A stretch of 64,000 bases of DNA from Betaproteobacteria bacterium (lineage in GTDB: Bacteria > Pseudomonadota > Gammaproteobacteria > Burkholderiales > SG8-39): positions 1 through 64,000 of the forward strand of contig JACRAS010000074.1 of assembly GCA_016234705.1 (NCBI GenBank). Direction: 5' to 3'. The translations under genes and the position numbers were made by a program. The notes beneath the pieces are model-generated. The model was given only the letters and a program-made list of their open reading frames with translations. It had not been told where the DNA came from and ran no database searches. This document shows, piece after piece, positions 1-64,000 of the stretch (position 1 is the first letter of the stretch; every line of letters begins with the position of its first letter).

Positions 1-30
1 ATCCGTGCACAATCGAGGATCTCGGATAAA
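1..30. repeat. Partial hairpin repeat (right arm only)
   Basis: The first bases of the window carry the string ATCCGTGCA followed by AATCGAGGATC. This nearly matches the right arm of the complete hairpin at 31654-31703. The left arm would lie before the window start. Confidence 0.6.
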
Positions 31-137
31 GGCAAACCCAAGCCGTCGCCGCTCTTATCCTTAGCGCGGCCGCTGGCCGCAACCAAAAGGACAAAAACAT
101 TCGCGCGGATGTGGCAATTGTTGAGGGGTAATTGCAT

Positions 138-184
138 AACCTCGTTTTCTAGACGGATGTTTTTTCCGTCCAGAAAACGAGGTT
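138..184. repeat. Hairpin repeat element, 20-bp arms
   Basis: The left arm (138-157) begins AACCTCGTTTTCT and the right arm (165-184) is its reverse complement with one mismatch, around a T-rich 7-base loop. Its sequence is close to the element at 49507-49555 and shares the CCTCG...CGGATG core with the hairpins at 31654 and 49318. It lies upstream of argS. It could act as a REP-like repeat, a terminator of an upstream gene or both. The rest of 1-323 shows no convincing gene. Confidence 0.7.
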
Positions 185-285
185 GGCGCGCGCAGCGCGC
201 AAGTCCTTTCGTAGCATGCGACGGCGGTATATCGCTTCAAGGAATGCCCTGATCGCCGCACGGCCTCGATCAGATCTTCCCAAGC

Positions 286-291
286 TATAAT
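286..291 (+). promoter_or_regulatory. Likely -10 box for argS
   Basis: A perfect TATAAT lies 32 bases upstream of the argS TTG start. The -35 region about 17 bases upstream (around 263-268) is weak, so the assignment rests mainly on the -10 hexamer and its position. Confidence 0.45.
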
Positions 292-323
292 GCGCATCTC
301 TTTTCGCCGCAAGCTCCTCTGCC

Positions 324-1970
324 TTGTCCGCCGCAATCAAGACGCACCTCACCGATCTGCTGACGCAGGCGCTGGCGCGCGTAGCGCCGCAGTATCCGGC
401 GTCCATCATCGCGCTGGAGCGCCCGAAGCAGGCTGCGCACGGCGACTGGGCGTGCAATGTCGCCATGCAGCTCGCGCGCGAGCTCAAGCGCAATCCGCGC
501 GAACTGGCGCAGGCCCTGATCGCCGGCCTGCCGGCCTCGCCCTGGCTGGACCAGGCGGAACTTGCCGGTCCAGGCTTTATCAATCTGCGCCTGAAAGCGG
601 CGGCCAAGCTGGCGGCGCTGGGCATGGTGCATGCCGCCGGTGCGCGCTACGGTCGCGCCGACGCCGGACGGAGTCGGCCCATCCTGGTCGAATTCGTTTC
701 CGCCAACCCCACCGGCCCGTTGCATGTGGGCCACGGCCGCCAGGCGGCGCTGGGCGACGCGATTTCGGCCCTGCACGAAGCGCAGGGCTGGAAGGTGACG
801 CGCGAGTTCTATTACAACGACGCCGGCGCGCAGATCGACAATCTGGCGCTGTCGGTGCAGGCGCGCGCGCGCGAACAACGCGGCGAGGCGGTGACGTTTC
901 CCGAATCCGGCTACCACGGCGAATACATACGCGAAATCGCGGCCGGCTATCTCGCCCAGGGCGGCGACCCCGCCGATCTCGCGGCGGTGCGCAGGTTCGC
1001 CGTAGCCGCGCTGCGCCGCGAGCAGGACGAGGACCTCGAGGCGTTCGGCGTGAAATTCGACAACTATTACCTCGAATCGTCGCTCTACACCGAGGGCAAG
1101 GTCGAGGCGACGGTGCGCGCGCTCACCGCCTCGGGCAAGACCTACGAACAGGACGGCGCGCTGTGGCTCAGGACCACCGATTACGGTGACGACAAGGACC
1201 GGGTGATGAGGAAGTCCGACGGCAGCCACACTTATTTCGTGCCCGACGTCGCCTACCACATCACCAAGTGGCAGCGCGGTTTCGCGCACGCGGTCAATGT
1301 GCAGGGCTCGGACCATCACGGCACGGTGGCGCGGGTGCGTGCCGGACTGCAGGCGCTCGGCTCGGCGACGGGAGCCCGCATTCCGCGGGACTACCCGTAC
1401 TACGTGCTGCACAAAATGGTGACGGTGATGAAGGGAGGGGAGGAGGTAAAACTGTCGAAGCGCGCCGGCAGCTACGTCACGGTGCGCGAGCTGATCGACG
1501 AGGTAGGGCGCGATGCGGTGCGTTTTTTCCTGGTTTCGCGCAAGGCCGACACCGAATTCGTGTTCGACATCGACCTGGCGAAGTCGCAAACCGAGGACAA
1601 TCCGGTCTATTACGTGCAGTACGCGCATGCGCGCATCTGCTCGGTCCTCACGCAATGGGGCGGAAACCCGCAGGCGCTCCCCGCCGCCGGCTTGGCGCCG
1701 CTCACCCTCCCGCGCGAGTTCGCCCTGGCGCAGCGGCTGGGAGAATTTCCGGAAATGCTGGCCGAGGCAGGGCGCGAATTCGCGCCGCACATGGTGGCTT
1801 TCTACCTGCGTGAACTGGCAGGAGAGTTCCACAGCTACTATAATGCCGAGCGCATACTCGTCGCCGACGAGGAACTCAAGCTGGCGCGGCTTACACTGAT
1901 CCTCGCCGTGCGCCAAGTGCTGCAAAACGGTCTCGCGCTGCTGGGTGCGAGCGCTCCTGAAAAAATGTAA
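324..1970 (+). CDS. argS: Arginyl-tRNA synthetase
   Basis: Class I aminoacyl-tRNA synthetase that charges tRNA-Arg in the cytoplasm. The 548-residue protein starts with an ArgRS additional N-terminal domain. It has the HIGH motif as HVGH at residues 134-137, inside the family string [21 protein letters not shown]-like KLSKR lies at 376-380, and a C-terminal DALR anticodon-binding domain follows from about 430. The start is a TTG (SAAIKTHL follows). No in-frame ATG gives the full N-terminal domain, and a TATAAT box lies just upstream. Genes for a SPOR protein and DsbA follow on the same strand, an order I associate with betaproteobacteria. Length is normal for the family. Confidence 0.97.
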
Positions 1971-1972
1971 TA

Positions 1973-2039
1973 GGTCGTTTCGAATTTGTCGAAACGGCCC
2001 CGACTTAGGGGAGTATGAGGGGAGGTATCCCCTCATACT
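1973..2039 (+). other. Two consecutive stem-loops after argS
   Basis: An 11-bp stem (1973-1983 with 1989-1999, one G-T pair) is followed by a perfect 11-bp stem (AGTATGAGGGG at 2012-2022 with its complement at 2029-2039). Neither has a T-run, so they are not classical intrinsic terminators. They may modulate read-through or protect transcript ends between argS and the SPOR gene. Confidence 0.55.
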
Positions 2040-2053
2040 GTAATGAGCGATAA

Positions 2054-2632
2054 ATGGCCAAAGATTACAAACCGAGAACGGTAACGAAGAAAAAAAACGG
2101 CGGTGGCACGCTGCTCGGGATTTTCATCGGTCTCATCCTTGGCCTGGGCATCGCCGTCGGCATCGTATGGTATATGAACAAGACCCCGATCCCGTTCCTC
2201 AACAAGGCGAAGCCGCCGGAGAAAGCTGCGGCGGAACCGGGCAAGGCGCCGGCCAAGCCGGACGAAAAGACCACGCAGCAGGTGGAGAAACCGCGCTTCG
2301 AGTTCTACAAGATCCTGCCCGGCGCCGAGGAAGCGGTGACCGAACAGCAGATCAAGCAGGCGTCCAAGCCCGGCGCCCCCGCGGAGAATTACCTGCTGCA
2401 GGTGGGCTCGTTTCAAAATCCCGCCGATGCCGACAACCTGAAAGCCCGGCTTGCCTTGCTTGGGGTGGAGGCGGGCGTGGAACCGATCAATATCGCCGAA
2501 AAAGGCACGTGGTACCGGGTGCGTGTCGGGCCGTACAGCAAGGTGGACGAAATAAACCGCTTGCGCCAGACTTTGGCGCAGAACGGAATCGAGGCTACGC
2601 TGGTCAAAGTCAAGGACTCCGCCCCGCAGTAA
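2054..2632 (+). CDS. SPOR-domain cell-division/envelope protein (FtsN-like architecture)
   Basis: A 192-residue bitopic inner-membrane protein. It has a short basic cytoplasmic N-terminus (KPRTVTKKK) and one transmembrane helix at about residues 19-41. A Pro/Ala/Lys-rich periplasmic linker follows, then a C-terminal SPOR domain at about 113-190 (YLLQVGSF...ADNLKARLALLG...WYRVRVGPY). SPOR domains bind denuded septal peptidoglycan, so a role at the division site is expected from the family. It sits between argS and dsbA, 21 bases before dsbA. The start ATG opens a short lysine-rich tail before the membrane helix. Whether this is the true FtsN orthologue cannot be told from sequence alone. Confidence 0.85.
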   Translation: MAKDYKPRTVTKKKNGGGTLLGIFIGLILGLGIAVGIVWYMNKTPIPFLNKAKPPEKAAAEPGKAPAKPDEKTTQQVEKPRFEFYKILPGAEEAVTEQQIKQASKPGAPAENYLLQVGSFQNPADADNLKARLALLGVEAGVEPINIAEKGTWYRVRVGPYSKVDEINRLRQTLAQNGIEATLVKVKDSAPQ

Positions 2633-2653
2633 GCGCGGATCACATTTCGGGAG

Positions 2654-3304
2654 ATGCAAATGTTGAAGCGGTTGATAACAGGACTTATCGTGTTTTTCGC
2701 CGCGAGTTTGGCGCAAGCTCAGCCCGCGGCGGGCGTCGAGTATCGGGAGCTTTCCTCGGCGCAGCCTACCGATGCCGCCGGCAAGATAGAAGTCATCGAG
2801 TTCTTCTGGTACGGCTGCCCGCACTGCTACAATTTCGAGCCGGTAATCGAACCCTGGGTGAAAAAACTGCCCAAGGACACACAATTCCGCCGCGTTCCGG
2901 CCATTTTCAATCCCGAATGGGAGCAGGGCGCGCGCGCCTATTATGCGCTGGAGGCCATCGGCGAGGGCCAGCGCCTGCACAAACCGCTATTCGACGCCGT
3001 CCACAAGGACACCAGACTCAAGATCGCGAACGAGGCGGCGCTAACCGAATGGCTGGGCAAGCAGGGTGTAGACACGAAAAAATTCGCCGCTGCTTACCGC
3101 TCGTTTAGCGTCGAAGGCAAAGTGAAGCGTGCCGCGCAGCTGACCCAGGCGTACAAGATCGAGGGTGTGCCTTCCATGGCGGTGAACGGCAAGTACGTCG
3201 TCATAACCGACAACATCAAGTCGTTCGAGCAGATGCTCGCCGTCGCCGATTATCTGGTCGATCAAACGCGCATGAAGGGCGGCAAGGCCACGCCGAAGAA
3301 ATAG
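2654..3304 (+). CDS. dsbA: Thiol:disulfide interchange protein DsbA
   Basis: Periplasmic oxidant that introduces disulfides into exported proteins. The 216-residue precursor has a signal peptide (LITGLIVFFAASLAQA), a thioredoxin-like fold with active site CPHC at residues 55-58, and the cis-proline loop in EGVPSMAV. The CPHC dipeptide is the classical DsbA one. The gene begins 21 bases after the SPOR gene. A second DsbA-like gene with a different active-site dipeptide follows about 200 bases downstream, so the pair may divide substrates or partners. Confidence 0.92.
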   Translation: MQMLKRLITGLIVFFAASLAQAQPAAGVEYRELSSAQPTDAAGKIEVIEFFWYGCPHCYNFEPVIEPWVKKLPKDTQFRRVPAIFNPEWEQGARAYYALEAIGEGQRLHKPLFDAVHKDTRLKIANEAALTEWLGKQGVDTKKFAAAYRSFSVEGKVKRAAQLTQAYKIEGVPSMAVNGKYVVITDNIKSFEQMLAVADYLVDQTRMKGGKATPKK

Positions 3305-3465
3305 CGGCCTGTGGACACCGCGCCGCCCAAGGTCACATGTTCCTCTTCGGTGAAAACGTCGATCAGGATGGGTGGTCCCAGTCCTGCCAACATCGCCTGC
3401 AATTGCCGCGTATGCACCACTCCAGTCGGGCACAAGCGCTTTGGCAAACTTCGCCGGATGGGCAT
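3262..3465 (-). pseudogene. Possible remnant of a rhodanese-like protein
   Basis: In the gap between the two dsbA-like genes, the minus strand encodes a stretch reading VVHTRQLQAMLAG, then PPILIDVFTEEEHVTLGGAV. This resembles the start of a rhodanese-like domain (ILIDV...H..LPGAV). The similarity stops before any catalytic cysteine and the frame runs into the 3' end of dsbA. I read it as a decayed gene fragment, but chance cannot be excluded. Confidence 0.3.
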
Positions 3466-3502
3466 ATTATTCGGGGTTCCGGCTTGGCAGAGGGAAAGCG
3501 CA

Positions 3503-4156
3503 ATGATCGTCCTCAGGAAAACCTTGGCTGCGCTCGCGGCGGTTTTGCTCGCGCTTGCCGCGGCCGGCGTCGCAGCCCAGGCGCCGGCCATGCCGCAGCT
3601 CAGCCGCGACTACGTCCGGCTCGACCCGCCGCGCCCGGTGGCGAGCGGCGACAAGATAGAGGTCATCGAGTTCTTCTACTACGGCTGTCCGGTCTGCTAC
3701 GAACTGGAGCCGACGCTCGCGCGCTGGGTGTTCAACGGGCCAGCTTCGGTCACGCTGCGACGCGTGCCGGCGCTGGCCACGGACAACTGGGATAATTTCG
3801 CCAAGCTGTTCTACACGCTGGAGGCCACGGGCCACCTGGCGCGCCTGCACTGGCCGGTCTACGACAACTTCCACTTCGACGGCATCAAGCTGAATGAAGA
3901 GGCGGCAATGGTCAACTGGGTGTCACACAACGGCGTCGACAGGGAAAAATTCATCGGTGCCTACAACTCGCCCGAAATCCAGGCGAAGTTGGCCATGGCG
4001 CGCGAAATGACCCGGAACTACGAAATCAAGGGCGTGCCCAGCATCGTGATCGACGGCAAGTTTGTGACTTCGGCGCGCATGGCCGGCGGCACACGCGAGC
4101 TGATGCAACTGGTCGACCGGCTGGTCGAGCTGGCACGCCAGGAACGCGCGAAATAA
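3503..4156 (+). CDS. DsbA-like thiol:disulfide oxidoreductase (CPVC active site)
   Basis: A 217-residue second DsbA homologue. It has an Ala/Leu-rich signal peptide (about residues 1-25), the same IEVIEFFYYGCP context as the preceding DsbA, but active site CPVC at 62-65, and a cis-proline loop in KGVPSIVI. The XX dipeptide sets redox potential in this family, so Pro-Val instead of Pro-His predicts different redox behaviour. The ATG at 3503 is preceded by GAGGGAAAG and opens the signal peptide. In-frame sequence further upstream looks non-coding. Probably a diverged duplicate of the upstream dsbA. Confidence 0.85.
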   Translation: MIVLRKTLAALAAVLLALAAAGVAAQAPAMPQLSRDYVRLDPPRPVASGDKIEVIEFFYYGCPVCYELEPTLARWVFNGPASVTLRRVPALATDNWDNFAKLFYTLEATGHLARLHWPVYDNFHFDGIKLNEEAAMVNWVSHNGVDREKFIGAYNSPEIQAKLAMAREMTRNYEIKGVPSIVIDGKFVTSARMAGGTRELMQLVDRLVELARQERAK

Positions 4157-4161
4157 CCACG

Positions 4162-4932
4162 CTGGCGCCGCCGAAGGTTTTCATCACCGGCGCCTCCAGC
4201 GGAATCGGCGCCGCTCTGGCGCGGCACTACGCCGCCCAAGGCGCGACGCTGGGCCTGGCCGCCCGGCGCGCGGCGCAACTGCAAACGCTCGCTGCCTCCC
4301 TGTCCACGCAGGTTTCCGTCTATCCGCTCGATGTTACCGACAGCGCGGCGCTTGCGGCAGCCGCGCAGGATTTCATCCTGCGCCACGGCGTACCCGATAT
4401 CGTCATCGCCAACGCCGGCATCAGTACCGGCACCCGCGGCGATCTGGCCGCAGACATCGCCGTGCTGTCGCGCATCCTGCACACCAATGTGCTTGGCCTG
4501 GCCGCGACGCTGCAAGCTTTCGTCGCGCCGATGCGCGAACGCGGCAGCGGCGCGCTGGTCGGCATCGCCAGCGTCGCCGGCTTTCGCGGTCTGCCCGGCG
4601 CCGGCGCATACAGCGCCTCCAAATCCGCGGCGATTGCCTGGCTGGAGGCCCTGCGCATAGAACTGCACGGCAGCGGCGTCGACGTGGTCACCATTTGTCC
4701 GGGTTATGTCGCCACGCCGCTGACCGCGGTCAACCGTCACCCGATGCCGTTCCTACTCGGCGCGCCGGAGGCGGCGCGGCGCATTGCCGGCGCCATCAGG
4801 GCGAAAAAGCGCCTCGCCATCATTCCTTGGCAGATGCGCATCGTGTTCTTTGTGCTGCGGCGCATGCCGGGCTGGCTATACGACCGCCTGTTCGCACGCG
4901 CGCCGCGAAAAGCCCGCGATCTGCCGGGCTAG
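4162..4932 (+). CDS. SDR-family oxidoreductase
   Basis: Short-chain dehydrogenase/reductase of about 256 residues. It shows the nucleotide-binding motif FITGASSGIG at the very N-terminus, an NAG motif (VIANAGIS), and the catalytic tyrosine/lysine in AYSASKSA. A C-terminal hydrophobic segment (RIVFFVLRRMPGWLYDRLF) suggests membrane association. The substrate is unknown. No ATG, GTG or TTG precedes the Rossmann motif in frame. I chose the CTG at 4162, six bases after the previous stop, but the start is uncertain (an ATA at 4153 is another option). The next gene starts 8 bases after the stop, so the two are likely co-transcribed. Confidence 0.82.
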   Translation: MAPPKVFITGASSGIGAALARHYAAQGATLGLAARRAAQLQTLAASLSTQVSVYPLDVTDSAALAAAAQDFILRHGVPDIVIANAGISTGTRGDLAADIAVLSRILHTNVLGLAATLQAFVAPMRERGSGALVGIASVAGFRGLPGAGAYSASKSAAIAWLEALRIELHGSGVDVVTICPGYVATPLTAVNRHPMPFLLGAPEAARRIAGAIRAKKRLAIIPWQMRIVFFVLRRMPGWLYDRLFARAPRKARDLPG

Positions 4933-4939
4933 TTTCGCG

Positions 4940-5779
4940 ATGTGGCGCGACGCCTTAGGCACAGTACACCAGCGCGCGGCTGATTCGGCGCGGATCGTTT
5001 CGCTGGTGCCCTCGCTGACCGAACTGATCTGCGATCTAGGCCTCGCCGCACAACTGGTGGGCCGCACCGGCTTCTGCGTGCATCCGCGCGAAACCCTGAA
5101 GTCCATTGCAAAGGTCGGGGGCACCAAGGACGTGAATCTCGCCAAAGTGCGCGCCCTGGCGCCGACCCATGCGCTGCTCAACATCGACGAGAACGAGAGG
5201 CCGACCGCCGCGGCGCTGGCGCAATTCGTACCCCACCTCATCGTCACTCACCCGCTGGCGCCGCTGGACAATCCGCCGCTGTACCGGCTGATCGGCGGCA
5301 TATTCGGGCGCGAGCAGGCAGCCGAGGCCTTGTGTGCGCAATTCCAGCAGGCGCACGCAGCGCTCGCGTCCGCGGCGCGCGCCTGGCCGCGCCAGCGGGT
5401 GCTGTACCTGATCTGGAAAGATCCGTGGATGACGGTGGCGCGCGACACCTACCTATCGCGCACGCTCGCGCTGGCGGGTTGGGATACGCTGCCGGCTAAC
5501 GCCACGGCGCGCTATCCGCAGGTGAAGCTGGACGAAGCCTTGCTCCGGCATGCGGAACTGGTGCTGCTATCGAGCGAACCCTACCGCTTCCGCGATCGCG
5601 ACTTGGCCCAACTGCGCGCCCTGCCCGTCATGCGCGGAAAAACGGTGGTGCTGATCGATGGCGAGGCGGCCTCGTGGTACGGCAGCCGCGCCATCGCGGG
5701 GTTGAACACTCTGCGCACACTCAGACAGAAACTAAGCGGGCGGGATGCACAGGCAAACGGCTTCGGCAAATCGCGTTAA
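4940..5779 (+). CDS. Helical-backbone metal receptor (BtuF-like, no visible signal peptide)
   Basis: A 279-residue protein of the periplasmic-binding-protein class III (cobalamin/iron chelate receptor) fold. The N-terminal lobe begins RIVSLVPSLTELICDLGL and continues with VGGTKDVNLAKVRALAPTHALL. A long backbone helix joins it to a C-terminal lobe (VKLDEALLRHAELVLLSSEP). The ATG at 4940 gives only about 17 residues before the fold and no signal peptide. Either it acts in the cytoplasm or the true export signal is missing. BtuF-like proteins without transporters next to them exist in proteobacteria. Here too no permease or ATPase is adjacent. Confidence 0.78.
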   Translation: MWRDALGTVHQRAADSARIVSLVPSLTELICDLGLAAQLVGRTGFCVHPRETLKSIAKVGGTKDVNLAKVRALAPTHALLNIDENERPTAAALAQFVPHLIVTHPLAPLDNPPLYRLIGGIFGREQAAEALCAQFQQAHAALASAARAWPRQRVLYLIWKDPWMTVARDTYLSRTLALAGWDTLPANATARYPQVKLDEALLRHAELVLLSSEPYRFRDRDLAQLRALPVMRGKTVVLIDGEAASWYGSRAIAGLNTLRTLRQKLSGRDAQANGFGKSR

Positions 5780-5846
5780 TCCTGCGCCGTTACAAAACGA
5801 AGGGATACCTCTGCTCATGCTTGCCTAGATCGGCCCGTTGCAAAAT

Positions 5847-6935
5847 TCACTTTTCATCGACTCCTTTGCGAAACGCACCGTCCTGCAGGTAGCGCATCAC
5901 GCCGTCGGCGCCGGTCTGGCGCCTGAGCGAACCCTGGTAAAAGAGGTAATGCAAGTGCGCCATCGCTTCGCCCATGGCGAAAAATAACTGATGCGTGTCG
6001 AGCTCGCGCTGGAACAGCGTCGGCATCGCTTCGAAGGCCGACAGCGGCCGCTCGCAGGCCTCATGCAGCGCCTCGAAACGCTGCAGGTGATGCTCTTCCA
6101 ACTGCTCGACGCGCTCGCGCAATCCGCGGAACGGCGGTCCGTGCGAAGGCAGCACCAGCGTATCGTTGGGCAGCCCGGCGTAGCGTTTGAGCGAGTCGAG
6201 GAACTGTTTCAGCGGATTGCCGTCGGGATCGGGCGACCGGACGCTGATATTAGGAGAGATTTTCGGCAGCACCATGTCGCCCGAAATCAGCACGCCCAGT
6301 TCGGAACAATACAGCGCCGCGTGCTCGGGCGCGTGGCCGTAGCCCATGACGACGCGCCAGCCCCGGCCGCCGATGCAAACTTCGTCGCCGTCCATGATGC
6401 GGCGATAGCTGTGCGGAAACTCAGGCACGACGACGCGGTAGTGATTGCCGCGCATCGACATTTGTTTCAGCGTCTCGCCGCCCAAACCATTCCCGCGGTA
6501 CATGGCGAGCAAATTCTCCGGGGCGTAGCCGGCGATGTTTTCGCGTATGGCGTGGGCGGTCAAATACTCGGCCTGGGACATCCACAGCGTGACGCCGAAG
6601 CGTTCGCACAGCCAGTGCGCGAGGCCGGCATGATCCGGGTGGTAGTGCGTCACCAGCACGCGCGTCGCCTGGAACGCCCGACTGCGCGCCCCCGGCGGTT
6701 CACCACCTGGCGGCGCAGCGAAGATCTGCTCCCACAATCCTCTGGTAAGATCGGTGGCGATGCCGCAATCGACGATAGTCCAACCCGGTCCGTCTTCGAG
6801 CAGCCACAGGTTAATGTGGTCCAGGGCGAAGGGCAGCGGCATGCGCAGCCAACGCAGGCCCGGAACGATCTCGACGCTCACGCCGGCGGCGGGCGCGGCG
6901 GCGTGCGGAAATTGCAGGATTTGCTGCGGGTCCAT
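5847..6935 (-). CDS. MBL-fold metallo-hydrolase
   Basis: A metallo-beta-lactamase-fold hydrolase of about 362 residues. It has the metal motif THYHPDHAG (HxHxDH) in the N-terminal half, a further ligand region GYGHAPEHAALY, then SGDMVLPKIS. The C-terminal extension of about 120 residues is mostly helical and resembles the accessory region of RNase Z-like or LACTB2-like hydrolases. The substrate is unknown. The ATG at 6935 is preferred; a TTG at 6995 would add 20 residues of no clear function. It is transcribed divergently from the MerR regulator at 7037, so the region between them probably holds both promoters. Confidence 0.85.
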   Translation of the reverse strand: MDPQQILQFPHAAAPAAGVSVEIVPGLRWLRMPLPFALDHINLWLLEDGPGWTIVDCGIATDLTRGLWEQIFAAPPGGEPPGARSRAFQATRVLVTHYHPDHAGLAHWLCERFGVTLWMSQAEYLTAHAIRENIAGYAPENLLAMYRGNGLGGETLKQMSMRGNHYRVVVPEFPHSYRRIMDGDEVCIGGRGWRVVMGYGHAPEHAALYCSELGVLISGDMVLPKISPNISVRSPDPDGNPLKQFLDSLKRYAGLPNDTLVLPSHGPPFRGLRERVEQLEEHHLQRFEALHEACERPLSAFEAMPTLFQRELDTHQLFFAMGEAMAHLHYLFYQGSLRRQTGADGVMRYLQDGAFRKGVDEK

Positions 6936-7036
6936 GTTTGAGCCGGGTCCGGTTTGGGCTAGAATGTTGCTATAGTTAGACTCGGCAAGCTCCAAGCAGC
7001 TCGATTTTCGCAGATATTTGCGATCCCCGCCATGTT

Positions 7037-7483
7037 ATGTTGCTACGCAATATGAGGTCCTCCCCCCACCAGCATGAAGCAACGTATAGCATCGGTGACT
7101 TGGCCCGCGAATTCGATGTCACGCCGCGCGCCATTCGCTTCTACGAGGATCAGGGGCTGCTCGCGCCGCAGCGCTCGGGCAGCCGGCGCATTTACGGCAA
7201 ACGCGATTATGTGCGGCTGAAGCTGATCCTGCGAGGTAAGCGTCTGGGCCTGTCCCTATCCGAGGTCGGCGCGATGTTCGACCTCTATGATTCGGCCCAG
7301 GACGAAAAGCCGCAACTGGCGAAATTTCTCGCCTCGCTCGCCGAGCGGCGCGAGCAGCTCGAGCGGCAACGCGCCGACATAGACGAGATGCTGGGGGAGG
7401 TCGCGATATTCGAGGCGCAATGCCGCAGGATCCTCGCCGGCGACCGCAAACCGGGCGGCAGGGCACGCAAGCCGGCGGTCTAG
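7037..7483 (+). CDS. MerR-family regulator, LiuR-like
   Basis: A 148-residue MerR-type activator/repressor. The winged HTH lies at about residues 17-85 (YSIGDLAREFDVTPRAIRFY, then GLLAPQRSGSRRIY). A coiled-coil dimerisation helix follows at about 88-135 (LASLAERREQLERQRADIDEML). No cysteine pair typical of metal-sensing MerR proteins is evident. The sequence fits the LiuR/AtuR type that controls leucine, isovalerate and acyl-CoA catabolism in proteobacteria. In support, a GTTTACGTAAAC palindrome lies just downstream, before a thiolase gene, and a related palindrome precedes the isobutyryl-CoA mutase at 45.9-49.2 kb. The exact orthology is inference. Confidence 0.85.
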   Translation: MLLRNMRSSPHQHEATYSIGDLAREFDVTPRAIRFYEDQGLLAPQRSGSRRIYGKRDYVRLKLILRGKRLGLSLSEVGAMFDLYDSAQDEKPQLAKFLASLAERREQLERQRADIDEMLGEVAIFEAQCRRILAGDRKPGGRARKPAV

Positions 7484-7523
7484 GGCGAAATCAGGCCGGG
7501 CTGGGCGGCCGGGTTAAATTGAT

Positions 7524-7535
7524 GTTTACGTAAAC
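7524..7535. promoter_or_regulatory. Putative LiuR-type operator upstream of thiolase
   Basis: A perfect 12-bp palindrome GTTTACGTAAAC lies between the MerR gene and the thiolase gene. It resembles the ACGTWAACGT-type palindromes I recall for LiuR. A similar palindrome occurs at 49220-49241. Confidence 0.5.
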
Positions 7536-7648
7536 GGCAGGTAAAGTCTGTGAAGCTCATACCAGATCGGCGCCGGCGCCTCGGAAATCCGCAGGATGCT
7601 CATCGGCCGGGAGCTGTCCGGTGAGACCAGGTGATGCCGTCTGATGTA

Positions 7649-7665
7649 GCAGGACGAAGTCCTGC
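7649..7665 (+). other. Stem-loop in thiolase leader
   Basis: GCAGGAC and its perfect complement GTCCTGC are separated by GAA, about 50 bases before the thiolase start. There is no T-run. It may shape the 5' leader; no further function can be assigned. Confidence 0.4.
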
Positions 7666-7713
7666 TCCAGCGACATTTTCGATAGTCGTGTCTGATATTT
7701 GAAAGGAACTGCC

Positions 7714-8895
7714 ATGAACGATCCAATCGTCATTGTCTCTGCTGCACGCACACCCATGGGCTCGTTCCAGGGCGAGCTGAAGCATTTCGCCGCCGCCGAG
7801 TTGGGCGCCGCCGCCATCCGCGCCGCGGTGGAACGCGCCAAGATCAAACCAGCGCAGGTGGACGAAGTCATTATGGGCTGCGTGCTGCCAGCGGGCCAGG
7901 GCCAGGCGCCCGCGCGCCAGGCTTCGCTCGGCGCCGGCCTGCCGCTCGCCACCGGCTGCACCACCATCAACAAGATGTGCGGCTCGGGCATGAAGGCGGC
8001 GATGCTCGCGCACGATCTGCTCGCCGCGGGGACCAACGACATCATGGTAGTAGGCGGCATGGAGTCGATGACCAACGCGCCTTACCTGCTATTGAAAGCG
8101 CGCGGCGGCTATCGCCTGGGCAACGGCCAACTCCTCGACCACATGTTCTACGACGGCCTGGAAGACGCCTACGAAAAAGGGCGGCTGATGGGCAGCTTCG
8201 CCGAGGATTGCGCCGCCAAGTACGCCTTCACCCGCGCAGCGCAGGACGAATTTGCGGTCGCCTCGCTCGAGCGCGCGCAGGCCGCGAACAAGAACGGCTC
8301 TTTCGCCTGGGAGATCACACCCATGGCCATCAAAGCGGGCAAGGACGAGCGCTTCATGGAGATGGACGAGGAGCCGTTCAAGGCCAATTTCGACAAGATT
8401 CCCGGGCTCAAGCCCGCATTCAAGAAAGACGGCACGATCACCGCGGCCAACTCGAGCTCCATCTCCGACGGCGGCGCGGCGCTGGTGATGATGCGCCGCT
8501 CGATGGCGGAGAGGCTCGGGCTCGCGCCGCTTGCGCTCGTGGTCGGCCACAGCACCCATGCACAGGAGCCCGGCTGGTTCACCACCGCCCCGGTCGGCGC
8601 GATAAGAAAGCTCTACGACAAGACCGGCTGGAGCTCAGGGAAGGTGGATTTGTACGAAATCAACGAAGCCTTCGCCGTGGTAACCATGGCGGCGATGAAG
8701 GAACACGGCCTGGCACATGAAAAGGTCAACATCCATGGCGGCGCCTGTGCCCTCGGCCATCCGGTCGGCGCTTCCGGCGCGCGCATCGTGGTGACGCTGA
8801 TCGGCGCTTTGCGCAAGACCGGCGGCAAGCGCGGCATCGCCAGCCTGTGCATCGGCGGCGGCGAAGCGACCGCCATGGCGATCGAACTCGTCTAG
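7714..8895 (+). CDS. Acetyl-CoA C-acetyltransferase (thiolase)
   Basis: A 393-residue thiolase II catalysing reversible condensation of two acetyl-CoA, or thiolysis of acetoacetyl-CoA. The nucleophilic cysteine is C89 in INKMCGSGMKA. The C-terminal GGACALGHPVGASGAR motif carries the catalytic histidine and CIGGGEATAM the second catalytic cysteine. The ATG at 7714 follows GAAAGGAACT and gives the standard N-terminus NDPIVIVSAARTPMGSF. The palindrome at 7524 and the MerR gene suggest regulation with acyl-CoA or branched-chain amino acid catabolism. It could equally serve polyhydroxyalkanoate precursor supply, but no phaB or phaC is nearby. Confidence 0.94.
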   Translation: MNDPIVIVSAARTPMGSFQGELKHFAAAELGAAAIRAAVERAKIKPAQVDEVIMGCVLPAGQGQAPARQASLGAGLPLATGCTTINKMCGSGMKAAMLAHDLLAAGTNDIMVVGGMESMTNAPYLLLKARGGYRLGNGQLLDHMFYDGLEDAYEKGRLMGSFAEDCAAKYAFTRAAQDEFAVASLERAQAANKNGSFAWEITPMAIKAGKDERFMEMDEEPFKANFDKIPGLKPAFKKDGTITAANSSSISDGGAALVMMRRSMAERLGLAPLALVVGHSTHAQEPGWFTTAPVGAIRKLYDKTGWSSGKVDLYEINEAFAVVTMAAMKEHGLAHEKVNIHGGACALGHPVGASGARIVVTLIGALRKTGGKRGIASLCIGGGEATAMAIELV

Positions 8896-8936
8896 AACGA
8901 GTGCCAAGGCCGCGATGGGAATGGTAGGCATCGCGA

Positions 8937-9779
8937 TTGCGCAGGAGCGGGGCGGCGCCGGCATGGACCATACGGCGCTCGCCGGAGGCTGACATAGAGC
9001 CGGCGCGCATCGCGTACCTATCCTGCCCCCTGTGCGGGGATGCGGCCATCCTCGACCTGCGCGAGGCCGATTGCACGCGCCATCCCCTCTACCAGCCGGC
9101 CTTGCCCCCACGCATAGGCTGGTGTCGCTGCCACCGCTGCGGCCATGTATTCGCCGAAGGCTATTTCAACCGGGCGGCCGAGGCATTGGTTTTCGCTGCC
9201 GCGCCGCCCGGACAGCAGCCGGGCGATGACATCGAGCGCCAGCGCGCGCTGTGGGCCGAGGTGGTGGAACGCGTGACCGCGCGCACGGAGGATGCGCCCG
9301 GGCGCTGGCTGGACGTCGGCTTCGGCAACGGCTCGCTGATTTTTACCGCAGCCGAATGGGGCTACCGGCCTCTGGGCATCGATCTGCGCCCGTCCAGCGT
9401 CGCCAAGCTGCGCTCGCTCGGCTTCGAGGCACGCTGCTGCGATATCCTGGAGTTGCAGGAGCGCTTGGCATTCCAAGTCGTCTCGCTCGCCGACGTGATC
9501 GAGCATCTCGCGTTCCCGCGCCAGGCCCTCGAGCACGCCGCAAGCTTGCTTGCGCCGCGCGGCCTGCTGTTCGTGTCCACGCCCAACATGGACACGGCGG
9601 TATGGCGCGCGCTGGACGCGCAGCAAGCCAATCCCTACTGGGGCGAGTTGGAGCACTACCACTGCTTCAGCCGCCCCCGGCTGTACGCGCTGCTGCAGGA
9701 ATGCGGCTTCGAACCGCTGCACTACGCCGTGAGCCCGCGCTACCGCTGCGGCATGGATGTCATTGCCGGAAAACGCTGA
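8937..9779 (+). CDS. Class I SAM-dependent methyltransferase with N-terminal zinc ribbon
   Basis: A roughly 280-residue protein. A four-cysteine zinc-ribbon-like module (CPLCG ... CRCHRCGHVF) is followed by a Rossmann methyltransferase domain with the SAM motif LDVGFGNGSLIFTAAEWGY, then GIDLRPSS, LADVIEHL and GLLFVSTPN. This architecture occurs in methyltransferases acting on sugars or small metabolites, but the substrate cannot be told here. The start is uncertain. The TTG at 8937 is the best in-frame option upstream of the zinc ribbon, 42 bases after the thiolase stop. Confidence 0.78.
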   Translation: MRRSGAAPAWTIRRSPEADIEPARIAYLSCPLCGDAAILDLREADCTRHPLYQPALPPRIGWCRCHRCGHVFAEGYFNRAAEALVFAAAPPGQQPGDDIERQRALWAEVVERVTARTEDAPGRWLDVGFGNGSLIFTAAEWGYRPLGIDLRPSSVAKLRSLGFEARCCDILELQERLAFQVVSLADVIEHLAFPRQALEHAASLLAPRGLLFVSTPNMDTAVWRALDAQQANPYWGELEHYHCFSRPRLYALLQECGFEPLHYAVSPRYRCGMDVIAGKR

Positions 9780-9865
9780 CCAACGCGGGCGCGAAACCCC
9801 TGGCTGGCGCCCTTGACTGATCTGAACCAGGGAGAAACCATGGCGGCGCCGATCGTTTTCTTCAT
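9740..9865 (-). pseudogene. Possible orphan gene start (truncated)
   Basis: On the minus strand an AAGGAG Shine-Dalgarno, correctly spaced, precedes ATGAAGAAAACGATCGG, a typical start for an exported protein. The frame then loses coding character and stops after 41 codons inside the 3' end of the methyltransferase gene. It lies just downstream of the aldolase gene on the same strand. I read it as the 5' stub of a gene whose body has been deleted, with low certainty. Confidence 0.3.
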
Positions 9866-9938
9866 GCCTAGTCTCCTTATTTTTTTGATCGCACCGAGCC
9901 TGCGTGCCCTTCACCGTCAGCGCGTCAAGCGCCGGCAC

Positions 9939-10643
9939 TCAACGTGTCGTTGAGCGCAAGACTTTTCGCCGCAAGAATTCGAAATTGATGGCGTATTGCT
10001 CCGGCTGGGTAATGGCATCGTGGAGTTCCTTGATGTACTCGGGCGGAAATACCGCGCCGATTCCGCCGGCCGATTCAGCCAACAACTGAATCTTGCATGC
10101 GTTATCGAGCATGATCGCCAGAATGGTCGACTCCTCTAGCGTCGCGCCGGCCAGCGCTACGCCATGATTGCGCATCAGTACGGCTTTGCACGAGCCAAGC
10201 GCCCGCGCCACGCCGGCACCCAGGTTTTTGGTACGGATTAGATTGATGGTGTCGTTGAAATAAGGCAGGCCGTCCGAAAAAGCGACGCTCGGCTGGCTGA
10301 TCGGCCGCATCGATTTGCCCGTTGCGGAAAGGGCCACCGCATACGTCGGGTGGCTGTGGATGACGCTGGTCACGTCCGGACGCGCCTTGAAGATTTCCGA
10401 ATGAATGAACACTTCGCTGTGACGCCGCCCGCCGCCGCCTACCTTCTCGCCTTCGAGATTGCAAATAACAATATTCTCCATCGTGATTTCATCGAAGCCG
10501 TGGCTGTGCGGCTTCATGAAGAAAAGCGATGAATCCCCGGGCACGCGCACGGAGACATGGCCGCGCGTCAGATCGCCTTGTCCTTCCGCTTCCAGGATCC
10601 GTCCGGCGTCGATGAGTTTCTGCTTCGCTTCGTCCGAAGTCAT
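9939..10643 (-). CDS. Class II aldolase/adducin-family protein
   Basis: A 234-residue protein of the L-fuculose-phosphate aldolase/adducin fold. It has the zinc-site HSHP motif (SVIHSHPTYAVAL), a preceding TRGHVSVRVPG nucleotide/phosphate-loop region, and RNHGVALAGATLEES with the third zinc histidine. Family members are aldolases or decarboxylases of sugar phosphates and related hydroxy acids. The substrate is not defined by this context. The ATG at 10643 (TSDEAKQKLIDAG) has GGGAAAAC upstream; an in-frame extension to 10712 looks non-coding. The promoter side abuts transposase remnants, so its original neighbours have probably been lost. Confidence 0.85.
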   Translation of the reverse strand: MTSDEAKQKLIDAGRILEAEGQGDLTRGHVSVRVPGDSSLFFMKPHSHGFDEITMENIVICNLEGEKVGGGGRRHSEVFIHSEIFKARPDVTSVIHSHPTYAVALSATGKSMRPISQPSVAFSDGLPYFNDTINLIRTKNLGAGVARALGSCKAVLMRNHGVALAGATLEESTILAIMLDNACKIQLLAESAGGIGAVFPPEYIKELHDAITQPEQYAINFEFLRRKVLRSTTR

Positions 10644-10688
10644 GATGTTTTCCCTATTTTTATTCGTTCCCACGAAGGAGTCGACAGT

Positions 10689-10908
10689 ATGGCACAACGC
10701 TTGGAACATCATCCCCTGGACGCCGCTTTTGCGGCCTTCCTGGCCAACGGACTGGGCGGCGCGCCGCGCCGTCCTGCCCAGCGCGCCCCGGCAGCGCTGC
10801 CAGTTTCATTTTCGGCAGAATGCGCAGGCGTATGTCACTCGAGTTGACCAGCGCAAACGCGTGGCCCAGCGGTTGCGAGCGATCTTCAATGCGTCGGACC
10901 GTGCCTAG
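10689..10908 (+). pseudogene. IS256-family transposase remnant
   Basis: The frame ending at 10908 reads PRQRCQFHFRQNAQAYVTRVD, then QRKRVAQRLRAIFNASDRA before a stop. This is the RCQFHLQQNAQAYVP...EVAAxIRxIFNAPDR stretch characteristic of IS256/Mutator-type transposases. Only about 45 residues of the middle of the protein remain. Just before it, a well-spaced GAAGGAG and an ATG at 10689 open AQRLEHHPLDAAFAAFL in another frame, which may be the original N-terminus joined after an internal deletion. Clearly not functional. Confidence 0.7.
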
Positions 10909-11030
10909 GCCGGGCGCGACCAGAAGTGGATGAGCGGCAAAATCAATCCCAACTTGAAAGACTGATGTCACCCGCCCTAATGGAATCGCCTGAGAATCTT
11001 CGTAGAAAGAAGCTGTACAATCCATTCTGT

Positions 11031-11072
11031 GTGGTATATTTTGCGAGGAACTGTGCCACGCGCGGGGCGCGT
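11031..11072. repeat. Direct repeat copy A, left of the cyclodeaminase-like gene
   Basis: GTGGTATATTT is followed 30 bases from its start by CGCGGGGCGCGT. The same two blocks, 29 bases apart, recur at 12467-12507. The TATATT may double as a -10 box. The two copies flank the gene at 11266-12372. Confidence 0.5.
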
Positions 11073-11264
11073 GGAGCAGTTCTTCGCTCAGTTCCCGACG
11101 CAGGCGCCCGTGGCCATCGAAGCCCGGGCACCTAGTGGCGGCTCGTGGACGTGATCGAGAGGCTCGGGCATCACCCGGTGCTCTCGCATCCGAAGCAGAC
11201 CGAGGCCATCGCGGCGGCGCGGATCAAGAACGACCCGCGGATGCGGAACGGCTCGAGGAAGACC
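11071..11264 (+). pseudogene. IS110-family transposase remnant
   Basis: One frame reads VEQFFAQFPTQAPVAIEA. After a frameshift near 11132 another reads WRLVDVIERLGHHPVLSHP, then KQTEAIAAARIKND. This matches the N-terminal DEDD-type domain of IS110-family transposases (VAIEATGSWWWLVDLIE..GHxVxLxHPxxxKAIAxARxKND). The catalytic remainder is missing and the frame is broken, so it is a dead fragment. It ends right at the start of the cyclodeaminase-like gene. Confidence 0.75.
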
Positions 11265-11265
11265 A

Positions 11266-12372
11266 ATGCTGATGATCGACAATGACCTCGTGAAGCGGCT
11301 TCTCACCATGGCGGAGTGCATCAGGGTTCAGGAAGAAGCTTTCAAGCAAATTCCTACTGGGGGCGCCATTCACCGACCGCGCATCGACATGTACTTTCCG
11401 TGCGAGCGCGATGACGGCTATTACCGATGGGGATCGATGGAGGGCGCGAGCGATGGCATGTTCGCGATCCGGATGAAGTCAGACATTGTGACCTGGCCGC
11501 GCGATGCCAATGGCAACTGGACGGAAGACAAATATTGCATCAAGCCAGGCATCTACTGTGGCTTGGTTTTGCTTTTCTCTACTAGGAACGGCGAGCCACT
11601 TGCGATCATCAACGACGGGCACATTCAGCACATGCGAGTGGGCGGTGGCGCGGGCCTCGGCGTCAAGTACCTCTCGCGCAAGGATTCTCATGTGGTGGGC
11701 ATGCTCGGTTCCGGCGGCATGGCTCAGACTTTCCTGGAAGCCTATTGCGCTGTACGTGACATTCAGAAGGTGAAGGTATTCAGTCTGACGCCGGCCAATC
11801 GTGAGCGCTATGCCGAGACTATGAAAAAGCGGCTTGGAATCGATGTCGTTCCGGTCGCCTCAGCACGCGAGGCTGTCCGTGGTGTTGACATTCTCTCATG
11901 CTGCACCGACTCAATGTCGCCCGTTTTCGACGCTGATTGGCTTGAACCGGGTATGCACGTGGCGAACCTCAATCCGGCCGAGGTAAGCGAGCCGGCCTAC
12001 CGGCATTTCGACGTGGTCATCCGTCAGGGCACAGCGGGCGGACGTCCAGCACAAGATTCGGATCGCCAGCGCATGGAGGTCGGTCTTAGCCCAATGGCTT
12101 ACATCGCCGGTTCAGAGGACGAAATGAAGCGACTTCCAAAATCGCGGCCTGAATTGCGCGGATTTGGCGGTGAGTATCCGCATTTCGCTGACCTCGCACT
12201 CGGGAAGGTTCCCGGCCGCACGAACCACGATCAGATTACTTTCTATCATAACATCGGCAATCAGGGCCTTCAGTTCTCTTCCGTCGGTGGTTTCGTCTAT
12301 CGCAAGGCCACTACGCAGGGGCTCGGACGCGAATTGCCGACCGAGTGGTTTGTTCAGGACATCCGCGACTGA
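11266..12372 (+). CDS. Ornithine cyclodeaminase/mu-crystallin-family protein
   Basis: A 368-residue NAD(P)-binding protein of the ornithine cyclodeaminase family. It has a conserved N-terminal lobe (IRVQEEAFKQIPTGGAIHRPR), a substrate-lobe region RWGSMEGA, and a Rossmann motif VVGMLGSGGMAQTFLEAY. Family members are cyclodeaminases, ketimine reductases or opine/amino-acid dehydrogenases. The true substrate is unknown. The start ATG at 11266 has GAGGAAG nine bases upstream and lies directly after an IS110 remnant. Codon use is a little less GC-rich than in the following ABC genes. The gene is flanked by short direct repeats, so it may have been inserted as a unit. Confidence 0.85.
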   Translation: MLMIDNDLVKRLLTMAECIRVQEEAFKQIPTGGAIHRPRIDMYFPCERDDGYYRWGSMEGASDGMFAIRMKSDIVTWPRDANGNWTEDKYCIKPGIYCGLVLLFSTRNGEPLAIINDGHIQHMRVGGGAGLGVKYLSRKDSHVVGMLGSGGMAQTFLEAYCAVRDIQKVKVFSLTPANRERYAETMKKRLGIDVVPVASAREAVRGVDILSCCTDSMSPVFDADWLEPGMHVANLNPAEVSEPAYRHFDVVIRQGTAGGRPAQDSDRQRMEVGLSPMAYIAGSEDEMKRLPKSRPELRGFGGEYPHFADLALGKVPGRTNHDQITFYHNIGNQGLQFSSVGGFVYRKATTQGLGRELPTEWFVQDIRD

Positions 12373-12466
12373 CGGAGAGATCAAGAGATAGGAAAAGGGA
12401 TAGGGGCGAGATTCATCGCGCTCGGCGCGGGGATCGACGCCCTTCTTTGATCGGCAGGAATCCCGC

Positions 12467-12507
12467 GTGGTATATTTGAAGAAGCGCTCCGCCTGCGCGG
12501 GGCGCGT
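12467..12507. repeat. Direct repeat copy B, right of the cyclodeaminase-like gene
   Basis: GTGGTATATTT at 12467 and CGCGGGGCGCGT at 12496 match copy A at 11031-11072 in order and, within one base, in spacing. It lies 36 bases before the ABC binding-protein gene and may act as part of its promoter. Confidence 0.5.
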
Positions 12508-12542
12508 TACACGGGACCGAAAACCATAAGGAGGAGATCATC

Positions 12543-13505
12543 ATGTTCCGATTCAGGCGTATCGTCCAATTCGCGATTGCGGCCGCCGCGATCGCACTCA
12601 TTGCAGCGAGCGGGCCGCTCGGCGCCCAAGAGAAAGTCAAGATCGGCCTCGCGGTGCCGAACTACGGCCCGCTCGCGGCGGTATACGTGGCTGAAGAACT
12701 CGGCTATTACAAGCAGTTCGGCGTCCAGGCTGAAATCACCGCCTATCGCGGCGGGGCGGCGGCGCAGCAGGCGCTCGCCGCGGGGGAGGCCGACCTCATC
12801 GACTTTTTTCCGCCAGGCGTCGCGCTCGCGGTGAAAAAGGGCGTGAAGGAGAAGATCGTCAGCGCCGCTCAGGTCGTCGCCGACGGCTGGCACCTGATCG
12901 TGCTCAAGGATTCCCCCATCAAATCGGTGAAGGATCTCGCGGGCAAGAAGGTGGGCATCACCGCGAAAGGCAGTACCGTCGACTTCTTCGCGCTTTGGGC
13001 CGCGAAGAAGGGGGGGGGCGAGATCCAGACCGTACCGGTCGGGGCGGGCGGTTTGATTCCGGCGCTGAAAAGCAAGCAGGTGGATGCCGTCTCGTTGTTT
13101 TCGCCGCTGTCGCTGCAGCTGCTCGCAACCGGTGAGGGTCGCTCCATTGTCGATTACGGCAAGGACATCGGCCCGTCGTTGCCGGACGTGTGGGTGGCGA
13201 GCCAGGCGATCATCGATCAGCGTCCCAAGGCTCTCGAGGGCGCGCTGCGCGCGATCTTCAAGGCGACCCGCTACCTCAAGGAAAACCGCGCCTATGCGCT
13301 CAAATACCTCAAGAACTTCACCAAGGAAGCCGATGACAAGGTGATAGAGCTCGAATACGAGAACGCCGTCATGGGGCGTACGACGGATGCCGTGATGCCG
13401 CCGGAATGGCTGCGCGCGTCGATGGCGCTCGCCGAAGGCTCGGGGCTCGACTTGGCCAAGATCGAGGAAATCTACACCGACAAGTTCGCCCAGGTGAAAG
13501 AGTAA
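12543..13505 (+). CDS. ABC transporter substrate-binding protein (SsuA/TauA/NMT1 type)
   Basis: A 320-residue periplasmic binding protein. It has a signal peptide (about residues 1-28, ending SGPLGAQ) and then the SsuA/ThiY-type fold (KIGLAVPNYGPLAAVYVAEE, PGVALAVKKGVKEKIV). A GGAG ribosome-binding site lies just upstream of ATG 12543. It starts an operon with permease, ATPase, second permease and HyuA/HyuB. This suggests import of a small nitrogen- or sulfur-containing organic compound, such as a cyclic amide, that HyuAB then hydrolyses. The ligand is inference only. Confidence 0.88.
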   Translation: MFRFRRIVQFAIAAAAIALIAASGPLGAQEKVKIGLAVPNYGPLAAVYVAEELGYYKQFGVQAEITAYRGGAAAQQALAAGEADLIDFFPPGVALAVKKGVKEKIVSAAQVVADGWHLIVLKDSPIKSVKDLAGKKVGITAKGSTVDFFALWAAKKGGGEIQTVPVGAGGLIPALKSKQVDAVSLFSPLSLQLLATGEGRSIVDYGKDIGPSLPDVWVASQAIIDQRPKALEGALRAIFKATRYLKENRAYALKYLKNFTKEADDKVIELEYENAVMGRTTDAVMPPEWLRASMALAEGSGLDLAKIEEIYTDKFAQVKE

Positions 13506-13525
13506 ACCAGTAGCCCGCCCGCCTG

Positions 13526-14284
13526 ATGCGATCGCTCGCAGCGCAGCTGATCTGCGCCGCCGTCCTCTCCGCGCTGTGGGAGACGGCGAGCCGGCTGCAG
13601 CTCGTGGATCCGTCCCTGTTGCCGCCGTTCTCGATGGTATGCGCGGCGCTCTGGTCGATGCTGTGGGACACGCAGATCCTCTACGATGTCTGGGTAACGG
13701 CTGTCGAGGTCACGGTCGCTTTCCTGATCGCGGCGCCGCTCGCCCTGGCCTGCGGATTCTTTCTGGGCGAGAAGCCGCGCTGGGGAGATGTGTTCAACCC
13801 AATCATCGAGTTCATCCTGGCGGTGCCGCAGTCGGTGTTTCTGCCTCTGTTCATGCTGGCGCTCGGCACCGGCTACACGCAGAAGATCGTCTTCGGCGTC
13901 ACGCACGCGTTCTTCGTCATCGCGGTCAACACCGTGGCCGCCGTGCGCACGGTGCCGCACGCCTACGTTCTGCTGGCGCGCGCAAGCGGCGCCGACCGCC
14001 GCCAGATCTATCGGCGCATCTACTTTCCGGCGATGCTGCCGCTGGTGCTGACCGGCCTTCGTCTGGGCATGATCTTCAACGTCATCGGCATCCTGCTCGC
14101 CGAGATGTTCTCGTCGCGGCATGGATTCGGGCGGCTGATCTTCTCCTGGGGGGAATCGTTTCAGGTCACGCGTCTTCTGGCCGGCATCCTGCTCGTCACG
14201 CTGCTGACGATCGCGTTCAACGAGGCGATGCGCGCGTGGGAAGTGCGCGCGAGCCGGGGCCAGAGCGCCGGGATCGCGGCATGA
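13526..14284 (+). CDS. ABC transporter permease
   Basis: A 252-residue BPD-type inner-membrane permease with about six helices. The coupling-loop EAA motif reads ARASGADRRQIYRRIYFPAMLP. It begins 21 bases after the binding protein and its TGA overlaps the ATG of the ATPase gene. Together with the second permease at 15045 it would form a heterodimeric channel, where many SsuC-type systems use a single permease. Confidence 0.88.
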   Translation: MRSLAAQLICAAVLSALWETASRLQLVDPSLLPPFSMVCAALWSMLWDTQILYDVWVTAVEVTVAFLIAAPLALACGFFLGEKPRWGDVFNPIIEFILAVPQSVFLPLFMLALGTGYTQKIVFGVTHAFFVIAVNTVAAVRTVPHAYVLLARASGADRRQIYRRIYFPAMLPLVLTGLRLGMIFNVIGILLAEMFSSRHGFGRLIFSWGESFQVTRLLAGILLVTLLTIAFNEAMRAWEVRASRGQSAGIAA

Positions 14285-15048
14285 GCACGGTGATCGAGGC
14301 GCGCGCGATCGGGCGCGTCTTCAGCCATGACGGCGCCGAATTCCGCGCCGTCGACGACGTGTCGTTCACCGTGGGCGAAGGCGAATTCGTGTCCATCGTC
14401 GGACCGAGCGGTTGCGGGAAATCGACGCTGCTCATGATGATCGCCGGACTGGAGCCCGTGAGCGCGGGCGAATGCCTGATCGACGGCGAGCCGTTGCGCG
14501 CGCCCCAGCCGCGCAAGGTCGGCATGGTGTTCCAGGATGCGACCCTGCTGCCCTGGCTGACGGCGGCCGAGAACGTCGAGTTCCCGCTGTCGCTCACCGG
14601 GGAGGCGCGCGAATCGCGGCGGACTCGCGCGGCGGCGCTGCTCAGGCTGGTCGGGCTCGAGGCGTTCAGCGGACTGTATCCGCATCAGCTCTCCGGCGGC
14701 ATGAAGCAGCGCGTGGCCATCGCGCGCGGCCTAGTGCGCGACCCACGCATCCTGCTGATGGACGAGCCGTTTGCCGCGCTCGACGAGCAGCACCGCATGA
14801 AAATGGGGGAGGAGCTGCTCCGCATCTGGACCGAGACGCGCAAGTCGGTCGTGTTCGTCACGCACAGCCTGAACGAAGCGATTTATCTCTCGGACGTCGT
14901 TTTGGTGATGCGCACGCGGCCGGGCCGCATCGTCGAGCGCATCGGAATCGAGCTGCCGCGGCCGCGGCAATTCGAGATGCTGGGCGGCGAATACGTGGGC
15001 CGGGTGCGCAACCGGATCTGGGAATTGATCAGGATGGAGGTCACGTGA
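14281..15048 (+). CDS. ABC transporter ATP-binding protein
   Basis: A 255-residue nitrate/sulfonate/taurine-type ATPase. Walker A is GPSGCGKST, the Q-loop is VFQDATLLPWLTAAENVEFP, the signature is LSGGMKQR, Walker B is ILLMDEPFAALD, and the H-loop is VTHSLNEAIYLSD. The ATG overlaps the preceding permease stop by four bases (ATGA), and its own TGA overlaps the next permease GTG. Expression is therefore coupled. Confidence 0.93.
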   Translation: MSTVIEARAIGRVFSHDGAEFRAVDDVSFTVGEGEFVSIVGPSGCGKSTLLMMIAGLEPVSAGECLIDGEPLRAPQPRKVGMVFQDATLLPWLTAAENVEFPLSLTGEARESRRTRAAALLRLVGLEAFSGLYPHQLSGGMKQRVAIARGLVRDPRILLMDEPFAALDEQHRMKMGEELLRIWTETRKSVVFVTHSLNEAIYLSDVVLVMRTRPGRIVERIGIELPRPRQFEMLGGEYVGRVRNRIWELIRMEVT

Positions 15049-15809
15049 GGCCGCGCGCGATCCGGATCCTGCTGATCGCCGGATTGTTCGGCGTCTGGCT
15101 CGCCGCATCGGCTCTGGGCTGGACCAATCCGATCATCATCGCTTCGCCCGACGCCCTCGTTCTGGCGCTGCTGAAGGATTTTCCGCGTTTCGCGGACGGG
15201 TTGCGCGTCACGCTCGCGGAAATCGGCGCGTCGATCGCGATCGGCTGGACTGCCGGCGTCGCGGTGGGTCTGGTCGCGGGACGGTTCGGCGCCCTCGCGC
15301 GCCTAGCCGCGCCGATCCTCACTTCCGCGTTTGCCGTTCCGCTGATCGTGCTTTACCCTCTGCTGCTTGCCTGGGTCGGGATCGGCTCGCCATCGAAGGT
15401 CCTGTTCGGCGTGCTTTCCGGCTTTTTCCCGATTGCGCTCAACACCCTCACCAGCGTGCAGCGCGTCGATCCGCGGTTCGTGCTCATGGCGCGCGCCATG
15501 GGCGCAACCGAAATGCAGATATTCGTTCGGGTGATCGCGCGGCTGGCACTTCCCGGGATCGTCTCCGGCCTGCGCGTCGGAACTGCGTTGACCGTGATCG
15601 GCGTCGTGGTGACCGAGATGCTCGCCTCCACCGCGGGCCTGGGCTACCTGATCTCCTACCATACGACCTTGTTCGACACCGGACATGTCTACCTGGGCAT
15701 CGCGCTCGCGCTTGTCGTCGTGCTGGTTCTCAATCACGCGCTGAGCACACTGGAGAAGCGCCTGGGGACGTGGCGCGTCGTTCAACAGGAAGCGGGGCGG
15801 GCTGCGTGA
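15045..15809 (+). CDS. ABC transporter permease (second)
   Basis: A 254-residue BPD-type permease with six predicted helices and an EAA loop ARAMGATEMQIFVRVIARLALPG. It has a GTG start in a GTGA overlap with the ATPase gene, and its stop again overlaps the GTG start of hyuA. It differs clearly from the first permease, so the importer appears to be a two-permease system. Confidence 0.87.
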   Translation: MRPRAIRILLIAGLFGVWLAASALGWTNPIIIASPDALVLALLKDFPRFADGLRVTLAEIGASIAIGWTAGVAVGLVAGRFGALARLAAPILTSAFAVPLIVLYPLLLAWVGIGSPSKVLFGVLSGFFPIALNTLTSVQRVDPRFVLMARAMGATEMQIFVRVIARLALPGIVSGLRVGTALTVIGVVVTEMLASTAGLGYLISYHTTLFDTGHVYLGIALALVVVLVLNHALSTLEKRLGTWRVVQQEAGRAA

Positions 15810-17878
15810 GCAACTGGTTGATAGGCGTTGACACCGGCGGGACATTTACCGACCTGGTCGCGTTCGAGGCGCAGACCGGCGAGGTCCGGGTCGCGAAAGT
15901 CCCCTCCGTCCCGCGGGACCCTTCGACGGCGGTGAGCAACGCGTTCGCCGAGCTATTCGACACCGGCGTCGCGCCGACCGAGGTGCGTTTCCTGGCGCAC
16001 GGCACCACCGTGGGCACCAACGCGCTGCTCGAGCAAAAGGGCGTGCGCGCGGGCTTGCTCATCACCAGGGGATTTCGCGCGGTCTACGAAGCGCGCAGCT
16101 GGTCGCGTCCGGTGGGCGCCGACCTAGTCGACACGTTCTACCAGAAACCGCCGCTGCTGGCGCCGCAAAAATGGACTTGCGAAATCACCGAGCGCGTGAA
16201 TTACGCGGGCGAGGTGCTCACGGCGCTGGACGAGGACTCTGTGCGCAGCGCCGCGCGGCTGCTGAAATCGCGGGGTGTGGACTCGATCGCCGTCTGTTAT
16301 CTCTTCAGCTTCCTGAACCCGGCGCATGAAGAGCGCACCGCGGCGATCATTGCGGAAGAAGCGCCGGAGGTCCGCGTGTCGCTGTCCTCGCGCGTGCTGC
16401 CGGTGATCCGGGAGTATCCGCGGCTGTCGACGACCGTGGTGGACGCCTACGTCGGCCCGATCATCGAGCGCTATCTGCTGCGTCTGGTTGAGCGCTTGCA
16501 GGGCATCGGCGTGGGCACGCCCCAGGCGTATCTGATGCAGTCCAACGGCGGGCTCATGCGCATGACGGTCGGCGCGCGCTACCCGAACCAGACGCTGCTC
16601 TCGGGCCCGGCCGGCGGCGTCGTTGCCGGCATCGATCTTGCGGCGCGCACCTGCTCGTCGCACATCGTAACTTTTGACATGGGAGGCACCAGCACCGACA
16701 TCTGCGTGATCGTCGATGGGCGCGCCGAAGAGACCAGTGAATCGCGGCTGGGCGGGCAGGACGTGGGCACGCCGGCGCTGCAGATCCGCACCCTGGGCGC
16801 AGGCGGCGGCGCGATCGCTTCGGTCGGACGCGACGGTCTGCTCAAGGTCGGACCCGACAGCGCCGGTGCCCTGCCCGGCCCTGCGTGCTATGGGCGCGGC
16901 GGCGAGCTTCCCACGGTTACCGACGCCAATCTGTTGCTGGGCGTCTTCGGCACGGACAGTCTGCTGGGCGCCCGCATGACCCTTGATCGGGAGCGCGCCG
17001 AGCGCGCCGTTCGAACGCTTGCGCAGCGATTGAACTTGAGCCTGACCGAGGCCGCGGCGGGCATCGTCAGGATCGTCAACAACAACATGGCGATCGCCCT
17101 GCGGCTGACGCTGCAGGAGCAAGGGCACGATCCGCGGCGTTTCGCGCTGGTCGCCTACGGCGGGGGCGGGCCGATTCATGCGCCGCAGATCGCCGGCGAG
17201 CTGCGCATTCCGCGCGTGCTCGTTCCGCTGCGCCCGGGCCTGTACAGCGCGATGGGCCTGCTGCAAACGCAGGTACGGCATCGCTACCTCAAGTCCTCCA
17301 TCGGGGTGCTGTCGAGATTTCCGGTCGAGCGGATGAACCGGATCTTCGCCGATCTGCTCGAACAGGCGCGCGAGGACCTGCGCGCCGAGGATTTCCAGGA
17401 AAGCGAGGCCGTCATCACGCGCCAGGTCGATCTGCGCTATCTGCACCAGGGCTACCAGTTGACGGTCGACAGCCCGGCGCTGGAAATCGCGGCGAGCGAC
17501 CTGGGGGAACTGAAGCGCGCGTTCGACGCGCTGCATCTGCGCCTATACGGCCAGAACGCCGAGGGCGAAGAGGCCGAAGTCGTGACCTTCCGGCTGGCGG
17601 TCGAGCTAGCCGTGCCCAAGCTGCAAGTCCGCGAGATTGCGACCGGCAACGGCGATCCGGAGCGCGCGCGCAAGGGGACCCGCTCGCTGTACGAACACGG
17701 CTCGAAGCGCTTCTTTGATGCGCACGTCTATCAGCGGGAGAAGCTGCTCGCGGGCGACCGCATTGCGGGGCCGGCCATCGTGGAGCAATTCGACGCGACG
17801 AGCGTGCTCGCCGCCGGGCAGAAGGCGCAAGTAGATGGGTTCGGCAATCTGGTGATCGATACAAGGACATCGCAATGA
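15806..17878 (+). CDS. hyuA: Hydantoinase/oxoprolinase subunit A (HyuA-like)
   Basis: A 690-residue ATP-dependent amidohydrolase subunit of the N-methylhydantoinase/5-oxoprolinase/acetone carboxylase superfamily. The N-terminal actin-like domain begins IGVDTGGTFTDLV. The central domain has HGTTVGTNALLE, and a second phosphate-loop motif reads TFDMGGTSTDICVI. Further family strings are GAGGGAIA and YGGGGPIHAPQIA. The GTG at 15806 overlaps the permease stop. Partner hyuB follows with an ATGA overlap. The substrate is a cyclic or activated amide; 5-oxoproline, hydantoins and related lactams are the family's options. The co-encoded importer would supply it. Acetone carboxylase is less likely because no gamma subunit is present. 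Confidence 0.9.
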   Translation: MSNWLIGVDTGGTFTDLVAFEAQTGEVRVAKVPSVPRDPSTAVSNAFAELFDTGVAPTEVRFLAHGTTVGTNALLEQKGVRAGLLITRGFRAVYEARSWSRPVGADLVDTFYQKPPLLAPQKWTCEITERVNYAGEVLTALDEDSVRSAARLLKSRGVDSIAVCYLFSFLNPAHEERTAAIIAEEAPEVRVSLSSRVLPVIREYPRLSTTVVDAYVGPIIERYLLRLVERLQGIGVGTPQAYLMQSNGGLMRMTVGARYPNQTLLSGPAGGVVAGIDLAARTCSSHIVTFDMGGTSTDICVIVDGRAEETSESRLGGQDVGTPALQIRTLGAGGGAIASVGRDGLLKVGPDSAGALPGPACYGRGGELPTVTDANLLLGVFGTDSLLGARMTLDRERAERAVRTLAQRLNLSLTEAAAGIVRIVNNNMAIALRLTLQEQGHDPRRFALVAYGGGGPIHAPQIAGELRIPRVLVPLRPGLYSAMGLLQTQVRHRYLKSSIGVLSRFPVERMNRIFADLLEQAREDLRAEDFQESEAVITRQVDLRYLHQGYQLTVDSPALEIAASDLGELKRAFDALHLRLYGQNAEGEEAEVVTFRLAVELAVPKLQVREIATGNGDPERARKGTRSLYEHGSKRFFDAHVYQREKLLAGDRIAGPAIVEQFDATSVLAAGQKAQVDGFGNLVIDTRTSQ

Positions 17879-19596
17879 AGCTCGATCCGATAACGATGGA
17901 AGTGGTGATCAACCGCCTGCGGGAGGTCGCGGCAACGATGGAGCACGCTCTCTATCACACGGGTTACTCGCCGATCCTGCGCGAATCGCAGGACGGCACC
18001 GCGGGCATCACCGGCGCCGAAGGCCGCGCGGTCATCGTCAGCGGCGGCCTGCAGTACCATTCGCTGCCCTACTACCACGCGGTGCAAAGCGTGCATGCAC
18101 GCTTCGGCGAATCGATTCGTGCCGGCGACAGCTTCATCGTCAACGACCCGTACAAGGGCGGTAACCCGCATGTTCCCGACATGGTCGCGGTGACGCCGGT
18201 GTTCTTCGACGGGCGCATCATCGCGCACACGGTGAGCGTCGCGCACAAGAGCGACATGGGCGGCATCGTTCCCGGCTCTTCGGGCGCGGCCTCGCGCGAG
18301 ATCTACCACGACGGACTGCTGCTGCCGCCGCTTCGATACCAAACCCCCGAGGGCGTGAACGAGAGCGTCGAGGACATCATCCGTAACAACAGCCGCGTGC
18401 CCGATATCGTCATCGGCGACCTGCGCGGGCAGGTGGGCTGCACCCGGCTTGGCGCGACCCGCCTGCAGGCCCTGGCAGAGGAGTATGGCGTGGACACGGT
18501 CTGCGCGACCATGAGCGAATGGCTCGCCATCACGGGGCGGCGTCTGCGACGGGAATTCGCGGGCTGGGGCGACGGCACGGCCGAAGCCGAGGGTTTTCTC
18601 GATCACGACGGGGCGGATATCGCGACGCCGGTACGCATCCACGTGCGCGCGACCAAGCGCGGAGATACGCTGGTGCTCGACTTCTCCGGCTCCGGCCCGC
18701 AGACGCGGGGACCGGTAAACGTGTTGGCGCCGACGGCGCAAGCCTGCGCGCTGCTGGCGGTCATCGCCGCGACCGATCCGGACATCCCGATGAACGCGGG
18801 CCTGCTCGACGCGGTGGAGTTCGTGATGCCGCCGGGAACGGTCGTGAGCCCGCGTCACCCGGCAACGATGAACCACTATTTTCCAAGCGCGCACCTCACT
18901 TATAACTGCGTGCTCTCGGCGCTCGGGAAGCTGCATTTCGAGCGGGCGGTCGCGCCTTCGGGCCTGGGCACGGGTGGGCTCGCGATCGGTTATGCCCAGT
19001 CGCGCAGCGGCAAGCGCGCAGTGCAGTACGAGCTGATGGTGACCGCGCTCGGCGGCACCAGCAGCCGGGACGGCGCGTCTATCGTTCTGCCGATGAACCA
19101 CTTCACCCCCAGCACGCCGGTGGAGATCCTCGAAACCGAGTATCCGGTGATGGTGCGGCGCTACGACCTGTGGCGCGATTCGGCGGGCGCCGGCGAGTTC
19201 CGCGGCGGCATCGGCCACGTGCGCGAGTACCAACTGCTCACCGACTGCATGCTCACGGCGCGCACTTCGAATCACAAGTTCGGCGCCTGGGGATTGCTCG
19301 GCGGCAAGGGCCCGCCTACGTCGCACACCTATATCGAACGCGACGACACCGGGTGCGAGGAACTCGGACCGCTGGCGCAGCGCGAGGCGAGGCTCGGTAG
19401 CGTGCTGCGCCTGGAGCAAAGCGGCGGAGCGGGGTACGGCCCTCCGCTCAAGCGCCAGATCGAGCGGGTCCTGGAGGACGTCTTGAACGGCTACGTCTCG
19501 ACCGAGGCGGCACGCGGAGACTACGGTGTCTGCATCGATCCCGGCACGTTGCAAGTGGATGCGGCGAAGACCCAAGCGCTGCGCAAGCCTGCGTGA
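17875..19596 (+). CDS. hyuB: Hydantoinase/oxoprolinase subunit B (HyuB-like)
   Basis: A 573-residue HyuB-family subunit that works with HyuA in ATP-driven opening of a cyclic amide. Typical strings are MEHALYHTGYSPILRESQDG, AGDSFIVNDPYKGGNPHVPD and the metal-region histidines in HTVSVAHKSDMGG. The C-terminal part has GAGEFRGGIGHVREY. Its ATG overlaps the hyuA stop by four bases. Full length for the family. Confidence 0.9.
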   Translation: MKLDPITMEVVINRLREVAATMEHALYHTGYSPILRESQDGTAGITGAEGRAVIVSGGLQYHSLPYYHAVQSVHARFGESIRAGDSFIVNDPYKGGNPHVPDMVAVTPVFFDGRIIAHTVSVAHKSDMGGIVPGSSGAASREIYHDGLLLPPLRYQTPEGVNESVEDIIRNNSRVPDIVIGDLRGQVGCTRLGATRLQALAEEYGVDTVCATMSEWLAITGRRLRREFAGWGDGTAEAEGFLDHDGADIATPVRIHVRATKRGDTLVLDFSGSGPQTRGPVNVLAPTAQACALLAVIAATDPDIPMNAGLLDAVEFVMPPGTVVSPRHPATMNHYFPSAHLTYNCVLSALGKLHFERAVAPSGLGTGGLAIGYAQSRSGKRAVQYELMVTALGGTSSRDGASIVLPMNHFTPSTPVEILETEYPVMVRRYDLWRDSAGAGEFRGGIGHVREYQLLTDCMLTARTSNHKFGAWGLLGGKGPPTSHTYIERDDTGCEELGPLAQREARLGSVLRLEQSGGAGYGPPLKRQIERVLEDVLNGYVSTEAARGDYGVCIDPGTLQVDAAKTQALRKPA

Positions 19597-19647
19597 AATC
19601 GCAGGTGGGCTGCGTCGATCGGCACATTATCGAGAGAGGGAGACAGC

Positions 19648-20424
19648 ATGACAATGGCGAAAACCAGATTCGACCTCACCGGCCGGGTCGTCATCGTGAC
19701 CGGCGGCGGCTCGGGCATCGGCAAGGTGTATTCGACGCGGCTCGCCGAAGCGGGCGCTCGCGTGCTGATCGCCGACCTCAAGCGCGAGGATTCGGAGCGC
19801 ACTGCGGCAGCGCTTGCCGGCGCGCCCGGCGAAGCGCTGGCGGTTGCGACCGATGTCTCGGATGAAGCCGCAACGATGCGCATGGCCGAGGCGGCGGTGA
19901 ACAAATGGGGAAGGATCGACGGCCTGGTCAACAACGCGGGGCTGATGAGCACCCTGACGCGGCGGCCGTGGCACGAAATTCCCGTTGCCGAGTGGGACCG
20001 GGTGATGGAAGTGAACCTGCGCGGAATGTTCCTGTGCTGCCGCGCCGTTTACGGCCAGATGAAAAAGCAGCGCTCGGGTTCGATCGTCAACATTTCCTCG
20101 CAGAGCGTGCTCGAGGGCACGCCCAAACGCCTGCATTACAGAACGTCCAAGGCGGGCGTCATCGGGCTCACACGCGTGCTGGCGCGCGAGGTCGGAGCGG
20201 ACGGCATCCGGGTGAACACCATTACGCCGGGGCTCACGCTCTCCGACACCCAGGTCGCCTCCTCTGATCCGGCCCACCTCGCCGACACGGCGAAGGGCCG
20301 GGCGCTCGAGCGCCCCCAGGTGCCCGACGACCTGGTCGGCGCGGTGATGTTCCTTTTGTCGGACGCCTCCGCGTTCATCACCGGGCAATTGCTCAATGTC
20401 GACGGCGGCAAGTCGATGCACTGA
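19648..20424 (+). CDS. SDR-family NAD(P)-dependent oxidoreductase
   Basis: A 258-residue classical short-chain dehydrogenase. It has the cofactor motif TGGGSGIG, an NNAG motif, serine in NISSQS, and catalytic tyrosine/lysine in HYRTSKAG. The C-terminal FITGQLLNVDGG is typical of FabG-like enzymes. The ATG at 19648 is preceded by GAGAGGGAGA. Being 51 bases after hyuB, it probably acts on a product of the Hyu reaction together with the following aldehyde dehydrogenase, oxidising an alcohol to an aldehyde. This pathway is inference. Confidence 0.88.
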   Translation: MTMAKTRFDLTGRVVIVTGGGSGIGKVYSTRLAEAGARVLIADLKREDSERTAAALAGAPGEALAVATDVSDEAATMRMAEAAVNKWGRIDGLVNNAGLMSTLTRRPWHEIPVAEWDRVMEVNLRGMFLCCRAVYGQMKKQRSGSIVNISSQSVLEGTPKRLHYRTSKAGVIGLTRVLAREVGADGIRVNTITPGLTLSDTQVASSDPAHLADTAKGRALERPQVPDDLVGAVMFLLSDASAFITGQLLNVDGGKSMH

Positions 20425-20582
20425 TCGCGGCGCGCGAGCCGGATGGTTGCGCCCACCCCCTTTCACGCCTATCCGCGTGAAATAAAATTTCCACGTTAAC
20501 CGGGTTTTGCAAAAGCCTCCTATGTGACTTTGACGGAAGCGTGCATTCGAGGTACGCTCCGTTTTTCAAGTGAAGGATACCG

Positions 20583-22067
20583 ATGGGCCATCCGCGCGAA
20601 ACTGCAAGCCTTCGGTCGCAGTTGGATCCGATCCTGCCGCGGCATCGCGATCTGTACTACGGCGGCGAATGGCGCGCGCCGCGAGGCGGCCACCGCGATA
20701 CGCTGTGCCCCGCCACGGGCGAAACCCTCGGCCCGGCGGCCGAGGCGAGCGCCGCCGACGTCGCCGCCGCGGTCGGCTCGGCGCACCGGGCCTTCAAGGA
20801 TTGGCGCCGGGTCAAGCCGCTCGAGCGCGCCGCGATGCTCAAGCGCCTCGCCGAATCGCTGCGGGCAAATGTCGGCGATCTCGCCATGCTGGATGCCGCC
20901 AATTGCGGCAACCCGATCCAGAAGGCGCAGCGCGATGCGCTGGTCGCCGCATCGCAGATCGATTTCTACGCCGGACTCGTCACCGAAATGAAAGGCGAGA
21001 CCATTCCCATGGGCGAAGGCGTCGTGAATCTGTCGGTGCGCGAGCCGTACGGCGTGTGCGCTCGCATCGTCGCCTACAACCACCCGATCCAGTTCACCGC
21101 CGGCAAGATCGCCGCGCCGCTGGCTGCCGGCAACACAATAATCATGAAGCCGCCGTATCAGGCGCCGCTGTCGGCCTTTCGATTGATGGAGATCGTGGAC
21201 GGCATCCTGCCGCCCGGCGTGCTCAACATCGTGACGGGCGGACGCGAGTGCGGCGAGGCACTGGTCACCCATCCTCTCGTTCCCCGGGTGTCGCTCGTCG
21301 GCAGCGTGCCCACCGGCCGTGCCATCATGAAGGCAGGCGCGGACCGCCTGAAGCACGTCACCCTGGAGCTCGGCGGCAAGAACGCCTGCATCATCTACCC
21401 GGATGCCGAGATCGATAAGGCCATCGCCGGGGCCGTCAACGGCATGAACTTCCCCTGGTGCGGCCAGTCCTGCGGTTCCACCTCGCGGCTGTTCATCCAT
21501 GAATCCGTCTACGACAAGGTACTTGCGGGTGTCCTCGACGCGACAAGGCACTTCAAGCCGGGAATTCCGACCGACATGAAAACCACCATGGGTGCGATCG
21601 TTTCCCTGGCCCAGTTCGACAAGGTTATGGGCTATATAGAGATCGGCAAGAGCGAGGGCGCGCGGCTCGCCTGCGGCGGAAAGCGGCCGGAAGATCCGCT
21701 GCTCTCGAACGGCTGGTTCGTCGAGCCGACGGTGTTCACCGAGGTCGAGCAGACAATGCGCATCGCCAACGAGGAGATATTCGGCCCCGTGCTCTCGGTC
21801 ATCAGGTGGCGCGATGAGGAGGCGATGTTCGAGCAGGTCAACGCGGTCGAATACGGACTCACCTGCTCAATATGGACTACAGGTCTCGCGAACGCTCACC
21901 GCGCGGCCTCTCGGGTCGAGGCCGGATACATCTGGGTGAACCATTCCAGCCAGCACTTTCCCGGCGCGAGTTTCGGCGGCTACAAACAGTCCGGCATCGG
22001 CCGCGAGGAAGGTGCCGATGAGTTGCTCAGTTACACCCAGGTCAAGAACATCAATATCACGCTCTGA
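20583..22067 (+). CDS. Aldehyde dehydrogenase (NAD(P)+)
   Basis: A 494-residue ALDH-superfamily enzyme oxidising an aldehyde to its acid. It has the catalytic glutamate in TLELGGKNA, nucleophilic cysteine in GQSCGSTSR, and the EEIFGPVLSV and GGYKQSGIGRE motifs. It is closest in style to betaine- or hydroxymuconic-semialdehyde dehydrogenases. The ATG at 20583 opens GHPRETASL. A single CACGTTAAC half-palindrome lies in the 158-base gap after the SDR gene, so a separate promoter is possible. It probably ends the catabolic run. Confidence 0.92.
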   Translation: MGHPRETASLRSQLDPILPRHRDLYYGGEWRAPRGGHRDTLCPATGETLGPAAEASAADVAAAVGSAHRAFKDWRRVKPLERAAMLKRLAESLRANVGDLAMLDAANCGNPIQKAQRDALVAASQIDFYAGLVTEMKGETIPMGEGVVNLSVREPYGVCARIVAYNHPIQFTAGKIAAPLAAGNTIIMKPPYQAPLSAFRLMEIVDGILPPGVLNIVTGGRECGEALVTHPLVPRVSLVGSVPTGRAIMKAGADRLKHVTLELGGKNACIIYPDAEIDKAIAGAVNGMNFPWCGQSCGSTSRLFIHESVYDKVLAGVLDATRHFKPGIPTDMKTTMGAIVSLAQFDKVMGYIEIGKSEGARLACGGKRPEDPLLSNGWFVEPTVFTEVEQTMRIANEEIFGPVLSVIRWRDEEAMFEQVNAVEYGLTCSIWTTGLANAHRAASRVEAGYIWVNHSSQHFPGASFGGYKQSGIGREEGADELLSYTQVKNINITL

Positions 22068-22210
22068 GCGTACCGGCTCTAATCGGCCTGGATACCTGCC
22101 TGGCGAATGAGGGGAGCCCAAAGTCGCTTCCGCTTCATCGATTGTGTCGCGGCTAATTTAACCTGTTTGGTTCCGGCTTGTCCGGCTTAGGGATTAAAAT
22201 AGGGTCAACC

Positions 22211-23116
22211 ATGGATGAGCTCGATTTTTCGGCCAAACCTGCGCCCCGCCCCGAGGCGGTCGCACGCGCCACCGCCCAGGTCGCCGCGCAGAGCCCGCTG
22301 TACCAGCCCGCCGTCGCGCTGGAATTCTTCCGCTCCGCCGGAACTATCGAAGACAAACCCGCCGGCAAGCCCATCTTCTCTGAAAGCGAGAAAGCCGGGG
22401 GATTATTCTCCAAGAACGCGCGCATGTACCTGCTGCTTGAGGGCGAAATCGGGCTGATGATCCAGAATAAATTTTTCGGGGTGGTGAAACCGGGCCATAT
22501 ATTCGGCGAACTCGCGGTGATCGGCGGGTTGTCCAGAAGCGCGACAGCGATGGCCAAAATCAACTGCCGCGTGCTGTCACTGGACGAAAAGCAATTTCAC
22601 ACCGCGCTGGAAAAGAAGCCCGAATTCGCGCTGATGCTGATGAGTACCATGGTGCAGCGCCTGCGCGAGAGCATCGCCAAGCTGGGTACTGCCCGCCCGG
22701 CGACCGCTCCCGCCGAGCGCAGCGACATCCTCGACCGCAAGACGCTCGCCGGTTTGCGCAGCGAACTCGCCGCGCAAGAGCCCGCCAGCTTCCCGGCAGG
22801 CAAGGTGATCATGAGCGCAGGCGCGGTCGGCGCGTTCATGTATGTCGTGTTGGAGGGCCGCGTCGCCATCTCGGTGGGCGACAGCGTGGTTGAACGCGTC
22901 GGGCCCGGCGGTATATTCGGCGAGATGGCGCTGGTCGACCGCTCCGCGCGCGCGGCCTCGGCGACCGCGGAAACCGACTGCAGACTGCTGGCGATCAACC
23001 GCAACGACTTCATCAACCTGGTCAAGGTCAAGCCCGCGTTCGGCGCCTCGCTGCTGAAATCGATCGCGGTGCGCATGCAGCAGCTCGCGCTGCAGGTTGC
23101 GCAGTTGCAGGCCTGA
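22211..23116 (+). CDS. Protein with two cyclic-nucleotide-binding domains
   Basis: A 301-residue protein with two CAP_ED-type domains. One is at about residues 40-150 (LLLEGEIGLMIQNK, GHIFGELAVIGGLSRSATAMA). The second is at about 175-295 (VVLEGRVAISVGDSV, GGIFGEMALVDRSARAAS). I see no HTH or catalytic domain, so it is not a Crp-type regulator. It may sense cyclic nucleotides or signal through partners. The ATG at 22211 is preferred to a TTG at 22178. In neither domain is the full R-binding phosphate cassette (FGE.AL....RSA) altered. Confidence 0.85.
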   Translation: MDELDFSAKPAPRPEAVARATAQVAAQSPLYQPAVALEFFRSAGTIEDKPAGKPIFSESEKAGGLFSKNARMYLLLEGEIGLMIQNKFFGVVKPGHIFGELAVIGGLSRSATAMAKINCRVLSLDEKQFHTALEKKPEFALMLMSTMVQRLRESIAKLGTARPATAPAERSDILDRKTLAGLRSELAAQEPASFPAGKVIMSAGAVGAFMYVVLEGRVAISVGDSVVERVGPGGIFGEMALVDRSARAASATAETDCRLLAINRNDFINLVKVKPAFGASLLKSIAVRMQQLALQVAQLQA

Positions 23117-23264
23117 GCGGCCGGGGCGCATCCGCGCGAAATGCAGGAGCGCCCGCGCCCTTCACCGGGGCACCGGTCTCAGCCTAGCGTGTTCGGCGCG
23201 ACGTCGACGCGCACGGTTGCGCGGTTGAAGGCGGCGAACACGGCGCGGATCGAACGATGTGCCC

Positions 23265-24461
23265 TCAGGCCGTTTGCGGGCTATGCCCCGCGGAAGCCTT
23301 GCGGATGCTTTGTTCGTCGGGCAATTGCCAGGTAATCAACAGCGAGCAGATGGCCACGGCCCCCAGTACCAGCAGGGCAAAGCCGAAGCCGGCCGCCTTG
23401 ACCGCCGGCCCGAGTGCCCAGACGGCCATCGAACTCACGCCGAAGGAAACAGCCAGACGCATCCCGCTCACGCGGGAGCGGATGCTGTCATCGACAAAGC
23501 GCGCAATAATGGCGTCGGTGAACGGAATCGAGCCGAACACCAGCGCCATGAAGACGATCATCGCCAGATACAGCGTCCAGCCCTGGCTGAACGCGGCCAG
23601 CAGGAAGACGGGGCCCTGACAGGCGATAATGGCCAGCATCACGTTGCGAATCGGAAATCGATCGATCAGGCGCCCCACCGCCAATTGGGACAGCGACGAG
23701 AGCCCGTAGACGAGCGCGAGCAGCGTCCCGAGCAAGGCCGGCTGTTCCACCAGAATCGGCAAGCGCGCTTTCAGCAACTCGCCGTTGCCGTTGGTGGTGA
23801 AATTGAACAGGATGCTGCTGGTGATGGCGAGCATGGTCATCACCAGGAAGACCCTGTTTCGGGTGGCCGGAGGCAGTGCAATCTGCCTGACGCTTCGTTT
23901 CGCCGGCGCGCCGTCCTCGACCGGGGCGAACTTCATGAACAACAGGCCGCAGGCAATCGATATCACGCCCGGCACGATGAAAGCGGTCCTCCAGTCGGCA
24001 TACTGAATCAAAAAGCCCGTCGATATGGCGGCCGCGGCGATGCCCAGATTGCCTGCCATGCCGTTGATGCCTATGGTGATGCCCGGCTTACTCGCATGGC
24101 GCAGCAACATCGGGATACCCACCGGGTGGTAAATCGAGGAAAAAGCGCCCATAACGCTCAGCGCCAGCGCCAACTCCCAAACGTTCTGGGTGAGGGCAAT
24201 CAGCAGGGCCGAGCCGCCCATGCCGAAGAAATATACGAGCATCATCGCGCGCCGGCTCCACAGGTCCCCCAGCCGCCCCGCCGGGAACGATCCGATGCCG
24301 AACATGACAAAGGCGCCGGTGGTGTAGGGCATGAGATCTTCCCAGCGCCCGACGCCGAATTCGCGGGCGATAGTTGCCACCGCTGTCGCGAACACGAGCA
24401 GCATCAGATGATCGAGCGCATGGGCGAAGTTTAGCAGCAGCGAGGTGATGCGCCAGGCCAT
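23265..24461 (-). CDS. MFS transporter
   Basis: A 398-residue major facilitator with about 12 membrane helices. The loop motif between helices 2 and 3 reads GRLGDLWSRRAMM, repeated in the second half as GRLIDRFPIRNVML. Periplasmic/cytoplasmic loops are short, with a basic central loop (GAPAKRSVRQIALPP). The substrate is unknown. The ATG at 24461 is chosen over a GTG one codon upstream. Confidence 0.88.
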   Translation of the reverse strand: MAWRITSLLLNFAHALDHLMLLVFATAVATIAREFGVGRWEDLMPYTTGAFVMFGIGSFPAGRLGDLWSRRAMMLVYFFGMGGSALLIALTQNVWELALALSVMGAFSSIYHPVGIPMLLRHASKPGITIGINGMAGNLGIAAAAISTGFLIQYADWRTAFIVPGVISIACGLLFMKFAPVEDGAPAKRSVRQIALPPATRNRVFLVMTMLAITSSILFNFTTNGNGELLKARLPILVEQPALLGTLLALVYGLSSLSQLAVGRLIDRFPIRNVMLAIIACQGPVFLLAAFSQGWTLYLAMIVFMALVFGSIPFTDAIIARFVDDSIRSRVSGMRLAVSFGVSSMAVWALGPAVKAAGFGFALLVLGAVAICSLLITWQLPDEQSIRKASAGHSPQTA

Positions 24462-24550
24462 CACGGATTCCGGGGGTTCGAAAGCGGCAGTTTAACCCGG
24501 AACAACGAGTAGTTCCCGCGCATGGGGAGCGGCCGCCATCCGCCGGCCGC

Positions 24551-24575
24551 TTACACATTGTATCCGGCCGTGTAA
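24551..24575. promoter_or_regulatory. Inverted repeat between MFS gene and msrB
   Basis: TTACAC at 24551-24556 and GTGTAA at 24570-24575 form a spaced inverted repeat in the divergent 270-base gap between the MFS gene and msrB. It could be an operator. No other clear signal is visible in this gap. Confidence 0.35.
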
Positions 24576-24731
24576 CCATTCGCCATTTGCCGGCGAACTA
24601 CCTCTCAGAGCGCATCAAATGCATCGTTCGCGGCGCGCTGGACGCGCCCGCTGTATCCATCTTCGTCGGCGCCAGGGCCAGCGATGCGGATGGCGTAGCG
24701 TCTCGCGGCCCCTTTTTTTGCGGAGAATGTC

Positions 24732-25238
24732 ATGGATCGTCGCCAATCACTGAAATGGCTGTTCGGCTTATCAGCACTACCATTGACCAACGCAGGCTCC
24801 GCCTGGGCGAAGAACAGTCCCGGCTCGCGCTTACTTAAGTCAAAATCCGATTGGGCTGCCCTGCTGCCGCCCCCGGCTTATCGGGTGTTGTTCGAGGAAG
24901 ACACGGAACGCGCAGGCACAAGCCCCCTGAACCGGGAGAAACGCGATGGAAGTTTCGTCTGCGCCGCTTGTTACCTCCCCTTGTTCGACAGCACCAAGAA
25001 ATACGAGAGCGGCACCGGCTGGCCAAGTTTCTGGCAGCCATTGCCCGAAGCCGTCGGCACCAAGACCGATTTCAAAATCCTCTATCCGCGCACGGAATAT
25101 CACTGCGCTCGTTGCGGCGGACATCAGGGCCATATCTTCGATGATGGCCCGCAGCCGACCGGCAAGCGCTACTGCAACAACGGCGTTGCGCTGAAATTCG
25201 TGCCCCGCGGCGACAAGCTGCCGGAGCTGCGGACATGA
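24732..25238 (+). CDS. msrB: Exported peptide-methionine (R)-S-oxide reductase MsrB
   Basis: A 168-residue MsrB that reduces the R-epimer of methionine sulfoxide in proteins. The N-terminus DRRQSLKWLFGLSALPL has a twin-arginine-like motif and hydrophobic stretch, so export is predicted. It has zinc cysteines C77/C80 (CAAC) and C125/C128 (CARC) and the catalytic cysteine C148 in RYCNNGVALKF. The stop overlaps the msrA start (ATGA). It forms the head of a five-gene set (msrB, msrA, DUF1223, cytochrome b, molybdopterin enzyme). Confidence 0.93.
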   Translation: MDRRQSLKWLFGLSALPLTNAGSAWAKNSPGSRLLKSKSDWAALLPPPAYRVLFEEDTERAGTSPLNREKRDGSFVCAACYLPLFDSTKKYESGTGWPSFWQPLPEAVGTKTDFKILYPRTEYHCARCGGHQGHIFDDGPQPTGKRYCNNGVALKFVPRGDKLPELRT

Positions 25239-25855
25239 AAACCTGGCCGCGTCTGGTCGGTTTGGCCGCGAACATTCTGCTGCTCGTCGGCAGCATCGGT
25301 TTCGCCGCCGACGCGCCGCCGGCGAGACCGGCAGACACCGCGACGGCCATTTTCGCGGGCGGCTGTTTCTGGTGCATCGAAGCGGATTTTGAGAAGCTGC
25401 CGGGTGTGATTGGGGCGGAATCCGGATATACCGCTGGAAATACCGCCAACCCCACCTACAAAGAGGTCGGTGCCGGCGGTACCGGGCACACCGAGGCAAT
25501 CCGGGTAAGCTACGACCCGGCGAAAGTGAGTTATCAGCAACTGGTCGATTACTTCTGGAGGCACATCGATCCAACGGCGAGGGATCGGCAATTCTGCGAT
25601 GCCGGAACACAATATCGCAGCGGCATCTACTGGCGGAACGAGGCCGAACGCAAAATCGCCGAAGCCAGCCGGGACGCGCTGCTGAAAAGCGGCAAGCTGG
25701 CGCGGATCCACACGGAAATCGCCGCCGCCTCGGCGTTCTACCCGGCCGAGGAATATCACCAGGACTACTACAAGAAGAATCAGATCCGTTATGCCTACTA
25801 TCGCAAAAGCTGCGGCCGGGATGCCCGGGTGCGTGAGATCTGGGGCGACAAGTAG
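25235..25855 (+). CDS. msrA: Exported peptide-methionine (S)-S-oxide reductase MsrA
   Basis: A 206-residue MsrA reducing the S-epimer of methionine sulfoxide. A signal peptide (about residues 1-25, ending SIGFAADA) precedes the catalytic motif GGCFWCIEADF with C44. SGYTAGNTANPTYKEV and the GTQYRSGIYW substrate region follow. It is translationally coupled to msrB. The paired exported enzymes would repair both sulfoxide epimers in the periplasm. A periplasmic electron source is required and may be the thioredoxin-like neighbour or a DsbD-type donor elsewhere. Confidence 0.94.
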   Translation: MKTWPRLVGLAANILLLVGSIGFAADAPPARPADTATAIFAGGCFWCIEADFEKLPGVIGAESGYTAGNTANPTYKEVGAGGTGHTEAIRVSYDPAKVSYQQLVDYFWRHIDPTARDRQFCDAGTQYRSGIYWRNEAERKIAEASRDALLKSGKLARIHTEIAAASAFYPAEEYHQDYYKKNQIRYAYYRKSCGRDARVREIWGDK

Positions 25856-25866
25856 GCGCCTTATTC

Positions 25867-26649
25867 ATGAATACGCGTGGATTCACCCTTTGCATGCTCG
25901 TCGCCGCGTCATCGGCCACCCCGCCGGTTAGCGCTTTCGCGGCCTGTGACGCGCGCAGCGGGCCGAAGACGGCGGCGCTGGTCGAGCTCTACACTTCCGA
26001 AGGCTGCTCCAGTTGTCCTCCGGCAGACGAGCAGCTCAGCCGCTTGCGCCAGGCGCTGGGTCCGGCGGCCGCGGTGGTGCCGCTGGCGCTGCACGTGGAC
26101 TATTGGGACTACATCGGCTGGAAGGACGCGTATGCGCAGGGTAGCTTCGGCGAGCGTCAAAGCTGGCTGGTCCGTGCCAACCGGCACAAGATGGTCTATA
26201 CGCCCCAGTTCTTCGTCGGCGGCACCGAGCTGCGCTCATGGCGGGGTGCGTTGCCGGACAGGGTGAGGCAGTTGAATGGCCTGCCGGCGGCGGCCGAGGT
26301 CCGGATCCAGGCGAGCTTGGCCCCTGGCGGCGCGCTGGCACTCAACGCGGAGGCAACGACGCGGGCCGGGGCCGGGCCGGCCGCGCTGTACCTGGCGCTC
26401 ACAGAGAGCGGCCTCGCGTCGAAAGTGACGCGTGGCGAAAACAGAGGTGCTACGCTGGCGCACGATCATGTGGTGCGTGAATGGATCGGACCGATCCGCC
26501 TCCTCGCCGGCACCGCCTGGGTGCAGCGCGAGATCGCCTTGCCCGCGGCCTGGAACCGCGCGCGGCTGGAGGTGGTCGCTTTCGTGCAGGACGAGCGCAG
26601 CGGCAGCGTGCTGCAGGCGTTGAGCGCGCAGCGTTGCGCAGGTCCCTGA
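25867..26649 (+). CDS. DUF1223 thioredoxin-fold exported protein
   Basis: A 260-residue protein with a signal peptide (to about residue 25) and the DUF1223 signature ELYTSEGCSSCPPADEQLSRL. A CSSC pair sits in a thioredoxin-like position, and HVDYWDYIGWKDAYA and YTPQFFVGGT follow. The family function is not established. The CxxC and its place 11 bases after msrA suggest a redox role in the envelope, possibly handing electrons to the Msr enzymes; this is inference. Confidence 0.82.
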   Translation: MNTRGFTLCMLVAASSATPPVSAFAACDARSGPKTAALVELYTSEGCSSCPPADEQLSRLRQALGPAAAVVPLALHVDYWDYIGWKDAYAQGSFGERQSWLVRANRHKMVYTPQFFVGGTELRSWRGALPDRVRQLNGLPAAAEVRIQASLAPGGALALNAEATTRAGAGPAALYLALTESGLASKVTRGENRGATLAHDHVVREWIGPIRLLAGTAWVQREIALPAAWNRARLEVVAFVQDERSGSVLQALSAQRCAGP

Positions 26650-26670
26650 GTTCTGATTGAGGGAGTTTCC

Positions 26671-27267
26671 ATGAATGACGATACGCGACCAATCCACCCA
26701 GTCTGGCTGCGCGCGACGCACTGGCTCAATGCGCTCGCGGTGGTGATCCTGGTGATGAGCGGCTGGCGCATCTACAACGCGGCGCCCTTGTTCGACTTCA
26801 AGTTCGCCAAGGCCATCACGCTGGGAGGCTGGCTCGGCGGCGCGATCCAGTGGCACTTCGCGGCGATGTGGTTGCTCGCCGCCAACGGCCTGGTGTACCT
26901 GTTGTGCAACGTCGCCACCTGGCGGCTCGTGCGCAAGTTTTTCCCGCTGTCGCCGCGCGCCATCGTCGCCGACCTGCTCGCCGCATTGCGCGGTCATCTG
27001 TCGCATGCGGATCCGCGCCAGTACAACGCGGTGCAGCGCGCCGCCTATTTGTTCGTGATTGCCGACGCGGTGCTGCTGGTGCTGTCGGGCCTGGTGCTGT
27101 GGAAATCGGTGCAGTTTCCGCTGCTGCGCGAGCTGCTGGGCGGCTATGAGACCGCGCGCCGCGTGCATTTCTTCGCCATGGCTGCGCTGGTCGCTTTCGT
27201 TATGGTGCACCTGGCAATGGTGGCGCTGGTGCCGCGTACGCTGTTGGCCATGATCCGCGGCCGTTAA
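26671..27267 (+). CDS. Cytochrome b561-type membrane subunit
   Basis: A 198-residue protein with four predicted membrane helices and candidate haem histidines (RATHWLNALAVVIL, IQWHFAAMW, RRVHFFAMA, VMVHLAMVAL). This is the pattern of cytochrome b561/hydrogenase-type b subunits. It stands 12 bases before the molybdopterin oxidoreductase gene and probably passes quinol electrons to it. The arrangement is functionally analogous to MsrQ with MsrP, although MsrQ itself is a different, YedZ-type protein. Confidence 0.85.
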   Translation: MNDDTRPIHPVWLRATHWLNALAVVILVMSGWRIYNAAPLFDFKFAKAITLGGWLGGAIQWHFAAMWLLAANGLVYLLCNVATWRLVRKFFPLSPRAIVADLLAALRGHLSHADPRQYNAVQRAAYLFVIADAVLLVLSGLVLWKSVQFPLLRELLGGYETARRVHFFAMAALVAFVMVHLAMVALVPRTLLAMIRGR

Positions 27268-27279
27268 GGAGTTACCCTC

Positions 27280-28056
27280 ATGATAAAAAAAGCCCCCCGA
27301 CTGGTCGCGATCGACGGCGACGCCGTGGTAAAGGAAGCGCTACGCCGCATCGAACAGCCGTCGCGCCGCCTGTTCCTGCAGCGCTCGCTCACGCTCGGCG
27401 GCCTGTCGCTTTTGACCGGCTGCGCTATCGTCGACGAGGACAGCGTCGAAACCGCGTTGATGCGGGTGTCGCGCTTCAACGACGATGTACAGGGCTGGCT
27501 GTTCGATCCCAAGCAGTTGGCGCCAACCTATCCCGAGTCGATGATCACGCGGCCGTTCCCGTTCAATGCCTACTATGACGAGGACGAGATACGCGAGGTC
27601 GATGCGGACAGCTACCGGCTCGAGGTCACCGGCATGGTGGCGGACAGGCACGCCTGGACGCTGGCCGAACTGCAGGCGCTGCCGCAGACCGACCAGGTCA
27701 CGCGCCACATCTGCGTCGAGGGCTGGAGCGCCATCGGCAAATGGGGCGGAGTGAACTTCGCCAGCTTCCTCGCGCGCGTCGGCGCGGACACCAGCGCCAA
27801 GTACATCGGCTTCAACTGCGCCGACGACTATTACACCAGCATCGACATGCCGACCGCGCTACACCCGCAGACACTGCTGGCCTTGAGCTATGACGGCCGG
27901 CCGCTGCCACCGCGCTACGGCTTCCCGATGAAACTGCGCATGCCGACCAAGCTTGGCTACAAGAACCCGAAACACATCCAGGCAATTTTCATCACCAACA
28001 CCTACCCCGGCGGCTATTGGGAAGACCAGGGGTACAACTGGTTCGGGGGTAGCTGA
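27280..28056 (+). CDS. Molybdopterin-dependent oxidoreductase (sulfite oxidase fold)
   Basis: A 258-residue exported enzyme of the sulfite-oxidase/YedY superfamily. It has a twin-arginine-like signal (SRRLFLQRSLTLGG, R29-R30), apparently followed by a lipobox LTGC with C48. The molybdenum-ligand cysteine is C145 in RHICVEGWSAIGKW. Other family strings are FNCADDYYTSIDM and GYKNPKHIQAI. The co-encoded cytochrome b and the msrB/msrA genes suggest reduction of sulfoxides in the envelope, as for MsrPQ. The protein is shorter than MsrP and could be a related but distinct reductase. Confidence 0.87.
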   Translation: MIKKAPRLVAIDGDAVVKEALRRIEQPSRRLFLQRSLTLGGLSLLTGCAIVDEDSVETALMRVSRFNDDVQGWLFDPKQLAPTYPESMITRPFPFNAYYDEDEIREVDADSYRLEVTGMVADRHAWTLAELQALPQTDQVTRHICVEGWSAIGKWGGVNFASFLARVGADTSAKYIGFNCADDYYTSIDMPTALHPQTLLALSYDGRPLPPRYGFPMKLRMPTKLGYKNPKHIQAIFITNTYPGGYWEDQGYNWFGGS

Positions 28057-28129
28057 GTTCGGCTCGGACGCTCTCGCGCAAGCTCGGCTATCATTGCCGC
28101 AGGCCGATTCTTGCACGGGGGCGCCTACC

Positions 28130-28423
28130 ATGAGCCACAAGCACCAGCACCTAATCCAGTCCATCTTCCACGACCCGATCAGCGCCAACATCCACTGGCG
28201 GGAGGTGGAGTCGCTGCTGCATCATCTCGGGGCCGAGGTCGAATCGCTCTCGGGCGCGCGCCTGCGTGTGAAGCTGCATGGCCACGAGGACGTGCTGCAC
28301 CGCCCGCATCACGGCAACACGCTCGACCGCTCGGCGGTCAAGATCCTGCGCGAATATCTGGCGCGCGCCCGGGTTACGCCTTCGCTGCTCGAGGCAGACA
28401 AGCCCCGAGCGAAAGATGCCTAA
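28130..28423 (+). CDS. HicA-like toxin, apparently without a HicB partner
   Basis: A 97-residue protein with a HicA/YcfA-type dsRNA-binding-like fold. WREVESLLHHLGAEVESLSGARLRVKLHG is followed by the catalytic-histidine region HRPHHGNTLDRSAVKILREYL. HicA proteins are mRNA interferases neutralised by HicB. No hicB-like frame is adjacent on either side: the upstream neighbour is the molybdopterin enzyme and downstream is glpD. It may be an orphan, or have a role unrelated to toxicity. The ATG at 28130 has only a weak upstream purine stretch. Confidence 0.7.
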   Translation: MSHKHQHLIQSIFHDPISANIHWREVESLLHHLGAEVESLSGARLRVKLHGHEDVLHRPHHGNTLDRSAVKILREYLARARVTPSLLEADKPRAKDA

Positions 28424-28473
28424 TCTATTGACGTGCGTGCGCAGATGCGCTCGCGCGACCGGGTACGTGGCAC

Positions 28474-28482
28474 TGCTATAAT
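28474..28482 (+). promoter_or_regulatory. Extended -10 promoter for glpD
   Basis: TGCTATAAT gives a perfect -10 hexamer with the TGn extension about 60 bases before the glpD start. The -35 region is poor, which is compatible with an extended -10 promoter. Confidence 0.5.
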
Positions 28483-28542
28483 TCAGCGCTCCGTCGTTGC
28501 CGCCGAGGCCGAGGCGAACGCGGCGCTGGCACACCTCGCTCA

Positions 28543-30027
28543 ATGGAACTCTACGACATCGCCGTCATCGGCGGCGGCATCAACGGCGCGGGCGTCGCGC
28601 GCGACGCCGCCGGCCGCGGCCTCAAGGTGCTGCTCGCCGAGCAGAACGATTTCGCCTCGGCGACCTCCTCGGCCAGCACCAAGCTGATCCACGGCGGGCT
28701 GCGCTACCTCGAGTACTACAAATTCCGCCTGGTGGCCGAGTCCCTGGCCGAGCGTGAAGTGATGCTCGGCATCGCGCCGCACATCATCTGGCCGCTGGAA
28801 TTCGTGCTGCCGCACGAGAAACACCTGCGCCCGGCGTGGATGGTACGCGCCGGCTTGTTCCTCTATGACCATATAGGCGGCCGCACCAGCCTGCCCAAGT
28901 CGCGCGGGGTCAGGCTCGCTCCGGGGACCCACGGCGCAGGCCTGAAGCCCGCGTTCACCCGCGGCTTCGCCTACTACGACGCCTGGGTCGACGACGCGCG
29001 CCTGGTGGTGCTGACCCTATCCTCGGCGCGCGCGCATGGCGCGACCGTGCTCGCGCGCACGCGCTGCACCGGCGCGCGGCGCGACGGCGATGCCTGGCGC
29101 GTGACGCTGCGGGAGCAGGCGAGCGGCAAGGAGACGGAAGTACGCGCGCGCAGCCTGGTGAATGCCGCCGGCCCCTGGGTGAAAAGCGTGCTTGATCACG
29201 AACTAAAAATCGACTCGCCCGGCCGGGTGCGCCTGGTGAAGGGCAGCCACATCGTGGTGCCGCGCATCCACGACAAACGCTACGCCTACATCCTGCAGAA
29301 CCCGGACCGGCGGGTGATTTTCATGATTCCCTACGAGCGCGAGTTCACCCTCATCGGCACCACCGACGTGCAGGTCGCGGGCGAGGACCTGCCGCCGGTG
29401 ATCTCGCCCGGGGAGGTGGCCTACCTGTGCGCGGCGGCAAGCCGCTACAGCGCGCGCGCGATCACCACCGATCAGGTGGCGTGGAGCTACAGCGGCGTGC
29501 GTCCCTTGTATGACGACGGCAAGGAAGACCCTTCGGCCATCACCCGCGACTACGTGCTGCTGCTCGACCAGCAGGGCCCGCCGCTGCTGTCCATTTTCGG
29601 CGGCAAAATCACCACCTACCGCAAGCTCGCCGAGCATGTGCTGGAGAAGCTCGCGCGCTGGGTCCCGGCGCGCCGGCCCTGGACCCATGCGGAGGCGCTG
29701 CCGGGGGGCGATTTCGGCGGGCGCTATTTTCCGGGCGTGCTGGGAGATCTCCGCTCACGCTATTCCGGGCTCGATCCGCATTGGCTGGCGCGCCTGCTGC
29801 GCCGTCACGGCACGCTCGCCGGGCAGATTCTCGACATCGCGAAATACGAGGCCGACCTGGGCGAGAACTTCGGCGGCGGGCTGTACGAGCGCGAGCTCGC
29901 CTATCTGATCGAGCACGAGTGGGCGCGCACGGGCGAAGACGTGTTGTGGCGGCGCACCAAGTGCGGCCTGCATATGAGCGAGGCGCAGCGAAGCCGCGTC
30001 GCCCGCCGCCTGGCGGAGGGGCGGTGA
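28543..30027 (+). CDS. glpD: Aerobic glycerol-3-phosphate dehydrogenase
   Basis: A 494-residue FAD-dependent, membrane-associated enzyme oxidising sn-glycerol 3-phosphate to dihydroxyacetone phosphate and feeding quinone. The N-terminal FAD motif is DIAVIGGGINGAGVARDAAG. SSASTKLIHGGLRYLE follows, then the GTTDVQ and FGGKITTYRKLAEH family strings and a C-terminal GlpO-type cap. Its TGA overlaps the GTG start of the HAD gene. No other glp genes are visible here. Confidence 0.95.
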   Translation: MELYDIAVIGGGINGAGVARDAAGRGLKVLLAEQNDFASATSSASTKLIHGGLRYLEYYKFRLVAESLAEREVMLGIAPHIIWPLEFVLPHEKHLRPAWMVRAGLFLYDHIGGRTSLPKSRGVRLAPGTHGAGLKPAFTRGFAYYDAWVDDARLVVLTLSSARAHGATVLARTRCTGARRDGDAWRVTLREQASGKETEVRARSLVNAAGPWVKSVLDHELKIDSPGRVRLVKGSHIVVPRIHDKRYAYILQNPDRRVIFMIPYEREFTLIGTTDVQVAGEDLPPVISPGEVAYLCAAASRYSARAITTDQVAWSYSGVRPLYDDGKEDPSAITRDYVLLLDQQGPPLLSIFGGKITTYRKLAEHVLEKLARWVPARRPWTHAEALPGGDFGGRYFPGVLGDLRSRYSGLDPHWLARLLRRHGTLAGQILDIAKYEADLGENFGGGLYERELAYLIEHEWARTGEDVLWRRTKCGLHMSEAQRSRVARRLAEGR

Positions 30028-30827
30028 AGCCGTTCGCCGCCATGCCGGCCGCAGTCGTGAAAAACGTTCGCGGCGTGTTCTGCGACATCGACGACACGCT
30101 CACCAGCGAGGGCAAGCTCACCGCCCGCGCCTATGCCGCGCTGGAGCGGCTGCGCTCGGGCGGCAGGCTGGTCGTCCCCATTACCGGCCGGCCGGCCGGC
30201 TGGTGCGATCATATCGCGCGCATGTGGCCGGTGGACGCGGTGGTGGGCGAGAACGGCGCTTTCTATTTCTATTACGACGCCGCGCAAAAGAAACTCGCGC
30301 AGCGCTTTCTGTTCGATGCGGCGGCGCGCGCCGCCAACCGCCAAAAAATGATCGCCGTGCGCGAGCGCATCCTGCGCGAAGTGCCGGGCTGCGCGCTTGC
30401 CTCGGACCAGCGCTACCGCGAGGCCGATCTCGCCATCGACTTCTGTGAGGACGTGCCGCGCCTGCCGTTTGCCGAGGTGGACCGGATCGCCGCGCTGATG
30501 CGCGCGGCCGGGATGACGGCGAAAATCAGCTCCGTCCACGTCAACGGCTGGTTCGGCGACTACGACAAGCTCGGCATGACGCGCACTTTGATGCAGGAGC
30601 GCTATGGCATCGATCTCGCGCTCGACCAGGCCGGGTACCTGTTTGTCGGCGACTCGCCCAATGACGCGCCCATGTTCGGGTTCTTTTCCAATTCGGTCGG
30701 CGTGGCCAATGTGGCCGATTTCGGCGCGCGCCTGAGCGACGCGCCGGCTTATGTAACCAGCCGGCGCAGCGGCGAGGGTTTTGTCGAAGTCGCGGAGCGC
30801 TTGCTGCAGGCGAACCATGGCGCATAG
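30024..30827 (+). CDS. HAD-superfamily phosphatase (type IIB-like)
   Basis: A 267-residue HAD hydrolase. The nucleophile motif I is FCDIDDTLTSEG, motif II is VPITGRPAGW, and motif IV is FVGDSPNDAPMFGFF. A cap domain is inserted between motifs II and III as in IIB enzymes such as phosphoglycolate or sugar phosphatases. The GTG at 30024 overlaps the glpD stop by four bases (GTGA); an ATG at 30042 is an alternative. Coupling to glpD suggests a phosphorylated C3 compound as substrate, which is inference. Confidence 0.83.
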   Translation: MKPFAAMPAAVVKNVRGVFCDIDDTLTSEGKLTARAYAALERLRSGGRLVVPITGRPAGWCDHIARMWPVDAVVGENGAFYFYYDAAQKKLAQRFLFDAAARAANRQKMIAVRERILREVPGCALASDQRYREADLAIDFCEDVPRLPFAEVDRIAALMRAAGMTAKISSVHVNGWFGDYDKLGMTRTLMQERYGIDLALDQAGYLFVGDSPNDAPMFGFFSNSVGVANVADFGARLSDAPAYVTSRRSGEGFVEVAERLLQANHGA

Positions 30828-30996
30828 CCTCGGATACGTCTATTTGCCGGCCGCGCTCGGGATCCCCCTCGCGAGCGTCCGCACCGCACCCTTGGGCGCG
30901 GCCACCGCGCATCGCCTGCCGGCCACGCGCCTGAAGCAAGTGTTCGCGCTGCTGCTCTACGCGCTCGCCGCCAAGATGACGATCAGTCTGTGGTAA
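30817..30996 (+). pseudogene. TauE/SafE permease C-terminal remnant
   Basis: About 59 codons reading GYVYLPAALGIPLASV, then TAPLGAATAHRLPATRLKQVFA, match the last two helices of TauE/SafE-family sulfite-exporter-like permeases. The remaining helices are absent and upstream sequence is the HAD gene, which it overlaps by 11 bases. It is a gene remnant, perhaps left after recombination at the HAD gene's 3' end. Confidence 0.7.
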
Positions 30997-31047
30997 TGAA
31001 TGTCGCGCGCGGGGCGCACGATTGCTCCGCTGCCGCGAACAGCGGGT

Positions 31048-31590
31048 CTAGCCGACGTACCAGAAGTAATAAGTGGCAATGCCGCCCAAAGCCACTATCC
31101 AGTAACCTGCGAGCGTAGCGCGCATCAGGTTTTTCCACCATTTGATGCGCCAACGCTTCGGCACGATTCCGTTCATTTGCAGCACGATCCACAAGCCGCT
31201 CACGACGGTGAAGCTGCCGGCCAGGGCATGCAGCCAGGTGATGCCGATGCGCGCCTCGGCGAAGTCGGCCATTTTGGCGGGCCTCACATCCTGCATCGAT
31301 GCCGCCATGATGAACGCCACCAGCACGACGTTGAGCAGCACCCAGGTGGTCTGGTTGTACTGATGCGCGTCGATGTTGCCGCTACGGGCGAGGAAGAAGC
31401 CGAAGGTGAGCCCGGCGACGAGCAGAATCTCCAGCGCCAGGTTGATGTCGGCGATGAGCGGCGCCGGCCCGAAAAACCCCGGCGTGCCCTCGAGTTTGTT
31501 CGCGCCGATCCAAAGGATTCCGGCGAGCGTGCCGCCGACCAGGATGACCGCCGCGATGATCGCGGGCAGTTTCCAGCGCTGTGCGTCCAT
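31048..31590 (-). CDS. DUF420-like membrane protein
   Basis: A 180-residue protein with about five membrane helices. It starts KLPAIIAAVILVGGTLAGILW, continues with WVLLNVVLVAFIMAASM and WLHALAGSFTVVSGLWIVLQM, and ends LMRATLAGYWIVALGGIATYYFWYVG. The helix pattern with conserved histidines and the terminal GIATYYFWY resemble DUF420 (YozB/CtaM-like) proteins, which in some bacteria assist cytochrome oxidase assembly. That role is not shown here. The ATG at 31590 has GGAGGTAGG just upstream. Confidence 0.65.
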   Translation of the reverse strand: MDAQRWKLPAIIAAVILVGGTLAGILWIGANKLEGTPGFFGPAPLIADINLALEILLVAGLTFGFFLARSGNIDAHQYNQTTWVLLNVVLVAFIMAASMQDVRPAKMADFAEARIGITWLHALAGSFTVVSGLWIVLQMNGIVPKRWRIKWWKNLMRATLAGYWIVALGGIATYYFWYVG

Positions 31591-31653
31591 CCTACCTCCC
31601 CGCAGAAAGACCGACTTCAGTTTACCGCAGAGGCGCAACGCGGAGGCCGCGGG

Positions 31654-31703
31654 GATCCTCGTTTCTGTACCGATGAAAATCCATCCGTGCAAAATCGAGG
31701 ATC
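31654..31703. repeat. Hairpin repeat element
   Basis: Outer arms GATCCTCG (31654-31661) and CGAGGATC (31696-31703) enclose imperfect inner arms around GAAAAT. The right arm is the sequence seen at positions 1-26. It sits in the gap between two minus-strand genes. Shared arm consensus: GATCCTCGATTTTGC, then ACGGATG. Confidence 0.65.
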
Positions 31704-31783
31704 TTGGAGAAAACCCGAAATCACTAATTGCCGCGGCTCGAATGTTGGGCTGGATCTGCAGCCCAGGCTGCGAACGAGTCCTC

Positions 31784-32761
31784 CTAGTCGAGCTTAACGC
31801 CGGCGTCCTTGACCACTTTGCCCCAGCGGCCGATTTCACTGTGGACGAAGGTCGCGAACTGTTCCGGCGGCATGCCGCCGGTTTCGGCGACCTGGGACGC
31901 CCAGATGTTCTTCATGTCCGGCAGGTTCATCGCCTTTACGGTTTCCCGGTACATGCGCTCGACGACCTCTTTCGGCGTGCGCTTGATCGCCCACAGCGCA
32001 TACCAGGTGCTTATCACCATGCCGGGGATGCCAACTTCGTCCATGGTGGGAATATCGGGGAAGAGGGACGCGCGCTTGGGCGTGGCGATGGCGAGGCCGC
32101 GCAGCTTGCCCGCTTTCATTTGCGTGGAGGAGGTGCCCATGCCGTCGAACACGAGGTCGATCTGGCCGGCGAGGAAATCCTGCATCATCGGGCCCGCGCC
32201 GCGGTATGGAATGTGGACCATCTTCGTGCCGGTGACGTTCATGAACAGTTCCATCGCGAGATGGTGCGCCGTGCCGCTGCCGGGCGAGCCGAAGTTGAGC
32301 GTGCCCGGATTGGCGCGGGCGTAATCGACCAGCTCCTTGATCGTCTTGAACGGGTGCTTCGGATGCACCACCATCACCTGCGGCACATAGGCCACCACGG
32401 TAATCGGAATGAAATCGCGTTCGAGGTTATAGGGCAGCTTGGTGTAGACGCTTTCGGCGATGGTGTGGTGGATCGCGCCCATGAAGAAGGTGTAGCCGTC
32501 GGGCGTGGCGCGCGCGGCGTTGGCCGCGCCCACGGTGCCGCCCGCGCCGCCCTGGTTCTCGACGTACACGGTCTGGCCCAGGCTTTGCGTCAGCTTCGCC
32601 GAAAGCGGCCGGGCGAAGGTGTCGGTGCCGCCGCCCACGGGGAAGGGGTTGATGATGCGGATGGGTTTCGTTGGCCAGGCCTGGGCTTGAGCGAGCGTTG
32701 CGCCGGCGACCAGCGCCAGCGTCGACAGCAGCGCGGCTAGTTTAGATGTCAGTTTCATCAT
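31784..32761 (-). CDS. Bug-family tripartite tricarboxylate-type substrate-binding protein
   Basis: A 325-residue periplasmic receptor of the TctC/Bug family. It has a signal peptide (to about residue 27, LVAGATLAQAQA), then the Bug motif WPTKPIRIINPFPVGGGTDTF. FGSPGSGTAHHLAMELF and IPYRGAGPMMQDFLAGQIDLVF follow. Such proteins are greatly expanded in Burkholderiales and bind carboxylates or other small acids, often without an adjacent permease, as here. The start has GGAGGAGAC upstream; an ATG one codon further in is equally possible. It is downstream of the TRAP/crotonase genes on the same strand. Confidence 0.9.
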   Translation of the reverse strand: MMKLTSKLAALLSTLALVAGATLAQAQAWPTKPIRIINPFPVGGGTDTFARPLSAKLTQSLGQTVYVENQGGAGGTVGAANAARATPDGYTFFMGAIHHTIAESVYTKLPYNLERDFIPITVVAYVPQVMVVHPKHPFKTIKELVDYARANPGTLNFGSPGSGTAHHLAMELFMNVTGTKMVHIPYRGAGPMMQDFLAGQIDLVFDGMGTSSTQMKAGKLRGLAIATPKRASLFPDIPTMDEVGIPGMVISTWYALWAIKRTPKEVVERMYRETVKAMNLPDMKNIWASQVAETGGMPPEQFATFVHSEIGRWGKVVKDAGVKLD

Positions 32762-32817
32762 GTCTCCTCCGAATTTAGCCCGAACTGTTTATCGTGTTGC
32801 GGGCATTGTTTTACAAA

Positions 32818-32849
32818 CTTGCCTGGGGTCCGTTAACAAAACAGGCAAG
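32818..32849. promoter_or_regulatory. Inverted repeat upstream of the Bug gene
   Basis: CTTGCCTG at 32818-32825 and CAGGCAAG at 32842-32849 form an 8-bp inverted repeat about 60-90 bases before the Bug-gene start and after the crotonase stop. It could be an operator or a stem-loop ending the crotonase transcript. There is no T-run. Confidence 0.4.
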
Positions 32850-32942
32850 CCCCAGTGTGCCACAGTCGCCGGCAAAATTTAAGCCACAGCGAACTGCGCC
32901 CTCCTTCATCAGCGGCACGATTCTACCGATGATTTGAGATTC

Positions 32943-33722
32943 TCACTTGCCCTTGAATTGCGGTTTCTGCTTTGCCAGGAACGCGTTGAAGCCGATGCGA
33001 TAGTCCTCGGTGTCGAAGCAGGCGTAGCCTTCGTCGCGCTCGGCTTCGGTGAGCGCGCGCGGATCGGCCAGGCGGCGCGCGAATTTTTTGTGCCAGCGCG
33101 CCACCAGCGGCGCGCCCGCGGCGATGCGCGCGGCCGCGGCGAGCGCTTCGGTCGTCACCTGGTCGTCGGCGACGACGCGATTGACCAGGCCCTTTTGCTT
33201 CGCTTCCTCGGCGCCGAATACCCGGCCCTCGAGCAGGATTTCCAGCGCGGTGGCGCGGCCGACCAGGTCGACGAGCGCGGCCATTTCGCCGTAGCCGACC
33301 ACCAGGCCGAGCTTGTTGATCGGGATGCCGAAGCGGCTGGATGCGCCGCAGATCCGCAAGTCGCATTGCGAGGCGATTTCGAGCCCGCCGCCGACGCACA
33401 CGCCGTGGATCATGGCCACGGTCGGATGGCGGCATTCGGCCACCGCGCGCATGGCGCCTTCGATTTTGTCGCCGTAATCCTTCGCCACCCTGGCGTTGGC
33501 GCGCATTTTATCGAACTCGGAAATGTCGGCGCCGGCGGCGAAGGCCTGCTCGCCCGCGCCGCGCAGCACGATGCAGCGCACGCCGTCGTCGGCTTCGAGT
33601 TCGCGCACGATCTCGCCCAGGCGCATCCACATGCCGTAGCTCAGGGCATTCAATTTATCCGGGTTGTTCAGCACCACGGTCGCGATGGCGCCGTTGCGCT
33701 CGATATAGACAGGATCAGACAT
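32943..33722 (-). CDS. Crotonase-family protein (enoyl-CoA hydratase-like)
   Basis: A 259-residue crotonase-fold protein acting on acyl-CoA thioesters. Oxyanion-hole segments are in GEQAFAAGADISEF and HGVCVGGGLEIASQCDLRI. The first catalytic glutamate of enoyl-CoA hydratases is kept (GGGLE). The second, normally in AQPE, is replaced: the protein reads FGIPINKLGL. It may therefore catalyse another crotonase reaction (isomerase, dehydrogenase-like or hydrolase). The ATG at 33722 follows an AAAGGTG; another ATG lies two codons upstream. It lies 89 bases after the TRAP large permease and may share that transcript. Confidence 0.87.
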   Translation of the reverse strand: MSDPVYIERNGAIATVVLNNPDKLNALSYGMWMRLGEIVRELEADDGVRCIVLRGAGEQAFAAGADISEFDKMRANARVAKDYGDKIEGAMRAVAECRHPTVAMIHGVCVGGGLEIASQCDLRICGASSRFGIPINKLGLVVGYGEMAALVDLVGRATALEILLEGRVFGAEEAKQKGLVNRVVADDQVTTEALAAAARIAAGAPLVARWHKKFARRLADPRALTEAERDEGYACFDTEDYRIGFNAFLAKQKPQFKGK

Positions 33723-33811
33723 GAACATCACCTTTGCTCCAATCACAAAGAACACGAAGGAAAGGAATGCCGGGCTTCCCTGGCGAACCTTCGTATCCTT
33801 CCTGGTAAGAA

Positions 33812-35095
33812 TCAGCGATAGAACAGCTCCACCAGCCCCAGCCCGGTGACGGGGATGTAAGTGACCATCATCAGCACCGCGAACAACACGCCGATGAAGT
33901 AGATATTGACCTTGCTGACCTCCCACACGCTGGCCTTGGCGATCGAGCACGCGACCATGAGCACGCTCGCCACCGGCGGGGTCTGCTGGCCGATGCCGAG
34001 GTTGATGGTGACGATCAGGCCGAAATGCACCGGGTCGATGCCGGCCGCTTTCACCAGCGGCATCACCACCGGCACCACCAGAATGATCGCCGCCGCCGAG
34101 TGCAGAAAGCAGCCAAGCACCAGGAACAACAGATTCAGCATCGCCAGCACGAACCACTTGTTGGTGGTGATCTCCGCGACCGCGCGCGCGAGCTGCTGCG
34201 GCGCCTGGATTTCGGTGAGATAGGCGCCGAGCAAGGATGAAGTCGCCACCAGCAGCATCACCACCGCGGTCTGCGAGCCGCCCTCGATCATCGCCTGCTT
34301 GAGATGGGCGAGATCGAGTTCGCGATAGACGGCCAGACCGATGAACAGGGCGGCGATTACCGCCAGCGCCGCGCCCTCGGTGGCGGTGACCACGCCGCCG
34401 AAAATGCCGCCCAGGATGATTACCGGCAGGAAAAACGCCCAGAACGCCTGCTTGAATGTCTTCGCGACGCGCGACCAGCGAAACGCCTCTTCCCGCGGCA
34501 GCTTGTAGCGGCGCGCGAACCAGTAGGCCATGCCCATCAGGCCGAAGCCGCCGATGACGCCCGGCACGATGCCGGCGACGAACATCTGCACCACCGAAAC
34601 GTCCGCCATCACCGCGTAGAGAATCATCGGAATCGACGGCGGAATGATCACGGCGAGCGTGGCGGCGGAGGACATGACCGCGGCGGCCACCGCCTTGGGA
34701 TAGCCCTTGTTTTTCATCGCCGGGATCAGGATCGAGCCGAGCGCTGCCACGTCGGCGACCGCCGAGCCCGAAATCTCGGCGAAGAACATCGAGGCGCCGA
34801 TCGATACCATCGCCAGCCCGCCGCGGACAAAACCGAGCAGCGCGGACGCGAATGCAATCAGCCGCGTCGAGATGCCGGAGGCGTTCATGATGGCGCCGGC
34901 AAGGATGAACAGGGGAATGGCCAGCAGCGGGAAGTTGGTGGCGCCGTTGTACATGATGATCGGAACGTTGGGCAGCGACGCCAGCCCCTGCACCGCCACC
35001 ATTGCGATCACGGCCACGATGCCTAGCGCCACCGCGATCGGCACGTTGATCACCACCAGCGCCAGCACGCAGGCGAAAAGCAGCAGTATTTCCAT
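33812..35095 (-). CDS. dctM: TRAP transporter large permease (DctM-type)
   Basis: A 427-residue membrane protein with about 12 helices, typical of TRAP DctM. Strings include IPLFILAGAIMNASGISTRLI, ISGSAVADVAALGSILIPAM and VVMPLVKAAGIDPVHFGLI. Its ATG shares one base with the TGA of the small permease (TGATG), so translation is coupled. With the small permease and binding protein it forms a complete ion-gradient-driven importer for an organic acid or related solute. Confidence 0.93.
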   Translation of the reverse strand: MEILLLFACVLALVVINVPIAVALGIVAVIAMVAVQGLASLPNVPIIMYNGATNFPLLAIPLFILAGAIMNASGISTRLIAFASALLGFVRGGLAMVSIGASMFFAEISGSAVADVAALGSILIPAMKNKGYPKAVAAAVMSSAATLAVIIPPSIPMILYAVMADVSVVQMFVAGIVPGVIGGFGLMGMAYWFARRYKLPREEAFRWSRVAKTFKQAFWAFFLPVIILGGIFGGVVTATEGAALAVIAALFIGLAVYRELDLAHLKQAMIEGGSQTAVVMLLVATSSLLGAYLTEIQAPQQLARAVAEITTNKWFVLAMLNLLFLVLGCFLHSAAAIILVVPVVMPLVKAAGIDPVHFGLIVTINLGIGQQTPPVASVLMVACSIAKASVWEVSKVNIYFIGVLFAVLMMVTYIPVTGLGLVELFYR

Positions 35096-35616
35096 CAGTG
35101 ACTCGCCTCCTTCGCCTTGTCTTCCCCGCCGCCGCCGTGGCCGTGACGCGCCTCGGCATAAACAGCGGGAAGGTTGAGCGCTTCCCCGATCAGGATCAGC
35201 ACCGCGCCGATCGGGATCACCGACTGCACGTAATTGACCGAAATTTCCGGCAGCGACACCAGGTGGTCGGTGGCGAGCACCTCGAGTATCGACCAGCCGG
35301 TGTAGGCGAGCAGAATGAAAAATCCGAACACCAGCACTTCGGCAAGCAGCGCCAGGGGCAGGCGCAGCGCCGGCGGGAAAATCGCCACCAGTTCAGGACA
35401 CGAGATATGCCCGCGTTTTACCGCCGCGAGCGCCGAACCGTAGTAGGTCAGCCACGCCAGCAGGATAGCGGCGACTTCGTCGTACCAGGCGAGCGCCATG
35501 CCTATGGTGCGAAACACCACGCCCAGCGGCACCTCGATCGCCAGCGCGGCCATCAGGGCAATGACCACCCATTCGAGGGCGCGCGCGTAGCGCCCGCGAA
35601 AATTCGCCAGAGTCAA
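35095..35616 (-). CDS. dctQ: TRAP transporter small permease (DctQ-type)
   Basis: A 173-residue protein with four membrane helices (VVIALMAALAIEVPLGVVFR through GAVLILIGEALNLP) and the DctQ pattern EVAAILLAWLTYYGSALAAVKRGHI. It ends with a short Gly/His/Lys-rich tail. It starts 54 bases after the binding-protein gene and overlaps dctM by one base. Confidence 0.9.
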   Translation of the reverse strand: MTLANFRGRYARALEWVVIALMAALAIEVPLGVVFRTIGMALAWYDEVAAILLAWLTYYGSALAAVKRGHISCPELVAIFPPALRLPLALLAEVLVFGFFILLAYTGWSILEVLATDHLVSLPEISVNYVQSVIPIGAVLILIGEALNLPAVYAEARHGHGGGGEDKAKEASH

Positions 35617-35670
35617 ATTACCCTCCCCCCGTTCGCTTTATCTGGGACCAGCGCCGGATGCCGCGGCGCG

Positions 35671-36645
35671 CTACTTGCCAAGCGCGATGGCGCGTTCGAT
35701 GACCTCCTTGGCGCTCGGCACTTCCTTGGCGTAGTCGTCGTACACGGGCTTGGAGGCCGCGATGAAAGCGTCTTTGTTGGCCGTGTTTACGCTGATGCCG
35801 GCGGCATTCATCTTGGCGAGCAGCTCCTCGTCGTCCTTCGCCGCCTTGTCATAGACGAACGCCTGCGTATCCTTTGCCGTGTCCTCGAGGATCTTGCGCA
35901 CGTCCGCCGGCAGCGAGGGCCATTTCTTCGTGCCCACGACCAGGTAGGCAGGCGTGTAGACATGGCCGGTGATCGAGAGGTACTTCTGCACCTCGTGGAA
36001 CTTGGCGCTGGCGATTTGCGCATACGGGTTTTCCTGGCCGTCCATGACGCCGGTCTGCAGCGCGGTGAATACCTCGGAGAATTTCATCGGGCTGGGATTG
36101 GCGCCATACGCCTGGAACATCTTTACCCGCCACTTGCCCTCCGGCACGCGCAGCTTGATGCCCTTCAGGTCGCCCGGAACGTTGATCGGGTGCTTGTTGT
36201 TGGTGATGTGCCGGTAGCCGTTCTCCCACACGGCGAGCACAGTGATGCCTTTCTTTTCGGCCTCGGGCGCGATCTTCGACCAGAACAGCTCTTTCTCGAT
36301 GCGCTGCATGTGCTTGCGGTCCTTGACCAGGTAGGGCATCTCGAACACGCCGAAGATGTCTGCTTCCGAGGACATGACGGTGGAAGGCTCAACCATGTCG
36401 ATCGTCCCCAGCTTGAGCTTCTGCAGCATTTCCTTGTCGCCGCCGAGCTGGCTCGACCCATAGACCACCACCTTGAATTTGCCGCCAAGCTTGGCGTTGG
36501 CGCGCTTGGCGAATTCATCGGCTGCCGCACTAAATAGCGAGCCCGGCTCGCCTACGTGTCCGAGCTTGAGTTCAACACCTTGCGCCGCGGCAATGAGCGG
36601 TGCTGCGCAGAACGCCGCGATGCTTCCCAATCTGAATAGTTTCAT
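35671..36645 (-). CDS. dctP: TRAP transporter substrate-binding protein (DctP-type)
   Basis: A 324-residue periplasmic receptor. It has a signal peptide (KLFRLGSIAAFCAAPLIAAAQG) and then the DctP fold: LKLGHVGEPGSLFSAAADEFAKR, with the conserved ligand-carboxylate arginine expected in IKLRVPEGKWRVKMFQAYGANP, and FTALQTGVMDGQENP. The start ATG at 36645 has GAAGGAGGAACGG upstream. The ligand is probably a carboxylate. The adjacent class V aminotransferase hints at a 2-oxo- or amino-acid-related compound. Confidence 0.92.
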   Translation of the reverse strand: MKLFRLGSIAAFCAAPLIAAAQGVELKLGHVGEPGSLFSAAADEFAKRANAKLGGKFKVVVYGSSQLGGDKEMLQKLKLGTIDMVEPSTVMSSEADIFGVFEMPYLVKDRKHMQRIEKELFWSKIAPEAEKKGITVLAVWENGYRHITNNKHPINVPGDLKGIKLRVPEGKWRVKMFQAYGANPSPMKFSEVFTALQTGVMDGQENPYAQIASAKFHEVQKYLSITGHVYTPAYLVVGTKKWPSLPADVRKILEDTAKDTQAFVYDKAAKDDEELLAKMNAAGISVNTANKDAFIAASKPVYDDYAKEVPSAKEVIERAIALGK

Positions 36646-36665
36646 CCGTTCCTCCTTCGAAATTG

Positions 36666-36686
36666 CTGCCCTGCGGATGCGGGCAG
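36666..36686 (-). other. Stem-loop between aminotransferase gene and dctP
   Basis: CTGCCC at 36666-36671 and GGGCAG at 36681-36686 form a GC-rich stem-loop, ending about 20 bases before the dctP start on the minus strand. It may trim read-through from the aminotransferase gene or set its separate expression. Confidence 0.4.
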
Positions 36687-36728
36687 TCTTTCCACCGCCG
36701 CCGCATGAGCGCGGGACGGGTGCTGCAA

Positions 36729-37928
36729 TCAAGCGGCAATACGGTGCGCGCCGCTGCCGCCGGCGCATTCAATCAGATAGTCCGCTGCGGTCTGCGTCCC
36801 GCCCTTCTGGTGCGGCACGCCGGCCAGAGCCAGTCCCATTTCGACGCCCGCGAGCGTGCCCATCAACGCGAGGTCGTTGAAGTCGCCGAGGTGGCCGATG
36901 CGGAACACCTTGCCCGCAAGCCTTCCCAGGCCGGTGCCGAGCGACATGTCATAGGCTTCGAGTATGCGCTTTCTAAGCGCGTCCGCGTCGTGGCCGGCGG
37001 GCATCATCACCGCCGTGAGGGTGTTGCTGTATTCCTCGGCGTTGGCGCAGAGGATTTCCAGGCCCCAGGCGCGCACCGCGCGCCGCGTCGCTTCGGCATG
37101 GCGTGCATGGCGCGCGAACACGCCGTGCAAGCCTTCTTCCTGCAGCATCAGTATCGCCTCGCGCAGGCCGTAGAGCAGATTGGTGGCGGGCGTGTAGGGA
37201 AAATAGCCGGTCTTGTTGGCGGCAATCATCTCCTCCCATGCCCAATAGGATTTGGGCAGCCGAGCCGACTGCCCGGCCTTGCGTGCCTTCTCGCTCACCG
37301 CGTTGAAGGACAGGCCCGGCGGCAGCATCAGCCCTTTCTGCGATCCGGCCACGGTCACGTCCACGCCCCATTCGTCGTGGCGATAATCGATCGATGCGAG
37401 CGAGGAAATCGTGTCCACCATGAATAACCCCGGATGGCTGGCCGCGTCGATCGCCTTGCGGATGAGCGGGATGCGGCTGGTCGCTCCGGTGGAAGTTTCG
37501 TTGTGCACCACGCACACCGCCCTAATGGCGTGTGCCTTGTCTTCCTTCAGTTTCGCTTCGACCGCTGCCGGATCGGCGCCGCGGCGCCAGTCGGTGGCAA
37601 TCAGCTCCACCTGCAGACCGAGCTTGCCCGCCATTTTCTGCCACAGGCTGGCGAAATGCCCGGTCTCGACCATCAGCACGTGGTCGCCGGGTGAGAGACA
37701 ATTGACCAGCGCCGCTTCCCAGGCGCCGGTGCCCGAGGCCGGGTAAATCACCACCGGCTGCTGCGTCTGAAATACGTATTTGAGCCCTTCGATGATTTCC
37801 AGGCCCAGGTGGCCGAACTCCGGCCCGCGGTGATCCACGGTGGGATAGTCGATGGCGCGCAGGACGCGGTCGGGCACGTTGGTGGGCCCGGGGATTTGCA
37901 GGAAATGACGACCGCTTCTAAAGGCCAT
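36729..37928 (-). CDS. Class V aminotransferase (serine/alanine-glyoxylate aminotransferase-like)
   Basis: A 399-residue PLP enzyme. Its N-terminus FRSGRHFLQIPGPTNVPDRVL and the string VDHRGPEFG are typical of serine-glyoxylate/alanine-glyoxylate aminotransferases. The PLP lysine is in TVAGSQKGLMLPPGLSF, following the aspartate region VDTISSLASIDYR. The ATG at 37928 has GAGGAG upstream. It is the first gene of the minus-strand group with the TRAP transporter, suggesting use of an imported amino or keto acid. The specific amino donor is not known. Confidence 0.9.
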   Translation of the reverse strand: MAFRSGRHFLQIPGPTNVPDRVLRAIDYPTVDHRGPEFGHLGLEIIEGLKYVFQTQQPVVIYPASGTGAWEAALVNCLSPGDHVLMVETGHFASLWQKMAGKLGLQVELIATDWRRGADPAAVEAKLKEDKAHAIRAVCVVHNETSTGATSRIPLIRKAIDAASHPGLFMVDTISSLASIDYRHDEWGVDVTVAGSQKGLMLPPGLSFNAVSEKARKAGQSARLPKSYWAWEEMIAANKTGYFPYTPATNLLYGLREAILMLQEEGLHGVFARHARHAEATRRAVRAWGLEILCANAEEYSNTLTAVMMPAGHDADALRKRILEAYDMSLGTGLGRLAGKVFRIGHLGDFNDLALMGTLAGVEMGLALAGVPHQKGGTQTAADYLIECAGGSGAHRIAA

Positions 37929-38112
37929 GGCAGAACTCCTCGAGGGCAAAAGCAATAGGGGCCTGAGCATATTATGCAACAGGGCGGTGGCAATGGAAGG
38001 GCTCGCCCGGCAAGCCGCGTAAGTAATGTAATAATACAGCGTGGCACGCTGCGTTTGCGCAAGCGAGCGTGATCTCTATCCCGTTTGCATGGCTGTTCAT
38101 TAGGAGGTCCAT

Positions 38113-38772
38113 TTGAACATCGACATCATTTCCGACGTGGTCTGCCCCTGGTGCTACATCGGCAAGCGCCAGATCGAGGCGGCGCTCGCGCTGTACGCGC
38201 AGCAAAACCCCGGCGCGGACCCGCCGCGCGTCAACTGGCGGCCGTTTCAACTCAATCCGCAACTGAGCGCCGAGGGCATGAGCCGGCAGGATTACGTGCT
38301 GCAAAAATTCGGCGTAGCGCGCGCCAAGGACATCTATGCGCGCGTGGCCGCGGTCGGCGCCGAACACGGGATCGCGTTTGCGTTCGACAAGATCGCGCGC
38401 CAACCCAACACCGTCGCCGTGCACAGCCTGATCGCACTGGCCGCCGCAGCGGAACCGCAGGCCGATGGCTTGCAAGACCGGGTAAACGAGGCTTTCCTGC
38501 AGGCCTACTTTCTCGATGGCGTCGATCTGACCAGGACGGAAAACCTGGTCGCGATCGCCACCGCCGCGGGCCTGGACCGGGCCAGCGTGGAGCAATGCCT
38601 GGCGGATCCGCGGTCGCGCCAGGCGGTGGCCGAGGAAGACCAGCGCGCGCGCGCCATCGGCGTGGAAGGCGTGCCCTTTTTCATATTCGACGGCAAGCTG
38701 GCCGTGTCCGGCGCGCAGGGGCCCGAAGCGCTGTTGAAGGCCATGCGCCAAGCGGAAACCGTGGCCGCGTAA
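38113..38772 (+). CDS. DsbA-family oxidoreductase (FrnE-like)
   Basis: A 219-residue cytoplasmic DsbA-fold protein without signal peptide. It has the CPWC motif at residues 11-14 (DVVCPWCYIGKRQIE), a helical insert, and the cis-proline loop GVEGVPFFIFDG. FrnE-type proteins act as thiol oxidoreductases, and relatives are 2-hydroxychromene-2-carboxylate isomerases. It has a TTG start with a strong TAGGAGGT seven bases upstream. It precedes the large dehydrogenase by 29 bases. Confidence 0.87.
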   Translation: MNIDIISDVVCPWCYIGKRQIEAALALYAQQNPGADPPRVNWRPFQLNPQLSAEGMSRQDYVLQKFGVARAKDIYARVAAVGAEHGIAFAFDKIARQPNTVAVHSLIALAAAAEPQADGLQDRVNEAFLQAYFLDGVDLTRTENLVAIATAAGLDRASVEQCLADPRSRQAVAEEDQRARAIGVEGVPFFIFDGKLAVSGAQGPEALLKAMRQAETVAA

Positions 38773-38801
38773 AAGCGCAAATTATCCGCGTTCAAGACCC
38801 C

Positions 38802-41800
38802 ATGGATCGGGCACCCAAGCATATTTCCACGGTCACGCTGCATCCGCGCGCCGGTGACGGCGCGCTCGCGGCGCGGCTGCGGCGCGAGATCCGCGGCGAG
38901 GTCCTGTTCGATGCCGCCAGCCGCGGCCGCTATTCCACCGACGCCTCGATTTACCAGATCGAGCCGGTCGGGGTGGTGGTGCCGCGGACCGAAGAGGATG
39001 CGCGCATCGCCATCCAGATCGCAGTTGACCAAGGCGTGCCCATCCTGCCGCGCGGCGGCGGCACCTCGCAGTGCGGCCAGACCGTGGGCGCGGCCCTGGT
39101 CATCGACAATTCGAAATACCTGAATCAACTCGTCGCTTTCGACAAGGACGCGCGCACGGCGGTGGTGCAGCCGGGCATGGTGCTCGACCAGTTGAATGCG
39201 TATCTCAAGCCGCACGGCCTGTGGTTCCCGGTGGATGTTTCCACCAGCGCGCAGGCGACCCTGGGCGGCATGGCCGGAAACAACTCCTGCGGCTCGCGCT
39301 CGATCCGTTACGGCAACATGGTGCACAACGTGCTCGGCATCGATGCCCTGCTCGCCGACGGCGCCGAATTCCACTTCGGCGCAAGCGATCGGATCGCCAG
39401 CGCGTCCCGCGCCTATCAGGCGCTCATCGCTCGCGTGCATGCGGTGGTGCGGCGCGAGGCGGCGGAGATCGAAGCGCGCTGGCCCAAGATGCTGCGCCGG
39501 GTGCAGGGCTATAACATCGACATGGTGCAGCCGGGCGCGGAAGCTTCCATCTTGCCGCACAACCTCGCGCACCTCCTGGTCGGCTCGGAAGGCACGCTCG
39601 CCTATTCGCGGCGCATCCATCTCGCGCTTGCGCCGCTGCCGCAACACAAGACCCTGGGCGTATGCCATTTCCCGACATTCCATCAGTCGATGCTGGCGCC
39701 GCAGCATATCGTCAAGCTCGGGCCCACTGCGGTAGAGCTGGTGGACCGCACCATGATAGAACTTGCGCGCGGAAACGCCGCGTTCAGGCCCATCGTCAAC
39801 CGCTTTCTCAAGGGCGATCCGGACGCGATTCTGCTGGTCGAATTCTCGGGCGACGACAGCGGCGAGCAGCTGGCGAAGCTCAGGCAACTGGTGGAACTGA
39901 TGGCCGAACTCGGTTTTCCCGGCGGCGTGGTGAAAACCACCGACGCGACGCTGCAAAAGGAAGTGTGGGAGGTGAGGAAAGCGGGCCTCAACATCATGAT
40001 GTCGATGAAAGGCGAGGGCAAGCCAGTGTCCTTCATCGAGGACTGCGCCGTGCCGCTGGAGCACCTCGCCGAATACACCGACAAACTGACGCAGGTGTTC
40101 GCCAGGCACGGCACGCGCGGCACCTGGTACGCGCACGCCTCGGTCGGCACCCTGCACGTGCGTCCGGTGCTCAACATGAAGGAAGGCGGCGCCAGGCAAA
40201 TGCGCGCCATCGCCGAGGAGGCGTGCGAGTTGGTGAAGAGCTACAAGGGCGCCGCCTATTCGGGCGAACACGGGGACGGCCTCGCGCGCTCGGAGTGGAT
40301 CGAGCCCATCATCGGCGCGCGCCTGATGCGCGCGCTGGAGGAAATCAAGGACCTGTTCGATCCGCGCGGGCTGATGAATCCGGGCAAGATCGTGCGCGGA
40401 ACGAAGCAGGACGACCGCAGCCTGTTCCGTTTCAAACCCGGGTATGCGGCGCAACAACTCGATACCGCCCTGGACTGGAGCGAGTGGAATGCGCCCGCCG
40501 CTGGCGAGGCGGCGGCCGTCAGCGCGCGCGCCGCGGCTAGCCGCGGATTCCAAACGAACGCCGCGGCTAGCCGCGGCTTTGTTGCGGCGGTGGAGATGTG
40601 CAACAACAACGGCCATTGCCGCAAGTTCGACGCCGGCAGCATGTGTCCGTCCTACCGCGCCACCGGCAATGAGCGCGACCTCACCCGCGGCCGTGCCAAT
40701 ACGCTGCGGCTCGCCCTGTCCGGACAATTGGGCGCCGACGCGTTCACCTCGGATGCGATGTATGAGGCCATGGATCTGTGCGTGAGCTGCAAGGGCTGCA
40801 AGCGCGAATGCCCCACCGGCGTCGACATGGCGAAAATGAAAATCGAGTTCCTGTATCACTACCATAAGCGCCACGGCGTCTCGCTCAAGGACAGCTTGAT
40901 CACCTATCTGCCGCGCTACGCGCCCTGGGCGACGCGCCTGCCCTGGCTCGCCAACCTGCGCGACGCCATTCCCGGCCTGGCTGCCTTGAGCGAATCGCTG
41001 CTGGGCCTGTCCGCAAAGCGTTCCTTGCCCAAGTGGCGCGGCGACGCGTTCCATCTGGATCCGATTGCAACGCCGCGTAGCGCGGAAGCGGCGCGCGAAG
41101 TGGTGTTGTTGGTCGACACCTTCAACAATTACTTCGAGCCCGACAACGCGCGCGCCGCGCTCGCCGTGCTGGAGGCGGCCGGCTATCGCGTGCATTTGGC
41201 GCGTGGCGCAGATGGCGGGCGCCCGCTGTGTTGCGGCCGTACTTTCCTCGCCACCGGCCTGGTGGACGAGGCTAAGGCCGAGGCGCGGCGCACCATCGCC
41301 GCGCTCCAGCCTTACGTCGAGCGCGGCTTGCCCATCGTCGGGCTGGAACCCTCGTGCCTCTACACCCTGCGCGACGAGTTCAAGTCCATGCTGCCCGGCG
41401 CCACGACCGACGCGCTCGCCGCGCGGGCGCTGCTGTTCGAGGAATTCCTCGCCGCCGAGCACGAGGCCGGCAGACTGAAGCTCAAGCTCAAACCCCTGCC
41501 GCAGAAAAAAGCCCTGCTGCACGGCCATTGCCACCAGAAGGCCTTCGGCGCGATGTCGCAGGTGGCGCAGGTGCTGGGCCTGGTTCCGGAATTGAAGGTG
41601 GAGACGGTGGAAGCTAGCTGCTGCGGCATGGCCGGCGCCTTCGGTTACGAGGCCGGGCACTACGAAGTTTCGATGAAAATGGCCGAAGCATCGCTGCTGC
41701 CGGCGCTGCGCAAGGCCGGCGCGGACACGCTGCTCGTCGCCGACGGCACCAGTTGCCGTCATCAGATACACGACAGTCTGAGTACAGGGAAGGCTTCGTC

Positions 41801-41864
41801 GCCATCGGTTGCGCAGGGCGTAGCCGTGCATGTCGCGCAGGTGCTGGCGCGGGCGCTGGGCTAA
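38802..41864 (+). CDS. FAD/Fe-S 2-hydroxyacid dehydrogenase, YdiJ-like fusion
   Basis: A 1020-residue fusion of a flavin oxidase and an Fe-S subunit, the size of E. coli YdiJ (D-2-hydroxyglutarate dehydrogenase type). The FAD domain has VPILPRGGGTSQCGQTVGAAL and MAGNNSCGSRSIRYGN. The C-terminal FAD-oxidase region has HASVGTLHVRPVLNMK and YSGEHGDGLARSEW. Then come two 4Fe-4S sites (CNNNGHCRKFDAGSMCPSYR and CVSCKGCKRECPTGVDM) and two CCG-type motifs (CCGRTFLATG, SCCGMAGAFGYE). The ATG at 38802 gives this full architecture. The linker before the Fe-S part carries a palindromic 30-bp tandem repeat. Confidence 0.9.
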   Translation: MDRAPKHISTVTLHPRAGDGALAARLRREIRGEVLFDAASRGRYSTDASIYQIEPVGVVVPRTEEDARIAIQIAVDQGVPILPRGGGTSQCGQTVGAALVIDNSKYLNQLVAFDKDARTAVVQPGMVLDQLNAYLKPHGLWFPVDVSTSAQATLGGMAGNNSCGSRSIRYGNMVHNVLGIDALLADGAEFHFGASDRIASASRAYQALIARVHAVVRREAAEIEARWPKMLRRVQGYNIDMVQPGAEASILPHNLAHLLVGSEGTLAYSRRIHLALAPLPQHKTLGVCHFPTFHQSMLAPQHIVKLGPTAVELVDRTMIELARGNAAFRPIVNRFLKGDPDAILLVEFSGDDSGEQLAKLRQLVELMAELGFPGGVVKTTDATLQKEVWEVRKAGLNIMMSMKGEGKPVSFIEDCAVPLEHLAEYTDKLTQVFARHGTRGTWYAHASVGTLHVRPVLNMKEGGARQMRAIAEEACELVKSYKGAAYSGEHGDGLARSEWIEPIIGARLMRALEEIKDLFDPRGLMNPGKIVRGTKQDDRSLFRFKPGYAAQQLDTALDWSEWNAPAAGEAAAVSARAAASRGFQTNAAASRGFVAAVEMCNNNGHCRKFDAGSMCPSYRATGNERDLTRGRANTLRLALSGQLGADAFTSDAMYEAMDLCVSCKGCKRECPTGVDMAKMKIEFLYHYHKRHGVSLKDSLITYLPRYAPWATRLPWLANLRDAIPGLAALSESLLGLSAKRSLPKWRGDAFHLDPIATPRSAEAAREVVLLVDTFNNYFEPDNARAALAVLEAAGYRVHLARGADGGRPLCCGRTFLATGLVDEAKAEARRTIAALQPYVERGLPIVGLEPSCLYTLRDEFKSMLPGATTDALAARALLFEEFLAAEHEAGRLKLKLKPLPQKKALLHGHCHQKAFGAMSQVAQVLGLVPELKVETVEASCCGMAGAFGYEAGHYEVSMKMAEASLLPALRKAGADTLLVADGTSCRHQIHDSLSTGKASSPSVAQGVAVHVAQVLARALG
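40531..40576. repeat. Palindromic tandem repeat inside the dehydrogenase gene
   Basis: The perfect 16-bp palindrome CCGCGGCTAGCCGCGG occurs at 40531-40546 and again at 40561-40576, period 30 bases. Being a multiple of three, it encodes AAASRGF twice in the linker between the FAD and Fe-S domains and keeps the frame open. Confidence 0.8.
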
Positions 41865-41943
41865 GCTGTCATGGCATCTGTCCGGTAGTGCGGCCGGCTG
41901 TTTCAACTTCTTAGCGCGTTGCCCACCATCGCGCGGCTGCCTG

Positions 41944-42408
41944 TCACGACATGTGCGCCTGCTGGTAATTCTGGATACCGACTTTGTCGATCAGGGCTAG
42001 CTGGGTTTCCAGCCAATCGATGTGCTCCTCCTCCGCCTCGATGATCGACTGGAACAGGTCGCGGCTGACGAAGTCGCCGATCTCCTCGCAATCGACGATC
42101 GCCTGTTTCAGATCGGGATGGCCGGCCAACTCCAGTTTCAGGTCGCACGCCAGTACCGATTTGGCGGAATCGCCAACCAGCAATTTCCTCATTTGGACCG
42201 CGGGCTTTCCCTCCAGGAACAGGATCCTCTCCATGAGCTTGTCGGCATGCTTCATTTCATCGATCGATTCCTTGTATTCGTGCGCCGCGAGCTTTTCCAG
42301 CCCCCAGTTCTTGAACATCTTCGAATGCAGGAAATACTGGTTGATCGCCGTCAGCTCGTTTGCCAATACCGTGTTCAGGTGTTCGATAACCTTCTTTTCG
42401 CCTTTCAT
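41944..42408 (-). CDS. bfr: Bacterioferritin
   Basis: A 154-residue haem-containing ferritin that stores iron in a 24-subunit shell. Ferroxidase ligands visible are E18 (LANELTAINQYF), E51 and H54, with haem-ligand methionine M52 in DEMKHADKLMER. Further ligand residues lie in the C-terminal helix region AEEEHIDWLE. Length is normal. No bacterioferritin-associated ferredoxin gene is adjacent. Confidence 0.95.
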   Translation of the reverse strand: MKGEKKVIEHLNTVLANELTAINQYFLHSKMFKNWGLEKLAAHEYKESIDEMKHADKLMERILFLEGKPAVQMRKLLVGDSAKSVLACDLKLELAGHPDLKQAIVDCEEIGDFVSRDLFQSIIEAEEEHIDWLETQLALIDKVGIQNYQQAHMS

Positions 42409-42548
42409 GCTTCCTCCGCTAGGAAATGCGCGAAGCTAGCTTAGCAGGAAATCCGGGCGTATCGATTCGGTCTTCGGGAAAATTGCGAAGCCCGGCAGGC
42501 GCGCGCTCCCCGCCCGATTTCGAACTCAAGGGCCGTTTCGGAAGGCGA

Positions 42549-42815
42549 TTAGATCGCCGGCCCTTCGGTTTCGATCTCCACGCGCAAGTATTCGGCCACC
42601 TGCCCCGCGATCACCACGCGGTCGCCGCGCAGCTCGCATAGCAAAACGCCGCCGCGTAAAGACACCTGCTTCGCCGTCAGATTGTTCTTCCCCAGGCGCG
42701 CGGCCCAGTAGGGCGTGAGCGTGCAATGCGAAGAACCGGTGACCGGATCCTCTGGAACGCCGGCGCCGGGAGCAAGAAAACGCGACACGAAGTAATGAAT
42801 ATTAGGTTCTGACAC
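42549..42815 (-). pseudogene. PhzF-family C-terminal remnant
   Basis: About 88 codons read IHYFVSRFLAPGAGVPEDPV, then TGSSHCTLTPYWAARLGK and LRGGVLLCELRGDRVVIAG. This is the C-terminal domain of PhzF/YddE-type isomerases, including the DPVTGSxH signature. The N-terminal domain with its catalytic glutamate is missing, replaced upstream by an unrelated promoter region for the DHH gene. A decayed or truncated gene. Confidence 0.75.
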
Positions 42816-42940
42816 GTCCCCGAGCTGTCTCCCATGGAATAGAGGCGATTTCCCTGAAATATTTGGTAAGCGGGGAATTCGGCGTTATTCTACAAGATAT
42901 ATTTTTTCTTACTCCCCGAACCAGCCAGGAGATTCACACC

Positions 42941-43867
42941 ATGGCCAAGCAACGACTAGTCACCCGCAGCGACTTTGACGGTCTCGTCTGCGCCATCCTG
43001 CTCAAGGAACTCAACATGATCGACGAGATCGTGTTCGTTCACCCCAAGGACATGCAGGACGGCAAGGTCGCGATCACCGACCGCGACATCACGACCAACC
43101 TGCCGTACGTGCCCAGCGTGGGCGTGGCCTTCGATCACCATTCTTCGGAAATTCTGCGCAACCCCGGGGAACATCCGAATCTCATCGTCGATCCCAACGC
43201 CCCTTCCGCAGCGCGTGTTGTTTTCGAGCATTTTGGCGGCGGGCGTACCTTCCCGGAAAGCTTCCATTTCATGATGGAGGCCGTCGACAAGGCGGACTCG
43301 GCCCAGTTTAGCCGCGACGAGATCCTGCACCCGAGCCGTTGGGTTCTCCTTAACTACCTGATGGATTCACGGACGGGCCTGGGTCGCTTCCGGAATTTTC
43401 GGATCAGCAATTACGATCTGATGATGGCCTTGATCGCTTATTGCCGCGACCATTCCATCGAGGAGATCCTCAGCCTGCCGGACGTCAAGGAGAGGGTCGA
43501 TGTTTACGCGGAACACGTACCCAAGGCGACTGAACAGATCGAGCGTTGCGCTACCGTACGCAACAACCTCGTGGTTCTGGACCTGCGCAAAGAAGAGAAG
43601 ATCTGGGCCTGCAACCGGTTCATGATTTACGCCCTGTTTCCGCAGATCAACATTTCGATCCACGTCATATGGGGCGTGAATAAGCAGAACACGGTGTTTG
43701 CGATCGGCAAGTCCATTCTCAAGCGCACATCGAAAACCGACATTGGCGCGCTGATGCTCGAATATGGCGGTGGCGGCCATGAAAGCGCTGCGACCTGCCA
43801 GGTGAGCAACGACCAAGCGGATGCCACCCTGGCCAAACTGGTGAAGATCATTAGTCAGGACGGTTGA
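42941..43867 (+). CDS. DHH-superfamily phosphoesterase-like protein
   Basis: A 308-residue protein of the DHH/DHHA1 fold. The first metal motif is RSDFDGLVCAILLKEL and the second is VAFDHHSSE. A C-terminal DHHA1-like glycine-rich motif reads YGGGGHESAATCQV. The family includes exopolyphosphatases, oligoribonucleases and cyclic-dinucleotide phosphodiesterases. Which reaction is catalysed cannot be decided. The ATG at 42941 has CAGGAGATTC upstream, and the preceding 120 bases are AT-rich and probably hold the promoter. It is followed by a truncated AarF-type gene. Confidence 0.82.
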   Translation: MAKQRLVTRSDFDGLVCAILLKELNMIDEIVFVHPKDMQDGKVAITDRDITTNLPYVPSVGVAFDHHSSEILRNPGEHPNLIVDPNAPSAARVVFEHFGGGRTFPESFHFMMEAVDKADSAQFSRDEILHPSRWVLLNYLMDSRTGLGRFRNFRISNYDLMMALIAYCRDHSIEEILSLPDVKERVDVYAEHVPKATEQIERCATVRNNLVVLDLRKEEKIWACNRFMIYALFPQINISIHVIWGVNKQNTVFAIGKSILKRTSKTDIGALMLEYGGGGHESAATCQVSNDQADATLAKLVKIISQDG

Positions 43868-44004
43868 TTTGCCAACCCGACGGGGTCGGAGACAAATTCT
43901 TTTCCCAACTCGAAAGCAGACATCGTCTGTCCGATCGAGTGACGACGACTACAATCGATAGTCTGTCAGCATATCGACTCAAGCTGCTGTCCAAGGAAGC
44001 GCTA

Positions 44005-44601
44005 GTGGTTCGCAGCTCCTACCCGAATAACCCAGACCGACCCGGGAAAAGTGGTCCGGCGAGCTCACCGATCGAGCGGCTCCTGCGGCTCGGGAGCCTC
44101 GTCGGGCGCGTCGGGGCGTCAGTGGCCGTCGAACGGCTGTTCTCCCTCGTCCGCTCCGGACCGTCGCGCCAGTTGCACCAGGTGGCAAACCTCGTCCTCA
44201 ACGCCGGGCGCATCGTTCACGACCTCGGCGAACTGAAGGGCGCGGCGATGAAGGTCGGCCAAATGCTGAGCCTGCAGGACGCGGTGCTCCCGCCCGAAGT
44301 GACCGGCGTCCTGCGCGCGCTGCAGAAACAGGTGCCGCCGATCCCGTTCGACGCCGTGAAGCGCCAGCTCGACGCGGTGCTCCCCGGCTGGCGCAAGACG
44401 ATAGCGCGGCTTGAGCCTGCGGCCATCGCCGCTGCCTCGATCGGGCAGGTGCACCGGGGCGTTCACCGCGACGGGCAGCCCGTCGCGGTGAAAATCCAGT
44501 ACCCGGGCATCGACAAAATCATCGAGGCCGGATCACGGGCCGTCGTGCTTCGTCGGACCCATTCGCCACGCGTTCCAGGGCATGGGAAACGATGCAGATA
44601 A
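44005..44601 (+). pseudogene. Truncated AarF/UbiB (ABC1) kinase-like gene
   Basis: It begins after an AAGGA at a GTG (44005). The frame encodes the N-terminal half of an ABC1/AarF-type atypical kinase: KGAAMKVGQMLSLQDAVLPPEV (KxGQ motif), then IAAASIGQVHRGVHRDGQPVAVKIQYPGI (A-rich loop and catalytic lysine). Similarity ends near 44525. About 25 unrelated codons follow to the stop, and the catalytic and metal-binding half is lost. The break coincides with the left edge of the three-gene island at 44629-45789. The start is uncertain. Confidence 0.7.
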
Positions 44602-44628
44602 TCCAGACAAGGCCCTTCACCGGGCGAT

Positions 44629-44657
44629 TTGACATAATAACGTTTTCGTTATATATT
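44629..44657 (+). promoter_or_regulatory. Near-consensus sigma70 promoter with embedded palindrome
   Basis: A perfect -35 TTGACA (44629-44634) and a 17-base spacer lead to TATATT (44652-44657). The spacer holds the inverted repeat ATAACG-TTTT-CGTTAT (44637-44652), overlapping the -10. This is the layout of an autoregulated operator in toxin-antitoxin operons. It heads the three-gene island. Confidence 0.8.
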
Positions 44658-44698
44658 GTCCTTGGGTGACAAGCCGTGGCCGGACGGAGATAAGTAAG

Positions 44699-45055
44699 GT
44701 GCAAGGAGTAAAAAAAGGGCCGTTCAAGCTGGAAGCGCATCCAGAAGTTGTAAAGACGTTAAACGAATGGAGCTTGTCCAAGAGCATCACAGAGCAAAGC
44801 ATAATCGGAGTCATCCTCGCGGAATGTCACGATTTGGAGAAATTTGAGGGGCCGAACAGGGGCTACGAACGCGTGCACGCATTGATTGCCGGGGTCCCGG
44901 TTTATTTATGGAAGAAAGAAGAGTACGAAATGTTTTACAGGTTTGACGAGATGGAGCCGGCCGTGATCTTGCTGCATGTTTGTGTCGTTAACAACCAATA
45001 CGCTAGACAAAACGCTTTGAAAACCGTCGAAGCGCGCATCGACTGGCGTGAATAA
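44699..45055 (+). CDS. Unrecognised protein, candidate toxin of an HTH-associated module
   Basis: A 118-residue protein I cannot assign to a named family. It begins GPFKLEAHPEVVKTLNEWSL after a short basic lead, then a helix (QSIIGVILAECHDLEKFEG). Beta-rich stretches (YERVHALIAGVPVYLWKKE, YEMFYRFDE, AVILLHVCVV) follow, and it ends KTVEARIDWRE. The strand-helix-helix-strands order and small size recall the RelE/HigB fold; this is inference. The GTG at 44699 is preferred because GGAGA lies nine bases upstream and transcription should start near 44664. A GTG at 44666 would add 11 residues but be nearly leaderless. Base composition is clearly less GC-rich than neighbours. The HTH gene follows 54 bases later. 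Confidence 0.65.
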   Translation: MQGVKKGPFKLEAHPEVVKTLNEWSLSKSITEQSIIGVILAECHDLEKFEGPNRGYERVHALIAGVPVYLWKKEEYEMFYRFDEMEPAVILLHVCVVNNQYARQNALKTVEARIDWRE

Positions 45056-45109
45056 AACGCGGCCGGTTGCTGATTTATGATGATGCCCTTTAACTATCAA
45101 GGGTAATTG

Positions 45110-45487
45110 ATGTCAATGGAGCACTCTATGAAACGCGCTGCTAGAAAAACTGGTGGGGTTCCTTTTTCACAAGTTAGGGAACGCCTGTTGAAGAACCCCG
45201 AGGTTAAGAGAGCCTATGATGACCACGCCGTCGTATTGGAATCCGCTCAGTTCATTCGGGAGTTGCGAAAGACCTCTGGACTTACTCAAGAGGACCTTGC
45301 AAAACGGATGGGGGTCACGCAGGCGCTTATTGCGCGTCTTGAAGTGGGTGGCGGCAAGCGTGGGATGACCATCGAAATGCTAGCGCGTGTGGCATCAGCC
45401 TGCGGACAGACCCTTCTTGTCCAACCAGCGCCAAAAGAAATGGTAAAAACTGGCCGTGATCATTTAGTTTTCGGATTGACCCCCTGA
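45110..45487 (+). CDS. XRE-family HTH protein, HigA-type antitoxin candidate
   Basis: A 125-residue protein. The N-terminal helical region (VRERLLKNPEVKRAYDDHAVVL) is typical of antitoxins of RelE/HigB-type toxins. The Cro/C1 HTH follows at about residues 51-105 (LTQEDLAKRMGVTQALIARLE) with a short C-terminal tail. An inverted repeat CCCTT...AAGGG (45086-45103) overlaps the leader and ribosome-binding site. ATG 45110 follows AAGGG; ATG 45128 after GGAG is an alternative. Toxin-first order with an HTH second gene matches HigBA systems. The stop TGA overlaps the next ATG by one base. Confidence 0.8.
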   Translation: MSMEHSMKRAARKTGGVPFSQVRERLLKNPEVKRAYDDHAVVLESAQFIRELRKTSGLTQEDLAKRMGVTQALIARLEVGGGKRGMTIEMLARVASACGQTLLVQPAPKEMVKTGRDHLVFGLTP

Positions 45488-45789
45488 TGTTCATAGACAA
45501 GGAGTCCGAACGCGCACTAATAATTGTTGCGGAACTGCTTGGTGTAATTTCAGCTATCTGCCTTCTCATTCCAGCCCTTAGAGACGGCCGCTTGAAGCTT
45601 CTCATAGAGAAACTTGGCCCTAGGATAAAAAACCCGGCTCTAGAAAAACTTCGGTCGGAGTGGGTAGCCCGTATGCGCGAATCGCTCACCAGATGGGATC
45701 CTCTTGATTTTCGGCTATTAGTGGCCGGAATTATCCTTGCCGGCTTTTGCTCGTTAATAAAACTCGTCGTGGCCATTTACGGAAACTGA
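45487..45789 (+). CDS. Small two-helix membrane protein coupled to the HTH gene
   Basis: A 100-residue protein with two predicted membrane helices, about residues 9-30 (RALIIVAELLGVISAICLLIP) and 77-97 (LLVAGIILAGFCSLIKLVVAI). They are separated by a basic amphipathic cytoplasmic or periplasmic segment. I do not recognise the family. Its ATG shares a base with the stop of the HTH gene (TGATG), so it is translationally coupled, which points to a functional link. It could be an effector acting on the membrane or a sensor. Less GC-rich than flanking genes. Confidence 0.7.
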   Translation: MFIDKESERALIIVAELLGVISAICLLIPALRDGRLKLLIEKLGPRIKNPALEKLRSEWVARMRESLTRWDPLDFRLLVAGIILAGFCSLIKLVVAIYGN

Positions 45790-45899
45790 GCGAACAAAAT
45801 TGCGCGTTGGCAGAGGTGGCCCCGTTTGTCAGGGCCGGCGGCTTATGAGTCCTGTGCTCAGCTCAGATTTTCCATATTTCCAGAAGCAAGGCCCCGAGC

Positions 45900-48800
45900 C
45901 TACATGCTCCGCCGATACTGCCCCCCCACCTCGAACAGCGCATTGGTGATCTGCCCCAGCGAGCAGCAGCGCACCGCGTCCACCAGCACTTCGAACACGT
46001 TCTGATTGGCGATCACCGCCTGCTGCAGGCGGAGGAGCATGGGGCCGGACTCGTCCTTGTGCCGCGCCTTGAAGTCGCGCAGGCGTTTCAACTGCGATTG
46101 CTTTTCCTCTTCAGTCGAGCGGATCAGCTCGATCTTCTGCGGCACGTCGCCTGAGTGCGGGTTGCGGAAGCTGTTGACGCCGATGATGGGATACGAGCCG
46201 TCGTGCTTCTTATGCTCGTAGACCATCGACTCTTCCTGAATCTTGCCGCGCTGGTAGCCGGTCTCCATCGCGCCGAGCACACCGCCGCGCTCGGAGATCG
46301 CCTCGAACTCCTTCAGCACCGCCTCTTCGACCAGGTCGGTGAGTTCGTCGATGATGAACGCGCCCTGGTTCGGGTTTTCGTTCTTCGCCAGGCCCCACTC
46401 GCGGTTGATGATGAGCTGGATCGCCATCGCGCGGCGCACCGATTCCTCGGTGGGCGTGGTGATGGCCTCGTCGTAGGCGTTGGTGTGCAGGCTGTTGGTG
46501 TTGTCGTAGGTCGAGATCAGGGCCTGCAGCGTGGTGCGGATGTCGTTGAAGGCGATCTCCTGCGCGTGGAGGGAGCGCCCGCTCGTCTGCGAGTGGTACT
46601 TGAGTTTCTGGCTGCGCTCGTTCGCGCCGTAGCGGTTTTTCATCGCCACCGCCCAGATGCGCCGCGCGACGCGGCCGATCACGGTGTACTCCGGGTCCAT
46701 GCCGTAGGAAAAGAAGAACGACAAGTTGCCGGCGAAGTCGTCGATGTGCATGCCGCGGGCCAAATACGCCTCGACAAAGGTGAAGCCGTTCGCCAGCGTG
46801 AACGCGAGCTGGCTGATCGGGTTCGCGCCGGCCTCGGCGATGTGATAGCCCGAGATCGACACCGAATAGAAGTTCTTCACCTTGTGATGGACGAAGTATT
46901 CCTGGATGTCGCCCATCACCTTCAAGGAAAACTCGGTCGAGAAAATACAGGTGTTCTGCCCCTGGTCTTCCTTGAGGATGTCGGCCTGCACCGTGCCGCG
47001 CACGGTCGCTAGCGTCCAGGCCTTGATCTTGTCGCGCTCGTCCTCGGTCGGCTCGCGAGCGTTGTCGGCGCGGAACTTCTCGACCTGCTGGTCGATCGCG
47101 CAGTTGAGGAACATCGCCAGCATGGTCGGCGCCGGGCCGTTGATGGTCATCGACACCGAGGTGTTCGGGCTGCACAAATCGAAGCCATCGTAGAGCACCT
47201 TCAGGTCGTCCAGCGTGGCGATCGACACGCCCGAGTTGCCGACCTTGCCGTAGATGTCCGGGCGCTCGTCCGGCTCGAAGCCGTACAGCGTGACCGAATC
47301 GAACGCGGTGGAGAGGCGTTTCGCTGGCATGCCCGCGGACACATGTTTGAAACGCTTGTTGGTGCGAAAGGGATCGCCTTCGCCCGCGAACATGCGCGTC
47401 GGGTCTTCGTTCTCGCGCTTGAACGCGAACACGCCGGCGGTGTAGGGGAATGAGCCGGGCACGTTTTCCAGCAGCAACCACTTCAGCAATTCTCCGTGGT
47501 CCTCGTAGCGCGGCAGCGCCACCTTGCGTATCGTGCTGCCAGAAAGGCTGGTGGAAGTGAGCTTGGTGCGGATCTCGCGGTCGCGGATCTTCACCACGTA
47601 TTCGTCGCCTGAGTAGGCCGATTGCATCTGCGGCCACATTTCGAGCAGCTTCTTCGCGCGCGCATCGAGCTTGGCGTTGCGCTCGTCGATCAGGCGGTCC
47701 AAGGTTTCGGGGGAGGGCGCGGCGCATTTGTCCGCGAGCAGCATGAGCTTCGCCGCGCCGAGCTGCTGGCGCTCGCGCGCGAGGCGCGCCTGCTCGCGCG
47801 CGAAGCCGCGGTAGGCGCGCACGCTGTCGGCGATTTCGGCGAGGTAGCGGCTGCGCGCGGGCGGCACGATCACGGCCTTGCTGCTGGAGGCGCGCACTTC
47901 GACCCTGGGGAACCTGCCGGGTTTGGCTTTCAGGCCGTGCTCGGCCAGGCGCGGCAACAGGGCCTGGTAGAGCGCGGTGACGCCGTCGTCGTTGAAGCGC
48001 GAGGCGATGGTGCCGTACACGGGCATGGTTTCGGGCGGGAACTTGAACGCGTCGCGGTTGCGCTGGTATTGCTTACGCACGTCGCGCAGCGCGTCGGCCG
48101 CGCCCTTGCGATCGTACTTGTTGATGGCGACGAAGTCGGCGAAATCGAGCATGTCGATTTTCTCGAGCTGGCTGGCGGCGCCGAACTCGGGCGTCATCAC
48201 GTAGAGCGACACCTCCACCAGCGGCACGATGGCGGCATCGCCCTGACCGATGCCCGAAGTCTCGACCACGATCAGGTCGAACCCGGCGACCTTGCACGCG
48301 GCGAGCGCCTCGGGCAGCGCCTCGGAAATCTCGGAGCCGGCGGCGCGGGTGGCGAGGGAGCGCATGAAAATGTGGCTGCCGTTGATGGCGTTCATGCGGA
48401 TGCGGTCGCCCAGCAGCGCCCCGCCCGACTTGCGCCGCGACGGATCCACCGCGATCACGGCGATGTCGAGCTTGTCCTCCTGGTCAAGGCGAAAGCGCCG
48501 GATCAATTCGTCGGTGAGCGAGGACTTGCCCGAGCCGCCGGTGCCGGTAATGCCCAGGGTCGGGATGTCCAAGGCTGCGGCTTCCTTGAACATGGCGTCG
48601 CGCAACCTGGAATCACAGGTTTTGTTTTCGAGCGCGGTGATGAGTTGCGCCAGCGCGCGCTGCGCTTTTGCCTTGTCCTCGCCCTTGACCGCCTTCAAAT
48701 CGCGCGGCGCGTACTGCGCCAGGTCGAGGTCGCAGCGCATGACCATGTCGTTGATCATGCCCTGCAAGCCCATTTTCTGGCCGTCCTCGGGCGAATAGAT

Positions 48801-49178
48801 GCGCGCCACACCGTAGGCGTGCAGCTCGGCCATTTCGTCGGGCACAATCACGCCGCCGCCGCCGCCGAACACCTGGATGTGCTCGCCGCCGCGCTCGCGC
48901 AAGAGGTCGAGCATGTACTTGAAGTACTCGACGTGGCCGCCCTGGTAGGAACTGATGGCGACGCCCTGCACGTCTTCCTGCAGCGCCGCGGTCACGACCT
49001 CTTCCACCGAGCGGTTGTGGCCGAGGTGGATCACCTCGCAGCCGGTGCCCTGCAGGATGCGGCGCATGATGTTGATCGAGGCGTCGTGGCCGTCGAAGAG
49101 GGACGCCGCGCTGACGAAGCGCACCTTGTGCTTCGGTTTGTAGACGGTCAGCTTGGCGCTGATGGATAGGTCGGTCAT
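45900..49178 (-). CDS. icmF: Fused isobutyryl-CoA mutase (IcmF)
   Basis: A 1092-residue adenosylcobalamin enzyme interconverting isobutyryl-CoA and n-butyryl-CoA. Its chaperone GTPase is fused between the two mutase parts. Domains in order: B12-binding domain at about 18-150 with cobalt-ligand H31 in [10 protein letters not shown]; MeaB-like G domain with P-loop GTGGSGKSS at 212-220, [19 protein letters not shown] and base-recognition NKYD; and a C-terminal methylmalonyl-CoA-mutase-type barrel ([26 protein letters not shown]). A LiuR-like palindrome lies 42-63 bases upstream of the ATG. The 3' neighbour is the foreign-looking island at 44.6-45.8 kb, convergent to it. Confidence 0.95.
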
Positions 49179-49219
49179 GGCAACCCCGGTGCTGGCGCTT
49201 TTAGTACCGGGCAGTCTAA

Positions 49220-49241
49220 TTGACGTTTACGTTAACGTCAA
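49220..49241. promoter_or_regulatory. LiuR-like operator upstream of icmF
   Basis: The 22-bp sequence begins TTGACGTTTAC and ends GTTAACGTCAA; the halves are reverse complements with one mismatch. A second, overlapping palindrome TTTACGTTAACGTCAA is at 49226-49241. It matches the style of the palindrome at 7524-7535. Its position fits repression of icmF by the MerR/LiuR-like protein. Confidence 0.6.
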
Positions 49242-49317
49242 CTTGGCTGAAACCGGAACTTGAATCCGAACAATAGTTTAACAGGCGGGACGCATACCGG
49301 TTTTAGGTTTTCCCAAA

Positions 49318-49368
49318 GATCCTTGATTTTGCGCGGATGCGCTTTTCATCATTGCAAAATCGGGGATC
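49318..49368. repeat. Hairpin repeat element
   Basis: GATCCTTGATTTTGC (49318-49332) pairs with GCAAAATCGGGGATC (49354-49368), allowing two G-T pairs. An inner GCGGATG...CATC completes the stem. Same family as 1-30 and 31654-31703. Confidence 0.65.
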
Positions 49369-49506
49369 AATGCGGTCTACCTGCCGATACTCAGGTCGCT
49401 ACACTCGCCAAATCGCGGCGGATCGAGTAAGTATCGGGTTCAAAGGACATCCTCCGGAATCCCCGAATGGGCACAGGTGGTTCCGTTCGCGCCGAGGCGG
49501 GGATTG

Positions 49507-49555
49507 AACCTCGTTTTCCACGCGGATAAAAACCATCCGCGCGGAAAACGAAGTT
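49507..49555. repeat. Hairpin repeat element, 21-bp arms
   Basis: AACCTCGTTTTCC, then ACGCGGAT, pairs with its complement ending at 49555 with two wobble-type mismatches around AAAAACC. Closely related to the hairpin at 138-184. The rest of 49242-49590 shows no convincing gene: short minus-strand frames exist but have no start signals or recognisable motifs. Confidence 0.7.
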
Positions 49556-49590
49556 TTGAGTAAAAGCGTTTAAAGCCGCGGCGGCGCGCG

Positions 49591-51105
49591 CTAGGACAGC
49601 AATTTGCGCAGCTCGGTCTTCAGCACTTTGCCGGTGCTGTTCTTCGGCAGCGCCTCGACATAGCGGTAGGCCTTGGGCCGCTTGAAGCGGGCGATGTTGT
49701 CCAGGCACAGCGCGTCGAGATCTGCCGCATCCGGCTGCTTGCCGCGTGCGACGATGAACGCAATCACCACTTCGCCCCATTCCGGGTCGCTTTTGCCGAC
49801 CACCGAGACTTCGCTCACCGCGGGATGCCGCAGCAGCACCTCCTCCACCTCGCGCGGATAGATGTTGGAGCCGCCCGAAATGATCATGTCCTTGCTGCGG
49901 TCCTTGAGGGTGAGAAAGCCCTCTTCGTCGAGGCAGCCCATGTCGCCGGTGTGCAGCCAGCCGCCCCTCAATGTTTCCGCGCTCGCTTGCGGGTTGTCCC
50001 AGTAGCCCAGCATGACCGGATCGCCGCGCACCAGGATCTCGCCAATCTCGCCCGCGGGCAGCGGACGGTCATGGTTGTCGCCGACCATCACCTCGACGCC
50101 GGTGAAGGCCTGGCCGACCGAAGCCAGGCGCTGCTCGTAGCGCGGATAGGCGGTATCGGCGTGGATGGCCTTGCCCATGGCGGTGATGGTCATGGGCGAT
50201 TCGCCCTGGCCGTAGATCTGCGCCAGCTTGTAGCCGAAGCGCGCCATCGCCGCCTTGCAGTCGGCGACGTACATCGGCCCGCCGCCGTAGGTGATGGTCT
50301 TGAGATTGCGCGTATCGGCATCGCCGGGATAATCGACCAGGCGCTTGACCATGGTGGGCGCGGCAAACAGGGTGACGCCGCGATGCGCTTGCACCAGCGC
50401 GTAGATCTCGGCCGGATCGAACCCGCCCGACTCGGGCACGACGTTCACACCCGCATGCGCGACATGGGGCAGGATATAGAAGCCGGAACCGTGCGACATG
50501 GGCGCGGCGTGGATGATGGCGTCGCCCGGCGCGATCGCGTCCACGTCGGAAAAATAGTTTAGGATCGCCGCCATGACGTTCTTCTGCGTCAGCGTCACGC
50601 CCTTGGGCCGGCCGGTGGTGCCGCTGGTGTAGAACAGCCAGGCCGGGTCCTGGGCCTCGCGTGCCGCCATGGGCAGGGGCGCGCCGGCGCCGAGCGCGGC
50701 GTAGCGCGGGCCGTCCGCGTCTATCACTTCTTCCAGGCAATCCACGCTCGCCCGCAGCGGCGCCACCGCGTCGTACAGGTCGGCGGTAGCGAAACATAAG
50801 CGCGCCCCGCTGTTCTGCAGGATGAATTCAAGCTCTTTCGGGTGCAACTTGGCGTTGACCGGCACCGCGCACAAACCGGCATGCCAGCAGGCGAACAGCA
50901 ATTCCACGTATTGCGGGCAATTCTTCATCACCAGGGCGACGCGGTCGTTCGCAGACAGGCGCAGCGCCAGCCCGGCCGCCAAGCGCGATACGCGCGCGGC
51001 CAGATCAAAGTAGCTGCAAGTCACGCGCCCGCCGCGCGCAAGCGCGGGCAGCGCCGGGTAGGCATGCGCGCTGCGCACGAGAAGCTGGGCGATATTTGCA
51101 CTCAT
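49591..51105 (-). CDS. AMP-forming acyl-CoA synthetase/ligase
   Basis: A 504-residue adenylate-forming enzyme activating a carboxylic acid as its CoA thioester. The AMP-binding P-loop is FYTSGTTGRPKGVTLT, the A5 motif region IYGQGESPMTIT, the A7/A8 region GWLHTGDMGCLDEEGFLTLKDR and the hinge MIISGGSNIYPREVEEVL. The catalytic lysine is in PKNSTGKVLKTELRKLL at the C-terminus. The ATG at 51105 starts SANIAQLLVRSAHA; sequence upstream in frame looks non-coding. It lies on the same strand upstream of icmF and could supply short branched acyl-CoAs to it. Confidence 0.92.
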   Translation of the reverse strand: MSANIAQLLVRSAHAYPALPALARGGRVTCSYFDLAARVSRLAAGLALRLSANDRVALVMKNCPQYVELLFACWHAGLCAVPVNAKLHPKELEFILQNSGARLCFATADLYDAVAPLRASVDCLEEVIDADGPRYAALGAGAPLPMAAREAQDPAWLFYTSGTTGRPKGVTLTQKNVMAAILNYFSDVDAIAPGDAIIHAAPMSHGSGFYILPHVAHAGVNVVPESGGFDPAEIYALVQAHRGVTLFAAPTMVKRLVDYPGDADTRNLKTITYGGGPMYVADCKAAMARFGYKLAQIYGQGESPMTITAMGKAIHADTAYPRYEQRLASVGQAFTGVEVMVGDNHDRPLPAGEIGEILVRGDPVMLGYWDNPQASAETLRGGWLHTGDMGCLDEEGFLTLKDRSKDMIISGGSNIYPREVEEVLLRHPAVSEVSVVGKSDPEWGEVVIAFIVARGKQPDAADLDALCLDNIARFKRPKAYRYVEALPKNSTGKVLKTELRKLLS

Positions 51106-51223
51106 GGCGCCTGACTCTAGCAAATTTTCGCCGCCGCGGGCGAAAAACGCGAGCGTGTCCGAAGCACTCCTCAAACGGCGTCGGTGCCGCACGGCGGCTG
51201 GCGCGCGCGCGAGTTCCAGAAAC

Positions 51224-51249
51224 AAAAAAGGGCAGGAATAACCCTGCCC
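51224..51249 (-). terminator. Intrinsic terminator after the Lys/Glu-rich gene
   Basis: Read on the minus strand, GGGCAGG (51249-51243) pairs perfectly with CCTGCCC (51236-51230) around a six-base loop and is followed directly by six T residues. This is the best intrinsic terminator in the window, 23 bases after the stop of the 51272-51496 gene. Confidence 0.85.
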
Positions 51250-51271
51250 ATTTGCTGCGGAGAAGAAAAGC

Positions 51272-51496
51272 TTACTTCTTCTCTTCTTTCTTCATTTCTT
51301 TCTTCATTTCTTTCTTTTCCTTCTTTTCTTTTTTCATTTCTTTCTTTTCGGCTTTCTTTTCGGCCGCCGGTTTCGCGTCTTTCTTCATCTCTTCTTTCTT
51401 CTCGCCTCCGGCGGCCTTCATGTGCGACGCGGCGAAGACGGAACCAGTGGAAACGGCGAATACAGCAGCGATCAGAATCGACAGAAACTTACTCAT
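51272..51496 (-). CDS. Small exported Lys/Glu-rich protein
   Basis: A 74-residue protein. It has a signal peptide (KFLSILIAAVFAVSTGSVFAA, cleavage expected about residue 22) and a mature part almost wholly of Lys, Glu, Met and Ala in repeated KKEMKKE/AEKKAEKK units. This is a low-complexity polyampholyte that is probably disordered or a single charged helix. The ATG at 51496 has a GGAG-type site (GAGGAGATAA) upstream, and a strong terminator follows the stop. Both support it as a real gene despite its composition. Similar small exported Lys-rich proteins occur in betaproteobacteria without known function. Confidence 0.75.
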   Translation of the reverse strand: MSKFLSILIAAVFAVSTGSVFAASHMKAAGGEKKEEMKKDAKPAAEKKAEKKEMKKEKKEKKEMKKEMKKEEKK

Positions 51497-51713
51497 TTTA
51501 TCTCCTCGTTGATGGTTTTGAAGTACCGGCGCTCCCAACCGCCTCCGCCCATCGTCCCATGCAACGGAGGCCGACGTCGATATCGCGGTGCAAGCATAGC
51601 GGTTACGGCCGCAATGCCGGAACTTCCTATAACGGCTGAGTGACCAAGGCGTTGACAGGTTTTACGCACCCGCGTTCGTGCCGGATTGGATAGAAAAAAC
51701 TCAGAACAATCAA

Positions 51714-51722
51714 TGCTATACT
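51714..51722 (+). promoter_or_regulatory. Extended -10 promoter for the TPR-HupE genes
   Basis: TGCTATACT forms an extended -10 box 56 bases before the TPR gene start. No good -35 is seen. The rest of the gap 51497-51713 shows nothing recognisable. Confidence 0.4.
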
Positions 51723-51777
51723 TCGCCGGTCCGGCCAAACGCCTGGCCCAGGCCGACAATATTGTATCCGACCTGAT

Positions 51778-52962
51778 ATGCGCCGCCTGCTCAGCCCGGT
51801 TTTCCTTGTCGTCTGCGCCCTAGTCACCGGCGCAGCGCAGTCGGCGCCCTATACTCCGCAGTCGGACAACGAGGTTCTCGAGCGCCTGCCGTTCAAGGCC
51901 TCGGCCGCGGAGGGCCGGGAATTGCGCCAGTTGCGCCGCGCGCTCGCGGAGCAACCGCAGAATATGGAGCGGGCCCTGGCTTTGGCGCGCCGCTACTTCG
52001 ATCTCGCCAGCGCCGAGGGCGACCCGCGTTACGTCGGCTACGCCGAGGCCGCGATCCGGCCCTGGAACAACGCCGCCGAGCCAGCGGTAGAAATTCTGGT
52101 AATGCGCGCCCTGCTGCGCCAGTACCGGCACGAATTCGACGCGGCGCTCGCCGACCTGGGGCAGGCGGCGGAACGCGATCCCGGCAACGCCGAGGCCTGG
52201 TCCTGGCGCTCGGCCATCTCGCTGGTGCAGGCGGACTACGCCGGCGCGCGCGCGGCCTGCGACAAGCTCGCCGCGCTGGCTAGCGCGCTGCTCGCCACCG
52301 CCTGCACCACGGCGGTCGACGGGCTTACCGGGAAATCCGGCGCGGCCTATGCCGAATTGTCCAAAGCCCTCGCGCGCCGCCCCGACGCCGACCCCGACTT
52401 GAGACTCTGGATTCAAACGCGGCTGGCGGAAATGGCGTTGCGCCACGGGCGCGACGAGTTGGCCGAGCGCCATTTCAAGGCCGGGCTGGCGCTGGGCGTA
52501 ACCGATGGTTTCATCCTCGCCGCTTACGCCGATTTTCTGCTCGACCGCGACAGGCCGGCTGAGGTGGTGACCATGCTCCGCGACTGGGAGCGTTCCGACA
52601 TCCTGCTGCTGCGCCTGGCCCTGGCCGAGCAGGCGGCGAAACTTCCGGCCGCGGCGGCGCACATCGCGATGCTGAAACAGCGCTTCGACGCCTCCGCCCT
52701 GCGCGGCGACAAGCTGCACCAGCAGGAAGAAGCGCGCTTTCATCTGTATTTGCAGGGCGACGCGTCCAAAGCGCTGCGGCTGGCCGCGGAGAATTACCGC
52801 TTGCAGCGCGAACCGCGCGATGCGCGCATCCTGCTGGAAGCGGCGCTCGCGGCGAAAGACTTCCGCGCGGCGCAGCCGGCCGTTGAGTGGCTCGGCGCGA
52901 GCGGCTACGAAGATCCGCTGTATGCGAAATTGGCGCGACAACTCGAGGACGGCGCGAAATGA
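51778..52962 (+). CDS. Exported TPR-repeat protein
   Basis: A 394-residue protein. A signal peptide (FLVVCALVTGAAQSA, to about residue 22) precedes mostly helical tetratricopeptide-like repeats, for example ALADLGQAAERDPGNAEAWSWR and the preceding ALLRQYRHEFDAAL. It is probably a periplasmic scaffold. The stop overlaps the start of the HupE/UreJ-like gene (ATGA), so the two are co-expressed. The partner relation suggests TPR-assisted assembly around the membrane protein; this is inference. Confidence 0.78.
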   Translation: MRRLLSPVFLVVCALVTGAAQSAPYTPQSDNEVLERLPFKASAAEGRELRQLRRALAEQPQNMERALALARRYFDLASAEGDPRYVGYAEAAIRPWNNAAEPAVEILVMRALLRQYRHEFDAALADLGQAAERDPGNAEAWSWRSAISLVQADYAGARAACDKLAALASALLATACTTAVDGLTGKSGAAYAELSKALARRPDADPDLRLWIQTRLAEMALRHGRDELAERHFKAGLALGVTDGFILAAYADFLLDRDRPAEVVTMLRDWERSDILLLRLALAEQAAKLPAAAAHIAMLKQRFDASALRGDKLHQQEEARFHLYLQGDASKALRLAAENYRLQREPRDARILLEAALAAKDFRAAQPAVEWLGASGYEDPLYAKLARQLEDGAK

Positions 52963-54080
52963 GCCGCGCTCTGGCGCTGCTGTTGCTGTGCGCGAGCCTC
53001 GCGGCGCAGGCGCACAAGCCCAGCGACAGCTATCTGCACCTCAACATCGACGGCGCGCGCGTCACCGGCCAATGGGACATCGCGCTGCGCGACCTGGAGC
53101 AGGCGATAGGCCTGGACTCGAACGGCGACGGCGAAATCACCTGGGGCGAGCTGCGCGCGCGCCAGGCCGACATCGCCGCCTACGCGCTCGCCCGCTTGAG
53201 AATCGAAGGCGACGCAAAAAACTGCCCGCTAGTCGTCACCGGGTACGAGGTCGATCGCCACAGCGACGGTGCTTACGAAGTGCTGCGCTTTGCCGCGGAC
53301 TGCGCCGGCGCGCCGGCCGCGATCGAAATCGGCTACAAGCTGTTCTTCGATTTCGACGCCCAGCACAAGGGGCTGCTCAACCTCGAGTACCAGGGCCGGG
53401 TGCAAAGCCTGGTATTCACGGCCGAGCAGCCCAAGCAGCGCTTCGAGCTGGGCGAGCTCAGCGCCATGCGGCAGTTCTTGAGCTACGGCCGCGACGGCGT
53501 ATGGCATATCTGGATCGGCTACGACCACATCCTGTTCCTGTTGTCCTTGCTGTTGCCGGCGGTGTTGATGCGGGAGCGGCGCCAGTGGCTGCCGGTGGCG
53601 CGCTTCGGCGATGCGTTCTGGGACGTGTTCAAAATCGTGACCGCGTTTACCGTGGCGCATTCGATCACGCTGTCGCTCGCCGCGTTGGGCGTGATTTCGC
53701 TGCCCTCGCGGCTGGTGGAATCGGCCATCGCCGCCTCGGTGCTTCTGGCCGCGGCGAACAACCTATGGCCGCTGGTCGGCGGCAGGCGCTGGGTGGTGGC
53801 CTTCGCCTTCGGCCTGATCCACGGCTTCGGCTTTGCCGGCGTGCTGACCGAACTCGGCCTGCCGCGCGACGCGCTGGTGCTCGCGCTGGTCGGATTCAAC
53901 CTGGGTGTGGAGGCGGGGCAGCTCGCCGTCGTCGCGGCCTTCCTGCCGCTTGCCTATTGTTTGCGCGCAAGCTGGTTTTACCGGCGCATGGTCCTGTTCG
54001 GCGGTTCGGTCGCGATCGTGGCCGTTGCCATGGTCTGGCTGCTGGAGCGCTCGCTGAACCTGAAACTGATTTCGGCATGA
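52959..54080 (+). CDS. HupE/UreJ-family membrane protein with EF-hand-like loop
   Basis: A 373-residue protein. It has a signal peptide (to about residue 18) and a periplasmic domain of about 160 residues. This includes a canonical EF-hand loop D53-S-N-G-D-G-E-I-T-W-G-E64. Then come about seven membrane helices in a HupE/UreJ-like domain (HIWIGYDHILFLLSLLLPA, TVAHSITLSLAALG, FGLIHGFGFAGVL). Conserved His and Asp in the helices suggest divalent metal transport or hydrogenase/urease-related nickel handling. No hydrogenase or urease genes are nearby. It is coupled to the TPR gene by ATGA. Confidence 0.85.
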   Translation: MSRALALLLLCASLAAQAHKPSDSYLHLNIDGARVTGQWDIALRDLEQAIGLDSNGDGEITWGELRARQADIAAYALARLRIEGDAKNCPLVVTGYEVDRHSDGAYEVLRFAADCAGAPAAIEIGYKLFFDFDAQHKGLLNLEYQGRVQSLVFTAEQPKQRFELGELSAMRQFLSYGRDGVWHIWIGYDHILFLLSLLLPAVLMRERRQWLPVARFGDAFWDVFKIVTAFTVAHSITLSLAALGVISLPSRLVESAIAASVLLAAANNLWPLVGGRRWVVAFAFGLIHGFGFAGVLTELGLPRDALVLALVGFNLGVEAGQLAVVAAFLPLAYCLRASWFYRRMVLFGGSVAIVAVAMVWLLERSLNLKLISA

Positions 54081-54181
54081 ACGCTGCTCGGCGAAAAACT
54101 TCCGGCCTGTTCCGCGTGCGCACGATCGGATTTCGACCGCGATCCGCTCCGAATGTCGATCCTTAGTCTCTGTTCGCGATC

Positions 54182-55237
54182 ATGATCGACCTCGCCACCC
54201 AACGCTACGCGCTGGCGGCGCTCGCCGCCGCGGCGCTGTTCGGCGCGAGCACGCCGCTGGCGAAGCTGTTGCAGGCGGACATCACGCCGGGCCTGCTCGC
54301 CGGGCTGCTTTATCTCGGCAGCGGCGCGGGACTTGCGCTGGTAAAACTCGGGCTGCGCCTCGGCCGGCATGCCCCCGAACCGCCGCTGCAAGCGAGCGAC
54401 TACCCCTGGCTCGCCGGCGCGGTCGCGAGCGGCGGCATTGCCGCGCCCCTGCTCCTGATGTGGGGCCTCGCCGGCGCCAGCGCTTCGGGCGTGTCGCTGC
54501 TGCTCAACCTGGAGGGAATATTGACGGCGCTCATCGCCGCGCTGGCGTTCAAGGAAGCGGTGGCCAGGCGGATCTGGCTCGCAGCCTGCCTGATGCTCGC
54601 CGCCGGCTTGCTGCTCGGCTACGATCCACGGGCAGGCTTCGGCCTGTCGCTGCGCACGCTCGCTGTCATCGCGGCCTGCGCGCTATGGGCGCTGGACAAT
54701 AATCTCACCCGCCGCATCTCGGCCGCCGATCCGGTCAGCATCGCCATGATCAAGGGGCTGGCCGCGGGCAGCGCCAACATCGTCGCGGCCCTGGCTTCCG
54801 GCGCGAGCTTCCCGGCTGCCCTGCCGCTGGCAGGGGCGCTGCTGCTCGGATGGCTCGCCTATGGCGTAAGCCTCACGCTGTACATCGTCGCGCTGCGCCA
54901 CTTGGGCAGCGCGCGCGCCGCCGCGCATTTTTCCACCGCGCCGTTCATCGGCGCGGCGCTCGCTATCGCCTTATTGGACGAGCCGGTGACGGCCGGCTTC
55001 GTCGCGGCCTTTGTGCTGATGATCGCCGCCACCTGGCTCGCGCTCAGCGAGCGGCACGGGCACGCGCACATGCACGCGCACTTTAGGCACGAACACCTGC
55101 ATATGCACGATGCGCACCATCAGCATGCGCACCGCGGCGACGAGGGGCTCGAGCCGCATTCACACCCGCACCGGCACTCCCCCTTCAGGCACGGCCATCC
55201 GCACCTGCCGGATTTGCATCACCGGCATCTACACTGA
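54182..55237 (+). CDS. EamA/DMT transporter with histidine-rich C-terminal tail
   Basis: A 351-residue drug/metabolite-superfamily transporter. It has ten predicted helices in two EamA repeats (residues about 10-145 and 150-288), for example ALFGASTPLAKLLQ and SGVSLLLNLEGILTALIAALAFKE. An unusual cytoplasmic tail from about 291 to the end has roughly two dozen histidines in 60 residues (HGHAHMHAH, HHQHAH, HSHPHRH). The tail likely binds divalent metal, pointing to a metal or metal-ligand substrate. The start at ATG 54182 has no strong ribosome-binding site. Confidence 0.88.
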   Translation: MIDLATQRYALAALAAAALFGASTPLAKLLQADITPGLLAGLLYLGSGAGLALVKLGLRLGRHAPEPPLQASDYPWLAGAVASGGIAAPLLLMWGLAGASASGVSLLLNLEGILTALIAALAFKEAVARRIWLAACLMLAAGLLLGYDPRAGFGLSLRTLAVIAACALWALDNNLTRRISAADPVSIAMIKGLAAGSANIVAALASGASFPAALPLAGALLLGWLAYGVSLTLYIVALRHLGSARAAAHFSTAPFIGAALAIALLDEPVTAGFVAAFVLMIAATWLALSERHGHAHMHAHFRHEHLHMHDAHHQHAHRGDEGLEPHSHPHRHSPFRHGHPHLPDLHHRHLH

Positions 55238-55284
55238 AAATCAAGAATGCATCTGCGGCGCGCTATCATAGCCCGGAGGAAATA

Positions 55285-55314
55285 GTGAACGCACCCTTGG
55301 CGTGTTACAACTAG
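55285..55314 (+). other. Possible leader peptide upstream of the second EamA gene
   Basis: A strong CCGGAGGAAATA site precedes a GTG that opens nine codons (VNAPLACYN) ending in TAG at 55312-55314. That is two bases before the ATG of the EamA gene, which itself has a weak site. The arrangement would couple transporter translation to the mini-frame. Alternatively the site is a chance match. Confidence 0.35.
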
Positions 55315-55316
55315 GC

Positions 55317-56174
55317 ATGCTCGGATCCGCTTTTTTGGCGCTCGCCGCCGCGGCCGGACTGGGCGCGGCCATGATCACCATGCGGCTTGGCTTGCGCTAC
55401 GCTACGCCATTAGCCGGGGCGACGATCGGTGTTCCGTCGACGACGCTGATGTTCTGGTGCCTGGCGCCATTCCTGCTCGACACGGACGGGATTAGTCTCG
55501 CCGCCGTGGGCATCTTCGCGCTGGTCGGTTTGTTCTTTCCCGCGCTCGTGACCCTGCTCATGTATACCGGCAACCAGCGCATGGGGCCGACGATCACCAG
55601 CTCGGTTTCCTGCACCACGCCGATGTTCGCCGTGGCCGGTGCCATCGTTTTTTTGGGTGAAGCGCTGACCGTCGGCAATGTGCTCGGAACTGCGCTCATC
55701 GTGCTCGGCATGCTGGTGCTGACCTGGACCGGCGGCGCGCCTGCGCGCGGATGGCCGCTGTGGGCGATCGCGCTGCCTTTCGCCGCGGCGGCCATCCGCG
55801 CGCTGGGGCTGGTCTTGACCAAGGCCGGGCTCGCGCTATGGAGCAGCCCTTACGCCGCTGGTCTGATCGGCTATACCGTTTCTGCCGCGGTGATTCTCGT
55901 TGCGGCGCGGGCCGGCGCGGCGCCGAAGACCAGCGACCGTCGCGCCATGCCCTGGTTTGTCGCGACCGGCTTCTGCAACGGCGGCAGCCTGTTCCTGATG
56001 TACGTCGCTCTGGCAGGAGGGCAGGTGAGCATGGTCTCGCCCATCGTCGCGACCTATCCGCTGTTCACGCTAGTCCTGAGTATGCTATTGCTGCGACACG
56101 AGCGCGTCACGCCGCGCGTGGCCGTGGGGGCGATATTGACGGTCGCGGGGGTGGCGGTGCTGCTTGCGCTCTAG
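55317..56174 (+). CDS. EamA/DMT-family transporter
   Basis: A 285-residue transporter with about ten helices in two EamA halves (SSVSCTTPMFAVAGAIVFLGEALT in the first; SMVSPIVATYPLFTLVLSMLLLRHE in the second). The substrate is unknown. ATG 55317 is preferred, being just behind the possible leader mini-frame. A GTG at 55302 would add five residues but lacks a ribosome-binding site. It is not closely similar to the preceding EamA protein and lacks its histidine tail. Confidence 0.85.
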   Translation: MLGSAFLALAAAAGLGAAMITMRLGLRYATPLAGATIGVPSTTLMFWCLAPFLLDTDGISLAAVGIFALVGLFFPALVTLLMYTGNQRMGPTITSSVSCTTPMFAVAGAIVFLGEALTVGNVLGTALIVLGMLVLTWTGGAPARGWPLWAIALPFAAAAIRALGLVLTKAGLALWSSPYAAGLIGYTVSAAVILVAARAGAAPKTSDRRAMPWFVATGFCNGGSLFLMYVALAGGQVSMVSPIVATYPLFTLVLSMLLLRHERVTPRVAVGAILTVAGVAVLLAL

Positions 56175-56215
56175 TCTTCGGCCACACCCGGCTTCAACGT
56201 CTGGCGCAGCTTGCT

Positions 56216-58043
<1,828 letters not shown>

Positions 58044-58051
<8 letters not shown>

Positions 58052-59882
58052 CCGTGACGGACTTGGCGAGATTGCGCGGCTTGTCCACGTCGGTGCCGCG
58101 CGCGAGCGCCGTGTGATAAGCGAGCAGTTGCAGCGGCACCACGTGCAGGATCGGCGACAGCGCTCCGTAATGCTCCGGCAGCCGCACCACATGCACGCCT
58201 TCGGAGGGCGCGATGTGGCTGTCGGCGTCGGCAAAAACGTAGAGTTGGCCGCCGCGCGCGCGCACTTCCTGCATGTTGGATTTGAGCTTTTCCAGGAGCG
58301 CGTCGTTGGGCGCGACGGTGACCACCGGCATCTCGTCGGTCACCAGCGCCAGCGGCCCGTGTTTCAATTCGCCCGCCGGATAGGCTTCGGCATGGACATA
58401 GGAAATTTCCTTCAGTTTGAGCGCGCCTTCGAGCGCTATCGGGTAGTGCAGGCCGCGCCCGAGAAACAGGGCGTGCTCGCGCTGCGCGAATTGCTCCGCC
58501 CAGGCGATGATCTGCGGCTCCAGTGCGAGCACGCTCGCGAGCGCAGCCGGCAGGTGGCGCAGGTTTTTCAGATGGCGCGCTTCGTCTTTGGCGAGAAGCC
58601 GTCCGCGTGACTTGGCGAACGCAAGCGCAAGCAAAAACAATGCTACAAGCTGGGTGGTGAAGGCCTTGGTCGAGGCGACGCCGATTTCGATGCCGGCGCG
58701 GGTCAGGTACAAGAGCCGCGTCTGGCGCACCATGGCGCTCGAGGCGACGTTGCAGATCGCCAGGGTATGAACATGGCCGAGCGACTGCGCGTGCTTCAGC
58801 GCGGCCAGGGTATCGGCGGTCTCGCCCGACTGCGAGATCACCACCACCAGCGCCCGCGGGTTGGGCACGCTGACGCGGTAGCGGTATTCGCTGGCGACCT
58901 CGACCTCGGTCGGCAGGCCGGCGATGGCTTCGAGCCAGAACTTGGCTGTAAGGCCGGAATAGTAGCTGGTGCCGCAGGCATAAATGTGCACCGCGTCGAC
59001 CGCGGCGAAGACGTCTTTCGCGGCATCGCCGAAAATGTCCGGCCCGATGCCGGCCACACCTTCGAGCGTGTCGGCGATGGCCTGCGGCTGCTCGAAGATC
59101 TCCTTCTGCATGAAATGCCGGTAGGGCCCGAGCTCGACCGCGCCGGCATAGGCGCTGACGGTGCGCAGTTCGCGCTCTACCGGCTTGCCGTCGCGGCCGA
59201 CAATGGCATAGCGGCCGAGCCCGATATCGGCGACATCGCCCTCTTCGAGATAGATGATCTGGTCGGTCGTCCCCGCCAGGGCCATGGCGTCGGAGGCCAG
59301 GTAGTGCTCGCCCGCGGTGCCCTTCACCCCGACACCCAGCACCAGCGGGCTCCCCTGGCGCGCGCCGACCACGCGCTGCGGCTCGGCCTTGCAAAACACG
59401 GCGATGGCATAGGCGCCCTGCAGTTCCGCCGCCGCGCGCTGCACGGCGAGAAACAGGTCGCCCGAATAGTGGCTGTGGATGAGGTGCGCGATGACCTCGG
59501 TGTCGGTCTGCGACGCGAACTCGTAACCCTGGGCCTTCAGGCGCGTGCGCAGGTTTTCGTAGTTCTCGATGATACCGTTGTGGACCACCGCGATCTCGTC
59601 GCGGCTGAATATCGGGTGGGCATTGACCGGTACCGGCGCGCCGTGGGTGGCCCAGCGCGTGTGGCAGATGCCGGTCGAGCCGGTGAGCCCGGACTCGCGC
59701 ACCTGCGCGTCCAGATCGGCCACCCGCGACACGGTGCGCGCGCGCCGCAACTGTCCCCCGGCACCTGCGTCATAAACCGCGACGCCGCAGGAATCGTAGC
59801 CGCGGTATTCGAGCCGGCGCAGCCCTTCGATCAATACGGGGACGATATCGCGTCGCGCAACCGCACCGACTATGCCGCACAT
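58044..59882 (-). CDS. glmS: Glutamine-fructose-6-phosphate aminotransferase
   Basis: A 612-residue enzyme making glucosamine 6-phosphate from fructose 6-phosphate and glutamine, the entry to peptidoglycan and LPS amino sugars. It has the N-terminal nucleophile C2 in [15 protein letters not shown] and the glutamine amidotransferase domain ([16 protein letters not shown]). Two SIS domains follow ([33 protein letters not shown]), and the end is LAKSVTVE. It lies 10 bases downstream of glmU on the same strand, the classical glmU-glmS pair. Confidence 0.96.
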
Positions 59883-59892
59883 CTACTACCCC

Positions 59893-61245
59893 TCATTTCT
59901 TTTTCACGGGGCGCTTCCAACCCGAGACGGTGAGCTGCTTGGCGCGCGAGATGGTGAGCGCGCCTTCCGGTGCATCCTTGGTCAGCGTCGTGCCCGCGCC
60001 CAGGGTGGCGCCCTTGCCCACCCGCACCGGCGCCACCAGTTGGGTGTCGGAACCGATGAAGACCTCGTCCTCGATGATGGTGCGGTGCTTGTTGGCGCCG
60101 TCGTAATTGCAGGTGATGGTGCCGGCGCCGATGTTGACGTCGCGCCCCACGGTGGTGTCGCCGATATAGGCGAGGTGGTTGGCCTTGGAGCGCGCCGCGA
60201 TCTGGCTCGCCTTCACTTCGACGAAATTGCCGATGTGCACCTCCTCGGCGAGCGTGGTGCCGGGGCGCAGCCGCGCATACGGGCCGATGCGGCAGCGCGC
60301 GCCGATGTCGGCTTCATCCAGATGACAGAAGGGTTCGATGCGCGCGCCCGCGGCGACCTTCACGTTGCGCAGCACGCAGTTCGCGCCGACACTGACGCCT
60401 ACATCGAGCACGACCTCGCCCTCGAACACGCAATTGACGTCGATCGCCACATCGCGCCCGCAGACGAGGCGGCCGCGCACCTCGATGCGCGCCGGGTCCG
60501 CCAGCGTGACGCCCTTGTGCATCAGGGCAGCGGCGACTGCGCGCTGGAAGGTGCGCTCGAGCTCGGCCAACTGCGCCTTGCTGTTGACCCCCAGGATTTC
60601 CCAGGCCGCGCCCGGCGCAGCCGATTTGACCGGCACTTTGTCCGCCACCGCCGCGGCGACCACATCGGTGAGGTAATACTCCTTCTGCGCATTTTTGTTG
60701 TGCAAGCCTGCCAGCCATTTCTTCAGCCGCGCGGTCGGCAGCACCATGATGCCGGTGTTGATCTCGCGCAGCGCGCGCTCGGCCTTGGTCGCGTCCTTTT
60801 CCTCGACGATGCGCCTCACCGCGCCGCGGCTGCGGATAATGCGGCCATAACCATGCGGGTCGTCAAGTTCGAGAGTGAGCAGGGCTACGCCCTTGCCGGC
60901 CGCGCGGCATAGCGTTGTTAGCGTCTCGGCCCGGGTGAGCGGCACATCACCGTACAACACCAGGGTCGGAACCTTGGGATCGAGATGCGGCAGCGCCTGC
61001 GCCAGCGCATGCCCGGTGCCCAACTGCGGCTCCTGCCTGGCCCACACCAGGCCCGGCTGGGCGATGGTCTCGCGCACGCGCTCGCCGCCGTGGCCGTAGA
61101 CGATGCAGATGACTCCGGGTTTGAGGCTGCGCGCCGTGTCAACGACATGCGCAAGCAGAGGCCTGCCCGCCAACTGGTGCAGCACCTTGGGTAAATCCGA
61201 GTGCATGCGCTTGCCTAGGCCGGCGGCGAGGATGACGACGTTCAT
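59893..61245 (-). CDS. glmU: Bifunctional UDP-GlcNAc pyrophosphorylase/GlcN-1-P acetyltransferase
   Basis: A 450-residue bifunctional enzyme of UDP-GlcNAc synthesis. The N-terminal uridyltransferase has the signature [20 protein letters not shown] and [10 protein letters not shown]. The C-terminal left-handed beta-helix acetyltransferase has hexapeptide repeats and the conserved region [20 protein letters not shown], then [13 protein letters not shown]. The ATG at 61245 gives the standard start MNVVILAAG; the in-frame extension upstream is not coding-like. It is divergent from the PhnD genes. Confidence 0.96.
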
Positions 61246-61301
61246 GGGTTTCGATTTCTCGCGGAGGCCGAAATGATACCACGCAGCCCCGCGCGCCCGC
61301 C

Positions 61302-61330
61302 TTGTAGGCCGGAGGCTTGCGGTATATATT
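61302..61330 (+). promoter_or_regulatory. Promoter of the PhnD-PhnC genes
   Basis: TTGTAG (61302-61307), a 17-base spacer and TATATT (61325-61330) form a fair sigma70-type promoter about 108 bases before the first PhnD-like gene. Confidence 0.5.
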
Positions 61331-61437
61331 ACAGTTTGCTTTCTCCTGGCCCGCCAGCGCTTTATCGACCCGACCAGGCCCAGCAACAGGCGAGCGGCAT
61401 CGACCAATAATCGATAATTTCTTCCTCAGGAGACATC

Positions 61438-62466
61438 ATGCATCGATTGAGATTTCTGTTGTCAAGCGCGTTGTTCGCCCTCGCCTGCGCCCCGACTTTC
61501 GCTCAGGACGCCTGCAAAAACCGCGGCGATCTCGATCCGCAGTATTGCGACGAGAACAAGGACCTGGTGGCCGATCCGCCCAAGGATGTGAAGAAGTTCA
61601 AGAACCCGGCGACCATCGTGTTTACCTATACGCCGGTGGAAGATCCTGCCGTCTACGAAAAGGTGTTCAAGCCTTTCACCGACCACTTAGCCCAATGTAC
61701 CGGCAAGCGGGTGGTGTTCTACCAAGTGCAGTCCAACGCCGCCGAGATCGAAGCGATGCGTTCCGGGCGCCTGCACGTGGGCGGGTTCTCCACCGGGCCG
61801 ACGGCTTTTGCCGTCAACCTCGCCGGCGCGGTACCGTTCGCGGTGAAAGGCTACGCCGACCACTTCCAGGGCTATCAGTTGTGGCTGATCGTGAAGAAAG
61901 ACAGCCCGTTCCAGAAGATCACCGACCTGAAGGGCAAACGCGTCGCGCACACTTCAGCATCCTCGAACTCGGGTAATCTCGCGCCGCGCGCGCTGTTCCC
62001 GCCGCTCGGCCTCGTCCCCGACCAGGACTACAAGGTGCTGTACTCGGGCAAGCACGACCAGTCCATTCTCGGCGTGAATACCGGGGATTACGATGCCGCG
62101 CCGATCGCCTCCGACGTATTCGAGCGCATGGCGCGCCGCGGCACGGTGAAAGAGGGCGACTTCCGGGTTCTGTACAAGAGCCAGACCTTTCCGACCTCGT
62201 CATTCGCCTATGCGCACGACCTGGAACCAGCGCTGCGCGATAAGATGCTGAAGTGCTTCTACGACTACCGCTTCCCACCCGAGATGCAGAGCGCCTTCGA
62301 GGGTGCCGACCGCTTTTTCCCGGTCACTTTCCAGAAAGACTGGGAGGTGGTGCGCAAGGTCGATGAATCCGCGGGCGAGAAAAAAGATCGCGGCGCGTTC
62401 GAGAAGGAGTCGGCCAAGGAAGAGGCCGCGCGCAAGAAAGCGGCCGAGGCCAAAGCCAAGAAGTGA
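61438..62466 (+). CDS. PhnD-like phosphate/phosphite/phosphonate-binding protein, copy 1
   Basis: A 342-residue periplasmic binding protein. It has a signal peptide (to about residue 22) and a Cys/Asp-rich N-terminal segment (CKNRGDLDPQYCDENKDLV). The PhnD fold follows: FTYTPVEDPAVYEKVFKPFTDHL, GYQLWLIVKKDSPFQKITDLKGK, and SASSNSGNLAPRALFPPLGL. An unusual Lys/Glu/Ala-rich C-terminal helix (ESAKEEAARKKAAEAKAKK) closes it. It shares a TGATG overlap with copy 2. Confidence 0.87.
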   Translation: MHRLRFLLSSALFALACAPTFAQDACKNRGDLDPQYCDENKDLVADPPKDVKKFKNPATIVFTYTPVEDPAVYEKVFKPFTDHLAQCTGKRVVFYQVQSNAAEIEAMRSGRLHVGGFSTGPTAFAVNLAGAVPFAVKGYADHFQGYQLWLIVKKDSPFQKITDLKGKRVAHTSASSNSGNLAPRALFPPLGLVPDQDYKVLYSGKHDQSILGVNTGDYDAAPIASDVFERMARRGTVKEGDFRVLYKSQTFPTSSFAYAHDLEPALRDKMLKCFYDYRFPPEMQSAFEGADRFFPVTFQKDWEVVRKVDESAGEKKDRGAFEKESAKEEAARKKAAEAKAKK

Positions 62467-63473
62467 TGCGCAGCTTTGCCGCTGCGTGCTGTTGCATAGC
62501 CTTAGCGCTCGCTGCTGCGCCGGCCCCGGCGCAACAGGGCGCGTGCAAACACCGCGGCGATCTCGACACCCCATTTTGCGACGAGGACGGCGACCTGCTC
62601 GCGGACACGCCGAAGGACGCGAAGCGGCAGAAGAATCCGGACCCGCTGTTTTTCACCAATTCGCCGCTCGAAGACCCGGCGGTGTTCAAGGAACTGATGC
62701 GGCCCTTCGTCGAGCATCTGGCCAGGTGCACCGGGCGTAAAGTTCGTTTCTACGACGTGTATTCCAGCGCCGCGGCGATCGAGGCGATGCGCTCGGGCCG
62801 CATGCACCTCGGCACCATGTCTTCCGGAGACACCGCGTTCGCGGTCAACGTTGCCGGCGCGATCCCGTTCGGCATCCGCGGCGACGCCGGCGGCCCGCAA
62901 GGCTACCAGCTTTGGATGATCGTCAGAAAGGACAGCCCGTACCGGAAACTCTCCGACCTGAAGGGAAGGCGCGTGGCGCACACCACGCCCTCGTCGAATT
63001 CGGGCAACCTCGCGCCGCGCACGCTGTTCCTGGCCGAGGGCCTGGTACCGGACAAGGACTACAAGGTGGTGTTCTCGGGCAAGCACGAGAACTCCGTTTC
63101 TGGCGTGGCGGGCGCCGATTTCGACGCCGCGCCGATAGCGCACGACATTCTGCTGCGCATGGCCGATCGCGGCCTGGTCAAGCTGGACGATTTCCGCATC
63201 ATCTGGAAGAGCCGCAATTTCCCGCCGGGGGGTCTGTCGATGGCACACGACCTTGCGCCGGCGCTGCAAAAAAAGATCCGCGAGTGCACTTATAACTACA
63301 CTTACTCGCCAGAGATGGTCAGAGGTTTCCAGGGCGCCGACCGCTGGCTGCCGATAGACTACAAGCAGGACTGGGAACCGATCCGCCGCGTGGCGCGGGA
63401 AAGCGGCCAGGCGTTCACGCGCACGGCGTTCGAGCGCGAAAAGACGCGCGCCGAAGCGGCGGTAAAAAGGTGA
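62466..63473 (+). CDS. PhnD-like binding protein, copy 2
   Basis: A 335-residue paralogue of the preceding protein, with roughly half of residues the same by eye. It has a signal peptide (Ala/Cys-rich, to about residue 24), the same leader segment CKHRGDLDTPFCDEDGDLL, and SNSGNLAPRTLFLAEGL. It lacks the charged C-terminal helix. The ATG overlaps the first gene's stop by one base. The PhnC-like ATPase follows 57 bases later. The two receptors may give one importer two ligand ranges. Confidence 0.86.
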   Translation: MRSFAAACCCIALALAAAPAPAQQGACKHRGDLDTPFCDEDGDLLADTPKDAKRQKNPDPLFFTNSPLEDPAVFKELMRPFVEHLARCTGRKVRFYDVYSSAAAIEAMRSGRMHLGTMSSGDTAFAVNVAGAIPFGIRGDAGGPQGYQLWMIVRKDSPYRKLSDLKGRRVAHTTPSSNSGNLAPRTLFLAEGLVPDKDYKVVFSGKHENSVSGVAGADFDAAPIAHDILLRMADRGLVKLDDFRIIWKSRNFPPGGLSMAHDLAPALQKKIRECTYNYTYSPEMVRGFQGADRWLPIDYKQDWEPIRRVARESGQAFTRTAFEREKTRAEAAVKR

Positions 63474-63530
63474 GCGTCAGCGGCATTCCGGCGCGGGTTT
63501 TTCGAACGAATAACAGAGAAAAGCGATCAC

Positions 63531-64000
63531 ATGACCCAAGGCGCCGCACTTTCCATCCGCAATCTGTCCAAGGAATATGTCCGCGGCAAACCCGTGCTGC
63601 GCGGCATCAACCTGGATGTTCCCGATCAGGGCCTCACCGCCATCATCGGACCTTCGGGCACGGGCAAGTCGACACTGATCCGTTGCATCAACCGCCTGGT
63701 CGAGCCGACTTCGGGCGAAATCCTGTTCGAAGGCGACGACATGGTAAAGCTGGACCGCCGCGGGCTGCGTCTGGCGCGGCGCCATATCGGCATGGTGTTC
63801 CAGGAATACAACCTGGTGGAGCGGCTGACGGTGATGGAGAATCTGCTATGCGGGCGCCTGGGCTATGTACCGCCGCTCAAGGCGTGGCTGCGCAAATACC
63901 CACAACAGGACATGGCGCGTGCGTTCGAACTGCTCGACGTGGTGGGTCTGTCTGAATTCGTCAATCAGCGCGCCGACAGCCTTTCCGGCGGGCAACGCCA
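63531..64000 (+). CDS. phnC: PhnC-like phosphonate/phosphate ABC ATPase (partial, cut by window end)
   Basis: The N-terminal 156 codons of an ABC ATPase of the phosphonate type. Walker A is [19 protein letters not shown], the Q-loop is [19 protein letters not shown], and the signature LSGGQRQ lies at the window edge. Walker B and the rest lie beyond 64000. The ATG at 63531 follows GAGAAAAGCG. A PhnE-type permease would be expected next. Confidence 0.92.

Follow-up and report, generated by a model that had tools for sequence, protein, structure and literature searches.

The closest described counterparts of the locus analysed here are the SigF/NrsF-MrpX-Msr systems. The hypochlorite defence of Azospira suillum, SigF/NrsF-MrpX-YedYZ, combines sigma-F/NrsF control with a molybdopterin methionine sulfoxide reductase (Msr) and a methionine-rich peptide, and two perchlorate reduction islands also carry msrA and msrB genes whose products are predicted to be exported; the term DUF1223 is absent from the accessible part of that report (PMC4623255). 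In uropathogenic E. coli the OrhK/OrhR-C3566/C3567/C3568 system joins a cytochrome b, an MsrP-like molybdoenzyme and a methionine-rich peptide under two-component instead of sigma-F control, and C3566/C3567/C3568 are reported to protect against H2O2 (PMC8550376). MsrPQ (YedYZ) pairs an enzyme of the MopB fold, bearing a Tat signal and a CVExWS motif, with a membrane b-type partner. Extracytoplasmic MsrA/MsrB with a thioredoxin-fold protein fused to them or encoded beside them are found in Neisseria PilB and pneumococcal CcdA-Etrx-MsrAB2, where electron donation has been demonstrated (PMC3914529; PMC6210582). For exported Msr enzymes, electrons must cross the membrane and be delivered to the enzyme, as stated for B. 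japonicum Blr7043 (PMC3420878).

The locus described here lies in a stretch of 64,000 nucleotides (the window) from a draft genome with an estimated contamination of 6.45%. In the ORF list, five forward-strand genes, msrB-msrA-DUF1223-CytB-MopB, occupy positions 24732-28056. The first two are msrB (24732..25238; PF01641 SelR, 144.2 bits, and above the cut-off of TIGR00357) and msrA (25235..25855; PF01625 PMSR, 205.4 bits, and above that of TIGR00401). These are followed by the DUF1223 gene (25867..26649; PF06764, 179.4 bits against a curated cut-off of 30.7), by CytB, encoding a cytochrome b561-like membrane subunit (26671..27267; PF01292 Ni_hydr_CYTB, 92.1 bits), and by MopB, encoding an MsrP-like molybdopterin enzyme of the sulfite-oxidase fold (27280..28056; PF00174 Oxidored_molyb, 107.9 bits), all five Pfam scores being far above the curated cut-offs. 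An ATGA overlap joins msrB to msrA, and the next three junctions are gaps of 11, 21 and 12 bases. The gene set, overlap and short gaps described in the sequence-only reading are thus borne out by ORF coordinates and Pfam matches. A sigma-F (ECF16) promoter-like site, GTAACC-N16-CGAA, can be added to that description; it lies on the same strand at 24572..24597 and starts 160 bases upstream of msrB. Compared with the Azospira system the window has DUF1223 and lacks an adjacent sigF/nrsF or mrpX, and its cytochrome, of PF01292, may differ in family from the YedZ there. The operon is akin to the SigF/NrsF-MrpX-Msr systems, the new part being a role for DUF1223.

The promoter-like site matches the published sigma-F consensus exactly (PMC3511200) and is the sole match in the 64-kb window, where 0.11 would be expected. 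Genome-wide, the pattern TGTAACC-N14-17-GCGAA has five matches against two for a reversed control. Contig C94 carries an nrsF gene (238.6 bits) overlapped on its upstream side by a sigma-factor-like ORF, named sigF by its likeness to SigF of the relative L032, and this sigF-nrsF pair is preceded by a sigma-F motif of its own; no interpretable genes accompany the other two matches (C27, C235). The genome thus holds sigF and nrsF, located on another contig rather than adjacent to the window operon, and since the draft is estimated to be partly contaminated C94 could in principle be foreign. The same motif stands upstream of the operon in L031-L034 and L036, and NrsF-SigF is divergent from MsrB-MsrA-DUF1223 in L032 and L033. 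The five genes very probably form one sigma-F operon.

Wider surveys drew on two sets of DUF1223 loci, an order set of 40 (after removal of G006, a DUF1223 fragment at a contig end) and a collection that kept, out of at least 590 confirmed places, the 80 most similar to the window protein and so leans towards window-like loci. Exact sigma-F sites occur within 300 bases upstream of DUF1223 in only 2/40 order-set and 6/78 collection loci (shuffled-motif averages of 0 and 0.075), and the promoter was rejected as a general feature of DUF1223. When two mismatches were allowed the real motif did not exceed the shuffles (14 sites against a mean of 10.3 and a largest value of 18; 18 sites against a mean of 20.5), and weaker sites were therefore left uncounted. 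Strict dependence of DUF1223 on SigF/NrsF was likewise rejected, because the joint occurrence of DUF1223 and NrsF in 150 genomes shows no association (six with both, 6.7 expected).

A twin-arginine motif marks a Tat signal. Both Msr proteins of the window appear to be exported, as had been proposed, the export signals of the operon proteins being assigned by eye and by comparison with homologs. The N-terminus of MsrB, MDRRQSLKWLFG, reads as a twin-arginine leader whose RR is kept in five of five same-type MsrB neighbours, and MsrA has an apparent Sec-type leader, a GCFWC motif and a C-terminal KSCGR. The usual motif of two-cysteine MsrB is SGCGWPSF; the window protein is of the Zn type and has SGTGWPSF, with no cysteine at the usual resolving position. 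In mammalian MsrB the proximal resolving cysteine is exchanged for serine or threonine (PMC7475093). The SGTGWPS sequence is also present in 14 of 15 leaderless MsrB places, and the absence of the resolving cysteine is therefore not peculiar to exported MsrB.

The open-licence literature searched gives no function for DUF1223. The window protein has a putative Sec-type leader, a predicted thioredoxin fold with CSSC, which is the CxxC of the sequence-only reading, and a C-terminal beta-sandwich (Omp28-like) domain. This CxxC is intact in all 120 loci (the 40 of the order set and the best 80 of at least 590 collection places), and C47 and C50 are invariant across 52 sequences. The AlphaFold model (pLDDT 93.2) matches 2axo, the DUF1223 protein Atu2684, with a VIA Z of 21.2, and Porphyromonas gingivalis HBP35 (5y1a) with 20.8; both proteins combine thioredoxin and beta-sandwich domains with a CxxC and match over nearly the whole length, HBP35 across both domains. 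The first is classed as c.47 in SCOP (PMC3091736). HBP35 has measured CxxC-dependent thioredoxin activity and reduces insulin disulfides (PMC2907840). It additionally binds hemin and reaches the cell surface, and shares 19% identity; heme binding of this kind is not claimed as an established property of DUF1223. The most likely identity of the DUF1223 protein is that of an exported thiol-disulfide oxidoreductase, and its assignment as a thiol oxidoreductase is made with considerable confidence. Unlike PilB and CcdA-Etrx-MsrAB2, the window has a two-domain DUF1223 protein, no CcdA or DsbD gene adjoins it, and donation by this protein is a proposal.

The sequence-only reading had cast DUF1223 as the missing electron carrier of the Msr proteins, with genomic linkage in other species and co-occurrence with msrAB among its tests. 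Linkage is present: DUF1223 genes of other Betaproteobacteria, a Gammaproteobacterium and Bacteroidota have MsrA/MsrB or CytB-MopB close by. Within 5 kb, in counts that cover chosen partners only and include some short contigs, MsrA/MsrB accompany DUF1223 in 1/40 order-set and 6/80 collection loci (7/120 together), and no searched partner is found in 34/40 and 66/80 (65/80 if a short MXKDX repeat in L035 is counted), the 80 being the best of at least 590. From the other side, two of the 30 best MsrB loci, the window included, have DUF1223 within 1.5 kb. At genome level, DUF1223 and an exported MsrB occur together in 24/150 genomes against 11.2 expected (within-family permutation p 0.0055); the association is absent in genomes below 3 Mb and reversed, not significantly, above 5 Mb, and 16 of the 40 genomes with an exported MsrB have no DUF1223. 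The exported class rests on leader analysis and reading of N-termini, with homologs weaker than E 1e-38 left unclassed, one protein (G131) classed by eye, and one RR call (L222) discarded as spurious with no effect on the genome count. Exported MsrB also coincides with NrsF (13/150 genomes, 6.4 expected).

The commonest partner of DUF1223 is CytB-MopB, usually without MsrAB. The order DUF1223-CytB-MopB occurs in 11 loci of the order set and the best 80 of at least 590 places, two of them in Mucilaginibacter (Bacteroidota), and eight of these 11 intact loci (L031, L036, L040, L100, L101, L137, L142, L156) lack MsrA/MsrB within 5 kb in the available sequence, some contigs being short. DUF1223 may serve CytB-MopB or general envelope thiols under oxidant stress, by protecting or reducing cysteines or by maturing a partner, with shared sigma-factor control as the only reason for MsrAB to be in the operon. 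This alternative is a serious one, if short of an even chance. It agrees with the disulfide reduction by HBP35, the closest studied fold, with a DUF1223 gene in Sphingomonas paeninsulae that stands last in a sigma factor-DUF1109-DUF692-DUF2063 row, in an annotated stretch free of Msr genes, and with one in Pelagibacterium near genes annotated as a thioredoxin-domain protein and disulfide bond formation protein B. However, it cannot alone account for the co-occurrence with exported MsrB across genomes, or for the loci L032, L045, L126 and L075, where DUF1223 is joined to MsrAB with no CytB-MopB within 5 kb. L033 has the full set, NrsF-SigF divergent from MsrB-MsrA-DUF1223-CytB-MopB-MXKDX. Electron feed from DUF1223 to MsrA/MsrB is plausible, and only plausible because the majority of DUF1223 genes, and of exported MsrB genes, lie apart from one another; a direct donor role is put forward tentatively. 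The envelope repair cluster of the sequence-only reading thus stands better than its carrier. That DUF1223 is the dedicated envelope reductase of sigma-F methionine repair, directly recycling MsrA and an exported MsrB devoid of the usual resolving cysteine, is unlikely; in this reading its place immediately ahead of a b-type cytochrome in two phyla, and a two-domain fold in common with a hemin-binding protein, might even let it draw electrons from that quinol-linked cytochrome, a quinol-to-thiol route independent of DsbD.

In a tree of 117 of 121 DUF1223 proteins (four short ones dropped), all 11 proteins of the window clade have at least one partner, L035 by virtue of an MXKDX gene labelled from a looser search because the stricter pattern misses its short repeat. 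Unguided clustering of neighbours recovered a MopB cluster (eight loci) and an MsrA/MsrB cluster (six). The same clustering placed a PHP-domain-like gene, named by eye, in eight DUF1223 loci, and some recurrent groups were confined to related Bacteroidota.

A lipobox is a lipoprotein motif, and the cysteine of CVExWS is the molybdenum ligand. MopB carries SRRLFLQ followed by LLTGC, which reads as the Tat signal proposed earlier and a lipobox-like site; proteobacterial homologs keep both, and two Mucilaginibacter proteins keep the RR without the lipobox. CytB, with H9, H17, H62, H166 and H180 invariant among 11 aligned sequences, is a putative quinol-oxidising cytochrome b. MopB is not MsrP itself, as it reaches 77.8 bits against the equivalog cut-off of 207 (NF003767), where the true MsrP of L052 scores 502.2, and its C-terminal part is some 50 residues shorter; nor is CytB MsrQ, its family being PF01292 and not PF01794. 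No paper in the literature searched combines MsrP with cytochrome b561. The gene order of C3566/C3567/C3568, in which CytB and MopB adjoin as in the window, occurs in E. coli 536 and on E. coli plasmids, whose annotated stretches contain no DUF1223, MsrA or MsrB; in the comparison, made with the plasmid proteins, these share 58-59% (MopB) and 59% (CytB) identity with those of the window. CytB-MopB is likely a sulfoxide reductase. That it is instead a sulfite dehydrogenase or other oxidase-type molybdoenzyme in a mixed sulfur-oxidation and stress operon is improbable: PF00174 is a sulfite-oxidase fold, SorA and SoxC models score weakly (53.9 and 40 bits) and sulfite dehydrogenases come close behind YedY in the fold search, but the MsrP model scores highest, E. 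coli YedY/MsrP (1xdq, 1xdy) are the best solved relatives by sequence and fold, CVEGWS is close to the motif seen in true MsrP (CVEAWS/CVEGWS), Msr genes and methionine-rich peptides recur nearby, and the reported E. coli pair works in peroxide resistance (PMC8550376). The MopB model is of moderate confidence (pLDDT 71.9), so the fold search only backs up the sequence match.

Chance adjacency of unrelated genes in a compact genome is highly improbable: CytB-MopB is missing from the corresponding place in the close relative L032, so the gene set is not fixed, and most DUF1223 genes have no such neighbours, but the overlap and 11-21 base gaps, the order conserved in two phyla, the partnered window clade and the recurrence of the same partners in other species all contradict it.

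In the window a HicA-like gene lies directly 3' of MopB, in the place of the methionine-rich peptide gene of the C3566/C3567/C3568 type, and the 64 kb contain no methionine-rich ORF. A DNA pattern search, which recovers 16 of 19 comparison loci (two places being listed twice) and misses L172 (match not expected) and L168 and L179 (looser repeats), found no MXKDX gene in the source genome. No loss is read into this, since C94 ends within a candidate gene, which encodes a leader, follows a sigma-F motif and is cut after 15 codons by the contig end. An MXKDX gene lies near DUF1223 in 11 of 120 loci (the order set and the best 80 of at least 590), and it is the window's relatives that share this peptide with the Azospira system.

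Relatives of the locus support an exported, periplasmic methionine-repair cluster in which MsrA/MsrB, working with thiols, are joined to a b-cytochrome/molybdopterin reductase of quinol-fed type. In the proposed mechanism, the anti-sigma factor NrsF would sense oxidant stress and the ECF sigma factor SigF would turn on co-transcription of the operon. MsrB would reduce the R sulfoxide and MsrA the S sulfoxide by thiol chemistry, while electrons would pass from the quinol pool through CytB to a membrane-tethered, MsrP-like MopB reducing methionine sulfoxide in exported proteins and, in many relatives, in a sacrificial methionine-rich MXKDX peptide. DUF1223 would keep the thiols of the stressed envelope reduced, plausibly including the active-site cysteines of MsrB and MsrA, and would probably be recharged by the DsbD-like protein encoded elsewhere. 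As a whole, this scheme of one SigF-controlled envelope methionine-repair operon is moderately probable.

Neighbourhood, predicted fold and co-occurrence give the widespread DUF1223 family a specific role in envelope oxidant defence, its likely job being that of a sulfur-based electron handler in envelope methionine-repair kits. The same evidence suggests that the b561-MopB pair, which ranges from Burkholderiales to conjugative plasmids of enterobacteria and to Bacteroidota, is a second quinol-linked line of methionine repair, distinct from MsrPQ.

Five consecutive genes on the forward strand of the window make up a predicted operon, in which MsrB (24732-25238) overlaps MsrA (25235-25855) by 4 bases and is followed by the DUF1223 protein (25867-26649, 11 bases after MsrA), the PF01292 cytochrome b, CytB (26671-27267, after a gap of 21 bases), and the PF00174 molybdopterin enzyme, MopB (27280-28056, after 12 bases). 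All five products score far above their Pfam cut-offs. The sequence-only reading had described exported MsrB and MsrA clustered with DUF1223, a cytochrome and a molybdopterin enzyme, an observation that is correct, and its interpretation as a periplasmic methionine-repair cluster is well supported. An MFS transporter gene lies upstream on the opposite strand, and a HicA-like gene and then a glycerol-3-phosphate dehydrogenase gene lie downstream. The small HicA-like gene (28130-28423) matches PF07927 at 28.8 bits, barely above the cut-off of 27, and an ORF with a similar start is found at L032, a related locus. Between 24400 and 28700 no sigma-70-type promoter was detected, and the 4 terminator-like sites in this interval are not in excess of shuffled sequences (mean 3.1).

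The sole match in the window to GTAACC-N16-CGAA (0.11 expected) is located at 24572-24597, and is identical to the consensus reported for Caulobacter sigma-F (PMC3511200); sites reported for Brucella BcrS also resemble it (PMC8315932). The extended motif TGTAACC-N14-17-GCGAA has 5 sites in the 4.49-Mb genome versus 2 for a reversed control. Of the 5, one is ahead of msrB, one is at the sigF start, one is next to sigF in the divergent direction, and two are at spots without clear genes. A profile search of the genome placed NrsF (238.6 bits) on another contig, C94, where a sigma-factor ORF overlaps it. The gene divergent from sigF begins MNIRSLAFSTFTLAA and is truncated by the contig end; it bears a leader and lies behind a sigma-F motif (4732-4888 of L117, the locus at the end of C94). 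Repeats of an MXKDX gene, which encodes a methionine-rich, MrpX-like peptide, could explain the assembly break here. The genome is a draft of 260 contigs (96.34% complete, 6.45% contamination).

Two-cysteine MsrB proteins have their resolving cysteine at the position that is held by threonine in the window-type MsrB. Threonine occupies this position in the window MsrB and in 5 of the 6 MsrB proteins encoded beside DUF1223, which contain no more than five cysteines: the catalytic residue plus four in the zinc-type CxxC pairs. An MsrB without a resolving cysteine should need an outside thiol (cf. PMC7475093), and the missing residue would fit a thioredoxin-fold partner. Its absence is not peculiar to exported MsrB, as it is also noted at 14 of 15 leaderless MsrB places. 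Other contigs of the genome encode two DsbD-like proteins, one in a frame of 627 residues (PF02683) and the other shorter, and therefore an electron route into the periplasm exists. Two further MsrA genes are close together on opposite strands (contig C161, 7268-8420), and a second MsrB is found on contig C228.

A CxxC motif is present in 120/120 DUF1223 loci, although its first cysteine formed part of a peptide pattern, one of two, by which 80 of these loci were selected. Among 52 DUF1223 sequences the invariant columns include E40, G46, C47, C50, P51, H76, W85, T112, P113, G190 and N192. The AlphaFold model (pLDDT 93.2) aligns over both domains with 2axo (Z 21.2, 207 residues, rmsd 3.2) and with HBP35 of Porphyromonas gingivalis (5y1a; Z 20.8, 216 residues, rmsd 3.1), and the next matches fall to Z 8.7 (an Omp28 domain) and 7.0. 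Recombinant HBP35 is reported to reduce insulin better than E. coli thioredoxin, an activity abolished by C48S/C51S, with hemin binding assigned to its C-terminal part (PMC2907840). DUF1223 was already assigned to the thioredoxin clan (PMC3091736).

The best solved relatives of MopB are YedY/MsrP, and its motif CVEGWS is shared with the MsrP of one compared locus (L070) and reads CVEAWS in that of another (L052). MopB differs from MsrP in that it scores 77.8 bits against a cut-off of 207 and is without the C-terminal part, and the partner is not MsrQ, as in MsrPQ, but a PF01292 protein with five invariant histidines. CytB-MopB is encountered with a methionine-rich gene in Caballeronia, beside an annotated sigma factor, DUF1109 genes and sigma-F motifs, and in Rahnella, an E. 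coli plasmid (NZ_CP066807.1; L169, 6394-8052) and E. coli 536 (L179, 2703-4342), beside two-component genes. In gene order the latter agree with C3564-C3568 as described in E. coli CFT073, in which the pair was reported to confer resistance to H2O2 and to be controlled by two regulators that respond to H2O2 (PMC8550376). MopB-like places were noted in 227 plasmid records, including 58 from Escherichia and 16 from Klebsiella, and DNA matching the CytB-MopB-methionine-rich module occurs, both chromosomally and on plasmids, in 350 of 5426 complete E. coli genomes. The nearest published parallel found to the whole gene set is the perchlorate-reduction islands, reported to carry sigF/nrsF, yedYZ and mrpX; two strains also have msrA/msrB there, with products for which export is predicted (PMC4623255). 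Msr genes are also reported within the ECF16 regulon of B. japonicum (PMC3420878).

A DUF1223 alignment was used to scan 84,980 species genomes, yielding at least 590 confirmed places of which the best 80 by window likeness were kept; a second set of 40 loci, not ranked by window likeness, came from 150 genomes of the order; 42 of these carry DUF1223, and the set excludes the window and a single fragment. Within 5 kb of DUF1223, among the best 80 of at least 590 collection loci and then the 40 order loci, the partners number 6 and 1 for MsrA, 5 and 1 for MsrB, 7 and 4 for CytB, 7 and 5 for MopB, 2 and 0 for MsrP, 5 and 1 for NrsF, 7 and 2 for SigF-like proteins (those of loci L062 and L130 being merely 27-32% identical), 5 and 5 for MXKDX, and 14 and 6 for any searched partner. 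MXKDX is thus near DUF1223 at 11/120 loci when a short repeat at L035 is counted. Most DUF1223 genes are therefore without the searched partners in the stretch examined, and a minority have several together. Unguided clustering of neighbours recovered MopB (8 loci), MsrA/MsrB (6 loci) and others, such as a PHP-domain-like family (8 loci, named by eye).

The complete set is found in a Rhodocyclaceae locus (L033), where MsrB-MsrA-DUF1223-CytB-MopB-MXKDX runs divergently to NrsF-SigF and each side has exact sigma-F motifs. Locus L032 shares synteny with the window, having MFS upstream and HicA-like and glycerol-3-phosphate-dehydrogenase-like genes downstream; in this close relative (8001-9161, compared with 25867-28423 of the window) nothing of CytB-MopB lies between DUF1223 and the HicA-like gene. 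NrsF-SigF adjoins MsrB and CytB-MopB is absent in L032, whereas the window is the opposite on both counts, a contrast that we read as modules gained or lost as units. Other orders are DUF1223-CytB-MopB-MsrB-MsrA (L034) and DUF1223-MsrB-MsrA (L126 and L045, from Accumulibacter); an MsrA-MsrB fusion precedes DUF1223 in a gammaproteobacterial locus (L075), and the sole Msr match in Rubrivivax (L062) is an MsrA at 39%. The order DUF1223-CytB-MopB is intact at 11 loci (window, L031, L033, L034, L036, L040, L137, L142, L156, L100 and L101), the last two being from Mucilaginibacter (Bacteroidota), with CytB 31-32% and MopB 39% identical to the window proteins and with an ECF sigma gene upstream, together with a small methionine-rich one. 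Only a MopB remnant persists at L130, and at L147 CytB-MopB is about 4 kb from DUF1223 on the opposite strand. Two loci had no DUF1223 match in the stretch examined: L207 (genome G129, 1504-3368), with MopB beside MsrA and MsrB on the same strand, and L162 (genome G393, 12-2914), with MsrA-MsrB convergent with CytB-MopB. On a Sphingomonas paeninsulae plasmid (L172, 2761-6606) DUF1223 is last in the row sigma factor-DUF1109-hypothetical-DUF692-DUF2063-DUF1223, with sigma-F motifs present; the sigma factor-DUF1109-DUF692-DUF2063 row is of the type reported for the Caulobacter sigma-F regulon (PMC3511200), which suggests that DUF1223 also belongs to DUF692/DUF2063 operons. A Rhizobium binae plasmid has a sigma-70-family gene and NrsF about 4 kb from DUF1223, and a Pelagibacterium plasmid record with DUF1223 gave no sigma-F tie.

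A tree built from 117 DUF1223 proteins, where support is SH-aLRT alone and many forks are weak, places the window within an 11-member clade (SH-aLRT 97), all of whose members have one or more partners (L035 by the MXKDX gene only). Partner state changes at least 8 times across the whole tree, and the association has therefore been gained or lost repeatedly. The sequence-only reading had proposed co-occurrence of DUF1223 with msrAB among genomes as a check. MsrB matches at E 1e-38 or better numbered 59 places in 48 of the 150 order genomes, and once N-termini were read, MsrB with a twin-arginine leader was assigned to 40 genomes. DUF1223 and exported MsrB occur jointly in 24 genomes versus 11.2 expected (Fisher p 6e-7), the remainder having DUF1223 alone (18), exported MsrB alone (16) or neither (92). 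Permutation gave p 0.006 within genome-size bins and p 0.0055 within families, and both are found in 15 of 51 families (p 0.023). By size class, genomes of 3-4 and 4-5 Mb show the effect clearly and those below 3 Mb do not show it, and above 5 Mb its direction turns round without reaching significance. Across the 150 genomes DUF1223 shows no excess with NrsF (6 versus 6.7 expected), and exported MsrB does (13 versus 6.4, p 0.002). Adjacency, by contrast, is rare: among the 30 best MsrB loci, DUF1223 is within 1.5 kb at 2, namely the window and L198, and MsrA at 9.

From the families, the neighbourhood and published relatives we infer all functional steps of the following scheme. SigF, freed by oxidant stress, would transcribe the operon; MsrB, exported via Tat, and MsrA, exported via Sec, would restore the oxidised methionine of envelope proteins, a task in which MopB, which bears a lipobox, and its cytochrome, fed by quinol, would share by a second chemistry. 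DUF1223 would supply thiol reduction, with MsrA/MsrB, MopB or other envelope thiols as candidate main clients; linkage favours CytB-MopB as the main client, and genome co-occurrence favours exported MsrB. The proposal that DUF1223 is a putative electron carrier for the Msr proteins is a fair hypothesis, and no literature tying DUF1223 to Msr systems was found among open-licence papers. The system represents a variant of the sigma-F methionine-repair modules already known; what is new is the recurring membership of DUF1223, the DUF1223-CytB-MopB order across two phyla, and the predicted HBP35-like fold of the DUF1223 protein.
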